Source: Polaribacter sp. (GTDB taxonomy: Bacteria > Bacteroidota > Bacteroidia > Flavobacteriales > Flavobacteriaceae). Taken from it: 64,000 bases of DNA. The stretch is taken from the NCBI GenBank assembly GCA_028343155.1, contig JAOLXX010000002.1, positions 62,001 to 126,000 on the forward strand, given 5' to 3'. The notes under the pieces are model-generated. The model worked only from the letters and a program-made list of their open reading frames with translations. It had not been told where the DNA came from and searched no databases. The first letter of the stretch is position 1. Each line of letters begins with the position of its first letter. The position numbers and the translations under genes were made by a program. Shown one piece after another: positions 1 through 64,000 of this stretch.

Positions 1-362
<362 letters not shown>

Positions 363-376
363 ATTTTTTCAGTAAC

Positions 377-410
377 CAGTTTTCAGTAGCAATTAAGTTA
401 CTGAAAACTG
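377..410 (+). repeat. 12-bp stem hairpin in rpoB-rpoC intergenic region
   Basis: CAGTTTTCAGTA (377-388) pairs with TACTGAAAACTG (399-410); related ACTGAATACT words follow up to about 430. Confidence 0.75.
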
Positions 411-442
411 AATACTGCCAACTGAATACTTACTTAAAAGAC

Positions 443-3400
443 ATGGCAAGAAAACAAGAAAAGTACACTGTAAAAAAGTTTAATAAAATCTCAATTGGTT
501 TATCTTCACCAGAAGCTATTTTAGAAATTTCTAAAGGTGAAGTCTTAAAACCAGAAACAATAAACTATCGTACCCACAAACCCGAAAGAGATGGTTTATT
601 TTGTGAGCGTATTTTTGGTCCTGTAAAGGATTATGAATGTGCTTGTGGAAAATACAAAAGAATTCGCTACAAAGGAATTGTTTGTGATCGTTGTGGTGTA
701 GAAGTAACAGAAAAGAAAGTACGTAGAGATAGAGTTGGTCACATTAATTTAGTGGTACCTGTAGCTCATATTTGGTACTTTAGATCATTACCTAACAAAA
801 TGGGATACCTTTTAGGGTTGCCATCTAAAAAGTTAGATATGATTATTTACTACGAAAGATACGTAGTAATTCAGCCAGGTATTGCAAAGAATGTGGAAGG
901 AGAACCATTACAAAAAATGGACTTCTTAACGGAAGAAGAATACTTAGATATTGCCGAAGAGTTACCACAAGAAAATCAATATTTAGACGATGCTGACCCG
1001 AATAAGTTTATTGCAAAAATGGGTGCAGAGTGTTTAATTGATTTATTAGCTCGTATTGATTTAGAAGCTTTGTCTTTTGAATTAAGACACAAAGCAAATA
1101 CAGAAACTTCTAAGCAACGTAAAACAGAAGCATTAAAACGTTTGAATGTTGTTGAATCGTTTAAAGATTCTCAAAAAAATAGAGAAAATAATCCAGAATG
1201 GATGATTGTCAAAGCGGTACCCGTAATTCCACCAGAATTACGTCCTTTGGTTCCATTAGATGGAGGTCGTTTTGCAACTTCGGACTTAAATGATTTATAC
1301 AGAAGAGTAATTATTAGAAACAATCGTTTAAAAAGATTGGTAGAGATAAAAGCTCCTGAAGTTATTTTACGTAATGAAAAACGTATGTTACAAGAATCTG
1401 TAGATTCATTATTTGATAATACACGTAAATCATCAGCAGTAAAAACAGAATCTAACAGGCCTTTAAAATCTTTATCAGATTCATTAAAAGGAAAACAAGG
1501 ACGTTTCCGTCAAAACTTATTAGGAAAGCGTGTTGATTATTCTGCACGTTCTGTAATTGTTGTTGGACCAGAATTAAAGCTTTCAGAATGTGGTATCCCA
1601 AAAGATATGGCAGCTGAACTTTACAAGCCTTTTGTAATTAGAAAACTAATTGAAAGAGGGATTGTAAAAACAGTAAAATCTGCAAAGAAAATAATAGATA
1701 GAAAAGAACCTGTTGTTTGGGATATTCTAGAAAATGTAATTAAAGGACATCCTGTTTTATTAAACAGAGCCCCTACACTACACAGACTAGGTATACAAGC
1801 ATTTCAACCAAAATTAATTGAAGGTAAAGCAATTCAGTTACACCCACTTTCGTGTTCTGCATTCAATGCCGATTTTGATGGAGATCAAATGGCGGTTCAC
1901 TTACCTTTAGGACCAGAGGCAATTTTAGAAGCACAATTATTAATGTTGGCTTCCCATAATATTTTGAACCCTGCAAATGGTGCACCAGTAACAGTACCTT
2001 CTCAGGATATGGTACTTGGTTTATACTATATGACAAAAGAAAGAATTTCTACTCCAGAATTACCAATTCGAGGAGAAGGATTAACTTTCTATTCACCAGA
2101 AGAAGTAACGATCGCTTTTAACGAAGAAAAAGTTGCCTTAAATGCTGGAATTAAAGTAAGAACTCAAGATACTGACGAGAACGGAGCGCAAGTAACCAAA
2201 ATTATAAAAACTACCGTAGGTAGAGTTTTATTTAATGAAGTTGTTCCAGCTGCTGCGGGTTATATTAATGAGGTATTGACTAAGAAAAATTTACGTGGAA
2301 TTATTGGTGATATTTTAAAAGCTACAGATATTCCAACAACAGGAGATTTCTTAGATCAAATAAAAAACATGGGATATAAATTCGCTTTTCAAGGTGGTTT
2401 GTCATTCTCATTGGGTGATATCATTATTCCTAAAGAAAAGCAATCTATGATTAATGAAGCCAACAAAGAGGTGGATGTAATTGTAGGGAACTATAATATG
2501 GGTATGTTAACGCAAAAAGAGCGTTACAATCAGGTAATTGATGTTTGGGGTTCTACCAACAATAGATTGACTGAATTATCTATGAAAAATTTACGTGAAG
2601 ACCAACAAGGGTTTAACTCAGTATATATGATGCTTGATTCTGGTGCAAGGGGTTCGAAAGAACAAATTCGTCAGTTAACAGGTATGCGTGGATTAATGGC
2701 AAAACCTAAAAAATCGACAGCAGGTGGTGGAGAAATTATTGAGAATCCAATTCTTTCTAACTTTAAGGAAGGATTATCAATTCTTGAATACTTTATCTCT
2801 ACACACGGTGCACGTAAAGGTTTAGCAGATACTGCATTAAAAACTGCAGATGCTGGTTACTTAACTCGTAGATTGGTAGATGTTTCTCAAGACGTTATTA
2901 TTAACGAAGAGGATTGTGGAACATTAAGAGGATTGGAAGTTACTCCATTAAAGAAAAATGATGAGATTGTAGAATCTTTGTCAGATAGAATTGAAGGACG
3001 TGTTTCTTTACATGCTGTATATCATCCATTATCGGGAGAAGCTATAATTGAAGCAAATCAACCAATTTCTTCACAATTTGCCATCGCTATTGAGGAATCT
3101 GGTATTGATAGATTAGAAGTAAGATCTGCATTAACTTGTGAGTCTTTAAAAGGTATTTGTGCAAAATGTTATGGTCAAAGTTTATCAACCCTGAACAAAG
3201 TACAGATTGGTGAAGCAGTTGGTGTAATTGCAGCACAATCTATTGGAGAGCCTGGTACTCAGTTAACATTACGTACATTCCACGTTGGTGGGGTTGCTGG
3301 TAATATTTCTGAAGAAAATAAATTAATTGCTAAGTTTGAAGGTAAAGTTATTATTGATGATTTACGTACAGTTACTGGAAAAGACAATGAAGGTAAAGAA

Positions 3401-4717
3401 ATTGATATTGTAATTTCAAGAACTGCAGAAATTAAAATTATCGATAAGAAAACAGGAATTACTCAAAGTACAAATATTCTTCCTTATGGTTCTATTATTT
3501 TTGATAAAGAGCGTAAATCAATTAAAAAAGGAGATGTGATTGTTCAATGGGATTCATTTAACGGTATTATTGTCTCTGAATTTGGTGGTAAAGTGAAGTT
3601 TGACAACTTAACACAAGGTGTTAACTACTCTGTAGAAGTTGATGAGCAAACTGGTTTCCAGGAAATTGTAATGATCGATTCTAAAAACAAGAAATTGATT
3701 GCATCTTTAATTATAGAAGATAAAGATGGTAACGCTATACGTTCATACAGTTTACCAGTAGGTGCACACATAATGGTTAATGATGGAGATGAAGTTGTAT
3801 CTGGTCATACTTTAGTTAAAATACCTAGAAAATCTGGTAAAGCAGGAGATATTACAGGAGGTTTACCACGTGTAACAGAATTATTTGAAGCGCGTAACCC
3901 TTCTAATCCATCTGTTGTTTCAGAGATTGATGGTGTTGTTTCTTTCGGGAAAATAAAGCGTGGTAATAGAGAAATTATTATTGAATCTAAAACGGGAGAT
4001 ATTACTAAGTATTTAGTAAAACTTTCTAACCAAATTTTAGTTCAAGAGAATGACTTTATTAAAGCAGGTATGCCTTTATCAGATGGAGCAACGACTCCTT
4101 CAGATATTTTGAGAATAAAAGGGCCTTCTGCTGTTCAGCAATACTTAGTTAATGAAATACAAGAAGTATATCGTTTACAGGGTGTGAAAATTAACGACAA
4201 ACATTTCGAAGTTGTTGTGCGTCAAATGATGCGTAAAGTTAAAATTATTGATTCTGGGGATACTTTACTTTTAGAGAATCAATTAATTCATAAAATTGAC
4301 TTTATCAAAGACAATGATGCTATTTATGGAATGAAAGTTGTTGAAAATGCTGGAGATTCTGAAAATATTGTTGCAGGTCAAATTATTTCTGCGCGTCAGT
4401 TAAGAGATGAAAATTCTTTATTAAGAAGAAATGATCATAACTTAGTAGAAGCAAGAGATGCAAAGCCAGCAACTGCAGAACAAGTTTTACAAGGTATTAC
4501 AAGAGCATCACTACAAACAAAATCGTTTATTTCTGCAGCTTCCTTCCAGGAAACTACAAAAGTATTAAATGAAGCTGCTGTGAGTGGTAAAATAGATATG
4601 TTAGAAGGTTTAAAAGAAAATGTAATTGTTGGTAAGAGAATTCCAGCAGGTACAGGTATGAGAGCTTACGAAAAAATTCTAGTTGGTCCAAAAGACGAAA
4701 TAGAACAAAGTTTATAA
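443..4717 (+). CDS. rpoC: DNA-directed RNA polymerase subunit beta'
   Basis: 1424 aa; contains the [15 protein letters not shown] catalytic motif and a CxCxn zinc finger ([20 protein letters not shown]). Confidence 0.99.
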
Positions 4718-4741
4718 TACCCGTTTCACCGGATAATTATT

Positions 4742-4800
4742 TAAAAGTTGAATTGTTTATCGTAATTTAATTACTGTATTCAATTCAACTTTTATTTTTT
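4742..4800 (+). terminator. rpoC downstream intrinsic terminator
   Basis: TAAAAGTTGAATTG (4742-4755) / CAATTCAACTTTTA (4781-4794) followed by a T-run. Confidence 0.7.
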
Positions 4801-4839
4801 GTATCTTTTTAAAAATTAAACAATTTAACGACATAAATT

Positions 4840-5151
4840 ATGGGAGAAAATAAAAATAAAGACGGACAAATAAATATTGAATTAGATCAAGAAATTGCAG
4901 AAGGAACCTATTCTAATTTGGCAATTATTAATCACTCAATGTCAGAGTTTATTCTTGATTTTATTAATATTATGCCAGGTGTTCCAAAGGCAAAAGTGAA
5001 ATCTAGAATTATATTAACGCCACAACACGCAAAAAGGTTAGCCAAAGCTTTAGGAGAAAATATTAGAAAGTTTGAACAAGCACATGGGGAAATTAAAGAT
5101 TATGAGCAACCTCCCATTCCAATGAATTTTGGACCTACCGGTCAGGCATAA
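4840..5151 (+). CDS. DUF3467 family protein
   Basis: 103 aa, MGENKNKDGQINIELDQEIAEGTYSNLAIINHSMSEFILDFINIMPG..; typical DUF3467 sequence. Confidence 0.85.
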   Translation: MGENKNKDGQINIELDQEIAEGTYSNLAIINHSMSEFILDFINIMPGVPKAKVKSRIILTPQHAKRLAKALGENIRKFEQAHGEIKDYEQPPIPMNFGPTGQA

Positions 5152-5158
5152 AAGAATA

Positions 5159-5190
5159 AAGTGAAACATTAAGTTTCGCTTTTTTTTTTT
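5159..5190 (+). terminator. intrinsic terminator after DUF3467 gene
   Basis: AAGTGAAAC-ATTAA-GTTTCGCTTTTTTTTTT hairpin plus T-tract. Confidence 0.75.
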
Positions 5191-5195
5191 TGAAT

Positions 5196-6287
5196 TTAAT
5201 TTTTAAAATAAAGAATAGGGATTCGTAGTTTAGTAGTACATCGTTTAAAAAAGGGACTCAATTTTGTATAATTAAAACTGGTGTAGAGAACAAGAATTAA
5301 AAATAATAATGCACCAATACCAACTTCAATTGGTGACAAATTCCTACCTAACATTTTGATTCCAAATCCAAAAAAACTACCATATAAAAGTATAAAGTGA
5401 ATGACATAAATAGCTAAGGTGTTTTTCCCAATTTTTAAAATTAGAGAATGCTTTAATTTTTTTTCTAAGCTATAAAAGAAAGCAAAATAGAGGAGTACAT
5501 AACCCAATTTTGTAAATAAATAATTATAATTTGCAGCCTCACTTATTACTTCAATTCTAGTAATATCAAAGACTTGTATCAGAATATTTGAAGAATAAAC
5601 GATGAGTGTTAAACCTATAAATATGAATGAAGAAATTAGGATAGTTTTAAAGTGTTTTTTACCTAGGTTCCAGTAAAACAAAGTTGCTATAAAGGCGCCA
5701 ATTGAAGAATAGCCATACCAAGGGAGTATTCTAAAAACACTACCATTACTCTTAGAAATATAATTATGAATCACAAGCGGAACCCCTTCGATGTTAAGCA
5801 CTCTGTATAAAGGTTCAAAGACGAATATTATGATTCCTAAAATCAGGGTGGCTATTGAAAAAAAAATCACTTTTTTATTACACAGAAAAAAGATACTGAC
5901 TGTTAAGATTAAACTTACTCCAATACATTGTAAAACATCTACCGCAAAAAAAGAACTGGATATAGTACCTAAAAAAAAATTTTTAAAATTAATCCGGATA
6001 AAATATCCAATACTAATTAAATAAAAACCTCTGGTAACCCCTTTTTTTATTCGGTAATTTTCTAATCCTTTTTCTTTTGCCTTTAACAAAAGATAAGTGA
6101 AAATTAATCCAGATATTGTGAAAAATATTGGTGCAGTAATACCTCTAAAAAAAGACCATAAGGCAAAGCCATCAGAGTTTAAATTCCGGTAAGAATTATC
6201 CAAAAGAGTATCTATAAAATGACCTTGCAGCATCATTATAATAGCAAAAGCACGCACAATATCAATAAAGTATAACCTGTCTCTCAA
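5196..6287 (-). CDS. multi-pass membrane acyltransferase-like protein (heparan-alpha-glucosaminide N-acetyltransferase/DUF1624-like)
   Basis: 363 aa, N-terminal DRLYFIDIVRAFAIIMMLQGHFIDTLL and many hydrophobic helices. Confidence 0.7.
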   Translation of the reverse strand: MRDRLYFIDIVRAFAIIMMLQGHFIDTLLDNSYRNLNSDGFALWSFFRGITAPIFFTISGLIFTYLLLKAKEKGLENYRIKKGVTRGFYLISIGYFIRINFKNFFLGTISSSFFAVDVLQCIGVSLILTVSIFFLCNKKVIFFSIATLILGIIIFVFEPLYRVLNIEGVPLVIHNYISKSNGSVFRILPWYGYSSIGAFIATLFYWNLGKKHFKTILISSFIFIGLTLIVYSSNILIQVFDITRIEVISEAANYNYLFTKLGYVLLYFAFFYSLEKKLKHSLILKIGKNTLAIYVIHFILLYGSFFGFGIKMLGRNLSPIEVGIGALLFLILVLYTSFNYTKLSPFFKRCTTKLRIPILYFKN

Positions 6288-6386
6288 ACCCTGGGGGAGT
6301 ATATAATATGTATCATTTCAGATGATAAATTTAGATTTTATATTGAAAGCTTATACTTTTTTTATTCATGTAACGTCAGGAATATG

Positions 6387-7451
6387 TTAGATTGTTCTTG
6401 TTCTGTTCAATAACCAAAAATCTGCTAAAACTAAAGCAGTCATTGCTTCTATGATAGGTACAGCTCTTGGTACCACACAAGGGTCATGTCTTCCTTTGCC
6501 TGTAATTTCCGTTAGCTCATTTTCAGAGTTTATCGTTTGCTGAGAACTCATAATAGTTGCAACTGGTTTAAAGGCTACCCTAAAGTAAATGTCCATTCCA
6601 TTGCTAATTCCACCTTGTATTCCACCAGATAAATTAGTCTGTGTTGAACAATCTGCGTTAAAAACATCATTGTGTTCAGAACCCTTCATCTTTGCTCCAC
6701 AAAAACCACTTCCAAATTCAAAACCTTTTACAGCGTTAATAGAGAGCATTGCGCTACCTAGTTGTGCATGTAGCTTGTGAAATATAGGTTCCCCTAGACC
6801 CACAGGTACATTTTGAGCAACACAGGTAATTGTACCTCCAATTGTATCTCCAGCTTTTCGGATTTCTTGTATTTTTGTGATCATTTTTTCTGCAGAAATT
6901 GCATCAGGACAACGAACAATGTTCGTTTCAGTTTTAGAGAAATCTAATTCTTGGTATGGTTTGTCAATGAAGATTTCTCCAACAGAAGAAGTATAAGCAT
7001 TAATTTCTATGCTTGCTATTAGTTGCTTTGCCAGTGCGCCTGCAACTACCCAGTTTGCCGTCTCACGTGCAGAACTTCTTCCACCCCCTCTATAATCTCT
7101 AATTCCAAATTTTTTATCATACGTATAATCTGCATGAGAAGGTCTGTAAATATTAGTATTGTGATTATAGTCTTTCGATTTTTGATTGGTGTTTTTAATG
7201 ATAAATCCAATGGAAGTTCCTGTAGTTTTTCCTTCAAAAATACCAGAATGAAACTCTACAGTATCAGGTTCTTTACGCTGTGTGACAATTTTAGATTGTC
7301 CAGGTTTCCTTCGATTCAATTCTTCTTGAATTGCTTCTAAGTCGACTTCTAAACCAGCAGGAAAACCATCAATAACACCACCAATTGCAGTTCCATGAGA
7401 CTCTCCGTATGTTGTAACTTTTAATAAATTTCCAAAAGAATTAAATGACAT
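6387..7451 (-). CDS. aroC: chorismate synthase
   Basis: [33 protein letters not shown].. and [22 protein letters not shown]; start placed at 7451 rather than the ORF-track start 7529. Confidence 0.97.
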
Positions 7452-7651
7452 ATTTTTTTGTATTAAAGTAAGTTGCAAATATACTAAAGTCTCCCCAGGA
7501 ATTTTAATTTTTCTATATTTTATGATCATTTCTAGTCTTTTTTTATATCTAAAGACAAGTTGAATTTAAAGAGGATAGCTGAATTATTATACGATATTCA
7601 AAATAATAAAAAATAATACCTTTTTTGTTTTACATACTTAAAAAAGCTTTC

Positions 7652-7659
7652 TATATTTG
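7652..7659 (+). promoter_or_regulatory. Bacteroidetes -7 box (TAnnTTTG) upstream of tRNA-Ser
   Basis: TATATTTG about 35 nt upstream of the tRNA 5' end; no well-spaced -33 box identified with certainty. Confidence 0.45.
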
Positions 7660-7693
7660 CACCCGAATTCAGAGAATTTCTGATGAGACTTCT

Positions 7694-7780
7694 GGAGAAA
7701 TGGCAGAGCGGTCGAATGCGGCAGTCTTGAAAACTGTTGACTGTAACAGGTCCGGGGGTTCGAATCCCTCTTTCTCCGCA
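7694..7780 (+). tRNA. tRNA-Ser (anticodon TGA)
   Basis: GGAGAAA acceptor pairs with TTTCTCC; anticodon loop CTTGAAA; long variable arm; GGTTCGAATCC T-arm. Confidence 0.95.
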
Positions 7781-7786
7781 TAATTA

Positions 7787-7830
7787 AACCCTAACACTCT
7801 TTAAATGAGTTAGTTGGGGTTTTTTATTTT
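7787..7830 (+). terminator. intrinsic terminator after tRNA-Ser
   Basis: CCCTAACACTC-TTTAAAT-GAGTTAGTTGGGG with a T-rich tail; stem contains a short bulge. Confidence 0.6.
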
Positions 7831-7833
7831 ATT

Positions 7834-7866
7834 ATTTAGTCCACATTTAGTCCGCATTTAGTCCGC
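7834..7866. repeat. 3 x 11-bp tandem direct repeat ATTTAGTCC(A/G)C downstream of tRNA
   Basis: ATTTAGTCCAC ATTTAGTCCGC ATTTAGTCCGC read directly. Confidence 0.9.
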
Positions 7867-8141
7867 GATAAGTTTGTTGATAGAATAAGTCGCTGAAATT
7901 ATTATTGACTTTTACAGATAGTAGAGAATCAACATTACATCTCTTTAAAGTGATTAAAATTCACAATAACCCATATAAATAGCAAGTTGCGAATTTATCC
8001 TTTAGTCTAAATAGTCACCTTTCCCCTTAAATGTTTCTTCGTTATAATACTTTTTTAAAAACTTCACATAATCAAGTTCTGTATATTTTGCCATTTCAGA
8101 ATATTTAATTTTTTGTTTTGAACCTTACAAATGACTCTGTT

Positions 8142-9221
8142 TCAAGAATCCTTATCATTACTAAAAAATACAGCCCAAATCAACACAAGCAAAATACCTA
8201 AATAAAAATAAGCACGGGAGATATCAGTAAAATAAGAGAGGGCAGCAATCAAGGAAAAGCATACTAGTGGACCAATAATATTCATAATTGAAAACGTTCG
8301 TTTTTCTTTTTTTGAATCTCTTTTCAGAAAGGAACTTTCTTTTTTACTAAGTTCTAAAAATTTATCATAATCCTTGTTAGCCTTCTCTGTGAGATTTAAT
8401 TTTTTAAAAGCTAATGACCTATTTTTGTAGGCTTCCTTTAAATCTGTGAAAGTTTCAATAGATTTAGTGTAATATTTGATTGCAGTTTTATAGTTATCAT
8501 TTTTAAATTCTTCATTACCTTTTTTTAAATATGCTATTGCTTCGTTTTTTAAGTTTATGTCAATAATATCTTTCCGACTTTTAGTTGGTTCAATATTAAT
8601 ATTTGCTTCATCCTTTGTGTGAAGGTGTTTTTTCCAAATGTATCTATTACCAAACTTAGAAAAACAAAGTAAGTATATCACCAAAAAAGGAGACCAAATA
8701 AACCAGCCACTAATAAAAAATCTATCATTTACAGTCATATGAAAAAACCCTATCAAAGCAAATAAAAAATATATTAATATTGAGAATATTATCTTAAGAA
8801 TTATTCTAAGGGCTCTATTTTTCATAATATCTTTTCCATTTTTAATTGGTTCAATATTTTTATTGATATCAAGTTCTTTTTTGACGGAGTAGTTAAACAT
8901 ATTTTTACCACGCAATATGAACGGAGTTCCAATAAACAATAAAAGTAGCCCTTTAGTATCCTCCTCAACAATGCCAATTTCTCCCAATATTTGCGTTCCA
9001 ATTGCCCAAAAACAAAACCTTCCAAAGCCAAAAAAAACTTTTTTCCAACTTGGTTTTATATATTGAAATAAACAAATTACTGTCCCTATGGGTCCAAGTA
9101 ACCCAAGCCAAAAAGCAATTGAAGAGTTTTTATTTGCAGATGAAGCTATATTATTGTTTGCAAAGCCGTAAATAAGAAGATTTAAACCAGCAATTTTAAT
9201 ATAAAATAATATTAAGGTCAT
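8142..9221 (-). CDS. membrane protein with TPR repeat segment
   Basis: 359 aa; hydrophobic N- and C-termini flank a TPR-like segment (AIAYLKKGNEEFKNDNYKTAIKYYTKSIETFTDLKEAYKNRSLAFKKLNLTEKANKDYDKFLEL). Confidence 0.7.
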   Translation of the reverse strand: MTLILFYIKIAGLNLLIYGFANNNIASSANKNSSIAFWLGLLGPIGTVICLFQYIKPSWKKVFFGFGRFCFWAIGTQILGEIGIVEEDTKGLLLLFIGTPFILRGKNMFNYSVKKELDINKNIEPIKNGKDIMKNRALRIILKIIFSILIYFLFALIGFFHMTVNDRFFISGWFIWSPFLVIYLLCFSKFGNRYIWKKHLHTKDEANINIEPTKSRKDIIDINLKNEAIAYLKKGNEEFKNDNYKTAIKYYTKSIETFTDLKEAYKNRSLAFKKLNLTEKANKDYDKFLELSKKESSFLKRDSKKEKRTFSIMNIIGPLVCFSLIAALSYFTDISRAYFYLGILLVLIWAVFFSNDKDS

Positions 9222-9820
9222 AGTTTTAAAATTAGAATATTCAATATATAAATATAAATTATAATTATTCCTAAAAACAATAAATTATTCTTGGGGATAA
9301 ATTGTACACAACACAATCAAGTTATCGAACTTATTCCTCCAAGACCTTTATAGGCTTAGAGAGTTTACAGAAACATATAAAAAACACAAACTACTGAGTG
9401 TATTGTAACCCTTTACGCTTCCTTTAAAGACATACACAGTACTTATAGACCCCATTTCATTTAAACTCTTTTTTAAAGTGTTTTTGCTATATTAAATAAT
9501 CCAAATTATTAGTACTTTTTTAGTAGTTTAGCAATTAAAGTTTGCGAGGTAATTTAAATAACTATGTCATATTTATTTAAAAAGGTCGTTTAAGTAACTT
9601 ATATATCTGTTGTAAAAAGAAAAAGTCTTAATGAATATCCCTAATAGAAAAAAATCTAAGTAAACTAATAAAGAACCTCAACTAGGAGACTTTCATTTAT
9701 GACTTACTATTAGCCTATAATCTACCAAAGGCAACTATTATGAGGTTTCAAAATGCTACATTAGCATCAGTAGAGAAACCAAACGAAAGGTAAATAATCG
9801 AGAAATTAATCTAGTACAGA

Positions 9821-10882
9821 ATGCAATATTTATATGTTTTAACTTTTCTTTTTATATCTCTTAATATTCATGGACAAGTTGTTTTAGATGCAGACGGTCC
9901 GGGAAATACTTATAATTTAATTACATCAGTTTTAGCTCCTGGCTATAATCCAATTGAAGTGCCTGATTGCAATCATACAAGCTTTGGTGACCATATTGAT
10001 GAAGTTTATGATACTGATTTAAATGCAAATGTTTTTCGTTTTTATATTCATGTGTCACCAGATGATGATAGATGTATTAAGTTTGATAGGCAACGTAATG
10101 AAATAAAAACATATGATCAATCGCCAGATAACTTACTTGGTATCGTTGGAGAAAAAGTGATTTATAAATGGAAATTTAAATTATCAAGCGGGTTTCAGTC
10201 CTCTCCAAATTTTACGCATTTACACCAGTTAAAATCCGTTGGAGGTTCTTTAGCAAGTATGCCAATGTATACGCTAACAGCACGTAAAGGAAGTCCAGAC
10301 CGCTTAGAATTGCGCTATGCTGAAACGGAAACACAAATCACATTGGCACAAACCGATTTATTACCTCTGGTTGATACCTGGATGGAAGTTACTGAAAGAA
10401 TAGAATACGGAATTTCCGGAACTTATGATATAGAAATAAAAAAGATAAGCGATAACTCTGTTCTATTTACATATACAAATAATGACATTGTCAATTGGAG
10501 GCAAAATGCAGAATTTGTAAGGCCAAAATGGGGGATTTATAGAAGTCTAATTAATTCACAAGACCTTAGAGACGAAAATATATTGTTTGCAAATTTTAGT
10601 ATTCAAGAAGTTGAAACGCTATCACTAGCAACTTCAGAATCTAATATAGGATTTTCTATTTTTCCAAATCCGGCTAAAAATAGTATACACTTTAGCGGCC
10701 TGCACCAAGAAGCTGATAAGATAGAGGTGTATACAATAGATGGAAGAAAAGTTATAGAAAAAGCAATCAAAAACCCCACTAAAGAGGCTCTTGATGTTTC
10801 TATATTAAGCAATGGGTCCTATATAATTAAAGTTTCTGGAAGCCAGTTAAACCAATCGAGACTAATTACAATATCTAATTAA
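9821..10882 (+). CDS. secreted jelly-roll polysaccharide-lyase-like protein with T9SS sorting domain
   Basis: Signal peptide; segment FTHLHQLKSVGG..MPMYTLTARKG..VDTWMEVTERIEYG..RPKWGIYRSL resembles heparin-lyase-I-type (concanavalin-like) lyases; C-terminal Por tail (FSIFPNPAKNSIHFSG..SYIIKVSG). Confidence 0.6.
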   Translation: MQYLYVLTFLFISLNIHGQVVLDADGPGNTYNLITSVLAPGYNPIEVPDCNHTSFGDHIDEVYDTDLNANVFRFYIHVSPDDDRCIKFDRQRNEIKTYDQSPDNLLGIVGEKVIYKWKFKLSSGFQSSPNFTHLHQLKSVGGSLASMPMYTLTARKGSPDRLELRYAETETQITLAQTDLLPLVDTWMEVTERIEYGISGTYDIEIKKISDNSVLFTYTNNDIVNWRQNAEFVRPKWGIYRSLINSQDLRDENILFANFSIQEVETLSLATSESNIGFSIFPNPAKNSIHFSGLHQEADKIEVYTIDGRKVIEKAIKNPTKEALDVSILSNGSYIIKVSGSQLNQSRLITISN

Positions 10883-11034
10883 TGAAGAAAATAATTTTCA
10901 TTATGGGTGTTTCAACAGAAAGAGCCCAAAACTCGGTTGATGTTGCTCCTGCAATTTTATATTTAGCATCTGAATATAATGGTTTTATAACAGGAGCAAC
11001 TTCAGCTATAAATGGAGGGGTATATAATGTGTAA
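10882..11034 (+). pseudogene. 3' remnant of a short-chain dehydrogenase/reductase gene
   Basis: 50-aa frame MKKIIFIMGVSTERAQNSVDVAPAILYLASEYNGFITGATSAINGGVYNV* matches the SDR C-terminal signature (ILYLAS...FITGAT..-(D/N)GG); N-terminal Rossmann and YxxxK parts are absent. Confidence 0.75.
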
Positions 11035-11152
11035 GCAAATTATCTAAAATACTTTAAATCAGTATGATGTTAATTATTTATTTTTTTTAAAATTTAAATT
11101 TATTCGTATTTTAGTAAACAATTAGGTAAACCAAATAATTAATACTTTAAAA

Positions 11153-13801
11153 ATGAAAAAAATTACGCTTCAATTATTTTTACTATTTTCTATTTCGATA
11201 ATAGGTCAAACAACCTATAATATTGATGATCCAGAAGATCTTCGAAATGTTATTTATCAACCTGGTGATGAAATCATCTTAAAAAATGGGACATATAGTA
11301 CAGATGAAAGAATGATTTTCTTGGGTTCAGGTACAGCAGAAAATCCAGTTACTTTTAGAGCAGAAACTCCTGGAGGGGTTATTTTTACAGGTGGACCTAG
11401 GTTAACTATTGGAGGAGAAAGTGATGGAGATGTAACTGCTACTGGAGAGTATTTAGTTGTGGATGGTTTTCATTGGAAAGGAGGTTATGGGGCAAGTAAT
11501 TTTATCGAATTTAGAAATGGTTATGATTATGCACATCACAGCACTATTCAAAATTGTGTAATTGACGGTTTAGGAATAGAATCAAGTGAACTAGCAGAAG
11601 ATCTAGCAGATGAACAAATCTCAAAACACAGATGGATTGTTTTATATGGAACTTACAATACTGTCATTAATTGTTCTTTTATGAATAAAGTTAGTGCAGG
11701 TGCTATCATTTTAGGAGAATATGCATATAATGCATTTCCAAATGTTGCGGATGGTGAACCTGAAATAAACAATAGTTGTCAAGAAGTAGGTCATAAAATA
11801 ATGAATAATTATTTCTTTAATTATGAAAAAATGACCGAAAAGTATGGCACAAAAGCTAACGGAGACGCATTATCAAATTCAGGTGATAGTGAAACTATTC
11901 GTATTGGAACAAGCTCTAACCAAATGGTAAATAGCAAAGCAATTGTAAGCAATAATTATTTTGTACAGGCAGATGGAGAAAATGAAATTATAACGAATAA
12001 AAGTAAAGGAAACACCTATACAAATAATACGTTTAGAAGATGTAGAGGTTCTTTAGTTTTAAGACACGGCTCTAATGCGACTTTAGATGGTAATTACTTT
12101 TTAGGTGAAGATGTAGAGGGTACAGGTGGTATTAGAATTGTAGATAGTGAACATACAATTACAAACAATTATATTCAAGATTGTATTACTGAAGTCAGCA
12201 ATGCAAAATGGAATAATGGAATTACGTTTTTAGGAGGAAGTGCAAATGCAGCTGTAGCTTGTACTTCTGATAATGTTTCTAATGGTTATCAAAAAGTTGA
12301 AAACATCAATCTTTCTAACAATACTATTATAAATACTAATGCTCCTTTATTTTATAATGAAGACAAAGGATCTACAGATCCGAGAGGAACTGTATCTAAC
12401 AATTTAATTTACTTTGCAGAGTCAGATCCAAATTTAACAGCTGTTATTTCTGGTGATAGTGAAACTGCGTTTAATAATTTAGGAACTGGGTTAACTTATA
12501 CAGGTAATGTATTTGTAGGTACTTCACTAGGTGCAACTTCACCCGGTTTTTCTGAAGAAGCAGGTATTACAGCAACTGCAAGTGGAGAGATTTTTACATT
12601 CTCTGGAGCAACAGGAAAAGGTGCAGATATGGGTACTTATGTCCCAACAACAGATGCTATGGTTGGTCATGGCATTGGAGCTTGTTTTGCAGATTATACT
12701 GGAGCTAACATTACAAATGGAGATTGTACAATTACAGTATCAGAATCTTTAACAGTGAGTAGCTTATCAGTATTAGATCCTATTGCTGAAAGTTACGATG
12801 TTTCTGTTACTGCTAATATTGCTTGGACAGCAGCTTCAAATGATTCTTGGATAACGATTGATGTAAATTCAGGGACAGGAAATGCTACAGTTTCTATAAC
12901 AGTTACAAAAAACGATACAACAAGTGCTAGAACGGGTTCAGTAACTTTTACGCAAGTTGCAGGAGGTGATGATATTGTTAGAATGCTTAGTATTACTCAA
13001 AACGGAGCAGATTTAACAAGTATCTACGATTTAATAAATACAGGAGATGTTAATGATCCAGTAAGTGTTCATTCGTTTTCAGAACAACAAGATGAAAATC
13101 ATTCCAGTCCAAAAACTAATTATGCTACAAATACTTTAGATAAAGATAATGGATCTGTTTGGGCAGCAGATGATGATGCTGTTTTATCTGGAGATTATAA
13201 AGGTGATGGAGAATATATAATATACGATTTAGGAAGTACACGTGAAGTGAATGTGGTACAATTTACTACTACCAATAAATCAGATTCTTTCGGATTTCAA
13301 GTGTGGGCTTCATCAACAGGAACAGATCTAGCAGATTTTACAAAAAAACTTCCAATTTCAGACGATTTATTATTAACAGCAACAGGAACAACAGATTTTA
13401 ATCAATATGAAATTTCTGGAGGTGTAAATGCTCGTTATATAAAATTAATTGGTTTTGGTAGATTTAATAGTGATGGAGATAGCAGAGAAAGTGCATGGAG
13501 TGCAGTGGGCGAAATTGAGTTTTATGGTGCTTCAAGCTTATCAGTAAATAATTATAATGCCTTAAATGAAATCGCTATTTACCCTGTTCCAGCAAACAAT
13601 GTCCTTTATATTAAAAGTGTAAGTCAAAATATAAAAGAAATCAATATTTATAGTATTGATGGAAGAAAAGTACTAGAAAAAAAGATGATTGACATCGTTC
13701 AAAACGCCAATTTAGATGTTTCAAGACTAAAAAGTGGTTTGTATATTGTAAAAATTGAAGATGGATATAGTTCAGTGTCAAAGTTGATAACGATTAAATA
13801 A
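11153..13801 (+). CDS. PL6-type (chondroitinase B-like) alginate lyase with BACON-like and F5/8-type-C-like modules and T9SS tail
   Basis: 882 aa; parallel beta-helix pattern (DPEDLRNVIYQPGDEIILKNGTYSTDERMIFLGSGTAENPVTFRAETPGGVIFTG; GDSETIRIG); BACON-like SVTANIAWTAASNDSWITID; C-term ALNEIAIYPVPANNVLYIKS..GLYIVKIEDG. Confidence 0.85.
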   Translation: MKKITLQLFLLFSISIIGQTTYNIDDPEDLRNVIYQPGDEIILKNGTYSTDERMIFLGSGTAENPVTFRAETPGGVIFTGGPRLTIGGESDGDVTATGEYLVVDGFHWKGGYGASNFIEFRNGYDYAHHSTIQNCVIDGLGIESSELAEDLADEQISKHRWIVLYGTYNTVINCSFMNKVSAGAIILGEYAYNAFPNVADGEPEINNSCQEVGHKIMNNYFFNYEKMTEKYGTKANGDALSNSGDSETIRIGTSSNQMVNSKAIVSNNYFVQADGENEIITNKSKGNTYTNNTFRRCRGSLVLRHGSNATLDGNYFLGEDVEGTGGIRIVDSEHTITNNYIQDCITEVSNAKWNNGITFLGGSANAAVACTSDNVSNGYQKVENINLSNNTIINTNAPLFYNEDKGSTDPRGTVSNNLIYFAESDPNLTAVISGDSETAFNNLGTGLTYTGNVFVGTSLGATSPGFSEEAGITATASGEIFTFSGATGKGADMGTYVPTTDAMVGHGIGACFADYTGANITNGDCTITVSESLTVSSLSVLDPIAESYDVSVTANIAWTAASNDSWITIDVNSGTGNATVSITVTKNDTTSARTGSVTFTQVAGGDDIVRMLSITQNGADLTSIYDLINTGDVNDPVSVHSFSEQQDENHSSPKTNYATNTLDKDNGSVWAADDDAVLSGDYKGDGEYIIYDLGSTREVNVVQFTTTNKSDSFGFQVWASSTGTDLADFTKKLPISDDLLLTATGTTDFNQYEISGGVNARYIKLIGFGRFNSDGDSRESAWSAVGEIEFYGASSLSVNNYNALNEIAIYPVPANNVLYIKSVSQNIKEINIYSIDGRKVLEKKMIDIVQNANLDVSRLKSGLYIVKIEDGYSSVSKLITIK

Positions 13802-13824
13802 TTTTTTTTCAACTAAATTTATTA

Positions 13825-13857
13825 AAAAGCTGGACTTTATAAGTTCGGTTTTTTTTA
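13825..13857 (+). terminator. intrinsic terminator after PL6 gene
   Basis: AAAGCTGGACTT-TATAA-GTTCGGTTTTTTT, a stem with G-U pairs plus T-run. Confidence 0.5.
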
Positions 13858-13929
13858 ACTATTTAAAAAATAGATTTTTTAAAAAAAAAATCTATTTATA
13901 ATTTTTATCCTCCAAAATTATTTCTATTT

Positions 13930-13953
13930 TTGGTAAACCAAATTGGTAATCCA
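13930..13953. promoter_or_regulatory. operator-like tandem TTGGTnnnCCA element, 13-bp period
   Basis: TTGGTAAACCA (13930-13940) AA TTGGTAATCCA (13943-13953), 45 nt upstream of the 13998 gene; repeated at 15014-15037. Confidence 0.7.
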
Positions 13954-13997
13954 GTTTGTTGGTTTTATAAATTTTATAAATACTTAAACACTTTCTT

Positions 13998-14909
13998 ATG
14001 AAAAAAACATTACTTTTTATTTTTGCAATTAGTAGCTTGTCTATGTCGGCTCAAGATCCTGTGGTCTTAAATGCTACTTTAGATCCATTGGCTAGAACAG
14101 GTAGTTCTGATTGTTCTTGTGCAGGATGGATGAATAAAGACTTAGGAGATCAACTTGAATCTTCATCTTGGAATTCAGATACATCTTTTGGAGCAAAATT
14201 TGATGATACAGAATCTGACGTGATGTATCAAGAAATTGCTGTATTAGCAAATACAGACTATAAATTTACATATGTGTACAATTTTGAAGCTAAAGGAACT
14301 GATGCTTTGTCTTCTCAATTAGATGTAAGAATTTTAGCAGGTTCAGCTTATACAAGTGGGTATACACCAGCTTATCCTGCGGCTGCTGATGGTGTTTCTA
14401 GAGATTTTGGTTATCCGGATATTGCTGATGTAGAAAATGCATCTAATAACTTAGTTTCTGAGATTTTAGATTATCCAGGGGATAAAGATTTTAGAACAAG
14501 AGAAATAACTTTTAGTACTGGGTCTAATACGAGTATAGCGATTTTTTTAAGAGGTATTGGTCGTGATGTAACAGGTTCTAATAGTAAAGGTTATGCTTGG
14601 TCTAATGGACAGCACGAAATTAGAATTGATGAAGTGTCTATGACTAATGAAGGAGCTACAGCTTCTGTAGATGATTTCTTTTCTTCACAAATTAGTGCAT
14701 ATCCTAATCCAGCAAAAGATTTTATACAAGTTTCTTCAACTAGAGAAATTACAGGTATTGCAATGTATAATTTAATAGGTAAAAAAGTTGTAAACTTTTC
14801 TTCTGTAAATAACAACAGAATTGATACTTCTAAATTAGCAAAAGGAATTTATGTATTAAAAGTTTCAAGTAACGAACTTGTAGGGACTAAAAAAATTATT
14901 ATTGAGTAG
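13998..14909 (+). CDS. secreted carbohydrate-binding-like protein with T9SS sorting domain
   Basis: Signal peptide; MYQEIAVLANTDYKFTYVYNFEAKG.. beta-sandwich-like segment; C-term ISAYPNPAKDFIQVSS..GIYVLKVSSNELVGTKKIIIE. Confidence 0.65.
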   Translation: MKKTLLFIFAISSLSMSAQDPVVLNATLDPLARTGSSDCSCAGWMNKDLGDQLESSSWNSDTSFGAKFDDTESDVMYQEIAVLANTDYKFTYVYNFEAKGTDALSSQLDVRILAGSAYTSGYTPAYPAAADGVSRDFGYPDIADVENASNNLVSEILDYPGDKDFRTREITFSTGSNTSIAIFLRGIGRDVTGSNSKGYAWSNGQHEIRIDEVSMTNEGATASVDDFFSSQISAYPNPAKDFIQVSSTREITGIAMYNLIGKKVVNFSSVNNNRIDTSKLAKGIYVLKVSSNELVGTKKIIIE

Positions 14910-14936
14910 AGTTAAACTTTGAATTATTGAATTAAG

Positions 14937-14966
14937 AACCTATTTACGAATTAAATGGGTTTTTTT
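14937..14966 (+). terminator. intrinsic terminator
   Basis: AACCTATTTA-CGAAT-TAAATGGGTT followed by TTTTTT. Confidence 0.65.
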
Positions 14967-15013
14967 GTAAATAGTTATCATATTTTTTTTATTATCCAAT
15001 TTTATATCTAAAT

Positions 15014-15037
15014 TTGGTGAACCAGATTGGTACGCCA
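15014..15037. promoter_or_regulatory. operator-like tandem TTGGTnnnCCA element upstream of susC
   Basis: TTGGTGAACCA (15014-15024) GA TTGGTACGCCA (15027-15037); same architecture as 13930-13953. Confidence 0.7.
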
Positions 15038-15077
15038 ATAAATAATTAATTACTTTTTTAAACAAAAAATAAAAATT

Positions 15078-18000
15078 ATGAAGTTAAAATTTAAAATAAC
15101 ATTATTACTATTAATGTTTGTAAGTATTTCTTTTTACGCACAGGGAGAATATACTCTGAAAGGTGTTGTAAAAGATGCTCCTAGTAATTCTGCTTTACCA
15201 GGAGTTACAATTACTATATTAAATAGTAATAAAGGAACACAAACAGATTTTGATGGTAAGTATACTATTAAAGTTAAAAAGGGAGATGTACTTCGTTTTT
15301 TATATTTAGGATTTGCTGCTCAATCTATTATTATTGATGCACAAAAAGAATTAAATATTACATTAGTTGAAGATGCTTCACAATTAGACGAAATTGTTGT
15401 TGTAGGTTATGGAACGCAAAAAAAATCTCATCTTACAGGTTCAATTTCAAAAGTTGTAAACGAAAATTTAGATCAAATTGCAGTAGCAAGGGTAGATGAT
15501 GCTTTAATTGGTCAAGTATCTGGTGTTAATATTCAAGCAACTTCTGCAGAAGCTGGTGGTGCACCTACTATTAGAATTAGAGGTACTGGGTCTATTTCAT
15601 CTGATTCAGGACCAGCAATAGTAGTTGACGGTATAATAGTAGATTCTGATTTTCTTGGTATTTTAGATATGAATGATGTAGAATCTTTTGAAGTATTAAA
15701 AGATGCAGCATCTGCAGCTATTTATGGTAGTGAAGGGTCTAATGGTGTAATTTTAATTACCACCAAATCTGGAAAATCTGGAAAAACAAAATTTACTTAC
15801 GACACTTATACAGGTTATAAACAAGCTTTTGGAAGTGAAGACTACTCAAGAAGTCTTTCGGACTGGGCAGCTCTAGAATTAGCTGAGACAGGTACTAATA
15901 CAAATGGTACTTTATACGCTCAAGAATTAGCAAAAGTAACAGGTATTGATAGAGATTGGCAAGAAGTTTTCTTTGATGGAGGTTTTATTACAAGTCATTC
16001 TTTTGCGGCAAGAGGAGGTTCTGAAACTACAAAGTTTAGTGTATCTTTTAGATATCTTCATGATGAAGGAGTTGTGATAACAGACGATTACAAAGTATAC
16101 TCTGCAAAAGTAAAAGTAGATACTAAGTTGTCAGAAAATATTAAGTTTGGAGTTAGTGTTACACCTTCCTACTCAAAGAAAAGAGCATTGCCTACGTCTA
16201 TTCACAATCCAATAAGACAATCGCCTTGGTTACCTATTTATCATACAGCAGAAACGCTTCAATTTATAGATAGAGATGCTTATCCAAATGTTGGTGTAGG
16301 AGATTATTTTAGAGAAGATCATTTAGATGAATTAGATATAAATGGTGATGGTAGTAGTACTACTTCTCGTACATCTGGAGATCAAAATCCATATGCTCAA
16401 TATGTTGAAAGAGAACACTATGAATTTAAAACTAAAATATTAGGTTCTACATACTTGAGTTATAAAATTTTAGATGGACTTACTGCAAAGACTTCTTTAG
16501 GTATCACATTAGAAGACGGTAAAAGAACAAGATGGAATGGTACAGAATACCATCACTCAAATGGAGCTGATTTTGAGTTAAGAAATAGATTTAGAACTAG
16601 ATTAATTTCAGACAATACTTTATCATACAATAAATATGTTGGAGATCACGAATTTAATTTTTTATTAGGTGCTACAATTCAACAAAGAACATCTGAAACT
16701 GAAACTACTAATGGTAGTGGATATTCTAATGATTTGCTTAAAAACTTACAAGGAGCAACAGTTATTACCAAGCCATTAGATGGTCAAATAAATCTTACGA
16801 GAAGAAAGACTGGTTATTTTGCAAGGTTTAACTATTCTTATGCAGATAAATATTTATTCAATGCTTCTTTCAGACGAGATGGTAGTTCTGTTTTTGGAAT
16901 TAATTCTAAATGGGGTAATTTCCCAGCAGCATCTGTTGGTTGGAATGTCTCTAAAGAAAGTTTCTTAGAAGATAACGATGTTATAAGTAACCTAAAATTT
17001 AAAGCAGCTTATGGTCTTACAGGAAACGAAAACTTTAGTACAGGAAGTGATGTAACAAATACTTGGCCTTATTTAGCTTTATTACAATCTACCAATTATA
17101 TTGGAGATGATGGGGCTATATTAGCAGGTTTTTCAGCTTTAAACATTGCAAATCCATTATTACAATGGGAAGCGTCTAGGGAACTTAACATTGGACTAGA
17201 TTATGGGTTTTTTAACAACAGAATATCTGGTTCTTTAGACTATTATAAGAGAACTAGTGATGAATTATTATTAGATCAAGATGTTTCTTATGTTACTGGA
17301 TTTAGTGGAGGAATCGTAAATAAAGGAGAAGTAGAAAACAGAGGTTTGGAATTAGAATTGAGAACCAAAAATATTGCTACGGAAGACTTTAGTTGGTCTT
17401 CAACTATAATAGCTTCTATGAATAGAAACGAATTGCTAAATTTTGGTAACGATGACGGGAATTTAACTGTAGATGGATTTGGAAGAAATACACAGTGGAT
17501 AAATAAAGTTGGTAATCCAATTTCTTCTTTTTATGGATATGTTGTAGACAAAGAAATATCAAAAGAATACTGGGATACTCCATATAACAGAATTAATGGA
17601 CAAGCAGAAGATATTATTGTTAAAGATTTAAATGGTGATGGTATAATTACTGATGATGATAAGACTATTCTTGGAGATCCTTATGCAGATATTACTTGGA
17701 GTTTAACTAATGACTTTAAAATGGGTAATTTTGATTTCTCTGTAATGGTTCAAGGAAGTCAAGGAGCACAGGTAAGAAACGTTGGGGACCAATATTTCTA
17801 TCATTTTAGTGGTGCTACGCTAGATGGTGCGCCAGAAGCCCTAGTTGCTAATGGAACGATACCAGATGTGTCTTTCCTTAAAGCGAAAATTTTTACTGAT
17901 GATATTGTTCAAAATGCAGGCTATATATCGTTACGTAATGTAAACCTTGGGTATACATTACCTGATGATGTAATCTCAAAAATCGGAATTCAATCATTAA

Positions 18001-18167
18001 GAATGTATGTTTCTGGTCAGAATTTAATTTATATAACTTCTGATGATTATCACGGTTTTAACCCAGAATATATTGACACAAACAATACACCTATATCTTA
18101 TGGTTCTCAAAGAGCAGGTACACCTTTGTTTAGTACGTATTCATTTGGTTTAAATGTTAATTTTTAA
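15078..18167 (+). CDS. susC: SusC-type TonB-dependent receptor
   Basis: 1029 aa; carboxypeptidase-like N-domain (LKGVVKDAPSNSALPGVTITILNSNKGTQTDFDGKYTI), LDEIVVVGYGTQKK TonB box, plug and barrel motifs. Confidence 0.95.
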   Translation: MKLKFKITLLLLMFVSISFYAQGEYTLKGVVKDAPSNSALPGVTITILNSNKGTQTDFDGKYTIKVKKGDVLRFLYLGFAAQSIIIDAQKELNITLVEDASQLDEIVVVGYGTQKKSHLTGSISKVVNENLDQIAVARVDDALIGQVSGVNIQATSAEAGGAPTIRIRGTGSISSDSGPAIVVDGIIVDSDFLGILDMNDVESFEVLKDAASAAIYGSEGSNGVILITTKSGKSGKTKFTYDTYTGYKQAFGSEDYSRSLSDWAALELAETGTNTNGTLYAQELAKVTGIDRDWQEVFFDGGFITSHSFAARGGSETTKFSVSFRYLHDEGVVITDDYKVYSAKVKVDTKLSENIKFGVSVTPSYSKKRALPTSIHNPIRQSPWLPIYHTAETLQFIDRDAYPNVGVGDYFREDHLDELDINGDGSSTTSRTSGDQNPYAQYVEREHYEFKTKILGSTYLSYKILDGLTAKTSLGITLEDGKRTRWNGTEYHHSNGADFELRNRFRTRLISDNTLSYNKYVGDHEFNFLLGATIQQRTSETETTNGSGYSNDLLKNLQGATVITKPLDGQINLTRRKTGYFARFNYSYADKYLFNASFRRDGSSVFGINSKWGNFPAASVGWNVSKESFLEDNDVISNLKFKAAYGLTGNENFSTGSDVTNTWPYLALLQSTNYIGDDGAILAGFSALNIANPLLQWEASRELNIGLDYGFFNNRISGSLDYYKRTSDELLLDQDVSYVTGFSGGIVNKGEVENRGLELELRTKNIATEDFSWSSTIIASMNRNELLNFGNDDGNLTVDGFGRNTQWINKVGNPISSFYGYVVDKEISKEYWDTPYNRINGQAEDIIVKDLNGDGIITDDDKTILGDPYADITWSLTNDFKMGNFDFSVMVQGSQGAQVRNVGDQYFYHFSGATLDGAPEALVANGTIPDVSFLKAKIFTDDIVQNAGYISLRNVNLGYTLPDDVISKIGIQSLRMYVSGQNLIYITSDDYHGFNPEYIDTNNTPISYGSQRAGTPLFSTYSFGLNVNF

Positions 18168-18184
18168 TCTTAAAAAAAATAATA

Positions 18185-19726
18185 ATGAAAAATATAAAAT
18201 ATTTATTTTTTGCGCTAATAGGAACAATTTTTATTTCTTGTGATGCAGATGAGTTTTTAAACCCACTTCCAGACACAGTTAATGCTGCTGATGGATTTTA
18301 TCAAAACGACGAACAAATTTTGGCTGGAGTTTTGGGAATGTATGATGCACTTCAAGGTGTAAATGAAAATACTGAAACAAATAGTTCTAACTTTAACAGA
18401 GGTGTGCAGTTTGAATATCTCTTAACTGAGCATCGTTCTGACAATACAAGAAGTGCAACCCTTGAAGGATCTAGGGCTGATTTTCATAGATATGTAACCG
18501 AAGCAATTAACATACAATCTGAAGATTATTATCAATCTATGTATGAAATTATTTTTAGAGCAAATACAATTCTTGCTTCTTTAAATGCTGCTAATGCCGC
18601 AAATGTTGGAAAATATTCAGCGGAAGCTAAATTTTTGAGAGCCCTAGCATATTTTAATTTAATCAGACTTTATGGAAGTGATGATGATTCTATAGGTGGT
18701 GTGCCATTGGTAACTAGTTTAGTAACTGCTGCAGATGAAACGGAACTTTTTACGAGAAAACCAAAAGCAACAGTTTATGAACAAATTGTAAAAGATTTAG
18801 AAGATGCAATTGCTAATTTAGATAATAGTGCTAAGTCAAGAGCTTCAAAAGCTGCGGCTCAAGGAATTTTAGCAAAAGTTTATTTGTCTCAACCATCACC
18901 TGATTTTGATGGTGCAAAAGATTTATGTGAAGCAATTGTAGCAGAAGGTTCTTATAATTTACAAGCTGATTTTAGAGATGTTTTTTACGATGAAATGAAC
19001 AGTGAAATTATTTTTGCTGTTAGATATACTTCAGGAGATCCAAACGAAAGTCAAGGTTTTTCATCTGAATTTACTTCATTTAAACGTCAAGGAAGACAAG
19101 ATGGTTTAAATATTGTGAATCCTAATTTAGTAACTGCTTTTAATGAAAATGGAGGTAATAGAACGGCAGTTTCTTATATTGCTTTTGGTGATGATGCTGA
19201 ACAAGAGTCTGCACCTGGTGTTCCTGCTCCATTAAGTGCTGAAGTTGCAAAATTTTTACCAGAAGGAACCGATGTTACAACAGATCCTGATGCACCAAAA
19301 TATGGTACTTTTCCTAGACTTGCTGGTAATGATTGGCCAGTATTACGTTATGCAGATGTATTATTAATGCATGTAGAAGCAATTTTACGAGGTTCTGGTG
19401 CAGTTAGTACTAGTGATGCAGCCGCTTTAGCTTCATTCAATGCTATTAGAAATCGTGCTGGTCTAGATAATGACACTGATGGTTCAATAACAATAGAAGA
19501 ATTATTATTAGAAAGAAGAGTAGAATTGGCTTTTGAGAACCAACGTTTCTTTGATTTGTTAAGATTTGGAGTTGCTGATGACGTATTATCTAATCATTCA
19601 GCCGAAGATAATAACTTAGATGTATCAGTTTATCCTAGTTATAATGCTAGAGCTTTACTATTGCCAATTCCTTCGAGAGAAATTAATTTGAGTAAAGGTC
19701 TTTTAAAGCAAAACCCTGGTTATTAA
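18185..19726 (+). CDS. susD: SusD/RagB-type glycan-binding lipoprotein
   Basis: Lipobox FISCDADEFLNPLPD; RALAYFNLIRLYG; C-terminal LLLERRVELAFENQRFFDLLRFG..LLPIPSREINLSKGLLKQNPGY. Confidence 0.95.
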   Translation: MKNIKYLFFALIGTIFISCDADEFLNPLPDTVNAADGFYQNDEQILAGVLGMYDALQGVNENTETNSSNFNRGVQFEYLLTEHRSDNTRSATLEGSRADFHRYVTEAINIQSEDYYQSMYEIIFRANTILASLNAANAANVGKYSAEAKFLRALAYFNLIRLYGSDDDSIGGVPLVTSLVTAADETELFTRKPKATVYEQIVKDLEDAIANLDNSAKSRASKAAAQGILAKVYLSQPSPDFDGAKDLCEAIVAEGSYNLQADFRDVFYDEMNSEIIFAVRYTSGDPNESQGFSSEFTSFKRQGRQDGLNIVNPNLVTAFNENGGNRTAVSYIAFGDDAEQESAPGVPAPLSAEVAKFLPEGTDVTTDPDAPKYGTFPRLAGNDWPVLRYADVLLMHVEAILRGSGAVSTSDAAALASFNAIRNRAGLDNDTDGSITIEELLLERRVELAFENQRFFDLLRFGVADDVLSNHSAEDNNLDVSVYPSYNARALLLPIPSREINLSKGLLKQNPGY

Positions 19727-19744
19727 TACACAAAAAATAAAAAT

Positions 19745-20929
19745 ATGAAACATAAATTAAGTACCTTGAATAACGCCATAAAAATTGCGTTAAGTTTATT
19801 TGCGATAGTTTTCGTAATAAGCTGTGAAGAAGCCTTTGAGTTTGATTTACCAGATACTGGGTCTATAGCAGATGCTACATTGCCAGAAGCAAACTTTAGC
19901 TTCGCTCCAAAACCAGAAGATTTTAGAGTTTTAAAATTTGTCAATACATCTAATGAATCAACTAAATACGTTTGGGATTTTGGAGATTCTACAGATCTAA
20001 GTACAAATCTAGATAGTATAACCAAAGTTTATTTCTTTGAATATTTAGATAGTGAAGGTTACAGTTCTCTTAAGAACAACGAGCTTCTTATAAGTAATGA
20101 AAAACTTGAAAAAGACCCTGATCCGATTTATCTTGATAGCGTTGAAAATGTTATTAATGAAATTTATACGAGTCTTGAGAATGTTACTTACACACTTGGA
20201 GACATCAATAGTGCTGTTAAAGAGTTAAAAGATCCTATGTATATTTACCTTAATGCAGATCCAGATGTTACCAAAACAACAGATTACCAAGTAACATTAA
20301 CGGCTTCTGATGCAAACAATGCTTCAGGAGTTCTAACTGAGACAATTCAGCTACAAAATGTTTTTGTACCTATAAATCCAACACTTGTACTTGGAGACTT
20401 TGAAAGTTCTTCGCTTACTTCTACTTGGAGAATAACTCCTTTTACAGATGGAACTACAAATGCTCCTAATTCTTCATCTGATGGTTCTAATAACAATTAT
20501 GATGGTGTAGATACTGGATCTAAAACACGAGGTATGAAATTTGCGGCAGATACATCTGACCCTACAAAACCAAATAGTAGAAGGTATGGACACCAAAAAG
20601 TAACAGTTTCTCCATCAACGGTAGATCGTACAGTAAAATACATTATAGAATATGAATATGCTATAAAACTTGCTGCAAAAGCTGGAAGTAATATAACCGT
20701 ACAAATTTTAGACGGACAGTTTACAGATGGAAAAGATGCTTTAACAGCTAATACTTTAGCAACATCAGTTGCTGACGAATTATTAGGTAAAGGAAACTTC
20801 ACAACGGTTAAAAAAGAGTTTAACTCTAATGATAGTGGCTTAATTACTATATGGATTTCTGGTGATACAGATCAAGATGCATATTTAGACAATGTTAAAA
20901 TATATCCTAAACCAGGAGTAAAATATTAA
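19745..20929 (+). CDS. PKD-domain lipoprotein with C-terminal carbohydrate-binding-like module (SusE/F position)
   Basis: Lipobox VISCEEAFEF; PKD-like FVNTSNESTKYVWDFGDST; C-terminal module NYDGVDTGSKTRGMK..YEYAIKLAA..DAYLDNVKIYP. Confidence 0.75.
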   Translation: MKHKLSTLNNAIKIALSLFAIVFVISCEEAFEFDLPDTGSIADATLPEANFSFAPKPEDFRVLKFVNTSNESTKYVWDFGDSTDLSTNLDSITKVYFFEYLDSEGYSSLKNNELLISNEKLEKDPDPIYLDSVENVINEIYTSLENVTYTLGDINSAVKELKDPMYIYLNADPDVTKTTDYQVTLTASDANNASGVLTETIQLQNVFVPINPTLVLGDFESSSLTSTWRITPFTDGTTNAPNSSSDGSNNNYDGVDTGSKTRGMKFAADTSDPTKPNSRRYGHQKVTVSPSTVDRTVKYIIEYEYAIKLAAKAGSNITVQILDGQFTDGKDALTANTLATSVADELLGKGNFTTVKKEFNSNDSGLITIWISGDTDQDAYLDNVKIYPKPGVKY

Positions 20930-20942
20930 AAAAATAAAAATT

Positions 20943-22700
20943 ATGAACTTATTTAAAAAAGGAATATTTGCATTACTTATAACTATTGTTATAATTTCAT
21001 GTGAAGAAAATGACACTCTAGTTAACCCAGATGCAGGTAATATAGGTACAGGTCTTACGCAAATTACATTTCCAAAAATTCCAACAAGTTCGGTTGAAAT
21101 TAGTGGCGATGGGTCAATAGTTACCATAAGACCACAAGGTTTAGGAATTGATTCTTATGTAGTTGATTTTGGAGATGTAGATAGTGAAGAAGATGTAGAA
21201 ATAATTTCTGAAGATGCGGGTACTGCTACTTATGATTATCCCAATAATGTTGCAGAATTTACATACACAATAACTGTAACTGCAAAATCTAATAAGGGTT
21301 TTCCAGATGTTGTTCAAACTATAGATGTAGAAGTTGAACACGGATTTACTCCTGTATCATCAGCACCAGATTCACCAACGATTCTTAATGAAAATACAGT
21401 TGCTATTTTTAGTGATGGTATTGAAAGTGATGGTGCATTTATTGCATATACAAACAGTATATCTGATTCTGATTTTGAGGATGGTAATGCAGAATATAAT
21501 GAAGTAGAAGTTGGAGATATAAAAAATAAAGTAATTCAGTATTCTAGACTTCATGATGCTATTGCTGCCTCTATTGCTTTTGATTCTGCTATTAATGTTG
21601 CAGATGTTTTTGGAACAGATGCTTCTGCTGATTATCTTCACTTAGACCTTCATTCTATTCATGATATTGGTGTTGATAAAGTAAAAATATCATTAGCAGG
21701 GAAAACTTTTGAACAAACTTTAACGGATGATGTGTGGACAAGTGTAGATATAGATTTATCTGCTGAAGGAATCACACAGATTGATGACATAAAATTAGAA
21801 TTAGGGACAGGAGGTACAGCAAGTAATGAGGCAAGTCTTAATGTAGATAATATTTATTTTTATAGAGAAGCACTTTCAATTCCTGAATTTTCTTTTGATG
21901 ATGTAGCTAGTGATTATGATGTTACATTTACAAATGCATCTGAACTTGCAACTAGTTATAGTTGGGATTTTGGAGATGGTATAGGTAGTTCAACAGATGA
22001 AAACCCAACATACAGTTATATTAATGATGGTTTGGAGAAGACGTATATGGTTACATTAACAACTACAAATTTTATTAATAAACCTACTTCTATTACAAAA
22101 GAAATTACTGTTGGTGGTCCATCTGGCCCTATTGATCCGGTAATTATTCATGGAGATTTAAATTTGAATGATTCTTCTATGTCTGCTGCTTGGAAAATAG
22201 CTAATTCACCATCTGGTAAGAGTGATCCTTTTGGACGTAGTGCTGATGGTTCTTGTACAGACTACGATGGTGTAGCAACAGGATCAAAAACTAGAGGTGC
22301 AAAATGGTCTAGTTCTCAAGGTGCATCAGATATAAATGGTACACCTGTAGCTGGTAATACTAGATATGCTTATCAAGCTGTAACTTTGACCCCTAATACA
22401 GATTATGTTTTTGAATATGCATATGCTATAAAGACAGGAGGGTCTGCAGACAATGCTATTGTTGCTAGCATTTTAAACGGTCATTTTGATGGTTCTGAAG
22501 TGTTAAGTACCAATCCATTGATTAAACATATTGGAACAATTGCTAATGGTAAATTTGGGGACAATTCATGTTCTGGAGGAACTATTGTTCAAGAAACATT
22601 TAGATCTAACGCTGTTGGTGAGGTAGCTATCTTTATTTATAGCTTTACTGATGTTGTTGATGCTTTCGTAGATAATATTAAAATCTACCCGGCACCTTAA
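20943..22700 (+). CDS. multidomain PKD lipoprotein with carbohydrate-binding-like modules
   Basis: Lipobox IISCEENDT; PKD-like FTNASELATSYSWDFGDGIGSSTDENPTYSY; C-terminal module DYDGVATGSKTRGAK..FEYAYAIKTGG..DAFVDNIKIYPAP paralogous to the preceding gene. Confidence 0.75.
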   Translation: MNLFKKGIFALLITIVIISCEENDTLVNPDAGNIGTGLTQITFPKIPTSSVEISGDGSIVTIRPQGLGIDSYVVDFGDVDSEEDVEIISEDAGTATYDYPNNVAEFTYTITVTAKSNKGFPDVVQTIDVEVEHGFTPVSSAPDSPTILNENTVAIFSDGIESDGAFIAYTNSISDSDFEDGNAEYNEVEVGDIKNKVIQYSRLHDAIAASIAFDSAINVADVFGTDASADYLHLDLHSIHDIGVDKVKISLAGKTFEQTLTDDVWTSVDIDLSAEGITQIDDIKLELGTGGTASNEASLNVDNIYFYREALSIPEFSFDDVASDYDVTFTNASELATSYSWDFGDGIGSSTDENPTYSYINDGLEKTYMVTLTTTNFINKPTSITKEITVGGPSGPIDPVIIHGDLNLNDSSMSAAWKIANSPSGKSDPFGRSADGSCTDYDGVATGSKTRGAKWSSSQGASDINGTPVAGNTRYAYQAVTLTPNTDYVFEYAYAIKTGGSADNAIVASILNGHFDGSEVLSTNPLIKHIGTIANGKFGDNSCSGGTIVQETFRSNAVGEVAIFIYSFTDVVDAFVDNIKIYPAP

Positions 22701-22709
22701 TCATCTTAA

Positions 22710-23630
22710 ATGAAAAATTTCCGAATAAAAGTATTATTCTTTTTAACAATACTAATTTTTACTTCTGTTAACGCTATTTGTCAAGAAAAGACAAATAGCG
22801 TTGAAGTATCTAAACTGAAAGTTGAAAAAAAGCGAAAGAAGAAAAGAAAGAAAAAAGTAAGGCTTCCAAAAATTGATTTAAGTCATTGGAAAGTAACGCT
22901 ACCAGTTGCAAATAAAGAAGGAAAACCTGTTGAAATTAGTCCACCTGAGATTTTAGATTTTGCAAATAACAAAATTGCAAAACCCTATATGTATATAGAT
23001 TCAACAAAAGGAGCGATTGTTTTTCACGCCATGCCTACCAATTCTAAAACTAGAAATACAAAGTATACTAGATCAGAATTAAGAGAGCAAATGGTGCCAG
23101 GAAGTAATTCTACAAACTGGACATTTAAAGATGGAGGCTATATGAGAGCAAAAATAGCTATGCAAAAAACAACCAAAGATAGTGATGGTAAATACCATAG
23201 AACTATTATTATGCAAATCCATGGACGTTTAACAAATGAACAACGAGATTTAATTGGTGAAGATGATAACAATGCACCACCAATTTTAAAAATCTATTGG
23301 GACAAAGGGAAAATTAGAATAAAGACTAAGATTTTAAAAAACCTAAATGCTACATATGAAGAAATGTTACATGAAAAAGCATGGGATAACGATGAAGGTT
23401 TCAATTTTGAACAAGAAGTAGGTTTCAGAAAATTTACATTAGAAGTAAAAGTTACAGAAGGTAAAATGGTAATTATTTTAAATAGAAATGAGTATAAAGT
23501 TTATGAAAATATTCATATGAGAAAATGGGGTATTTTTGAAAATTACTTTAAAGCCGGAAATTACTTTCAATCTAGAGATAAAGGAGCATTTTCTAAGGTT
23601 CGTTTTTATGAATTAGAAGCTAGCCATTAA
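22710..23630 (+). CDS. PL7 family alginate lyase
   Basis: PL7 hallmark motifs RSELREQM, IMQIHGR and YFKAGNYFQS, all visible; follows the SusCD operon. Confidence 0.92.
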   Translation: MKNFRIKVLFFLTILIFTSVNAICQEKTNSVEVSKLKVEKKRKKKRKKKVRLPKIDLSHWKVTLPVANKEGKPVEISPPEILDFANNKIAKPYMYIDSTKGAIVFHAMPTNSKTRNTKYTRSELREQMVPGSNSTNWTFKDGGYMRAKIAMQKTTKDSDGKYHRTIIMQIHGRLTNEQRDLIGEDDNNAPPILKIYWDKGKIRIKTKILKNLNATYEEMLHEKAWDNDEGFNFEQEVGFRKFTLEVKVTEGKMVIILNRNEYKVYENIHMRKWGIFENYFKAGNYFQSRDKGAFSKVRFYELEASH

Positions 23631-23823
23631 TTAGTGTCGATTAGGTAATATTTATGTTCATAAAAAAAAAACTTAATTGGAAATGAAGTTATAGAACAAG
23701 AAATTTTATTTTTTTATCTTTGTTGTCGAGAGTATCACCGAAAGCATCCAATAAAAAAATAACATATACACATTGCTAAAGCAAGGTAAATACTTACAAA
23801 AAATTATAATTAAAAAATAAAAT

Positions 23824-24705
23824 ATGAAAAAACCTACTATCGGATTTATAGGACTTGGACTTATGGGTGGTAATATGGTAGAAAATCTTCAAAAAAGAGG
23901 TTTTGAGCTAATAGTAATCGATCTTAATAAAGAAGAAGTTGCAAAAGTTATTACTCGGGGTAATGCATCTGAAGCTAGTTCTCCAAAAGAATTAGCTGCA
24001 AAGAGTGATATCATCATGTTATGTCTTACAACTTCTGCTGTTGTTGAAAAGATTGTTTATGGTGAAAATGGTATCCTTGCTGGTATTAAAGAAGGTGCTG
24101 TTTTGATTGATTTTGGGACATCGATCCCTGCATCTACTATAAAAATAGGTAAAGCTCTTGCAGAAAAAGGTGCTGGAATGATTGATGCCCCACTTGGACG
24201 CACACCAGCGCATGCAAAAGATGGCCTGCTTAATATTATGGCTTCAGGTAATAAAGACACTTTTGAAAAAGTAAAACCAGTACTAGACCAACAGGGTGAA
24301 AATGTATTCTATCTTGGTGCGGCTGGAGCTGGACACACAACGAAGCTTATCAATAATTTTATGGGTATGACTACCGTTGTTGCTATGTCGCAAGCTTTTG
24401 CTGCAGCAAAATTAGCAGGTGTAGATACGCAACAATTATTTGACATCATGTCTTCTGGGCCTTCAAACTCTCCATTCATGAAATTTTGCAAACATTATGC
24501 TGTTGACAACGTAAGTGATCTAGGTTTCTCTATTGCTAATGCCAACAAAGATTTAGGATATTTTGTGCAAATGATGAATGATCTTGGTACAACTTCTCTT
24601 ATTGCTGAAGCTACTTCTACAAATCTTAAGGCTGCTGTTAGTGCTGATATGGGAAGCGCTAATGTTCCAGAAATTTTTGATTATTTTATGCAGTTAGAGA
24701 AATAG
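23824..24705 (+). CDS. beta-hydroxyacid dehydrogenase (3-hydroxyisobutyrate dehydrogenase family), candidate DEH reductase
   Basis: IGFIGLGLMGGNMVENL Rossmann motif, MIDAPLGRTPAHAKDGLLNIMASG, GAGHTTKLINNFMG catalytic Lys region. Confidence 0.85.
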   Translation: MKKPTIGFIGLGLMGGNMVENLQKRGFELIVIDLNKEEVAKVITRGNASEASSPKELAAKSDIIMLCLTTSAVVEKIVYGENGILAGIKEGAVLIDFGTSIPASTIKIGKALAEKGAGMIDAPLGRTPAHAKDGLLNIMASGNKDTFEKVKPVLDQQGENVFYLGAAGAGHTTKLINNFMGMTTVVAMSQAFAAAKLAGVDTQQLFDIMSSGPSNSPFMKFCKHYAVDNVSDLGFSIANANKDLGYFVQMMNDLGTTSLIAEATSTNLKAAVSADMGSANVPEIFDYFMQLEK

Positions 24706-24887
24706 TTAATCTCTTAATTTTACAAAAAAATAGGAGATAATAGGAAAGAAACCTAAAGTTAGGATGTTTTAAGATCGGAAACAACGTGTAGTAAATTGTC
24801 TTAAAACAAAAACAGCTCAGAGAGAAGGATCGCTGAGTGTAAAATGCAATATTAATCTAATTTTTGTAGGTTATAAAAGTAATAGTG

Positions 24888-26144
24888 TTATTGCGCTAGC
24901 GATTTATTTGAACTTAGGAAGTTTTTAAAAGGTATCTGAAATAATCTATTTTTACTGGCAAGTATTTCTATATATGCCTCATAGAGTTGCTGTTCGATTT
25001 TAATAATTTCAATATTTTTATTTTGAACACTCATCTCGAGTTTCAATAGAATGAGCGGTGAAATTCCTTCAATTTTTTTGTAGGTATTTAAAAGCGAAGA
25101 CACACTGCTATTTGCTGCTTGATCCTTGTATACTTGATAGTTCGTTACTGTTCTTCTAAAGTTTTCTTCAGCAGTAGTTTCTTCTTTTTTTTGTAGTTTT
25201 TGGAGTGTAAATATTTCACTTTCAGTACGGAGCTTCTTGAAATAATAATCTCCTTTTTTTTCTCTAACGTTTCCAAAGAATGGGAGGTTTATACCCATTC
25301 CTATTGCGAATTTTTCTTCAAATAAGTTACTATTCTTACCACCATATTTTACTTGAACAAAATCAATAATTTTTTTAGATTTTGCGACATCTAATTTCAT
25401 TTCGCCTTCTATAGTTTCTAGTTTTAATTTTTTCAACTGAATTTTTAAGTTGTCTTTTGGAGTTTTTACAATAAGAGCACACTCAATAATTTGTGCTGGA
25501 GTTATAATATCATCGCTTTTTAGATAATGATTGTTTTTACGATTACCAATCATGAGTTGTAATATGGCATCATGATATGCTTGTGCTTGCTGAAGATTTT
25601 GTAAAATAATTTGATTATCAAAGATCGCTTCTTCAGTTTCAATAAGGTCATTTACATTAAAAACTTCGGTGTAAATAGCTGTCTTTAAAAGTGATATTTT
25701 ATCCTTTAATTGCGTTTTTCTTAGCTGATAGGCACCAATTAGTTTCTTATTGAATACGTAAGCAACTAAGAAATAATAGCGGTCTTCTAATTCTTCAATA
25801 AGTCGGATGCGTCCTTGAATTTGTACTTCATTAATTTTTGATTTGTAGACCTTTTTATTAGCAAGCCTCCCTCGCAAGCTATTGGGTTTAACCCTGATGG
25901 TATATTCTTGTCTAGGTAGAAGTAAATCTCTTGTTTCGGTTCTAAACTCTACATTGTCTATTAGCTGTAAATTATGATTGTAATTTTTAAGAAATGCTAA
26001 TTGAATAGAATCAAATTTTACCTGTTCTATTTGATTTGCTCCAAGAAGCAATTGGGTCGTTGAAATTCCTTTTTGTGCATTTCCAGAAAGGAAAGACATC
26101 CCTATAAAAAATAATAAAAGTTGAAGTCGACACGAAAAACACAT
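24888..26144 (-). CDS. TolC-like outer-membrane protein (coiled-coil efflux-type)
   Basis: Signal peptide; long helical coiled coil and GMGINLPFFGNVREKKGDYYFKKLRTESEIFTLQK resembling the TolC family; adjacent to an HlyD-like gene. Confidence 0.6.
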   Translation of the reverse strand: MCFSCRLQLLLFFIGMSFLSGNAQKGISTTQLLLGANQIEQVKFDSIQLAFLKNYNHNLQLIDNVEFRTETRDLLLPRQEYTIRVKPNSLRGRLANKKVYKSKINEVQIQGRIRLIEELEDRYYFLVAYVFNKKLIGAYQLRKTQLKDKISLLKTAIYTEVFNVNDLIETEEAIFDNQIILQNLQQAQAYHDAILQLMIGNRKNNHYLKSDDIITPAQIIECALIVKTPKDNLKIQLKKLKLETIEGEMKLDVAKSKKIIDFVQVKYGGKNSNLFEEKFAIGMGINLPFFGNVREKKGDYYFKKLRTESEIFTLQKLQKKEETTAEENFRRTVTNYQVYKDQAANSSVSSLLNTYKKIEGISPLILLKLEMSVQNKNIEIIKIEQQLYEAYIEILASKNRLFQIPFKNFLSSNKSLAQ

Positions 26145-26161
26145 TTTATTTTTGGTTATTT

Positions 26162-27175
26162 TTATTGAGCTAAGGTTAAGGTTACTTTTTCTTTTTGTAA
26201 AAAAGGATTATCAGGTGGTATTTCAATAATTACTTCTCTACCAAAAGTTTTAAGTTCTTTTATCTTTCTAATTCTTGGTGGGATTTCAACAATTCGAGAG
26301 CCTAAAGTTTTAATAATACCAATATTTTGGATGTCAGGTCTTGATGTTGAAAAGACGGTAATGGTATCTTGGAGTTTTACCTTTAAAAGGAGGTCCTCAT
26401 GTATATAACCGATAACTAATGTTGGGCTTTCTTCATAGAAAGTAACCAAGGGTGTAAAAGAGGCTATTTTTTCATCTTCATTACAATGAATAGTTCCAAT
26501 CAATCCATTTGAGGGAGCTATAATGGTTTCTTTTTCTTTTTTTAACTGGTAATACTTCAACTCTTTTTCTAGTATTTTAATTCTAGAAAGCAATGGATTA
26601 TTGGAAGCGAATCGCTCCGTTTTTAAATTGTTTATTTGTGTGGTTAGAATATCCACCGCAAATTTTAATTCTTCTTTTAGGGCGATAATTCTAATAAGTA
26701 TCGGATTGGAATTGGCTTGTTGAGAAGTGTTACTTATATCAATACTTTTTAGCGTATTGGCTAGTTTTTTGTTGTTCTCTAATTGTGCATAATATTCTGC
26801 TATTTGCGCCTTAAATTTACTTCTTTTTTCGTTGAGTAAAATCGTAGTCTCTGCAATGCGACCGTCAAGATCAGTTTTCCAAATCGAGTATCTAGTAGTT
26901 AATTCTTCGATGCTGTAGATTGCATTATTAATTTTAACGGGCAATATGGAAGAAAATACATCAAGTAAAATAGCTCCTTTTTTTACTTTTTGTCCTGTCG
27001 TCACATGAATTCGAGAAACTTCTATTGGGTTTTCCATATTAATTTGCGTTTCCTTATTTTCAGCAAAACCATAAAAGGTAACTGAAGTATTCATTCCTAA
27101 TGAAAAAGAAACGATTAAAAGGATACCTGCAAGTAAGGCAGCTATATGTATAGGACTAAATTTTTTCATAGTCAT
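26162..27175 (-). CDS. HlyD-like membrane-fusion/periplasmic adaptor protein
   Basis: One N-terminal TM; lipoyl-like halves (ENPIEVSRIHVTTGQKVKKGAILLDV / ETIIAPSNGLIGTIHCNEDEKIASFTPLVTF) around a coiled-coil hairpin; overlaps the upstream gene. Confidence 0.75.
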   Translation of the reverse strand: MTMKKFSPIHIAALLAGILLIVSFSLGMNTSVTFYGFAENKETQINMENPIEVSRIHVTTGQKVKKGAILLDVFSSILPVKINNAIYSIEELTTRYSIWKTDLDGRIAETTILLNEKRSKFKAQIAEYYAQLENNKKLANTLKSIDISNTSQQANSNPILIRIIALKEELKFAVDILTTQINNLKTERFASNNPLLSRIKILEKELKYYQLKKEKETIIAPSNGLIGTIHCNEDEKIASFTPLVTFYEESPTLVIGYIHEDLLLKVKLQDTITVFSTSRPDIQNIGIIKTLGSRIVEIPPRIRKIKELKTFGREVIIEIPPDNPFLQKEKVTLTLAQ

Positions 27176-27869
27176 CTATAAAGTTAATTTTTATGTTAAA
27201 CACGCCTTCGGTTTTAGATAGTTTATTTACAATGTATTTGGCTTTTTCTTGATCAACAACTTTAATCTTAAATGCAAATAGTACTGTTTTAGATCCCGCT
27301 TTATTTTTGCCTTTTCCAGCTACATTATATTTTGTTAGTGAGAATTTAACACAGTTAATTTTTAAAATTTCTTCAATTTTTTGCCAAGTATCTTCAGATT
27401 CTAAAGCGCTATCTGGAACTTCAAATTGAAGGTTCCCAACGACATGATTTGCTTTACTAATTGGTGAAAAGTAAATCAAAAAAACGATGGAACAAAAAGC
27501 AATTGTACCTATTAGTGCAATATGAATTCCATAGATACCTGCAGAAATACCGACTGCAATAGAGGTAAACATAAAAACCATATTTCTTGGGTTTCTCAAG
27601 GTAGTTCTAAATCGAATAATCGCTAGGGCTCCTAGCATTCCTAGACCTCGTGCCAGACTGTCACCTATTGCCTGCATTACGGTTGCTACCGGAATAGAAA
27701 TCAAAATTAAAGATTGAATAAAATATTTAGGACTCTCAATTTCCCGAGAAGTTCTTTGATAGGTTATCGCTATTAAAGAGGAAAGTGCAAAAGAAACTAA
27801 CGCAATCACAATGATGTTGGTTAGTGAAGTTCCTTCTAGGTTATTGTTCAGGTTTGAAAGGTCAAACAT
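27156..27869 (-). CDS. DUF4956-like membrane protein
   Basis: RGLGMLGALAIIRFRTTLRNPRNMVFMFTSIAVGISAGIYGIHIALIGTIAFCSIVF and a C-terminal ferredoxin-like soluble part; typical DUF4956. Confidence 0.8.
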   Translation of the reverse strand: MFDLSNLNNNLEGTSLTNIIVIALVSFALSSLIAITYQRTSREIESPKYFIQSLILISIPVATVMQAIGDSLARGLGMLGALAIIRFRTTLRNPRNMVFMFTSIAVGISAGIYGIHIALIGTIAFCSIVFLIYFSPISKANHVVGNLQFEVPDSALESEDTWQKIEEILKINCVKFSLTKYNVAGKGKNKAGSKTVLFAFKIKVVDQEKAKYIVNKLSKTEGVFNIKINFIDDYEKI

Positions 27870-28006
27870 ATAATTGAGGTAAGGGGTTTGTATATTTAAT
27901 GAAAAAATGTAAATTTAGGTTTTTTTTCTAAGTTATTGTTATCCAGTTTGTTTTTACTCAAAAAACATTTTTCTTTCGAAGCATAAAAAAATGTATATTT
28001 ACTTCA

Positions 28007-28609
28007 ATGGATTTATTCTCAATAGCAATTAAAAAAAATATTTTACCTTTTGATGGTATTTCAAATTACCATGGCCCCATTTTAGATACTAACCAATGTG
28101 ATTTTTATTATCAAAAATTAAGAGATACAATTCATTTTAAAAATGATGAAGCAATTATATTTGGTAAAAAGATAATTACTAAAAGAAAGGTCGCCTGGTA
28201 TGGAACATCAGAATTTTCTTACACCTATTCTAAGATTACAAAAAAGGCAAAGATATTTACTAAAGAATTGTTAGCACTCAAAGAAATAATAGAAAATGCA
28301 AGTGGAGAAACCTACAACTCTTGTTTGTTAAATTTATATCACTCAGGAGCAGAAGGAATGGCCTATCATTCAGATGCCGAAAAAATGTTAAAGAGAGATG
28401 GCGTAATAGCTTCACTATCTTTAGGAGCGGCACGTAAATTTTCTTTTAAGCACAAACAGAACAAACAACGTGTAGATGTTCTCTTAGAAAACGGGAGTTT
28501 ATTGGTTATGAAGAAAGGAACACAAACAAACTGGTTACACAGATTACCACCAACGAAAAAAGTAAGTACAGCGAGAATTAATTTAACCTTTAGAACAATA
28601 GAATTATAA
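28007..28609 (+). CDS. AlkB-like 2OG-Fe(II) oxygenase
   Basis: YNSCLLNLYHSGAEGMAYHSDAEKMLKRDGVIASLSLGAARKFSFKHK..GSLLVMKKGTQTNWLHRLPPTKKVSTARINLTFR. Confidence 0.88.
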   Translation: MDLFSIAIKKNILPFDGISNYHGPILDTNQCDFYYQKLRDTIHFKNDEAIIFGKKIITKRKVAWYGTSEFSYTYSKITKKAKIFTKELLALKEIIENASGETYNSCLLNLYHSGAEGMAYHSDAEKMLKRDGVIASLSLGAARKFSFKHKQNKQRVDVLLENGSLLVMKKGTQTNWLHRLPPTKKVSTARINLTFRTIEL

Positions 28610-28642
28610 TCTTATACTTACTTTTGCTGAAAATATTTTTCA

Positions 28643-29533
28643 TTGGAAAACATAAAACAACAATCTATAAACCTTAATAAATATATTAGTTCTTCAGGTG
28701 TTTGCTCTCGAAGAGAAGCTGAAAAATATATAAAAGAAGGCAGAATTACAATTAACGGTAAGTCAACTCAGTTAGGAAACAGGGTCGGTAAAAATGATGT
28801 TGTAAAGTTTGATGGACGGCTTGTTAAACCAAAAGACATAATTTTATATATTGCCTTAAACAAACCTGTTGGTATTGTTTCAACAACTGATGAAAGAGAA
28901 CCAAACAATATTATTAAGCATGTCAATTATCCAGAAAGATTGTTTCCAATTGGACGCTTAGATAAACCCTCTGAAGGTTTAATTTTTTTAACAAATGATG
29001 GTGATATTGTGAATAAAATTCTCCGAGCAGGAAACAATCATGAGAAAGAGTATTTTGTTTCTGTAGACAAAGCCATTACAGATGAATTTATAGAAAAGAT
29101 GCGTAATGGAATTCCTATTTTAGGAACCGTAACTAAAAAATGTTTAGTAGAAAAAATCAGTGCAAAAATATTTAAAATTGTTTTAACACAGGGTTTGAAT
29201 CGCCAAATTCGTAGAATGTGCGAATACTTAGAGTATGAAGTAACCAAGTTAAAAAGAACCCGAATCATGAATGTTGATCTTGGTTATTTGCAGGCAGGAG
29301 ATTGGCGAGAATTAACAGAAGAAGAAATGAAAGAAATTAACGCTATGATTTCTACATCTTCAAAAACTCAAGAAGCCTCACGAGTGAAAGAAAAACAGAA
29401 GCAGCAGGTTTTAAAGAAAAAACCAGCCCCTGCTAAAAACGATTTTAATAGAAAAAGTGCTTCTTTTAGAAAATCTTCACCAAAGAGCCAAAGAGCCAAT
29501 TTGGGGTTTTCATCAAAAAGAAAACGGAGATAA
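28643..29533 (+). CDS. rluF: 23S rRNA pseudouridine synthase RluF-like
   Basis: S4 domain [22 protein letters not shown]; catalytic [49 protein letters not shown] start. Confidence 0.88.
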
Positions 29534-29686
29534 CTTTTAGTACTTACTATTTCTATGGTACTAAAAAAGTTCAATAAAAGAAAGATTTTCATTTCAAACC
29601 TTAACCGCTTTTTTTGAATGTAATAGTACAAGGCTATTTTTTCGTTTTTATAACACCTCGTTTATTTCTCACTTCTTAAATAATAG

Positions 29687-29694
29687 TATCTTTG
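29687..29694 (+). promoter_or_regulatory. Bacteroidetes -7 box upstream of tgt
   Basis: TATCTTTG immediately upstream of the annotated ATG region. Confidence 0.45.
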
Positions 29695-30831
29695 CCATCA
29701 ATGAAATTCAACCTAAAAACCACAGACCCAAAAAGTCAGGCAAGAGCAGGAGTAATAACGACTGATCATGGAACTATAGAAACGCCAATATTTATGCCTG
29801 TTGGCACAGTTGGTAGCGTAAAAGGGGTGCACCAAACAGAACTTAAAAACGAAATAAAGCCGGATATAATTTTAGCAAACACCTATCATTTATACTTACG
29901 ACCAGGTTTGGATATTTTAGAGAAAGCAGGGGGTTTGCACAAGTTTATGAACTGGGACAGTAATATTTTAACGGATTCAGGAGGTTATCAAGTATATTCT
30001 TTATCCGGTAGAAGAAAAATAAATGAAGATGGCGTAAAATTTAAAAGCCATATAGATGGTTCTATGCACTTCTTTACACCAGAAAATGTAATGGAAACGC
30101 AGCGAATAATTGGAGCAGATATTATTATGGCTTTTGATGAATGTACTCCCTATCCTTGCGATTATAATTATGCAAAACGCTCGATGCACATGACCCATAG
30201 GTGGTTGAATAGATGTATGAATCATTTAGAAAAACTACCTTTTAAATATGGGTTTGAACAAACTTTTTTCCCAATAGTTCAAGGAAGTACCTATAAAGAT
30301 TTACGTGCGCAATCTGCTGAATACATAGCAAATGCTGGAGCGCAAGCAAACGCAATTGGAGGTCTTTCTGTTGGGGAACCAGCAGAAGAAATGTATGCAA
30401 TGACAGAAGTGGTTACTGCAATTTTACCAGAAGATAAACCACGTTATTTAATGGGTGTTGGGACACCAATAAATATTTTAGAGAATATCGCTTTAGGTAT
30501 TGATATGTTCGATTGTGTAATGCCAACAAGAAATGCGAGAAATGGAATGTTGTTTACAGCGCATGGAACCATCAATATTAAAAATAAAAAGTGGGAAGAA
30601 GATTTTTCTCCCATTGACGATATGGCAATTACTTGGGTAGATACCCTATATTCAAAAGCCTATTTACGTCATCTTTTTGCTGCAAAAGAAATGTTAGGAA
30701 AACAAATTGCATCCATTCATAATTTAGGTTTTTATGTATGGTTAACCCGTGAGGCAAGAAAACATATTTTAGCAGGAGATTTTAGAGAATGGAAAGATAA
30801 AATGGTGAAACAAATGGATAAGAGATTGTAG
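29692..30831 (+). CDS. tgt: tRNA-guanine transglycosylase
   Basis: ILTDSGGYQVYSLSGRRKINEDGVKFKSHIDGS; GGLSVGEPAEEMYAM; YLMGVGTPINILENIALGIDMFDCVMPTRNARNG. Likely initiates at the ATG near 29701 (MKFNLKTTDP). Confidence 0.97.
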   Translation: MPSMKFNLKTTDPKSQARAGVITTDHGTIETPIFMPVGTVGSVKGVHQTELKNEIKPDIILANTYHLYLRPGLDILEKAGGLHKFMNWDSNILTDSGGYQVYSLSGRRKINEDGVKFKSHIDGSMHFFTPENVMETQRIIGADIIMAFDECTPYPCDYNYAKRSMHMTHRWLNRCMNHLEKLPFKYGFEQTFFPIVQGSTYKDLRAQSAEYIANAGAQANAIGGLSVGEPAEEMYAMTEVVTAILPEDKPRYLMGVGTPINILENIALGIDMFDCVMPTRNARNGMLFTAHGTINIKNKKWEEDFSPIDDMAITWVDTLYSKAYLRHLFAAKEMLGKQIASIHNLGFYVWLTREARKHILAGDFREWKDKMVKQMDKRL

Positions 30832-30893
30832 TGGTTCGTTTTTAGTTAACGACAAGAACTAAAAAACAACGACAAAAAACCAACAATAATAAT

Positions 30894-31985
30894 TTGAAAA
30901 TAATAGACTGGTACATATTAAAACAATTTTTGGTAACTTTTGTGTTCACCTTATTAATCTTGATTCCTATTGCTATTGCGATTGATATCTCAGAAAAGGT
31001 TGATAACTTTTTAGAACATACAGATTTAGGGTTTCAGCAAATAGTAGATGAATACTACAAGAATTTCATTATTTATTATACAAATACCTTTATGCCTTTG
31101 GCATTATTTATTGCTGTAATCGTCTTTACGTCTAAACTCTCAAACAATACAGAAATTATAGCCATTACAAATGCAAAAGTTTCTTTTACACGATTTTTGT
31201 TTCCTTATTTTGTAGGTGCTTCCTTAATAACTATTATTTCTTTAGGGATGAATCACTTTGGGGTACCAAATAGTAGTAAAGAAAGAAAAAAATTCGAAAA
31301 AGAATATCTGAAAAGTAGACGGCAAAAAAATGAATTTAAATTTGTAAAAGAGTTTAGTTTACAGCTAACAGACAGTACTTATATATTTATCCGAAATTTT
31401 AATACAGAAAAAAAATCAGGTTATGATTTTACATCGGAAGTTTATGATGGTATTCAATTGAAGTCAAAATTAGTTTCAAATAGAATAGCTTACAACGTTA
31501 ATGATTCAACATTTACCCTTTCTAATTGGAAAATCCGTAAAATTTATTCAGATAGAGACCATATTTCTTCTGGATCAAAAATTGACACCGTTTTCAACTT
31601 TACACCCAAAGATTTAATTTATAAATCTGCATTGGCACAGGAAATGCCTTCAGGAGAATTAAATGAATTTATTGAGATTTCTAAAAAAAGAGGGGTTAAA
31701 AATTTGAATGCATATTTGGTAGAGTTTCATAAAAGAACAAGTTTACCAATTGCCTCCTATATATTAACAATTATTGCAGTTGCTTTAGCTTATAGAAAAA
31801 GAAGAGGAGGTACAGGGGTCAATTTAACAATAGGTATTGGCATTATGTTTTTGTATGTTTTCCTGATGAAAATATCAGAAGTATTGGGTGCTGTTGCTGG
31901 GGTTAATTCTTTTTTATATGTTTGGATGCCAAATATTGTTTTCGGTTCTTTGGCAATCTATTTATACTTAAAAGCAAGAAAGTAA
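30894..31985 (+). CDS. LptF/LptG family (YjgP/YjgQ) LPS export permease
   Basis: MKIIDWYILKQFLVTFVFTLLILIPIAIAIDISEKVD; C-terminal TSLPIASYILTIIAVALAYRKRRGGTGVNLTIGIGI; TTG start. Confidence 0.88.
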   Translation: MKIIDWYILKQFLVTFVFTLLILIPIAIAIDISEKVDNFLEHTDLGFQQIVDEYYKNFIIYYTNTFMPLALFIAVIVFTSKLSNNTEIIAITNAKVSFTRFLFPYFVGASLITIISLGMNHFGVPNSSKERKKFEKEYLKSRRQKNEFKFVKEFSLQLTDSTYIFIRNFNTEKKSGYDFTSEVYDGIQLKSKLVSNRIAYNVNDSTFTLSNWKIRKIYSDRDHISSGSKIDTVFNFTPKDLIYKSALAQEMPSGELNEFIEISKKRGVKNLNAYLVEFHKRTSLPIASYILTIIAVALAYRKRRGGTGVNLTIGIGIMFLYVFLMKISEVLGAVAGVNSFLYVWMPNIVFGSLAIYLYLKARK

Positions 31986-32086
31986 GTTATAAGCTGTTAG
32001 AAAAAAAGTAACTTCTTTTTAATCAAATAGTCAAATTTTATAGTATGTTTGTCTTTGAAAACAACTAAAAATCAAATAATTATTAT

Positions 32087-33040
32087 ATGGAGTATTTAGA
32101 TTTTGAAATGCCAATTAAAGAGCTTTTAGATCAACTAGATAAGTGCCAAATTATAGGTAAAGAAAGTGATGTAGACGTAAGTGCTACTTGTAAGAAAATT
32201 CAAAAAAAATTAGAAACAGCTAGAAAAGATATTTATAAAAATTTAACGTCTTGGCAAAGAGTTCAATTGTCTAGACATCCTAATAGACCTTATACTTTAG
32301 ATTACGTGAAAGCTCTCTGTGGAGATACTTTTATGGAGCTTCATGGTGATAGAAATGTAAAAGATGACAAAGCGATGATTGGTGGTTTGGGTAAAATTGG
32401 CGATCAATCTTTTATGTTTATTGGTCAACAGAAAGGATACAATACCAAAACCCGCCAATATAGAAACTTTGGGATGGCAAATCCAGAGGGCTATAGAAAA
32501 GCATTGCGATTGATGAAAATGGCAGAGAAATTTAATATTCCTGTTGTTACATTGTTAGATACTCCAGGAGCGTATCCAGGCTTAGAAGCTGAAGAACGAG
32601 GACAAGGAGAAGCGATTGCTAGAAATATTTTAGAAATGACGCGTTTAAAAACGCCTATTATTACGATTGTCATCGGAGAAGGAGCTTCTGGTGGAGCTGT
32701 AGGAATTGGAGTAGGAGATAGAGTCTATATGATGGAAAACACTTGGTATACCGTTATTTCTCCAGAATCTTGTTCGTCTATTTTATGGAGAAGTTGGGAG
32801 TTTAAAGAACAAGCTGCTGCTGCGTTAAAATTGACGGGTACAGATATGAAGCGATTAAAGTTAATCGATGGTATTATTCAAGAACCTGTTGGTGGAGCTC
32901 ACACAGATAGAGTAGGTGCTTTTAAAGCTGTTCAAGAGCAAATTATTACTGCTTTTGATGAATTAAAAGATTTAAATGACGCAGAGTTAGTTTCCAAAAG
33001 AATGGATAAATACTCCCAAATGGGTGTTTATAACGAATAA
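32087..33040 (+). CDS. accA: acetyl-CoA carboxylase carboxyltransferase subunit alpha
   Basis: [67 protein letters not shown]. Confidence 0.97.
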
Positions 33041-33100
33041 TTTTTCACTGTACATATTACAATTATAAACAGATCACAGGAATTATTAAAGAAATATATT

Positions 33101-33146
33101 CACTAAAAAAGCTGAACATTGATATCATTGTTCAGCTTTTTTAGTG
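33101..33146. terminator. bidirectional terminator between convergent accA and terC-like genes
   Basis: Perfect 18-bp arms CACTAAAAAAGCTGAACA (33101-33118) / TGTTCAGCTTTTTTAGTG (33129-33146). Confidence 0.85.
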
Positions 33147-33192
33147 TCTATTATTATAGCTATTGTTGTTTATGTATGATGTCTTAGGACCA

Positions 33193-33987
33193 CTATTTAT
33201 TTTTTAAGAGAAGTTTCTTTTGGTATTTTCCCTGCACAACATCGATGAGTACCAAAATAGCAATTACAAAGTAAAAAGTAGTTTTGCTCATTGGTACAAT
33301 TTTGTTTCCAAAAAGTTTTATATGAGCCAAATGCCCACCTTCTGTAACCAACATAATCCCTACAATAAAAAGAATAAATAAGCCCAACACTTCATACATT
33401 CTATTTTTTGCTAAGAAAGTAGCTATTCTATCCGCTAAAAATAGCATTAACAAACCACTTATAACAATGGCTATTGCCATAATTATAAATGCACTTGTAG
33501 CACTTTTTATTTCACTAGTAAGACCAATTGCAGCTAAAATTGAATCAAAAGAAAACACTAAGTTCATCAGTACAATAGTGAAAATTACTGCATTAGAAGA
33601 TTTCGCTTTTTTAGCATCGCTATGAACATCGTTATCTAAATTTTCGGTAGCAATCATATGCCAAATTTCTTTTATGGCTGTGTAAAGGATAAATCCACCT
33701 CCAATTAAAACAATGATACTGTGACCATTAAATGAAAACTGTACAACATTCTCAATTTTCGCTGTTAGTAAAGAAAAAGGTTCTTGAAAAAAATCAATGA
33801 TAGAGACTAAGACAAATAGTAATAAAATTCTTAATACAATTGCTATTAAAATTCCTGTTTTTCTAACTTGTTTTTGAGTTGCTTCTGGCGCTTTTTTAGA
33901 CTCTAAGGAAATATATAATAGATTGTCAAAACCAAGAACAGCTTGTAAAAGGATGAGCATACATAGTGTAAAAATACTTTCTAACAT
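33193..33987 (-). CDS. TerC family integral membrane protein
   Basis: LQAVLGFDNLLYISLESKKAP; LMNLVFSFDSILAAIGLT, duplicated acidic TM motifs. Confidence 0.88.
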   Translation of the reverse strand: MLESIFTLCMLILLQAVLGFDNLLYISLESKKAPEATQKQVRKTGILIAIVLRILLLFVLVSIIDFFQEPFSLLTAKIENVVQFSFNGHSIIVLIGGGFILYTAIKEIWHMIATENLDNDVHSDAKKAKSSNAVIFTIVLMNLVFSFDSILAAIGLTSEIKSATSAFIIMAIAIVISGLLMLFLADRIATFLAKNRMYEVLGLFILFIVGIMLVTEGGHLAHIKLFGNKIVPMSKTTFYFVIAILVLIDVVQGKYQKKLLLKNK

Positions 33988-34016
33988 TTTTTTATTTTTT
34001 AAAGTTTGAACCTTGC

Positions 34017-34048
34017 AAAGTTACAAAGTTACAAAGTTTTAAAGTTGC
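34017..34048. repeat. 4 x 8-bp tandem repeat AAAGTTnn
   Basis: AAAGTTAC AAAGTTAC AAAGTTTT AAAGTTGC between divergent-from-start positions of terC-like and tauE-like genes. Confidence 0.8.
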
Positions 34049-34111
34049 CAATTTTTAATATTTTTTGATTGAAACGTCTCACTTTTCTAAAGACTAAAAA
34101 CCATCAACGAC

Positions 34112-34882
34112 TCATGTAAAAAAGTGTTTACATAAAACACGAATACTTACAAAAGCGATTAAAATAGCAGTAGCTTTTTTTAGTTGGATTGGCGAAAACA
34201 GCTGATTACTAATAGTGTTTCCAATTCTTCCACCTATAAAAACGGTCACTAATAAGACGGATGTTAGCGGCCAATTAATTATAAAATCAGGATTAGAATA
34301 TTGACCCATCAAACCAGCGATAGAATTTACTAAAATAAAAAGACTTGCCGTTGCAGCAATTCTCTTTGGCGTATCCCAATTGGTTAAATGTAAAAGAGGT
34401 GCTAAGAAAATACCTCCTCCGATACCAATCATTCCAGAAATAAAGCCAATAAATCCACCAAAAGCAGCATTTTTAACCTTTTTTGTAGGGATGTTTTTTT
34501 TATTTGAAGCAACAATTCGTTTCGTAATCCACATTGAAATTGCTGCAAATAAGAGCGTAAATCCTAATAGTATAAAGAAGAACTCTTGACTTATTTTTAA
34601 GTAACCACCCAAATATGCAAAAGGAACACTAAATAAAACCAATGGAATTATTTTTTTTAAGTCTAATTTATTTTGTTGATAATATAGGAATACATTTCCA
34701 GAAACAACCACGATGTTACACAGTAGCGCCGTAGCCCTTATTTGCGTATAAATAATTCCTGTTAAAGCAAGGATGGCTAAATAGCTAGAACCACCACCAA
34801 AACCAACAGAAGAATATAATATTGCAACTGTAAAGAAGAGTGAGATTATGTGCCAATAATTAAAAAAAAGGTCTAATAACAA
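34112..34882 (-). CDS. TauE/SafE family sulfite exporter-like permease
   Basis: VGFGGGSSYLAILALTG; GGFIGFISGMIGIGGGIFLAPLLHL. Confidence 0.9.
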   Translation of the reverse strand: MLLDLFFNYWHIISLFFTVAILYSSVGFGGGSSYLAILALTGIIYTQIRATALLCNIVVVSGNVFLYYQQNKLDLKKIIPLVLFSVPFAYLGGYLKISQEFFFILLGFTLLFAAISMWITKRIVASNKKNIPTKKVKNAAFGGFIGFISGMIGIGGGIFLAPLLHLTNWDTPKRIAATASLFILVNSIAGLMGQYSNPDFIINWPLTSVLLVTVFIGGRIGNTISNQLFSPIQLKKATAILIAFVSIRVLCKHFFT

Positions 34883-35025
34883 ATTCTGAGTTTATTGATT
34901 GTTGGGTGTTTTTTTTATTTATAATAAGAAAATAAAGGTAGAATAAATATTAAGAAAATAATTAATAATTTACAGCCTTTTTAAATTTTCTATATATTCA
35001 TTCATACATATATATATATATGTTG

Positions 35026-35033
35026 TAAATTTG
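35026..35033 (+). promoter_or_regulatory. Bacteroidetes -7 box upstream of acetate-uptake operon
   Basis: TAAATTTG (TAnnTTTG) about 28 nt before the ATG at 35061, directly downstream of ACATATATATATATATGT palindrome. Confidence 0.45.
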
Positions 35034-35060
35034 GAGACTATTTATTAAAAAAAAGAAAAT

Positions 35061-35318
35061 ATGATTGATGAAAACCAAAAAAAGTATTGGAATAAGAATT
35101 TAAAGTACTTAGTAATGTTATTAGGTATTTGGTTTTTGGTCTCTTTTGTATTTGGAATTCTTTTAGTTGATGAGTTAAATACGATTAGACTAGGAGGTTT
35201 TAAACTCGGTTTTTGGTTTGCGCAACAAGGTGCTATTTATGTTTTTGTAATTCTCATATTGATATATATACGATTGATGAATAAGTTGGATAAAAAGTTT
35301 GGATACAATCATAAATAG
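35061..35318 (+). CDS. DUF4212 family small symporter subunit
   Basis: KKYWNKNLKYLVMLLGIWFLVSFVFGILLVDELN..FKLGFWFAQQGAIYVFVILILIYIRLMNKLD. Confidence 0.92.
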   Translation: MIDENQKKYWNKNLKYLVMLLGIWFLVSFVFGILLVDELNTIRLGGFKLGFWFAQQGAIYVFVILILIYIRLMNKLDKKFGYNHK

Positions 35319-35333
35319 ATAAAATAAAAAATT

Positions 35334-37022
35334 ATGAGTATTCAAGTTTGGACGTGGATTTTAGTAGGTATTACTTTTACACTTTATATTGGAATTGCAA
35401 TTTGGTCTAGAGCAGGAACAACAAAAGAATTTTACGTCGCTGGAGGTGGTGTTTCTCCTTTAGCAAATGGTTTAGCAACTGCTGCAGATTGGATGTCTGC
35501 TGCTTCATTTATCTCAATGGCAGGACTTATTTCCTTCAACGGTTACGATGGTTCTGTTTATTTAATGGGATGGACAGGAGGTTACGTTTTATTAGCTTTA
35601 TTATTAGCTCCATATTTAAGAAAATTTGGAAAATTTACAGTTCCAGATTTTATTGGAGATCGTTATTATTCTAATGTGGCAAGAAGCGTCTCTGTTTTTT
35701 GCGCACTTTTAGTTTCATTTACATATGTAGCAGGTCAAATGCGAGGAGTAGGTTTAGTTTTCTCTCGTTTTTTAGAAGTTGATATAAATAGTGGAGTTAT
35801 CATTGGGATGATAATTGTACTTTTTTATGCAGTTTTAGGAGGAATGAAAGGAATTACATACACACAAGTTGCACAATATTGTGTTTTGATTTTTGCTTTT
35901 ATGGTTCCCGCAATTTTTATTTCTATCCAAATGACAGGAAACCCAATTCCGCAATTAGGGTTTGGAGGAATGGATGAAAGTGGTATTTATTTATTAGATA
36001 AATTAGATGGATTACATAAAGAATTAGGTTTTGCAGAATACACCTCTGGAAGTAAATCAACTTTAGATGTATTTTTTATAACTGCTGCTTTAATGTTTGG
36101 TACTGCAGGGTTACCACACGTAATTGTAAGATTTTTTACAGTAAAAAGAGTTTCTGATGCTCGTAAATCTGCTGGTTGGGCATTATTGCTCATTGCAATT
36201 TTATATACAACAGCACCAGCAATAGCAGTTTTTTCAAGAACCAATTTAATAGAAACAGTTAGTAATAAAGAATATGAGAATCTACCAGATTGGTTTGGTA
36301 ATTGGGAAGAAACAGGATTGATAAAGTTTGATGATAAAAATAATGATGGAAAAATTCAATATGTTGCAGATGCAACTGTGAATGAATTATTCGTTGATAA
36401 AGATATAATGGTTCTGGCAAATCCAGAAATTGCAGGATTACCAAATTGGGTAATCGCATTAGTTGCCGCTGGTGGTTTAGCAGCGGCTTTATCTACAGCA
36501 GCAGGTTTGTTATTGGTAATTTCATCATCAGTTTCTCACGATTTAATTAAGAAAATGATCAATCCTAATATTTCTGATAAAGGAGAATTAGTAGCAGCTA
36601 GATTAGCATCGGTTGTGGCAGTTTGTGTTGCTGGTTACTTCGGAATAAATCCACCAGATTTTGTCGCCGCAACTGTGGCATTGGCCTTTGGGTTAGCAGC
36701 TGCATCTTTTTTTCCAGCAATAATTTTAGGTATTTTTAGTAAAAGAATGAACAAAGAAGGTGCAGTTTCAGGAATGCTAATTGGTATTTTATTGATGCTT
36801 TTTTATATGATGAAGTTTAAATTCGATTGGTTTCAAGGAGGAACAAAAGAAGATTGGTGGTTTGGTATATCACCAGAAGGATTTGGAACAGTTGCAATGA
36901 TAACAAATTTTGTTGTTTCCATAGTTGTTTCAAGATTTACACCACCACCACCACAAGAAGTCATAGAAATTGTAGAAAATATAAGAATTCCTAGTGGAGT
37001 GAATGAAGTGCAAGAACATTAG
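35334..37022 (+). CDS. sodium:solute symporter family protein (ActP-like, acetate/monocarboxylate)
   Basis: EFYVAGGGVSPLANGLATAADWMSAASFISMAG; GGLAAALSTAAGLLLVISSSVSHDL; next to acs. Confidence 0.93.
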   Translation: MSIQVWTWILVGITFTLYIGIAIWSRAGTTKEFYVAGGGVSPLANGLATAADWMSAASFISMAGLISFNGYDGSVYLMGWTGGYVLLALLLAPYLRKFGKFTVPDFIGDRYYSNVARSVSVFCALLVSFTYVAGQMRGVGLVFSRFLEVDINSGVIIGMIIVLFYAVLGGMKGITYTQVAQYCVLIFAFMVPAIFISIQMTGNPIPQLGFGGMDESGIYLLDKLDGLHKELGFAEYTSGSKSTLDVFFITAALMFGTAGLPHVIVRFFTVKRVSDARKSAGWALLLIAILYTTAPAIAVFSRTNLIETVSNKEYENLPDWFGNWEETGLIKFDDKNNDGKIQYVADATVNELFVDKDIMVLANPEIAGLPNWVIALVAAGGLAAALSTAAGLLLVISSSVSHDLIKKMINPNISDKGELVAARLASVVAVCVAGYFGINPPDFVAATVALAFGLAAASFFPAIILGIFSKRMNKEGAVSGMLIGILLMLFYMMKFKFDWFQGGTKEDWWFGISPEGFGTVAMITNFVVSIVVSRFTPPPPQEVIEIVENIRIPSGVNEVQEH

Positions 37023-37134
37023 GAAAGATTCAGAAAGTTTGTCCTTGGTTTATAGATTGATGTTGTTAATAGAAAAAATAATAGAAAAGTAGCGATTTTT
37101 TATAGTTTAGAGTTTTAAATAGATCATATATATA

Positions 37135-39042
37135 ATGAGCAATTATCACATCAAACATTTAGAAGAGTATTATCAAGTTTATAGAAAATCCATTAGCGAA
37201 CCAGAAAATTTTTGGGAAGAAATCGCGGAAGAACATTTTGTTTGGAGAAAAAAATGGGATCAAGTTTTAGAATGGGATTTTTCCAAGCCAGAAATAAAAT
37301 GGTTTCAAGGCGCCAAATTAAATATTACAGAAAACTGTATAGATAGGCATTTGGCTACAAGAGGAGATAAAACAGCCATTTTATTTGAACCTAATAATCC
37401 TGAGGAATCTGCAGAGCATATTACTTATAAACAACTTTCTGAAAGAGTCAACCAATTTGCAAATGTATTAAAAGCGCAAGGGGTAAAAAAAGGAGATAGA
37501 GTTTGTATATACGTTCCTATGATTCCAGAATTGGCTATTGCAACTTTAGCGTGTGCAAGAATTGGTGCAATTCATTCGGTGGTTTTTGCCGGCTTTTCTG
37601 CTGTGGCATTGGCAACAAGAATTAATGATTCCGATTGTAAAATGGTCATTACTGCAGATGGATCTTACAGAGGCGCAAAAACAATCGATTTAAAAGGAAT
37701 TGTAGATGAAGCCTTAGAAAATTGTGCTGGTGTTGAAACTGTTTTGGTTGCAAAAAGAATCCATACCGATATCTATATGAAACCTGGTCGTGATCAATGG
37801 TTGCAACCGTTATTAGTTGAAGCATCAGTAGCATGTGAAGCAGAGCTTATGGATGCTGAAGATCCTTTATTTATTTTATATACTTCCGGTTCTACAGGCA
37901 TGCCGAAGGGAATGGTGCATTCAACAGCAGGATATATGGTTTATTCAGCATATACATTTAAAAATGCGTTTCAATATAAGGAAAATGATGTGTATTGGTG
38001 TACGGCAGATATTGGTTGGATAACCGGTCATTCTTATATCGTTTATGGTCCTTTAGCCAACGGAGCAACCACAGTGATGTTTGAAGGTGTGCCAAGTTAT
38101 CCAGATTTTGGGCGTTTTTGGGAAATTGTAGAAAAGCATAAGGTGAATCAATTTTATACAGCTCCAACAGCCATTAGAGCTTTAGCAAAACACGGAACAG
38201 AATTGGTAGATAAATATGATTTATCTTCTTTAAAAGTGTTGGGTTCTGTAGGAGAGCCGATAAATGAAGAAGCATGGCATTGGTATAATGACACTATTGG
38301 AAAGAAGAAAAGTCCGATTATTGATACTTGGTGGCAAACAGAAACGGGGGGCATTATGATTACACCAATTCCTTATGTAACACCGACAAAACCTACCTAT
38401 GCAACCTTACCTTTTATTGGTATTCAACCTTGTTTAATGGATGAAAATGGAAAAGAATTAAAAGGAAATCAAGTAGAAGGAAGGTTGTGTATAAAATTTC
38501 CTTGGCCAAGTATCGCTCGAACTATTTGGGGAAATCACCAACGTTATAAAGAAACTTATTTTTCTGCATACAATAACAAGTATTTTACAGGCGATGGCGC
38601 TTTACGAGATGAGGTGGGGTATTACCGAATTACAGGTAGGGTAGATGATGTCATTATTGTTTCTGGTCATAATTTGGGAACTGCAACCATAGAAGATGCG
38701 ATTAACGAACATCCTGCAGTAGCAGAATCTGCAATTGTAGGTTTCCCTCATGATATTAAAGGGAGTGCTTTGTATGGGTATATTACTTTAAAAGATACTG
38801 GAGAAACTAGAAAACAGGACAATTTAAGAAAAGAAATCAATCAGTTGATAACTGATCGAATTGGTCCCATAGCAAAACTAGATAAAATTCAATTTTCGGA
38901 CGGATTACCAAAAACACGTTCGGGAAAAATTATGCGACGTATTTTACGTAAAATAGCGTGTAATGAAATGGATAATTTAGGAGATGTTTCCACCTTATTA
39001 AATCCGGAAGTTGTAGAAAGTATTATAGAGAATAGATTGTAA
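37135..39042 (+). CDS. acs: acetyl-CoA synthetase
   Basis: YTSGSTGMPKGMVHSTAGYM; DIGWITGHSYIVYGPL; TWWQTETGGIMITP; GLPKTRSGKIMRRILRKIA. Confidence 0.97.
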   Translation: MSNYHIKHLEEYYQVYRKSISEPENFWEEIAEEHFVWRKKWDQVLEWDFSKPEIKWFQGAKLNITENCIDRHLATRGDKTAILFEPNNPEESAEHITYKQLSERVNQFANVLKAQGVKKGDRVCIYVPMIPELAIATLACARIGAIHSVVFAGFSAVALATRINDSDCKMVITADGSYRGAKTIDLKGIVDEALENCAGVETVLVAKRIHTDIYMKPGRDQWLQPLLVEASVACEAELMDAEDPLFILYTSGSTGMPKGMVHSTAGYMVYSAYTFKNAFQYKENDVYWCTADIGWITGHSYIVYGPLANGATTVMFEGVPSYPDFGRFWEIVEKHKVNQFYTAPTAIRALAKHGTELVDKYDLSSLKVLGSVGEPINEEAWHWYNDTIGKKKSPIIDTWWQTETGGIMITPIPYVTPTKPTYATLPFIGIQPCLMDENGKELKGNQVEGRLCIKFPWPSIARTIWGNHQRYKETYFSAYNNKYFTGDGALRDEVGYYRITGRVDDVIIVSGHNLGTATIEDAINEHPAVAESAIVGFPHDIKGSALYGYITLKDTGETRKQDNLRKEINQLITDRIGPIAKLDKIQFSDGLPKTRSGKIMRRILRKIACNEMDNLGDVSTLLNPEVVESIIENRL

Positions 39043-39186
39043 AATAATTTAATTTTTTTTTAGCGTGTTTTTACGAAAAATAAAAACTGCGCTATTTCAC
39101 TATATCTTTTTGCTTAAAAAAGCAAAAAGGATGTCGTTTCTATCGCTCACGCGAGTCGCTTCAGTAAATAATTGAAATATTTTTTT

Positions 39187-39217
39187 GACCTCACAGGTTT
39201 TTAAATCCTGAGAGGTC
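39187..39217. repeat. palindromic intergenic repeat (GACCTCACAGG...CCTGAGAGGTC)
   Basis: Arms 39187-39197 and 39207-39217 with one mismatch; diverged relative at 52888-52917. Confidence 0.65.
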
Positions 39218-39309
39218 TTTTAGGATGTTGTAACTTTGTAAATATGTCAGTATTTTTTAAATGGCATATAAATTGACAATTGCTAGTTACTTATATTTTA
39301 AAATAAATT

Positions 39310-41070
39310 ATGCAGCATCTTAAAGATTCAAAAAAAAATAAACCCAAAGTTTCCATCTTAAAAGCGTTTAAAACAATTATTTGGCCAAAGCGAAAATTAG
39401 TTTTCTTAGGGTTGGTTCTTATTGTTTTAAGTAGACTCTCTAGCTTGGTGTTGCCTTGGAAAAGTAAGGCTTTGTTAGATGAGGTAATTCCGAATAAAGA
39501 TTATGACCAGTTATATCATTTATTATTTATCGTTGGATTGGCAATTTTAGTACAATCCATCACCTCTTTTTTGTTAACCAGAATTTTAAGTGTACAGGCA
39601 CAGTTTTTAATTTCAGAATTAAGAGCGCAAGTTCAAAAAAAAGTAGTGTCTTTGCCCATAAGTTTTTTTGATAACACAAAATCTGGTGCATTAGTTTCTA
39701 GAATTATGAGTGATGTAGAAGGAGTTAGAAACTTAATAGGAACCGGTTTGGTTCAACTTGTTGGTGGAACAATTACAGCGGTAATTTCTATGATTTTACT
39801 GATTCAAATAAGTCCATCAATGACCTTTTTTGTGTTGGTTCCTGTTGCAGTTTTTGGCATCGTGGCTTTAAAAGCATTCAAATACATACGTCCTATTTTC
39901 AGAAACAGAGGCATTATAAATGCAGATGTAAAAGGAAGGTTAACGGAAACGCTCTCTGGAGTGAGAGTCATCAAAGCCTTTAATGCTGAAGCACAAGAGA
40001 ATAAAACTTTTGAGAAAGGTGTAGACAAGTTGTTTCAAAATGTAAAAAAGAGTTTAACGGCAACAGCATTTATGACAAGTTCTGCCACTTTCTTATTAGG
40101 AATTGCTTCCACAGGAATTATGGGAATTGGAGGTTATAAAATTATGACAGGCGAATTAACTGTTGGAGATTTTCTTTCTTTTACCTTACTGTTAGGTTTT
40201 ATGATTGCGCCTATTGTTCAAATGAGTAATATTGGTAGCCAATTAACAGAAGCACTTGCTGGCCTAGACAGAACTGAAGAACTAATGAATATGCCTGCCG
40301 AAGAGGACGATCTACAGAGGTCAATTGTTATAGAAAACATGAAAGGAACCCTTGTTTTTGATAATGTGTCTTTTTCTTACGAAGCAGGAAAAGAAGTATT
40401 AAATAATATCAGTTTTCAAGTTCCTTCTGGTTCTGTAACTGCTTTGGTTGGAAGTTCTGGTTCTGGAAAATCTACAATAGCGGGCTTGTCTGCTACCTTT
40501 TTAAATCCAAAATCAGGTAAAATCACCATTGACAATCAAGACATGTCTAAAGTAAAATTGTCTAGTTATAGGAAATATTTAGGTGTCGTTTTACAAGATG
40601 AATTTTTGTTTGAAGGAACTATTAAAGAAAATATTTTATTTCCAAGACCTAATGCTTCCGAAGAAGATTTACAAAATGCTGTAAAAGCAGCTTATGTTAA
40701 TGAATTTACGGATCGCTTTGAAAAAGGTTTAGATACTTTAATTGGAGAAAGAGGGGTAAAACTCTCAGGAGGTCAGCGTCAACGATTGGCAATTGCTAGA
40801 GCAATTTTGGCAGACCCTAAAATTATAATTTTAGACGAAGCAACCTCCAGTTTAGATACAGAAAGTGAATCTTTAATTCAAAAAAGCTTGTCTGAATTAG
40901 TAAAAGATAGAACGACCATTGTCATTGCCCATCGACTAAGTACCATAAAACAAGCTGATCAAATTTTAGTTATAGAAACTGGAAGTATTGTTGAAAGAGG
41001 TACACATGAAGAGTTAATTGCAACAAAAGGAAGGTATTTTGATTTATTTACCTACCAATCAAAAATTTAA
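39310..41070 (+). CDS. ABC exporter (permease-ATPase fusion)
   Basis: TM domain plus Walker A GSSGSGKS, signature LSGGQRQRLAIARAIL, Walker B IIILDEATSSLD. Confidence 0.93.
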   Translation: MQHLKDSKKNKPKVSILKAFKTIIWPKRKLVFLGLVLIVLSRLSSLVLPWKSKALLDEVIPNKDYDQLYHLLFIVGLAILVQSITSFLLTRILSVQAQFLISELRAQVQKKVVSLPISFFDNTKSGALVSRIMSDVEGVRNLIGTGLVQLVGGTITAVISMILLIQISPSMTFFVLVPVAVFGIVALKAFKYIRPIFRNRGIINADVKGRLTETLSGVRVIKAFNAEAQENKTFEKGVDKLFQNVKKSLTATAFMTSSATFLLGIASTGIMGIGGYKIMTGELTVGDFLSFTLLLGFMIAPIVQMSNIGSQLTEALAGLDRTEELMNMPAEEDDLQRSIVIENMKGTLVFDNVSFSYEAGKEVLNNISFQVPSGSVTALVGSSGSGKSTIAGLSATFLNPKSGKITIDNQDMSKVKLSSYRKYLGVVLQDEFLFEGTIKENILFPRPNASEEDLQNAVKAAYVNEFTDRFEKGLDTLIGERGVKLSGGQRQRLAIARAILADPKIIILDEATSSLDTESESLIQKSLSELVKDRTTIVIAHRLSTIKQADQILVIETGSIVERGTHEELIATKGRYFDLFTYQSKI

Positions 41071-41142
41071 AAATTTGGTTTTTTGTAAACTTTCTCCAAA
41101 AAAACGATAGAACTATCTATTAAAATAAACGAAAATCAACTT

Positions 41143-41909
41143 ATGAAAAAAATACTTTTATTCTTTATAATAGTATTAGCAATTTCTTGTAAAAACGAAT
41201 CAAAAAAGAACAAAAATAAGGAAGCAATTATTGAAGAAAAAAAAGGGAATTTTCCAGTAGAATTAGGAAAAGTTTTCGAAAAACATGGAGGCATCACTAC
41301 TTCGAAAAAAGTACAAATACTATCTTTTAATAAAGGAGAAGAAGTGCATACAGTGTCATTAAATTCTAGAAAAACAACAGTTAATACGCCAGAATATTCT
41401 TTAGGTTTTGATGGGGAAGAAGTATGGTTAGATGAAGTTAAAAAAGGAACTTTTAAAGGGAACCCTACTTTTTATTATAACTTATATTTTTATTTTTGTG
41501 CAATGCCTTTTGTTTTAGCTGATGATGGAATTAGTTATGAAAAAGTAGCTGATTTGGTTTTTTGAAGACACAAAGTATCCAGGAAATAAAATTTCATTCA
41601 AACCAGGGAAAGGAACTTCGCCAGACGATAATTATTTTGTGTATTACCACCCAGAAACATATCAAATGGAGTGGTTAAGTTATACCGTTATTTTTTTCGA
41701 TAAAAAAGTTTCTAATATAGTTGCTATTATTCAATATAACCAATGGGAAGATTTAAGTGTGTTGATATTGCCAAAAAAAAATTACTTGGTATAAAAAAGA
41801 ACATAATTGAGTTCTTATAACCTCTATAAAACCTTTTACAGAATTTACATTACCTTTGGTTAGTCGAGGTAAGTTAGCTGCTCCTTTTTTTGAAAAACGC
41901 GTTAATTAG
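41143..41909 (+). pseudogene. DUF6503-like lipoprotein gene, disrupted by frameshifts and a stop
   Basis: ORF 41143-41565 (lipobox ISCKN) ends in a T-run; removing one T continues as EDTKYPGNKISFKPGKGTSPDDNYFVYYHPETYQMEWLSYTV..; removing one A from an A9 run restores LPKKITWYKKEHN; in-frame TGA; then VLITSIKPFTEFTLPLVSRGKLAAPFFEKRVN*. Confidence 0.8.
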
Positions 41910-41949
41910 TTCGTTAGATAGCCGTAGCTTAAAATTTGTCCGTTTACCA

Positions 41950-42522
41950 TTATTTTTTTCCTTTTAGATGCTCACTGATTTTATCATACACTGTACAATA
42001 ATACTCATGAAATCTAGTAAGCAAAATGTTTTCATTCTTTTTTGTGTTTCTAAGAATATCTAAATCGAATAATTGAATGCCTGCAACTTCTTCCTTTTGA
42101 GGGATTAAATCTGAAATAGGAGCTTTCAATTCTCCTATAAAAACATGATGAAACTCATTGTCTTGAATTCCATTTTTGTGAGAAACTTGGTGTATTCTTG
42201 TTCCAATTTTAATGAGGTCTTTTTCTTTAATATTTAAACCAATTTCTTCAAAAATTTCTCTTTTTGCAGAGGCTAAAACTCCTTCTCCAGCACCAATGTG
42301 ACCAGCAACAGAAATATCCCACAAACCTGGAAACACTTTTTTTGTCAGTGCCCTCTTTTGGAGGAGTATTTTTTCATCCGAAGTAAATAGCCAGATATGA
42401 ACTGTCGCATGAAACCAACCGTTTTTATGCGCTTCAGATTTCAGTGCTCTTCTACCTGTTAGGGTTCCTTCAGGGGTTAAAATATCAATAAGCTCGTCCA
42501 TGGCAAAAGACAAGATTTTCAC
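41950..42522 (-). CDS. NUDIX hydrolase (isopentenyl-diphosphate isomerase-like)
   Basis: Nudix box GHIGAGEGVLASAKREIFEEIGL; real start probably MDELIDIL. Confidence 0.9.
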   Translation of the reverse strand: MKILSFAMDELIDILTPEGTLTGRRALKSEAHKNGWFHATVHIWLFTSDEKILLQKRALTKKVFPGLWDISVAGHIGAGEGVLASAKREIFEEIGLNIKEKDLIKIGTRIHQVSHKNGIQDNEFHHVFIGELKAPISDLIPQKEEVAGIQLFDLDILRNTKKNENILLTRFHEYYCTVYDKISEHLKGKK

Positions 42523-42578
42523 AAATCTTCAAAAATAGAAAGGAATGAGAACTTGTGAAATTCGTGTCATTGAATTAA

Positions 42579-43667
42579 TTATTTGAAATAAGAAAAGGTT
42601 TCTCCTTCTTCTATTTTTAATAATGTTTCATAAATCATTTTAATTACATTTTCTACATCCTCTCTATGCACCATTTCAACCGTAGTGTGCATGTATCTTA
42701 AAGGTAAAGAAATCAATGCAGACGCAACACCTCCATTGCTATATGCAAAAGCATCAGTATCTGTACCTGTTGCTCTAGAAAGCGCAGAACGTTGGAAAGG
42801 AATGTTTTTAGCTACTGCGGTTTCTGTAATTAAATCGCGTAATTTTTGTTGAACAGCAGGAGCATAAGCAATCACTGGCCCTTTTCCCATTTCTAATAAT
42901 CCTTCTTTTTTCTTGTCTATCATTGGTGTGGTAGTGTCATGCGTAACATCCGTAACAATAGCAACATTTGGCTGTATTGTTTGTGTAATCATTTCTGCTC
43001 CACGAAGTCCAATTTCTTCTTGTACAGAATTTGTAATGTACAATCCAAAAGGCAGTTCTTTTTTATTTTCTTTTAGTAGACGAGCTACTTCTGCAATCAT
43101 AAATCCACCCATTCTATTATCTAAAGCACGACACACAAATTTGTCTCCGTTTAAAATATGAAATTCATCTGGATAGGTAATTACACAACCAACATGAACG
43201 CCTAAGGCTTCCACTTCTTTTAAGGTTGTACAGCCTGTATCAATAAAAATATTGTCAGGTTTTGGTGCTTCTTCATTTGCTTTATCTCTTGTGTGAATTG
43301 CTGGCCAGCCAAAAACGCCTTTTACAATCCCTTTTTTAGTGTGAATATTTACAATTTTACTAGGTGCAATTTGATGGTCAGAACCTCCGTTTCTAATGAC
43401 ATAAATCAAACCATTATCTGAAATGTAATTTACATACCAGGAAATTTCATCTGCATGCCCTTCTATTACTACTTTGTATTTTGCATCTGGATTTATAACT
43501 CCAACAGCAGAACCATAGGTATCTGTAATAAAAGTATCTACATAGGGTTTTAAATAGTTCATCCAGATTTTCTGACTTTCCCATTCATAGCCCGTTGGAG
43601 CAGCATTGTTTAGGTATTTCTCTAAAAAGGTGAGTGATTCTTTATTTAAGATTGATTTTTTTGACAT
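42579..43667 (-). CDS. M42 family metallopeptidase (glutamyl aminopeptidase/endoglucanase-like)
   Basis: IEGHADEISWYVNYI; RALDNRMGGFMIAEVARLL; SVQEEIGLRGAEM. Confidence 0.92.
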   Translation of the reverse strand: MSKKSILNKESLTFLEKYLNNAAPTGYEWESQKIWMNYLKPYVDTFITDTYGSAVGVINPDAKYKVVIEGHADEISWYVNYISDNGLIYVIRNGGSDHQIAPSKIVNIHTKKGIVKGVFGWPAIHTRDKANEEAPKPDNIFIDTGCTTLKEVEALGVHVGCVITYPDEFHILNGDKFVCRALDNRMGGFMIAEVARLLKENKKELPFGLYITNSVQEEIGLRGAEMITQTIQPNVAIVTDVTHDTTTPMIDKKKEGLLEMGKGPVIAYAPAVQQKLRDLITETAVAKNIPFQRSALSRATGTDTDAFAYSNGGVASALISLPLRYMHTTVEMVHREDVENVIKMIYETLLKIEEGETFSYFK

Positions 43668-44044
43668 GTGTGTGTTTAAAAAGTTATTAAGTTAGAAGTA
43701 TATAAATTAAAAAAAAAGTTTTTAATGATAATTTGAATCTTACTTTTTTTTGCATGTTGTATAGATAACCTTGTTGCTTGATTTCCGTAAAAATAAAACG
43801 ATTTTTTATTTTTACGGAAGTTAATCTTAAAAAGTTGTAAAAAAAAAATACTACTCATTACAATTATTGATAAATAAAAGGATAAAGTTAGTTTTTGAAA
43901 ATTTTAATTATAGCCTAATTAATTCATCTTGATTGAGAAGAATGCCCAGTGTTGATCGTATTTGTGTAATTTCTAAAAATCGTTTTATTTTATTATAAAT
44001 TAAGACTAAATAATTCCTATTTTTGCCGTGTTAATGGAATTTAA

Positions 44045-44569
44045 TTGATGAATTTATCCAAATTAAAAGAAGCTAGAATTAGAAGGAAGTTTGATAAAAT
44101 GCTTTCAAGATTAGAAGAAAACAGCACTGTTTCTAAAAAAGAGATCATAACCGTTGGTATTTTAACTACGGATGAAATTTCATCAAAAATAGAGTTACAA
44201 TCAAAAGTTGAATCGATACTTGGGATTAGAAATTCTAAAATCTATAGTTTTAAGAAATTTGATAAATCAGCTACTGTCTCCTACAAACATTTTTCAGAAA
44301 AAGATATGAATTGGAATGGCACATTTGTACAACCTAACTTTCAAATTTTTTTAGCACAACCGTTTGATTTATTAATTGGTTATTTTGATGTGAAAAATTT
44401 ATATTTAGAAAAAGCAATTTCACAAGCCAATGCTAGTTTTAAAACTGGTTTTTCAGGTATCAATTCAAAATTATATGAATTAGAAATTGCTGAAGCAGTA
44501 ATTAAAATAGACGAATTTCTTTTAGAACTCAAAAAGTACCTTCAAATTCTTGAGAAACTAAAAAATTAA
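44045..44569 (+). CDS. DUF6913-like conserved flavobacterial protein
   Basis: 174 aa; ..NWNGTFVQPNFQIFLAQPFDLLIGYFDVKNLYLEKAISQANASFKTGFSGIN..; precedes dapA. Confidence 0.7.
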   Translation: MMNLSKLKEARIRRKFDKMLSRLEENSTVSKKEIITVGILTTDEISSKIELQSKVESILGIRNSKIYSFKKFDKSATVSYKHFSEKDMNWNGTFVQPNFQIFLAQPFDLLIGYFDVKNLYLEKAISQANASFKTGFSGINSKLYELEIAEAVIKIDEFLLELKKYLQILEKLKN

Positions 44570-44667
44570 ACTTTAAGAATAAAGTTGTGTATTCTTAGTA
44601 AGAAGATACAATTTAGTAATAATATCCATCTTAAAATTGTAATTTTACGACCTTAAAACATTATAAA

Positions 44668-45543
44668 ATGCAGAAATTTATTGGAACTGGAGTTGCGTTG
44701 ATTACCCCTTTTAAAAAAGATTTAAGTGTAGATTTTGATGCACTTGTAAAGTTGGTAAACTACAATATTGAAAACGGAACAGACTATCTAGTTATTAATG
44801 GTACAACCGCTGAAAGTGCTACAATTACAGCCGAAGAAAAGCAAGAAATCATACAGGTCATTATCAATACAAATAACAGTCGATTGCCCTTGGTTTTAGG
44901 TGTTGGAGGTAATAATACGGCGTTGGTTGTTGCAGAATTAAAAACAAGAGACTTTACAGGTTTGGATGGAATTCTTTCTGTAGCACCCTATTACAGTAAA
45001 CCAACTCAGGAAGGATTTTATCAGCATTTTAAAGCCATTGCAGAAGCTACAGATCTACCTATAATTTTGTATAATGTTCCTGGTAGAACTGCTAAAAATA
45101 TGGAACCTGCTACTACTTTACGTTTGGCAAAAGATTTCGATAATATTGTAGCCGTTAAAGAAGCAGGAAATAATAAACAACAATATTATACTTTATTAAA
45201 AGACAAGCCAGCAGATTTTTTAATTATATCTGGAGATGATGATCTAGCATTGGGTGTTGCCTTAGCAGGTGGTGCTGGAGTGATTTCTGTTATTGGACAA
45301 GCATTTCCAAAGCAGTTTTCTACCATGATCAATCATGGATTGCAAGGGAATAATAAAGAAGGTTATGCACTTCATTATAAAATGATGGATATTGTAGACT
45401 ACATTTTTGAAGAAAATAATCCTGCAGGAATAAAAGAAGTTTTACAAGTGTTAACTATTTGTAGTAATGAAGTTCGTTTGCCTTTAGTAAAAGCAAGTGC
45501 GCCGTTGAGTGCTAAAATCACTAAATTTGTTTTAGATTTTTAG
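44668..45543 (+). CDS. dapA: 4-hydroxy-tetrahydrodipicolinate synthase
   Basis: [55 protein letters not shown]. Confidence 0.96.
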
Positions 45544-45743
45544 TGATTGACCCTGCCTGAAACTATAAAAAAGAAGCGCTTATCATTTTTTAAAAAAACG
45601 ACCTCAAAAAGTTGAATTAATATTAACAAATCTTTAGTAACAATTAATCGCTTTACTAAGGTTTTTTGTAGATAATTGTACTGCACAATTTACTGTGTAA
45701 AAAAACGTTTTATTAATCCATATTTAATCACTAATTTTGCACG

Positions 45744-46604
45744 ATGCAAAAAATTAAAAATTTAGCGTGTTTATTGATGTTTTCACTTGTCTTATTGTCC
45801 TGTGGTGAATATCAGAAAGTATTAAACAAAGGTACCGCCGAAGAGCAATATAAAATGGCGAACAAAATGTACGAAAGTAATAAGTACAGTAAAGCTTTGC
45901 GGTTGTTTGAGAAAATTACACCAACCTACAGAGGAAAACCTCAAATGGAACGAATCCAATTTATGGTTGCTCAATCAAATTTTAATGAGAAAAGTTATAG
46001 CACTTCTGGTTATTACTTTGATCGATTCGCTAAAAATTATCCAAAAAGTTCAAAGAAAGAAGAAGCCTCTTTTTTATCTGCTTATAGTTATAAATTAGCA
46101 TCACCGCGTTTTAGTTTAGATGCAACAGATACAAATAAAGCTTTAGAAGCATTTCAAACATTTATTGATACCTACCCAGATTCTGATAGAATTGAAGAGG
46201 CAAATACCCACTACAAAGAATTAAGATATAAGCTTCAAAAGAAATCTTTCGAAATTGCAAAAACCTATTATAGAACAGCTGATTATGATTTAAGAAATTA
46301 TAAATCTGCAATTCAGGCTTTTGATAATTTATTGTCAGATTATTTAGGTTCAGAATTTAAAGAGGAAGCTTATTATTACCGATTAAAAGCGGCACATGAT
46401 TTTGTTTTAAAAAGTACAGTAAGAAGAAAACCGGAACGTATTAAAGATGCTATTGAAGCATACGAAAAACTGAAAAGAAACTTTCCTGAATCTAAATTTA
46501 TGGAAGCTTCTAATGAAATGTTAGCGACTTTAGATGCAACAGAAAAAGAGGTAGCAGCGATATTTGCAAAACAAAAAGAATTTAAAAGTTCACAAAAGAA
46601 ATAA
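45744..46604 (+). CDS. bamD: outer membrane assembly lipoprotein BamD
   Basis: Lipobox VLLSCGEYQKVLNKGTAEEQYKMANKMYE; TPR repeats. Confidence 0.93.
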   Translation: MQKIKNLACLLMFSLVLLSCGEYQKVLNKGTAEEQYKMANKMYESNKYSKALRLFEKITPTYRGKPQMERIQFMVAQSNFNEKSYSTSGYYFDRFAKNYPKSSKKEEASFLSAYSYKLASPRFSLDATDTNKALEAFQTFIDTYPDSDRIEEANTHYKELRYKLQKKSFEIAKTYYRTADYDLRNYKSAIQAFDNLLSDYLGSEFKEEAYYYRLKAAHDFVLKSTVRRKPERIKDAIEAYEKLKRNFPESKFMEASNEMLATLDATEKEVAAIFAKQKEFKSSQKK

Positions 46605-46611
46605 ACGAATT

Positions 46612-46932
46612 ATGGATTACAAAGACACAAAAGCAGTATTGAGTACGATTACTTATGATAAAAATGAAATTGAAGCTCCTACACAAAATATTTATGAAGC
46701 AATTTCTATAATTGCTAAAAGAGCAAATCAAGTAAGTGGTGACTTAAAGAAAGAATTAGTTGATAAATTAGAAGAGTTTGCAACTTTTAATGATAGCTTA
46801 GAAGAAGTTTTTGAAAATAAAGAGCAAATAGAAGTTTCTAAATTTTACGAAAGATTACCAAAACCAACAGCGATTGCAGTTGAAGAGTGGTTAAACAATA
46901 AAGTATATTTTAGAAACCCAGACACTGAATAA
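46612..46932 (+). CDS. rpoZ: DNA-directed RNA polymerase subunit omega-like protein
   Basis: MDYKDTKAVLSTITYDKNEIEAPTQNIYEAISIIAKRANQVSGDLKKELVDKLEEF; between bamD and coaBC. Start set at 46612 rather than ORF-track 46564. Confidence 0.88.
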   Translation: MDYKDTKAVLSTITYDKNEIEAPTQNIYEAISIIAKRANQVSGDLKKELVDKLEEFATFNDSLEEVFENKEQIEVSKFYERLPKPTAIAVEEWLNNKVYFRNPDTE

Positions 46933-48149
46933 TGTTTGTCTTAAGTGGTAAAAAAATTCTTTTAGGAATTACTGCTGGAATTGCTGCATACAAAACAGCT
47001 AGTTTAGTTCGTTTATTTATAAAATCAGGCGCAGAAGTCAAAGTTATTATGACTCCTGCGTCTAAAGACTTTATAACACCTCTCACACTTTCTACACTTT
47101 CGAAGAACCCTGTTCACTCTACTTTTTATAATACAGAAGAAGAAAATGAACAGTGGAATAATCATGTAGATTTAGGGCTTTGGGCAGATTATTTTGTAGT
47201 TGCGCCAGCAACAGCAAATACACTCTCAAAAATGGCCAATGGTACTTGTGATAACTTATTGTTAGCAACCTATTTATCAGCGAAATGTCCTGTTTATTTT
47301 GCACCTGCAATGGATTTAGACATGTATATTCACCCTTCTACAAAAGAAAATTTAGCTACCTTAAAATCTTTTGGAAACACAATTATTCCTGCAACTTCAG
47401 GAGAGTTAGCAAGTGGTTTAGTAGGAGAAGGTAGAATGGCAGAACCTGCTGATATTGTTTCCTTTATAGAAAAAGATATTTTATCATCTTTGCCTTTAAA
47501 AGGAAAGAAATTGCTACTTACTGCTGGTCCAACCTACGAAGCAATAGACCCTGTTCGTTTTATTGGAAATTATTCTTCTGGCAAAATGGGTTTTGCAATT
47601 GCAGAAGCAGCTGCTAATTTAGGTGCTGAGGTCTATTTAATTTCGGGTCCAAGTAATCAGCAAACAAAAAACGTTTTAATAAAAAAAATAGATGTAGTAT
47701 CTGCTGAAGAGATGTACGAAGCTGCGCATAGCTATTTTAAACAGGTAGATATTGCGATTCTTTCTGCTGCAGTTGCAGATTATAAATCAAAAAATATAGT
47801 TACCCAGAAAATAAAAAAGAAGGATGCTACGTTAAATATTGAGTTAATACCTACTAAAGACATTTTAGCTTCTTTGGGTGAAATAAAACAACAGCAGTTT
47901 TTAGTTGGTTTTGCATTAGAAACTGATAACGAGTTAGAAAACGCAAAAAGTAAACTAAAGAGAAAAAATTTAGATGCAATTGTATTAAACTCTTTACAAG
48001 ATGAAGGAGCTGGTTTTGCAACCGAGACAAATAAAATTACTATCATTGATAAAAATTTGAAAGAAAAATCTTTTAAATTAAAATCGAAATTGGCTGTTGC
48101 GAAAGATATTATGAACGAAATCGTAATTAGCATTAGGGATCAGGAATAA
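46932..48149 (+). CDS. coaBC: bifunctional phosphopantothenoylcysteine decarboxylase/phosphopantothenate-cysteine ligase
   Basis: GKKILLGITAGIAAYKTASLVR; TAGPTYEAIDPVRFIGNYSSGKMGFAIAEAA; TAATG overlap with rpoZ. Confidence 0.97.
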   Translation: MFVLSGKKILLGITAGIAAYKTASLVRLFIKSGAEVKVIMTPASKDFITPLTLSTLSKNPVHSTFYNTEEENEQWNNHVDLGLWADYFVVAPATANTLSKMANGTCDNLLLATYLSAKCPVYFAPAMDLDMYIHPSTKENLATLKSFGNTIIPATSGELASGLVGEGRMAEPADIVSFIEKDILSSLPLKGKKLLLTAGPTYEAIDPVRFIGNYSSGKMGFAIAEAAANLGAEVYLISGPSNQQTKNVLIKKIDVVSAEEMYEAAHSYFKQVDIAILSAAVADYKSKNIVTQKIKKKDATLNIELIPTKDILASLGEIKQQQFLVGFALETDNELENAKSKLKRKNLDAIVLNSLQDEGAGFATETNKITIIDKNLKEKSFKLKSKLAVAKDIMNEIVISIRDQE

Positions 48150-48232
48150 ATAGAATTTGAATGTAGAGCGTATAGAAAGTTCTTGTTTTTTTGTTTTATT
48201 TCCAGTTTCTAAAAATATAAAATCTAAAAAAA

Positions 48233-49123
48233 ATGCATAAACTTATATTCTTTTTTCTGATCTTATTTTCAGTTTCTTTAACCCAATCACAAGAATTAAA
48301 TTGTTTGGTTACAGTCAATTATAATCAAGTTCAAGGCTCAAATACTCAGGTTTTTAAAACTCTGCAAAAATCGTTGTCGGAGTTTATAAATCAAACAGAA
48401 TGGACGGATGAAAGCGTAGAACCTGCCGAAAGAATAGACTGTGCTCTAACCATTATTATAACTTCTAGAGATGCAAATACTTTTACTTCAACAATACAAA
48501 TCCAATCCACTAGACCCGTTTTTGGTGTTACTTATGCAACACCTATATTGAATTTAAAAGACAATGATTTTAACTTTAAATACAACGAGTTTGATCCATT
48601 AATTTATAATAAAAACTCATTTGATAGTAATCTAATTTCTACCATCGTTTTTTATATGAATGTTATTCTTGGTGCAGATGCAGATACTTTTAAAAAGAAC
48701 GGAGGAGAAGCCTATTTAAAAGAAGCTCAGAACGTAATGTTGCAAGCACAGCAAAGTGGCTTAGGTGCTTGGCAAAATGTAGTAGGGAAACAGAATCGTT
48801 TTTCATTGATTGATAATTTATTATCACCAAAATTAACTGACTTTAGAACAGCAACTTATAACTATCATAGAAAAGGATTTGATGCTTTTTCAAACAATAA
48901 AAAAAATGCAAAACAAACGATAGAAAATGCTGTGATCTCTTTGGAAAAAATCTATAACAAAACGGTAGGTAACTATTTAATTCGTTTGTTTTTTGATGCA
49001 AAAGCAGACGAAATTGTAAATATATATTCTGATGGCCCTGTTACAAGAAATCAAAATAAACTTACGCAAGTACTCAAGAAAATATCTCCAAACAATAATT
49101 CTAAGTGGAGAAAGATTAAATAA
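48233..49123 (+). CDS. porD: DUF4835 protein, type IX secretion system PorD
   Basis: QELNCLVTVNYNQVQGSNTQVFKTLQKSLSEFINQTEWT..RPVFGVTYATPILN; between coaBC and recN. Confidence 0.9.
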   Translation: MHKLIFFFLILFSVSLTQSQELNCLVTVNYNQVQGSNTQVFKTLQKSLSEFINQTEWTDESVEPAERIDCALTIIITSRDANTFTSTIQIQSTRPVFGVTYATPILNLKDNDFNFKYNEFDPLIYNKNSFDSNLISTIVFYMNVILGADADTFKKNGGEAYLKEAQNVMLQAQQSGLGAWQNVVGKQNRFSLIDNLLSPKLTDFRTATYNYHRKGFDAFSNNKKNAKQTIENAVISLEKIYNKTVGNYLIRLFFDAKADEIVNIYSDGPVTRNQNKLTQVLKKISPNNNSKWRKIK

Positions 49124-49178
49124 AACATTAATTTTGATGCAATTTTCACTAATTTTATTTTTCTAAAAATTAGTCAAT

Positions 49179-50831
49179 TTGTTAACACAACTTTCTATCA
49201 ATAACTACGCTTTAATCAATCATTTATCTATTGATTTCTCTTCAGGATTGTCCATTATTACGGGGGAAACAGGAGCAGGGAAGTCTATACTTTTAGGTGC
49301 TTTGGGGTTGGTTTTAGGGAACAGAGCAGATTTATCTTCCTTAAAAGATACCTCCAATAAATGTGTTGTAGAAGCAAAAGTGGCAATTTCAAACTATCAA
49401 TTACAAGATTTTTTTAAGGAAGTTGATTTAGATTACGAAGCAGAAACTATTATTAGAAGAGAGATTTTACCCTCAGGAAAATCAAGAGCTTTTGTAAATG
49501 ATACGCCCGTTACACTCACTGTTTTAAATGAATTGAGAGCGAAATTGATTGATGTGCATTCGCAACACCAAACCATACAGCTGTCTGATACGAATTTTCA
49601 GTTTTCTATTATTGATGCCTTGGCAAAAAATAAAGAAAGAATTGAATCCTACAAAAGAGGTTACAGTCAGCTAAATAATTTAAAAAAAGAGCATGCCCAA
49701 TTAGAAGCAAAACAGCTTGAGGCAAATCAACAATATGATTATAATTTGCACCTGTTTAAAGAACTAGAAGCTGCAAATATTCAAGTTGATGAACAACAAA
49801 TTTTAGAAGAAAAATTAGAGATATTAAATAACATAGAAGAAATAAAAAGTAATTTATCTGAGGCCATCGGAATTACAAATACGGAGGAAATTGGAATCCA
49901 AAGTTTACTAAGTACTCTAGAAAATAGACTCACAAAAATTGCCTCTTTCTCAAGAGAATATCAAGAAATTTCCGAAAGAATTACTTCTGTAAAAATTGAA
50001 ATTGATGATATTGTTGCTGAATTAGAAACGGCCAATGAACTCGTAGATTTCAATCCAAATGAAGCAGAAGAAATTAATGATCGATTGCAATTGTTGTATA
50101 ATTTACAACAGAAACATCAAGCACATTCTAATCAAGAGCTCATCAAAATTTTTGAAGAACTCTCAAACAAAGTAGCGCAAGTAGCAACTGCAGACGAACT
50201 AATCGAACAAAAACAAAACGAAATAATTTTAGTGATAGAGAAATTAGATAAAGTTGCCAGCTTAATTTCTAGCGCACGAAATCATGCCACACCAAAATTA
50301 ACCAAAGAGTTACAAGTTTTATTAATGGATTTAGGAATGGAAAACGCCCGTTTCTCCATCAATATAACCCCAACAGATACGTATCATTCCAATGGGAAAG
50401 ATGCATTAGAATTCCTGTTTTCAGCAAATAAAGGAGGAAACTTTGGAGCGTTAAAGAAAGTAGCTTCTGGTGGAGAATTATCAAGAATTATGTTGACTGT
50501 TAAAAAAGTATTATCAGCAAATACACAATTACCCACCATCATTTTTGATGAAATTGATACAGGAGTTTCTGGAGAAGTATCCAATAAGATAGCTGCTATT
50601 ATGCAGCAAATGAGTAACGATTTGCAAGTAATTGCAATTACACATTTACCACAAATTGCAGCAAAAGGAAGCCATCATTACAAAGTGTATAAAGAAGAAA
50701 TAAACGGAGTTACTACGACCAACTTGAAGCAATTATCAACAGACGAAAGGATTATTGAAATTGCAGAAATGTTAAGTGGAAAAGACATCTCTGAAACAGC
50801 ACTTACGCATGCAAAAGAATTGTTGCGTTAG
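49179..50831 (+). CDS. recN: DNA repair protein RecN
   Basis: LTQLSINNYALINHLSIDFSSGLSIITGETGAGKSILLGALGLVLG; IIFDEIDTGVSGEVSNKIA; TTG start. Confidence 0.96.
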   Translation: MLTQLSINNYALINHLSIDFSSGLSIITGETGAGKSILLGALGLVLGNRADLSSLKDTSNKCVVEAKVAISNYQLQDFFKEVDLDYEAETIIRREILPSGKSRAFVNDTPVTLTVLNELRAKLIDVHSQHQTIQLSDTNFQFSIIDALAKNKERIESYKRGYSQLNNLKKEHAQLEAKQLEANQQYDYNLHLFKELEAANIQVDEQQILEEKLEILNNIEEIKSNLSEAIGITNTEEIGIQSLLSTLENRLTKIASFSREYQEISERITSVKIEIDDIVAELETANELVDFNPNEAEEINDRLQLLYNLQQKHQAHSNQELIKIFEELSNKVAQVATADELIEQKQNEIILVIEKLDKVASLISSARNHATPKLTKELQVLLMDLGMENARFSINITPTDTYHSNGKDALEFLFSANKGGNFGALKKVASGGELSRIMLTVKKVLSANTQLPTIIFDEIDTGVSGEVSNKIAAIMQQMSNDLQVIAITHLPQIAAKGSHHYKVYKEEINGVTTTNLKQLSTDERIIEIAEMLSGKDISETALTHAKELLR

Positions 50832-50881
50832 TTTTAAAAACAAGAAGTAAGTTCCAACAACCAAACAACCAATCTACGACT

Positions 50882-51688
50882 ATGTACAATTTATTAAAAG
50901 GAAAAAAAGGAATTATTTTTGGCGCTTTAAACCAACATTCAATTGCTTGGAAAACGGCCCAAAGAGCACATGAAGAAGGTGCAGAATTTGTGTTAACAAA
51001 TGCACCGGCTGCAATGAGAATGGGAGAATTAGATGTTTTGGCAAAAAAAACAGGTTCACAAATTATTGCTGCAGATGCAACTTCTATCGATGATTTAGAA
51101 AACTTAGTAGAAAAATCTATGGAGATTCTGGGTGGTAAAATCGACTTTGTTTTACATTCAATAGGCATGTCAGTAAATGTTAGAAAAGGGAAGTCTTATA
51201 CAGATCCAAACTATGACTTTACCACAAAAGGCTGGGATGTTTCTGCTGTTTCTTTTCATAAACTATTAAATGTTCTATACAAAAAAGAAGCCATGAATCC
51301 ATGGGGATCTATCGTTGCCCTGACTTATATGGCCGCACAGAGATCCTTCCCCGATTATAATGATATGGCAGATAATAAAGCTTATTTAGAGTCTATTGCT
51401 AGAAGTTTTGGCTATTTTTTTGGTAGAGATCATAAAGTACGAGTCAATACAATTTCCCAATCACCAACGCCAACAACAGCTGGAACAGGTGTAAAAGGAT
51501 TCGATGGTTTTATCACTTATTCAGAGAAAATGAGTCCACTTGGAAATGCAACGGCATTAGAGTGTGCAGATTATACGATTTCTATGTTTTCGGATTTGAC
51601 CAAGAAAGTAACCTTACAGAATTTATTTCATGATGGCGGATTCTCCAATATGGGGGTAAGTGATGCAGTTATGGAGCGGTTCGAATAA
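50882..51688 (+). CDS. fabI: enoyl-ACP reductase (NADH), FabI type
   Basis: LKGKKGIIFGALNQHSIAWKTAQRAHEEGA; NTISQSPTPTTAGTGVKGFDGF; LFHDGGFSNMGVS. Confidence 0.93.
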   Translation: MYNLLKGKKGIIFGALNQHSIAWKTAQRAHEEGAEFVLTNAPAAMRMGELDVLAKKTGSQIIAADATSIDDLENLVEKSMEILGGKIDFVLHSIGMSVNVRKGKSYTDPNYDFTTKGWDVSAVSFHKLLNVLYKKEAMNPWGSIVALTYMAAQRSFPDYNDMADNKAYLESIARSFGYFFGRDHKVRVNTISQSPTPTTAGTGVKGFDGFITYSEKMSPLGNATALECADYTISMFSDLTKKVTLQNLFHDGGFSNMGVSDAVMERFE

Positions 51689-51917
51689 TTTTTTTTGAAG
51701 CTTATCCTGCTTTTGCTACTCGCTTTCCGCTCAAAAACGGGAGAGTTAAAACAGACCGCTCAATCAGGGCTAAACTTGTTTGCCAACTTTCAGGATACAA
51801 AAAAATAAAAAGCATTTTTAAAGAGGACAGTTTTTAGAAATAAAATCTTTCAACTTTTTTAATTTTTCTACATTTACAATATCGTTTAAATCTACTTAAT
51901 TTTGAAACGCTCAAACT

Positions 51918-52877
51918 TTGAAACTTAAATTTTCTTTAATAATCCCTGTCTACAATCGTCCAAACGAAATTGACGAACTATTAGAAAGTCTTACAAAACA
52001 AGATTTCTCTGATGATTATGAGGTGCTGATTATTGAAGATGGTTCTACCGAGAAAAGTGATGTCATTGTTAAAAAATATAAAAGTAAGCTTACTTTAAAA
52101 TATTTTTTTCAAGAAAACAGTGGTGCAGGAGCAAGCCGAAATTTTGGAATGCAAAATGCATCTGGCACTTATTTTATTATTTTAGATTCAGATGTTTTGC
52201 TTCCAACTCAATATTTATCTGAAGTGAAAAAAAGTTTAGTAACTCATTTTACAGACGCTTTTGGAGGGCCTGATGCAGGGCATAAAAGTTTTACTTCGCT
52301 TCAAAAAGCAATTAATTATTCTATGACTTCCATGTTAACTACTGGCGGAATTCGTGGAATAAAAAAAGGTTTGGGGAAGTTTCAACCAAGAAGTTTCAAT
52401 TTTGGGATGTCGCAGAGAGCTTTTAATAAAACAAAAGGTTTTTCTAAAATGAAAAACGGAGAAGATATCGACTTAACGTTTCGTTTGTGGGAAAATGATT
52501 TTGAAACACAATTGATTGAAGAAGCATTTGTCTACCATAAAAGGAGAAGTTCTGCTCAACAATTTTTTAAACAAACATTCGGTTTTGGAAGGGCAAGACC
52601 AATTTTGAATAAAAAATATCCGCAAACAGCAAAACTAACCTATTGGTTTCCTTCTTTGTTCATTATAGGAATTGATGTCAGTATCATTTTAATGATTTTT
52701 GGTTATGATCAGTTATTATATTTCTACGGATACTATTTCTTGTTAATCTTCTTAGATTCTTTATTTAAAAATAAAAATTTATATGTTGCATTTTTAAGTA
52801 TGTTTACTTCTTTAACTCAATTTTTAGGCTATGGGTTGGGATTTTTAGAATCGAAGTTATATCCAAAGAAAAAATAG
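51918..52877 (+). CDS. family 2 glycosyltransferase
   Basis: FSLIIPVYNRPNEIDELLESLTKQDFSDDYEVLIIEDGSTE; SGAGASRNFGMQNASGTYFIILDSDVLLP; TTG start. Confidence 0.9.
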   Translation: MKLKFSLIIPVYNRPNEIDELLESLTKQDFSDDYEVLIIEDGSTEKSDVIVKKYKSKLTLKYFFQENSGAGASRNFGMQNASGTYFIILDSDVLLPTQYLSEVKKSLVTHFTDAFGGPDAGHKSFTSLQKAINYSMTSMLTTGGIRGIKKGLGKFQPRSFNFGMSQRAFNKTKGFSKMKNGEDIDLTFRLWENDFETQLIEEAFVYHKRRSSAQQFFKQTFGFGRARPILNKKYPQTAKLTYWFPSLFIIGIDVSIILMIFGYDQLLYFYGYYFLLIFLDSLFKNKNLYVAFLSMFTSLTQFLGYGLGFLESKLYPKKK

Positions 52878-52945
52878 GGTCTACAGTACCTCATAAGTTT
52901 TTTAAATCTTGTGATGTCTGAAATTTATAGGAACAAAGTTTTTTA

Positions 52946-53725
52946 TTATTTAAAAAACGCTTTAGATTCCTCCCAATACACATCCATTTCAGTCAAAGAC
53001 ATGTCAGAGAGTTCTTTGCCTTCTTTTTTAGCCGCTTTTTCTAGATACTGAAAACGATTGATAAATTTTTTGTTTGTTTTTTCTAAAGCATTTTCAGGGT
53101 TAACTCCAATAAAACGTGCGTAATTTATCATAGAAAATAATACGTCTCCAAATTCTTTTTCTGTATTCTCTTTGTTACCTGCTTTTATTTCTTCGTTTAA
53201 CTCTGTCAGTTCTTCTTGTACTTTTTCCCACACTTGTTCGGGTTTTTCCCAGTCAAAACCAACTCCTGCAACTTTTTCTTGAATTCTAGCCGCTTTTACA
53301 ACTGCAGGTAAACTTTTTGGGACACCTTCTAAAACAGAAGTACTACCTTCATTTAATTTTAGTTGCTCCCAATTACGTTTTACCTCTTCTTCATTTTTAA
53401 CAATTACATCACCATAAATATGAGGATGTCGGTGTATTAATTTGTCAGAAATAGCGGTGGCAACATCACCAATGTCAAACGCCTCTTTTTCGCTACCAAT
53501 TTTTGCATAAAATACGATGTGTAAGAGTACATCGCCCAATTCCTTTTTAATTTCTGGTAAATCATTATCTAAAATAGCATCGCCTAGCTCATAAGTTTCT
53601 TCAATAGTAAGATTACGTAAACTTTCTAAGGTTTGTTTTTTATCCCAAGGGCACTTCTCTCGAAGGTCGTCCATGATATCTAACAAACGGTTAAATGCTT
53701 TTAATTGCTCTTTTCTAGAATTCAT
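52946..53725 (-). CDS. mazG: nucleoside triphosphate pyrophosphohydrolase
   Basis: DIMDDLREKCPWDKKQTLESLRNLTIEETYELGDAI; duplicated MazG domain EFGDVLFSMINYAR. Confidence 0.95.
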   Translation of the reverse strand: MNSRKEQLKAFNRLLDIMDDLREKCPWDKKQTLESLRNLTIEETYELGDAILDNDLPEIKKELGDVLLHIVFYAKIGSEKEAFDIGDVATAISDKLIHRHPHIYGDVIVKNEEEVKRNWEQLKLNEGSTSVLEGVPKSLPAVVKAARIQEKVAGVGFDWEKPEQVWEKVQEELTELNEEIKAGNKENTEKEFGDVLFSMINYARFIGVNPENALEKTNKKFINRFQYLEKAAKKEGKELSDMSLTEMDVYWEESKAFFK

Positions 53726-53812
53726 TTATGAGTTTCTAAGTTGTAAAATTAAAACGTGATACTTAAAATTGAAAGCTAAGACACTAAACTGCTTCTAATT
53801 AGAAAAATCTAT

Positions 53813-54232
53813 TTACTCTTTTACACTTTCTTTAGAAACTTCTTCCACTTTTGAAAAATCCATTCCTGCCTTTACCAATATATTAAACCATTGAATTACT
53901 TTTTTAATGTTTGATGCGTAGACTCTTTCTTCATCATAGTTTGGTAATACTTCAGTAAAAAAAGCAGTTAATTGTTTGCTATTTTCTTTGTGAGAAATTG
54001 CTTCTTTACCTGCTGTTTTTTCAAACATAGATGTAAAGATATCTAGCAAAGGCACATCTTCTTCGTAGGAGTAGATTGCAATATTTTCTAAAAGACTTAC
54101 GTTTTGAGTAGCATTAATTGCCAAACGTTTTTTTTCTATCAAAGACTCTGCAATTACTGCATTTTTTGATTGAGAGATTATCTGAAATAATCCTGGTCTA
54201 CCCGTTACTGATATAATTGTATTAAATTCCAT
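53813..54232 (-). CDS. DUF5606 family protein
   Basis: MEFNTIISVTGRPGLFQIISQSKNAVIAESLIEKKRLAI; start reassigned to the MEFNT methionine. Confidence 0.85.
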   Translation of the reverse strand: MEFNTIISVTGRPGLFQIISQSKNAVIAESLIEKKRLAINATQNVSLLENIAIYSYEEDVPLLDIFTSMFEKTAGKEAISHKENSKQLTAFFTEVLPNYDEERVYASNIKKVIQWFNILVKAGMDFSKVEEVSKESVKE

Positions 54233-54245
54233 TGTTTTTTTTTGA

Positions 54246-54836
54246 CTATTTACCTTTTTTAGCATTTGGGAAGCGCATTCGATACTCTGAATTAATTTTC
54301 CCTTTAGAAATATTATCTAATTTCTTTTTTATTAATCTTTTTTTTAAGGAAGAAAGTTTATCTGTAAATAAAATTCCATCGATATGGTCATACTCATGCT
54401 GAAAAACTCTTGCAGCTAAGCCATTTAAAGTTTCTGTATGCGTTTTAAAATCTTCATCTTGGTATTCAATCGTGATTTCTGGCTGACGATAAACATCTTC
54501 TCTTACATCAGGAATACTCAAACACCCTTCATTAAACACCCATTCTTCTCCATCTTCTTTCAGGATTTTCGCATTTATAAATACTTTATTAAAATTTTTC
54601 AAAGCGGCTCTATCTTTATCAGACAATTCTTCATCTTCAGCAAAAGGAGAAGCATCAATTAGGAATAGGCGAATTGCTTTACCTATTTGAGGTGCTGCTA
54701 AGCCGACACCAGAAGCATTGTACATGGTTTCTTTCATGTTAGCAATCAGTGTTTTTAACTCAGGATAATCCGCATTTATTTCTACAGCAACTTTTCGTAA
54801 AACTGGATCTCCGTAGGCAACTATTGGTAAAATCAT
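54246..54836 (-). CDS. def: peptide deformylase
   Basis: GVGLAAPQIG, EGCLSIP, QHEYDHIDGILF motifs. Confidence 0.97.
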   Translation of the reverse strand: MILPIVAYGDPVLRKVAVEINADYPELKTLIANMKETMYNASGVGLAAPQIGKAIRLFLIDASPFAEDEELSDKDRAALKNFNKVFINAKILKEDGEEWVFNEGCLSIPDVREDVYRQPEITIEYQDEDFKTHTETLNGLAARVFQHEYDHIDGILFTDKLSSLKKRLIKKKLDNISKGKINSEYRMRFPNAKKGK

Positions 54837-54887
54837 TTCTTTATTTTTAATGTTTGCAAAAATACAAATATTGAGAGCTCAATAAAA

Positions 54888-55298
54888 CTATTTATTATAT
54901 AAATATGATTGTAAAATAATGGTCGCACTAATTTCATCAACCATTGCCTTGTTTCTGCGTTGTTTCTTATTCATTCCACTGTCAATCATTGTTTGAAATG
55001 CCATTTTAGATGTAAAGCGTTCATCAATTCTTAAAAAAGGGATTTGAGGAATTTTATTTTCAAGTTTTTTTAAAAAAGGTACTATCAAAGCTTCGCTTTC
55101 ACTATCAGTGTTGTTCATTTGTTTTGGTTTCCCAACTAAGAAAAGTGCGACCTTGTTTTTAGAGATGTATGCTGTTAAAAAAGAAATTAATTCCTCCGTA
55201 TTTACAGTTGTTAAACCGGATGCAATTATTTGCAACTCATCTGTAACGGCAATTCCCGTTCTTTTTTTTCCAAAATCTATTGCTAAAATTCTAGCCAT
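54888..55298 (-). CDS. ruvX: Holliday junction resolvase-like RuvX (YqgF)
   Basis: RILAIDFGKKRTGIAVTDELQIIASGL; RIDERFTSKMA; KAMVDEISATIILQSYL. Confidence 0.94.
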   Translation of the reverse strand: MARILAIDFGKKRTGIAVTDELQIIASGLTTVNTEELISFLTAYISKNKVALFLVGKPKQMNNTDSESEALIVPFLKKLENKIPQIPFLRIDERFTSKMAFQTMIDSGMNKKQRRNKAMVDEISATIILQSYLYNK

Positions 55299-55419
55299 CT
55301 AAAATTGTTTTTACAAAAATACGTTTTTTAAACAAATCAGAAATATCTATTAAAAAAAGGTATCTTAGCTTTTCTGTTTTTGTAGATAGATTTATATTTG
55401 CGTAAATTAATTTATTAGT

Positions 55420-56235
55420 ATGAAAGATATTAGAAAAATTATAGAATCAGCTTGGGAAAATCGTGAGTTATTAAAAGAACAAAAAACGATTGATACTATT
55501 CGAAAAGTAATTGATTTATTGGATAAAGGAGAATTACGAGTTGCAGAGCCTGTAAATGATGGTTGGCAAGTGAATGAGTGGGTTAAAAAAGCAGTTGTTT
55601 TATATTTCCCAATTCAAAAAATGGAAACTTTAGAAGCTGGTATTTTCGAATATCACGATAAAATGCCTCTAAAAACAGATTATGAAGCTAGAGGAGTTCG
55701 TGTAGTTCCTGGTGCATCTGCAAGACAAGGTTCTTACCTTTCCCCTGGAACCATTTTAATGCCATGTTATGTAAATATTGGTGCTTATGTAGATGAAGGA
55801 ACAATGGTTGATACTTGGGCTACAGTAGGTTCTTGTGCACAAATTGGTAAAAATGTTCACCTTTCTGGAGGAGTAGGAATTGGTGGTGTTTTAGAACCAT
55901 TACAAGCAGCACCTGTTATTATTGAAGACGGTGTTTTTGTGGGGTCTAGATGTATTGTTGTAGAAGGAGTAAGAGTAGAAAAGGAAGCAGTTTTAGGTGC
56001 AAATGTTGTTTTGACAATGAGTACTAAAATTATAGATGTTACGGGGAATGAACCTGTTGAAATGAAAGGGGTAGTCCCAGCAAGATCGGTTGTAATTCCA
56101 GGAAGCTATACAAAGAAATTTGCCGCTGGAGTGTTCAATGTGCCTTGTGCATTGATTATTGGAAAAAGAAAAGAAAGTACTAATAAGAAAACATCCTTAA
56201 ACGATGCTTTACGTGAATATGATGTAGCTGTTTAA
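55420..56235 (+). CDS. dapD: 2,3,4,5-tetrahydropyridine-2,6-dicarboxylate N-succinyltransferase
   Basis: Left-handed beta helix; RVVPGASARQGSYLSPGTILMPCYVNIGAYVDEGTMVDTWATVGSCAQIG. Confidence 0.96.
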   Translation: MKDIRKIIESAWENRELLKEQKTIDTIRKVIDLLDKGELRVAEPVNDGWQVNEWVKKAVVLYFPIQKMETLEAGIFEYHDKMPLKTDYEARGVRVVPGASARQGSYLSPGTILMPCYVNIGAYVDEGTMVDTWATVGSCAQIGKNVHLSGGVGIGGVLEPLQAAPVIIEDGVFVGSRCIVVEGVRVEKEAVLGANVVLTMSTKIIDVTGNEPVEMKGVVPARSVVIPGSYTKKFAAGVFNVPCALIIGKRKESTNKKTSLNDALREYDVAV

Positions 56236-56248
56236 GATTAGTTATATT

Positions 56249-56293
56249 TATTCTAATAAAACGCACAATTATATTGTGCGTTTTATTAGAATA
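56249..56293 (+). terminator. long-stem hairpin terminator after dapD
   Basis: 21-bp perfect arms 56249-56269 / 56273-56293 (TATTCTAATAAAACGCACAAT / ATTGTGCGTTTTATTAGAATA) with 3-nt loop. Confidence 0.75.
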
Positions 56294-56310
56294 TTATTAA
56301 AAAAATAGCA

Positions 56311-57075
56311 TTGAATAAAATAACAGCAATTATACCTACTTTTAATGAGGAAGTAAATATCGAAGCAGCATTAGAATCAGTATCTTTTGCTGATGAAATT
56401 TTGGTGATAGATTCTTATAGTATAGATAATACTGTTGATATTATTGAAAAAAAATACCCTCAAGTAAAATTAATGCAACGTTTGTTTGATGATTTTTCTA
56501 ATCAAAAAAACTATGCTATTGATAAAGCTTCTAATGATTGGATTTTTTTATTAGATGCTGACGAAAGATTAACTCACAATTTAAAAGATGAGATAAAAAG
56601 TAAGCTCGTAAATACTTTTTCTAATGATAATATTGGTTATTCCTTTAATAGAGATTTTTTCTTTATGGATAAGCATATTAAGTTTGGGGGCTATAGTAAT
56701 AATAAGGTTATCCGATTATTTAATAGACAATTTTGTAAGTATAATGGTAATCTAGTACATGAGAAAATTATAGCAAAAGGAAATATTGGACAGATTAAAG
56801 AGCCTATTAAACACTATTCATATAAGAGTTTTAGTGAGCACTTAATAAAAGTTCAGAGGTATAAAGAACTCCAAGCTAAGGAGCTTTTTATAAAAGGAGA
56901 AAAATCTTCTATATTTAAAATTTTAATAAAACCAAAGACTAGATTTTTAAGTCATTATTTTTTTAAACTAGGGTTTCTAGATGGTTTTCATGGATTTGTA
57001 ATAGCGGGGATTCAAGCTTATGGTATTTTTATCAAGTACGTAAGTTTAAGACTATTAAATCAAAATAAGAAATAA
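56311..57075 (+). CDS. family 2 glycosyltransferase (WaaE/KdtX-like)
   Basis: ITAIIPTFNEEVNIEAALESVSFADEILVIDSYSIDNTVDI; DWIFLLDADERLT; TTG start. Confidence 0.88.
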   Translation: MNKITAIIPTFNEEVNIEAALESVSFADEILVIDSYSIDNTVDIIEKKYPQVKLMQRLFDDFSNQKNYAIDKASNDWIFLLDADERLTHNLKDEIKSKLVNTFSNDNIGYSFNRDFFFMDKHIKFGGYSNNKVIRLFNRQFCKYNGNLVHEKIIAKGNIGQIKEPIKHYSYKSFSEHLIKVQRYKELQAKELFIKGEKSSIFKILIKPKTRFLSHYFFKLGFLDGFHGFVIAGIQAYGIFIKYVSLRLLNQNKK

Positions 57076-57095
57076 ATTTAATTATTGATTAGGAA

Positions 57096-57908
57096 TTAAT
57101 TTTTGATAATTCCAAAATCAGTATATTTTAACTTTAAATCACGAGTGTTTTTTCTAATCTCATTATTTATTGCCCAACTTTTTTCATTAGCGTAACCACG
57201 AGGATGATCTAAGTGAATTACGATAGCACTGAAACGAATCTGTTTAGATTTTATACCTAAATTAACTAATCTCTCACCTAATTCTCTGTCTTGGCCACCA
57301 TATTGCATGCGCTCATCAAAACCATTGATAGCCAAAATATCTATTTTCCAACCAGAAGCATTATGACCATTCCATGTTGGTTTAGTTGGTGTAAAAAAGT
57401 TTAGGAGTTTAGCCTTTGTTCCAAAAGCTTTTAATTTATTATTTTTAAAAGATTTTTTTAGTCCGTTTTTTAGTAACCAATTAATAGAAAAACAATTGTT
57501 TTTTTCAATATCATCTTTGGTTATTAATTTAGAAATATTCATTGGTAACATAAAATATCCTCCGGATAAAAAATAACCTTCTTCTTTATTATTATTATGT
57601 ATTTCAACAAAGTCTTTTCGAGGAATACAATCTCCGTCAGACATAATAATATATGGTGCTTTACAAGCATTAATAGCTTTGTTTAAGATTTGAGATTTTT
57701 GGAAACCATTATCTTCATGCCAAACATGATTAATAGTGTATTTTACTTCTTTTTTTAACTTTTTAATTTCAACTCTTGTATCTTCTTTAGATCCATCATC
57801 GGCAATAACAATTTCAAAGTTTAAGAAAGTTTGTTGGTTGTATCCACATAAAACTTTTTTTAACCATTCAATAGAATTGTAAGTGCTAATAATTATAGAT
57901 ATTTCCAT
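57096..57908 (-). CDS. family 2 glycosyltransferase
   Basis: MEISIIISTYNSIEWLKKVLCGYNQQTFLNFEIVIADDGS; IIMSDGDCIPRKDFVEIH; GHNASGWKIDILAINGFDERMQYGGQDRELGERLVNLGI. Confidence 0.88.
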   Translation of the reverse strand: MEISIIISTYNSIEWLKKVLCGYNQQTFLNFEIVIADDGSKEDTRVEIKKLKKEVKYTINHVWHEDNGFQKSQILNKAINACKAPYIIMSDGDCIPRKDFVEIHNNNKEEGYFLSGGYFMLPMNISKLITKDDIEKNNCFSINWLLKNGLKKSFKNNKLKAFGTKAKLLNFFTPTKPTWNGHNASGWKIDILAINGFDERMQYGGQDRELGERLVNLGIKSKQIRFSAIVIHLDHPRGYANEKSWAINNEIRKNTRDLKLKYTDFGIIKN

Positions 57909-58080
57909 TTAATTTTTACTATTTAGATAGACAAATGTACATCCTTTATTTAAAAAGATTAAATCAGTTATTAGAAAAGTATATAAAATATTAAAGATGA
58001 TTGATTATTTAAAGATTGAAATATCTTTATTTAGTTATTTTTGCAAAAGGTTATTATAATTTATTTGTAAACATATATAT

Positions 58081-59115
58081 ATGAAAATCTTATTTACAGG
58101 AAAAGATGATTTTAATTACAATAGAGTAAGGGTGTTACTTGCTGGGTTAAAAGAGAGAAGTGATGTGGAGGTTGAGTTTTTTCCGATAACAAAAAGAAAA
58201 AATTTTGATAAAAAAAAATTCATAGAGTTACAAAAAGAGGTAGATTTTATTTACATACCCCCTTTTAGGCATCATGACGTAAAGTTTATTAAGAAATTAA
58301 GTACTAAACCTGTTGTTTTTGATCCTTTAATTTCGAAATATTCTACAAAGGTTATTGATTATGGTCATTTTTGGAAAGCTCCTATAAAATATTTATTAGA
58401 TAAAGTAGCTTTCTCTAACAGTGATTATTTAATAGCAGACACATTAGAACATAAAAAATATTTTGCAAAAAAGTTTAAAATAAACTCTAATAAAATAGGA
58501 GTTGTCCCTGTTGGTGTTGATACTTCACTTTTTTATCCAACCTCAAAAAATAAAAAAAACTTATTTAAAGTTGGTTTTTACGGTTCGCTAATTCCTTTAC
58601 AAGGAGTAAAAACTATTTTAAAAACAGCTCGGTTACTTAAGGATAATAAAGATATAGAATTTGATATTATTGGTAAAGGTCGCCAATATAAAGAGGTGAA
58701 AGAATATGTAGAAAAACATCATTTATTTAATGTAAATTTATTAGGATGGGTTAATTATGATAAGCTTAATGAATTTATAAATGAGTTTGATATTTGTTTA
58801 GGTATTTTTGGAGAATCATTAAAGGCAGATTCAGTGATACCCAATAAAGTTTTTCATTATGTAGCCTTAAGTAAATGCGTAATTTCAAAAGACACTCCAG
58901 CTATTCGTGAATTGTTTACGCCTAGAAAAAACATTATTTTAACTCCTAATAAGCCAGAAGAAATAGCTAAGCAAATTTTGGAGATGAAAAATGATGTAAA
59001 TTTAAGAGACACAATAGGGAGTAATGCTAAAGAGTTTGTAACGGAAAATTATAATCATGTTCAAATTGCTAGTATTTTTATTAATTTATTAAAAAAATAT
59101 TCTTTAAATAATTAA
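58081..59115 (+). CDS. group 1 (GT4-like) glycosyltransferase
   Basis: KIGVVPVGVDTSLFYPT; FKVGFYGSLIPLQGVKTILKTARLLKDN; VFHYVALSKCVISKDTPAIRELF. Confidence 0.85.
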   Translation: MKILFTGKDDFNYNRVRVLLAGLKERSDVEVEFFPITKRKNFDKKKFIELQKEVDFIYIPPFRHHDVKFIKKLSTKPVVFDPLISKYSTKVIDYGHFWKAPIKYLLDKVAFSNSDYLIADTLEHKKYFAKKFKINSNKIGVVPVGVDTSLFYPTSKNKKNLFKVGFYGSLIPLQGVKTILKTARLLKDNKDIEFDIIGKGRQYKEVKEYVEKHHLFNVNLLGWVNYDKLNEFINEFDICLGIFGESLKADSVIPNKVFHYVALSKCVISKDTPAIRELFTPRKNIILTPNKPEEIAKQILEMKNDVNLRDTIGSNAKEFVTENYNHVQIASIFINLLKKYSLNN

Positions 59116-59196
59116 AAAAAATCTATTCTTAATATTAATTTAGTGTGAAATTAGATTTATTCTTTTGGTAGGTATTTATATTTAAAATTATAATTT

Positions 59197-60180
59197 ATGG
59201 AAAAAGTAGGAGATAACATAACTGTAGATGCTGTAATTACTTGGGTTGATGGACAAGATAAGCTTCATCAAGAGAAAATTAATAAATATGTTATGGACAA
59301 ACAGAGAATTAATTCTACTGGGTTTAAAACACGATATAACCAAGTAAATGAAATTGAATTTTCTGTAAAATCGATCCTTAAATATGCCAAATTTGTAAGA
59401 AATATTTTTATCGTTACAGATAATCAAGTCCCCGATTTTTTAAAAGATAAAGAAAAAGCAAAGCGAGATTTTCCTAATGTTTTTGTTATAGATCATAAAA
59501 TAATTTTTGAAGGATATCAGCAATATTTACCTACATTTAATTGTTTGCCAATTGAATCATTATTATATAAAATACCTGGTTTGTCAGAACATTTTTTATA
59601 CTTAAATGATGATTTTTTTTTATTTAGAGAAGCAAAATTAACAGATTTTTTCATTGAGAAAAAACCTGTAATTAGAGGTGTATGGACTTCTTTTTATGAA
59701 AATATTTGGTATAAAAAAACACAAAGAAAATTATATAAAATACTAGGTAAAGAAGGAAAGAATAACAGTTACGGTTTTAAGAAAGGACAACAAACAATTG
59801 CTAAAATATTAGGGTTTAAAAAATATGTAAGATTAGATCATACAATTGCTCCTCTAAAAAAATCTACTTATGAAAAGTTTTATAATGAATTTCCTGAGTT
59901 ACTAGAAAGAAATATTAAACACCGTTTTAGACATCCTGAGCAGTATACAAATCAATCTTTAGCAAATCATTTAGAAATAAAGAATAATACTTTTTTTTTA
60001 AAAAATGATTATCAACTAGTTTATTTTCAGAATTATAAAAAACCTTTATTTTGGATAAAATATAGACTCAAAAAAGCAAATCAAAATAACCAACTTTTTC
60101 TTTGTATGCAAAGTTTGGATCAGTGTCCAGAGGATAAATTAACTTATATAAAAAAATGGTTGGTTAAAAAATATGATTAA
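59197..60180 (+). CDS. Stealth family (CR1-CR2) sugar-phosphate transferase
   Basis: VDAVITWVDGQDKLHQEKI; FSVKSILKYAKFVRNIFIVTDNQVPDFL; LSEHFLYLNDDFFLFREAKLTDFF. Confidence 0.85.
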   Translation: MEKVGDNITVDAVITWVDGQDKLHQEKINKYVMDKQRINSTGFKTRYNQVNEIEFSVKSILKYAKFVRNIFIVTDNQVPDFLKDKEKAKRDFPNVFVIDHKIIFEGYQQYLPTFNCLPIESLLYKIPGLSEHFLYLNDDFFLFREAKLTDFFIEKKPVIRGVWTSFYENIWYKKTQRKLYKILGKEGKNNSYGFKKGQQTIAKILGFKKYVRLDHTIAPLKKSTYEKFYNEFPELLERNIKHRFRHPEQYTNQSLANHLEIKNNTFFLKNDYQLVYFQNYKKPLFWIKYRLKKANQNNQLFLCMQSLDQCPEDKLTYIKKWLVKKYD

Positions 60181-60248
60181 GCTTTAAATTTTTAGTCTAT
60201 TTTTAAAGTGCATCATTTTAAAAATAGACTAAAAATTTAAAGCTTAAT
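60176..60248. terminator. perfect 32-bp inverted repeat / hairpin at end of Stealth gene
   Basis: ATTAAGCTTTAAATTTTTAGTCTATTTTTAAA (60176-60207), 9-nt loop GTGCATCAT, exact reverse complement at 60217-60248; includes the stop codon. Confidence 0.9.
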
Positions 60249-60586
60249 TATGTTGTTTAAATCTTTAGATACGTGAATGAAGTGTTTTTTACTTCTAAAA
60301 AATAAGTACATTTTTGATAATCAAAGGGATTTAAATGATTTACTAAAAATGGAATTACAAAATAGATGTAACGATTTAGTTTAGATTTATAAAGTATTTA
60401 GAGAAGTACTTCTATATATATGTAAAATTTAATAAAATATTACGCCCAATTTTTTTTCAAAAAACAAACAAACAATAGAAGTAGGTCTATATTATATATT
60501 AAATTTGCCTTAAAATAATATAAATATAAAATTATCAATCTGTTAAGAATTGGTAGATCTTATTCAAGTTTTAAGAGTGTAAATTC

Positions 60587-62011
60587 ATGCAAAAACAATT
60601 TTTCAAAGAAGCTATATCTTCAGAAATATTTAATATAATATCACTAGCATCAAAAGAACTACAGGTTGATAGTTATGTTATTGGTGGTTTTGTAAGAGAT
60701 TTTTTTCTAAAAAGAGGAACCGCAAAAGATATTGATGTAGTAGCTGTTGGTAACGGAATTGAGTTAGCTCAAAAAGTTTCGAAGTTACTGCCAAATAAGC
60801 CAAAAGTACAGGTTTTTAAAACATACGGTACAGCAATGTTGCGTTATAAAGATGTCGAAATCGAATTTGTTGGTGCTAGAGAAGAATCGTATTCTGAAGG
60901 AAGTAGAAATCCAGAGGTAACAGAAGGTACTTTGCAAGATGATCAAAATAGAAGAGATTTAACTATAAATGCTTTGGCTTTAAGTTTAAATGAAGATAAT
61001 TTTGGGCAATTGTTAGATCCTTTTAACGGAATTGATGACTTAGAAGCTAAGGTTATTAAAACCCCTTTAAATCCTGATATTACTTATTCTGATGATCCGC
61101 TAAGAATGATGCGTGCAATTCGTTTTACAACACAATTAAATTTTAATATTAATGTTGAATCTTTAGAGGCAATTACAAGAAATGCATATCGCTTAAAAAT
61201 AATAACAAGAGAAAGAATTGTTGATGAGTTAAATAAAATTTTAGCATCACCAAAACCTTCAATTGGATTTTTATTGTTGGAAAAAACAGGTTTGTTAAAA
61301 CAAATTTTACCTGAATTAGATGCTTTAAAAGGAGTAGAGGAGGTAGAAGGACAAACACATAAAGATAATTTTTATCATTCATTAGAAGTTGTAGACAATA
61401 TTTGTGGATATACAGATAATGTTTGGTTGCGTTGGGCTGCTTTATTGCATGATATTGGTAAAGCACCAACCAAAAGATTTAGTAAAAAAGTAGGTTGGAC
61501 TTTTCATGATCATGAATTTGTAGGGTCTAAAATGGTTTATAAATTATTCAAAAGGTTAAAAATGCCTATGAATAATAAAATGAAATTTGTTCAAAAAATG
61601 GTATTATTAAGTTCTAGGCCAATTGTTTTGGCTACTGAAGTTACAGATTCTGCTGTTAGGCGTTTGGTTTTTGATGCAGGTGATGATATTAACTCTTTGA
61701 TGACTTTGTGTGAAGCAGACATTACAACAAAGAACCCTAAGAAATTTAAACGCTACCATCAAAATTTTGATTTAGTAAGAACTAAAATCAAGGAAGTAGA
61801 AGAAAGAGATCAGGTTCGTAATTTTCAACCACCAGTTACTGGTGAAGAAATTATGAAAGCTTTTAACTTAAAGCCTTGTAGAGAAATTGGGCAAATAAAA
61901 GAAGCTATTAAAGAAGCAATTTTAGAGGGTGAAATTCCAAATGAATATCAAGCTTGTTATAATTTTATGATAATAAAAGGAAATAAGTTAGGTTTAATAG
62001 TTCGCAGTTAA
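60587..62011 (+). CDS. cca: CCA tRNA nucleotidyltransferase / HD-domain polyA polymerase family
   Basis: SYVIGGFVRDFFLKRGTAKDIDVVAVG; RRDLTINALAL; DDPLRMMRAIRF; LLHDIGKAPTKRF. Confidence 0.93.
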   Translation: MQKQFFKEAISSEIFNIISLASKELQVDSYVIGGFVRDFFLKRGTAKDIDVVAVGNGIELAQKVSKLLPNKPKVQVFKTYGTAMLRYKDVEIEFVGAREESYSEGSRNPEVTEGTLQDDQNRRDLTINALALSLNEDNFGQLLDPFNGIDDLEAKVIKTPLNPDITYSDDPLRMMRAIRFTTQLNFNINVESLEAITRNAYRLKIITRERIVDELNKILASPKPSIGFLLLEKTGLLKQILPELDALKGVEEVEGQTHKDNFYHSLEVVDNICGYTDNVWLRWAALLHDIGKAPTKRFSKKVGWTFHDHEFVGSKMVYKLFKRLKMPMNNKMKFVQKMVLLSSRPIVLATEVTDSAVRRLVFDAGDDINSLMTLCEADITTKNPKKFKRYHQNFDLVRTKIKEVEERDQVRNFQPPVTGEEIMKAFNLKPCREIGQIKEAIKEAILEGEIPNEYQACYNFMIIKGNKLGLIVRS

Positions 62012-62046
62012 AAATTCATAAAGCATTTATATTCTAATAAAAAATA

Positions 62047-62805
62047 AAAGTATCTGTTATTATTTCTAACTATAAAAATAAAATTAATTTTATAAGCATT
62101 AGAAAACCAAAGTGAAACTGACTTTTAAGTAATTGTCTCTGTAGATGATTGTAATAAATAAAAATTTAAACTCATTGAAGAGTTTGAAAAAATCTATAAT
62201 TTCCCTATAGAACACACTAATTAAGATAAAGATTTAGGGTTTAGAAAAAACATAATGCTAAATAATCTATAAAATTATCTAAAGGTGGTTTGTTGATTTT
62301 CAATGCTGGAGATTGTGTACCATATAAGCATTTTATAAAAGCTTATATAAATAATTTTGAAGAAGACGTTATTTTAAAAGGACGAAGGGCAATGCTCTCA
62401 GAAGAACTTACTTTAAATCTTAAAAAAAAATTTAATATTAAAGCATTAAATTTATTTAATGTTTTATTTTTCAAAAAGTAAAAAGAAAAAATTGGAATTT
62501 ATAAACCTTTTTTTAATTTATCTTACAGTAGTGATAAAAAATGGTTACTTGGATGTAATTGGGGTATTTCTGAAAAGACAATTTATAAAGTAAATGGCTT
62601 TGATGAAGATTACGTAAGAGCTGCAGTAGGAGAAGATAATGATGTTGAATTGAGGCTCAAGTCTATTGGGATTAAAGGTAAATCTGTAAAAAATAAAGCA
62701 ATTATTTATCATTTATTTCATAAAGAAAAATATTTTAAAGAAGATTTGTTTTTTAATAAAGAGATTTTTAAGAATAAAAAAGAAACGAAAATTATTACTG
62801 TCTAA
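62047..62805 (+). pseudogene. degenerate family 2 glycosyltransferase
   Basis: Fragments KVSVIISNYKNK.., ALENQSETDF*VIVSVDDC, LLIFNAGDCVPYKHFIKAYINNFEEDVILKGRRAMLSEEL, then after a TAA: LLGCNWGISEKTIYKVNGFDEDYVRAAVGEDNDVELRLKSIGIKGKSVKNKAIIYHLFH; several stops and frame changes. Confidence 0.85.
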
Positions 62806-62837
62806 ACGGATTGGAAAAAGTATGTTGATGATTTTTA

Positions 62838-64000
62838 TTATAAACTTTGCATTGTAACCAATTTAAAATATTCTCCTTTTTTAAGAAGTAATTCTTCATG
62901 TTTTCCTTGTTCTACAATCTCTCCTTTTTTCATTACAACAATTTTATCTGCTTTTTGAATTGTAGATAATCTGTGTGCAATTACTAAAGAAGTTCTATTT
63001 TGCATTATTTTTTCTAATGCAACTTGTACCAATTGTTCAGATTCTGTGTCTAAAGCAGAAGTAGCTTCATCTAAAATCATAATTGGTGGGTTTTTTAAAA
63101 CTGCTCTTGCAATAGATAAACGTTGTTTTTGTCCGCCAGAAAGTGTATTTCCACTATCTCCAATATTTGTGTTGAATTTTTCGGGTAAATCTTTTATAAA
63201 CTCATTTGCATTTGCAATTTTCGATGCTTCTAAAATTGCTTCATCACTTGCATTTAGAGTGCCAAGTTTTATGTTATTAGTAATTGTATCATTAAATAAA
63301 ATAGAATCTTGAGAAACAATACCCATTAAATCTCTCAGAGATTTTTTTGTTACTTCTTTTATATTGGTGTTGTCAATTAAAATATCTCCTTTATTTACAT
63401 CGTAAAAACGAGTAATTAAATTTGCCAATGTAGATTTTCCACTTCCAGATTGACCAACTAAAGCAACTGTTTCTCCTTTTTTAACAGTTAATGAAAAATT
63501 ATTTAAAACATAATCATCTCTGTATTTAAAGGAAATGTTTTTAAACTCAATTTTGTTTTCAAAATTTCCTTTAACAATAGCGTTTGGTTTGTCTGTAATA
63601 CTGTTTTTAGTATTTAAAATTTCCATTATTCTTTCTGCAGAAGCTTCCCCTTTTTGGATATTATAAAATGTTGTTGTTATTAATTTAATAGGATTAAGAA
63701 CTGTATAGAATAAAACAATGTAACCTAAAAATTTTCCAGCTTCTAATGAACTTGTTTTAGATAAAACTTCTGTTCCTCCATACCAAAGAATAGCTATTAT
63801 TGTTGCAGAACCCAAAAACTCGCTTATCGGAGATGCCAATGTTTGCCTATGAAAAACACTGGTCATTAATTTTTTAAAATTATTGGTAGAATTATTAAAT
63901 TTTTTTTCAAGAATGTTCTCTGCATTAAATCCTTTTATTACTCTTAAACCTGTTAGTGTTTCTTCTATAAATGATATAAATGTTCCGGTTTCTTTTTGTG
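62838..64000 (-). CDS. ABC exporter (MsbA-like), 5' end truncated by window
   Basis: Walker A GQSGSGKS, LSGGQKQRLSIARAVL, IMILDEATSALD; frame remains open through 63867-64000 (QKETGTFISFIEETLTGLRVIKGFNAENILEKKF..) beyond the ORF-track Met. Confidence 0.93.
   Translation of the reverse strand, partial: QKETGTFISFIEETLTGLRVIKGFNAENILEKKFNNSTNNFKKLMTSVFHRQTLASPISEFLGSATIIAILWYGGTEVLSKTSSLEAGKFLGYIVLFYTVLNPIKLITTTFYNIQKGEASAERIMEILNTKNSITDKPNAIVKGNFENKIEFKNISFKYRDDYVLNNFSLTVKKGETVALVGQSGSGKSTLANLITRFYDVNKGDILIDNTNIKEVTKKSLRDLMGIVSQDSILFNDTITNNIKLGTLNASDEAILEASKIANANEFIKDLPEKFNTNIGDSGNTLSGGQKQRLSIARAVLKNPPIMILDEATSALDTESEQLVQVALEKIMQNRTSLVIAHRLSTIQKADKIVVMKKGEIVEQGKHEELLLKKGEYFKLVTMQSL

Follow-up and report, generated by a model that had tools for sequence, protein, structure and literature searches.

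Tripartite exporters, as described so far, are machines of the ABC, RND or MFS type. A precedent for a HlyD-type adaptor whose inner-membrane protein is not from one of the main pump families is offered by the AaeAB/FUSC-type exporters; DUF4956, the inner-membrane protein considered here, belongs to a different family from theirs. In tripartite efflux and type 1 secretion (EmrAB-TolC, MacAB-TolC, HlyBD-TolC; PMC8277102), a HlyD-type adaptor with a long hairpin adjoins a TolC-fold channel in one operon, as it does at the locus studied here. Unlike in these systems, DUF4956 stands in the place of the ABC, RND or MFS transporter.

Another close relative is found in Gram-positive bacteria, where the streptococcal pel genes are adjoined by genes for CotH, a polyphosphate polymerase, DUF4956 and DUF4832 (PMC7112168). 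One streptococcal protein, SIR_1592, has a MgtC-type domain with four transmembrane segments and a cytoplasmic ACT domain (PMC12345266), and from the gene list in PMC7112168 we infer that it is the DUF4956 protein. Its deletion led to more Pel and less aggregation, while deletion of the adjoining CotH gene led to less Pel (PMC12345266). The Gram-positive set (PMC7112168, PMC12345266) has in common with the trio a DUF4956 protein with an MgtC-like transmembrane part and an ACT-like tail, and, at related loci, a link to CotH; unlike that set, the cassette described here lies in a diderm, has an adaptor and a TolC-like protein added, and is missing VTC. DUF4956 is little known and is named in only three papers of the open-access literature that we searched, in which no DUF4956-HlyD-TolC system is described.

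The trio and its three proteins

The window, that is, the whole 64,000-nucleotide stretch of Polaribacter sp. DNA that was analysed, contains at 24888-27869 three minus-strand genes which the sequence-only reading had taken for a DUF4956, adaptor and TolC-like operon with no pump gene. The arrangement was re-read from the open reading frames and is as described: the DUF4956 and adaptor genes overlap by 20 nt, a gap of 17 nt separates the adaptor gene from the TolC-like gene, and no ABC, RND or MFS gene is present in the run. The features are the following.

27156..27869, minus strand: DUF4956 gene, 237 aa, PF16316 at 54.4 bits (cut-off 30.6)
26162..27175, minus strand: HlyD-type periplasmic adaptor gene, 337 aa, profile matches to HlyD-type families
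24888..26144, minus strand: TolC-fold outer-membrane channel gene, 418 aa, AF2 model (pLDDT 80.5) and Foldseek matches to TolC/OprM/CusC
27603..27614, minus strand: R86-F-R88-T motif of DUF4956, both arginines identical in 114/114 aligned DUF4956 proteins
27660..27662, minus strand: D70 of DUF4956, D in 36/36 TolC-linked proteins
26660..26707, minus strand: hairpin quasi-repeat of the adaptor, copy 1 NPILIRIIALKEELKF, residues 157-172
26552..26599, minus strand: hairpin quasi-repeat of the adaptor, copy 2 NPLLSRIKILEKELKY, residues 193-208

A divergent AlkB-like gene flanks the trio upstream and a convergent NAD-binding dehydrogenase gene downstream. The number of sites in a promoter and terminator scan was not above that in shuffles. 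The same window also carries a likely alginate-utilisation locus on the plus strand at 15078-23630, with a 1029-aa open reading frame at the SusC position, SusD (18185-19726), a PKD-domain protein (20943-22700) and an alginate-lyase-2 family protein (22710-23630).

The first protein is assigned to DUF4956 by PF16316, whose curated cut-off it clearly exceeds. Against the MgtC family (PF02308) it reaches 14.1 bits, under the cut-off of 31.4, and several DUF4956 loci are weakly found by a PF02308 search. When a profile of 113 DUF4956 members was compared with MgtC, the hhalign probability was 96.5 over 190 columns, the C-terminal domain included; the closest 17 DUF4956 proteins alone gave only 65, and the adaptor and channel profiles gave 0.1. 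Judged from these profiles, DUF4956 is a distant MgtC relative, composed of an MgtC-like transmembrane part and a C-terminal ACT/ferredoxin-like domain, with the distant homology extending over both. Unlike the MgtC family, it has an invariant RFR motif and adjoins adaptor/TolC, VTC and CotH genes. Residue 70 is D in every TolC-linked protein (locus L209 included) and N in 36 of the 38 VTC/adaptor-linked ones, a pattern which follows the DUF4956 tree, so that it may reflect ancestry rather than function. The transmembrane segments of DUF4956 number four or five. Its AF2 model is weak (pLDDT 60), and in the fold search its tail matched only small ferredoxin-like folds (S6, ACT), the search being uninformative for the transmembrane part. 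A short DUF4956 of 185 aa occurs in genus g129 (L165-L176) beside a MORN-repeat gene and without VTC, adaptor or TolC; the family may have been put to a separate use there.

The relative MgtC has a known role as a regulator (of ATP synthase and PhoR; cited in PMC12345266), and this counts against DUF4956 as a transporter. On the strength of the homology, it could be proposed that no transport takes place at all: DUF4956 would signal or control the phosphate or energy state like MgtC, and the adaptor and TolC-like protein would be an envelope tether or sensor arm to surface CotH. The mild, regulatory-looking phenotype of the streptococcal homologue agrees with this proposal; the homologue has neither an adaptor nor TolC to work with, and when it is deleted Pel goes up and is not blocked, which counts against an export role. 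To our knowledge, no transport activity is known for DUF4956, which also counts against such a role. Nevertheless, all TolC-fold channels and HlyD-type adaptors characterised so far serve as conduits, and outer-membrane barrels are used instead in other DUF4956 operons, so we regard the non-transport proposal as decidedly improbable.

The second protein, which had been called HlyD-like, is an adaptor of the HlyD type. The profile of its orthologues matches the solved structures of HlyD, EmrA and MacA at E about 1e-3, and a relative in family f24 is above the Pfam cut-offs of both HlyD_D23 and HlyD_3. The window protein itself matches HlyD_D23 in Pfam and, in NCBIfam, RND_mfp (1.9e-8) and type_I_hlyD (5e-6), all below the cut-offs. 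It has an N-terminal transmembrane segment, a split lipoyl domain, a long helical hairpin (about residues 84-215) and a highly conserved C-terminal region. In known adaptors the C-terminal region contacts the inner-membrane partner. Here it is the best conserved domain (mean 0.80, 25 of 49 positions invariant, compared with 0.54 in the hairpin), as expected if the inner-membrane partner is constant. The internal quasi-repeat that had been noticed in the hairpin is real: 9 of the 16 residues are identical at a spacing of 36 aa, and none of 200 shuffles equalled it, with the hydrophobic pattern kept or not. It is retained by most Flavobacteriaceae orthologues and is missing from Saprospiraceae.

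The third protein has no match by sequence in Pfam, NCBIfam or the PDB, and its TolC-like identity was established from the fold. The AF2 model, built from 13 orthologues, shows two helix / beta-hairpin / helix repeats as in TolC. Foldseek against the PDB returned 43 matches at E<=1e-3, every one of the TolC/OprM/CusC type (best E 1.2e-12); the TM-scores are mostly 0.5-0.64, and therefore the fold class is clear while the details are not. A comparison of its profile with the OEP protein of L209 gave an uninformative hhalign probability of 8, the likeness being carried by the fold comparison. In two metagenome assemblies (L026:10721-11903 and L035:10821-11760) the TolC-like gene is broken into two frames, by a frameshift or an assembly error.

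Conservation of the trio and the search for a pump

It was found that the order DUF4956-adaptor-TolC is conserved at 34 loci from at least four families (Flavobacteriaceae, Saprospiraceae and two more), a count which includes the window and the near-identical L023, with loci of one family not being independent and many being metagenome-assembled. Searching 84,980 species genomes with the DUF4956 protein yielded 17 loci; wherever the contig is long enough, DUF4956 is followed there by an adaptor gene and then a TolC-like gene of the same strand. The order holds down to 38-47% DUF4956 identity, in Saprospiraceae. With the adaptor profile, 19 carriers were found among 396 Bacteroidota genomes, 17 of them in f24. 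Spacing over the 34 loci is tight, mostly -20 to +14 nt between DUF4956 and adaptor and mostly -8 to +17 nt between adaptor and channel. The cassette is patchy in its occurrence: a DUF4956 relative is present in 8 of 151 sampled genomes of the window's own family, a close adaptor orthologue is present in the same sample only in the window genome and in G091, and DUF4956 is absent from three genomes of the window's genus.

None of the 34 operons was seen to contain a transporter gene. Neither ABC ATPase motifs nor proteins of RND- or MFS-like size and transmembrane count were found in the same-strand run of the trio, where detection was by motif and hydropathy and Pfam was applied to the only close candidates. 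These two pump candidates, near one locus (L024), were identified by Pfam as gluconokinase-6PGD and Nramp, and both are outside the trio.

The pump might still be encoded elsewhere and be served by the adaptor and the TolC-like protein, in which case DUF4956 would regulate that exporter or be an accessory subunit of it. Such an arrangement has some basis, as TolC-type channels are often common to several pumps, MgtC relatives are known as regulators, and the ACT-like tail suggests ligand control. We consider it rather unlikely, however, because at 34 loci in distant families the pump is never there and DUF4956 always comes first, directly beside the adaptor, and because the adaptor-DUF4956 pairing also occurs in VTC operons without TolC.

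The surroundings of the trio were also compared. In f24 the trio is part of a syntenic block beside mutS, with the order BrkB, methylpurine glycosylase, YceI, DUF6580, DUF4956, adaptor, TolC-like, SDR. Unrelated genes are co-transcribed in compact genomes, and these f24 copies lie within a block of repair and housekeeping genes; both facts would suit three co-transcribed genes with separate functions, brought together by chance or housekeeping. This explanation is very improbable in our judgement, as the trio stays intact while its surroundings differ between families, and DUF4956-adaptor pairs recur in rearranged operons.

At the f24 loci L062-L078, next to mutS, the trio invariably comes after YceI and DUF6580 and before a short-chain dehydrogenase gene. 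In the Saprospiraceae loci L036-L039 a thioredoxin-like gene precedes the trio and there is no CotH in the operon; several of these loci have, after the trio, a type-IX-tagged lysyl-oxidase-like protein, a glucose/sorbosone dehydrogenase and a TonB-dependent receptor.

The CotH/VTC/DUF4956 module

The sequence-only reading linked DUF4956 to nearby VTC or CotH genes. The link is correct, with CotH first in many orthologous operons and VTC present as well at the sister locus of the trio. In Flavobacteriaceae and some Saprospiraceae relatives, one to three large CotH kinase/LTD/Por_Secre_tail (type IX secretion) proteins lead the operon, and a protein of the CotH-LTD-type IX kind, 1756 aa long, is present in an order-level relative. 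CotH is present in the same operon at 12 related loci and absent beside the trio of the window, L023 and f24. The window genome has two CotH genes elsewhere, which were considered as relocated operon orthologues and rejected: their best identity is about 32%, compared with 61-70% among the operon CotH proteins, and thus they are not orthologues. Of the 88 genomes with DUF4956 in the 396-genome sample, 72 have CotH-LTD relatives, against 31 of the 308 that lack DUF4956 (uncorrected for kinship, and with some matches possibly due to LTD or the secretion tail alone), and all 19 trio-bearing genomes have them. A CotH gene on contig C26 of the window genome (L079:1-3698) shares about 50% identity with the CotH proteins of L209 and L187; its neighbours are YHYH, MORN-like and SCO1/SenC genes, with no VTC or DUF4956.

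The wider module was surveyed through the neighbourhoods of 114 Bacteroidota DUF4956 genes, with the VTC, HlyD, DUF2490 and OEP assignments confirmed by Pfam on examples. A HlyD-type adaptor is in the operon at 74 of these loci, in three different gene orders, and this recurrence argues for DUF4956 and the adaptor being a functional pair. The trio accounts for 34 loci and VTC with an adaptor (adaptor-VTC-DUF4956 or VTC-DUF4956-adaptor) for 37, 6 of them with CotH. Three further loci bear an adaptor: L209, with the order CotH-DUF4956-HlyD-OEP-VTC, L214, and L027 at a contig end. VTC-DUF4956 is accompanied by a DUF2490 outer-membrane barrel at 15 loci (6 with CotH), VTC is found with neither adaptor nor barrel at 11 (1 with CotH), and 14 have no VTC, adaptor or TolC (2 with CotH). 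The window adaptor and those of the adaptor-VTC-DUF4956 class were compared by hhalign, which gave a probability of 96 over 215 columns. CotH, VTC and DUF4956 occur together in Bacteroidota operons, whereas no synteny of CotH, polyphosphate polymerase and DUF4956 had been seen outside pel (PMC7112168).

In the DUF4956 tree, made by a quick method and with some long branches elsewhere, the trio members form one group (SH-aLRT 83) with L209 as its sister (97). No VTC was found in G091, G162, the 17 f24 carriers or the window genome, which is 81% complete; among 13 other carriers, 5 have VTC at some place in their genome. Read most simply, the cassette is a branch of the CotH/VTC/DUF4956 module in which the adaptor and TolC were kept while VTC disappeared from the operon. 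PelG (PF16933) was not found in the window genome or in 18 of 20 genomes tested, which were trio carriers and VTC/CotH carriers.

A proposed export role

The observation of the trio is confirmed, and its interpretation is supported for the genes and their genomic context: the trio follows the layout of the adaptor/TolC exporters, except that its inner-membrane protein is a non-classical one, and it is tied to the CotH/VTC module. The recurrence of this pump-less trio across distant Bacteroidota suggests an undescribed envelope-spanning exporter linked to secreted CotH kinases. On balance, we judge it somewhat more probable than not that the three proteins make up one envelope-spanning export complex in which DUF4956 replaces the ABC, RND or MFS transporter; they would then be a single assembly with DUF4956 as its translocator. 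The main argument for transport is that the Gram-positive pel module does without an adaptor or outer-membrane part while Bacteroidota repeatedly have one (TolC, a DUF2490 barrel, a porin or an adaptor), such as an exporter would need. We infer that DUF4956 most likely acts on the inner-membrane side of an exporter that spans the envelope and serves CotH proteins at the cell surface; the assembly, substrate and energy source given below are proposals.

In the proposed assembly, the MgtC-like DUF4956, with its ACT-like domain in the cytoplasm, would sit in the inner membrane under the HlyD-type adaptor, which would be docked on the TolC-type channel. At its invariant RFR motif, and under the control of the ACT-like domain, DUF4956 may take up a cytoplasmic substrate that is phosphorylated or polyanionic; the adaptor/TolC conduit would carry it from DUF4956 to the cell surface, where type-IX-secreted CotH-LTD proteins would use it or act on it. 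The nature of the substrate is suggested by the links to VTC, CotH and the phosphate-selective porin type and by the invariant arginines, and we hold a phosphorylated or polyanionic substrate to be rather unlikely. VTC, the likeliest substrate maker, was not found in the f24 carriers or the window genome, which counts against the proposal, and so does the lack of linkage to CotH in f24 and the window.

A further step, which we put forward tentatively and with more doubt than confidence, is that DUF4956 is a fourth inner-membrane class for adaptor/TolC exporters: an MgtC-like channel or carrier exporting a phosphorylated or polyanionic substrate through both membranes to extracellular CotH kinases, driven possibly by polymer synthesis in the VTC branch and by another force in the VTC-less branch, with D70 as a candidate coupling residue. 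If true, a conserved adaptor/TolC operon that has an MgtC-like protein and no pump would extend the known inner-membrane classes by one, and DUF4956 would gain a testable role that ties together secreted CotH kinases, polyphosphate-polymerase-like VTC enzymes, DUF2490 barrels and MgtC relatives. It would also offer one way in which a kinase outside the cytoplasm, such as CotH, might be supplied with a phosphate-containing substrate.

Within this proposal, the cassette would be the VTC-less branch of a Bacteroidota module made of DUF4956, secreted CotH and usually a polyphosphate-polymerase-like VTC, and the outer-membrane or periplasmic part of the module varies, being a DUF2490 barrel, an adaptor alone, or an adaptor with TolC.

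Other outer-membrane partners were observed in the survey. At L163:5915-8701, DUF4956 is directly followed by a porin-O/P-like gene and CotH. VTC-DUF4956 with a DUF2490 barrel, in some cases with CotH (L141, L142, L145-L156, L161), is frequent in Bacteroidota, and the DUF4956 and DUF2490 genes BT3498-BT3499 are listed as iron-dependent (PMC10434189).
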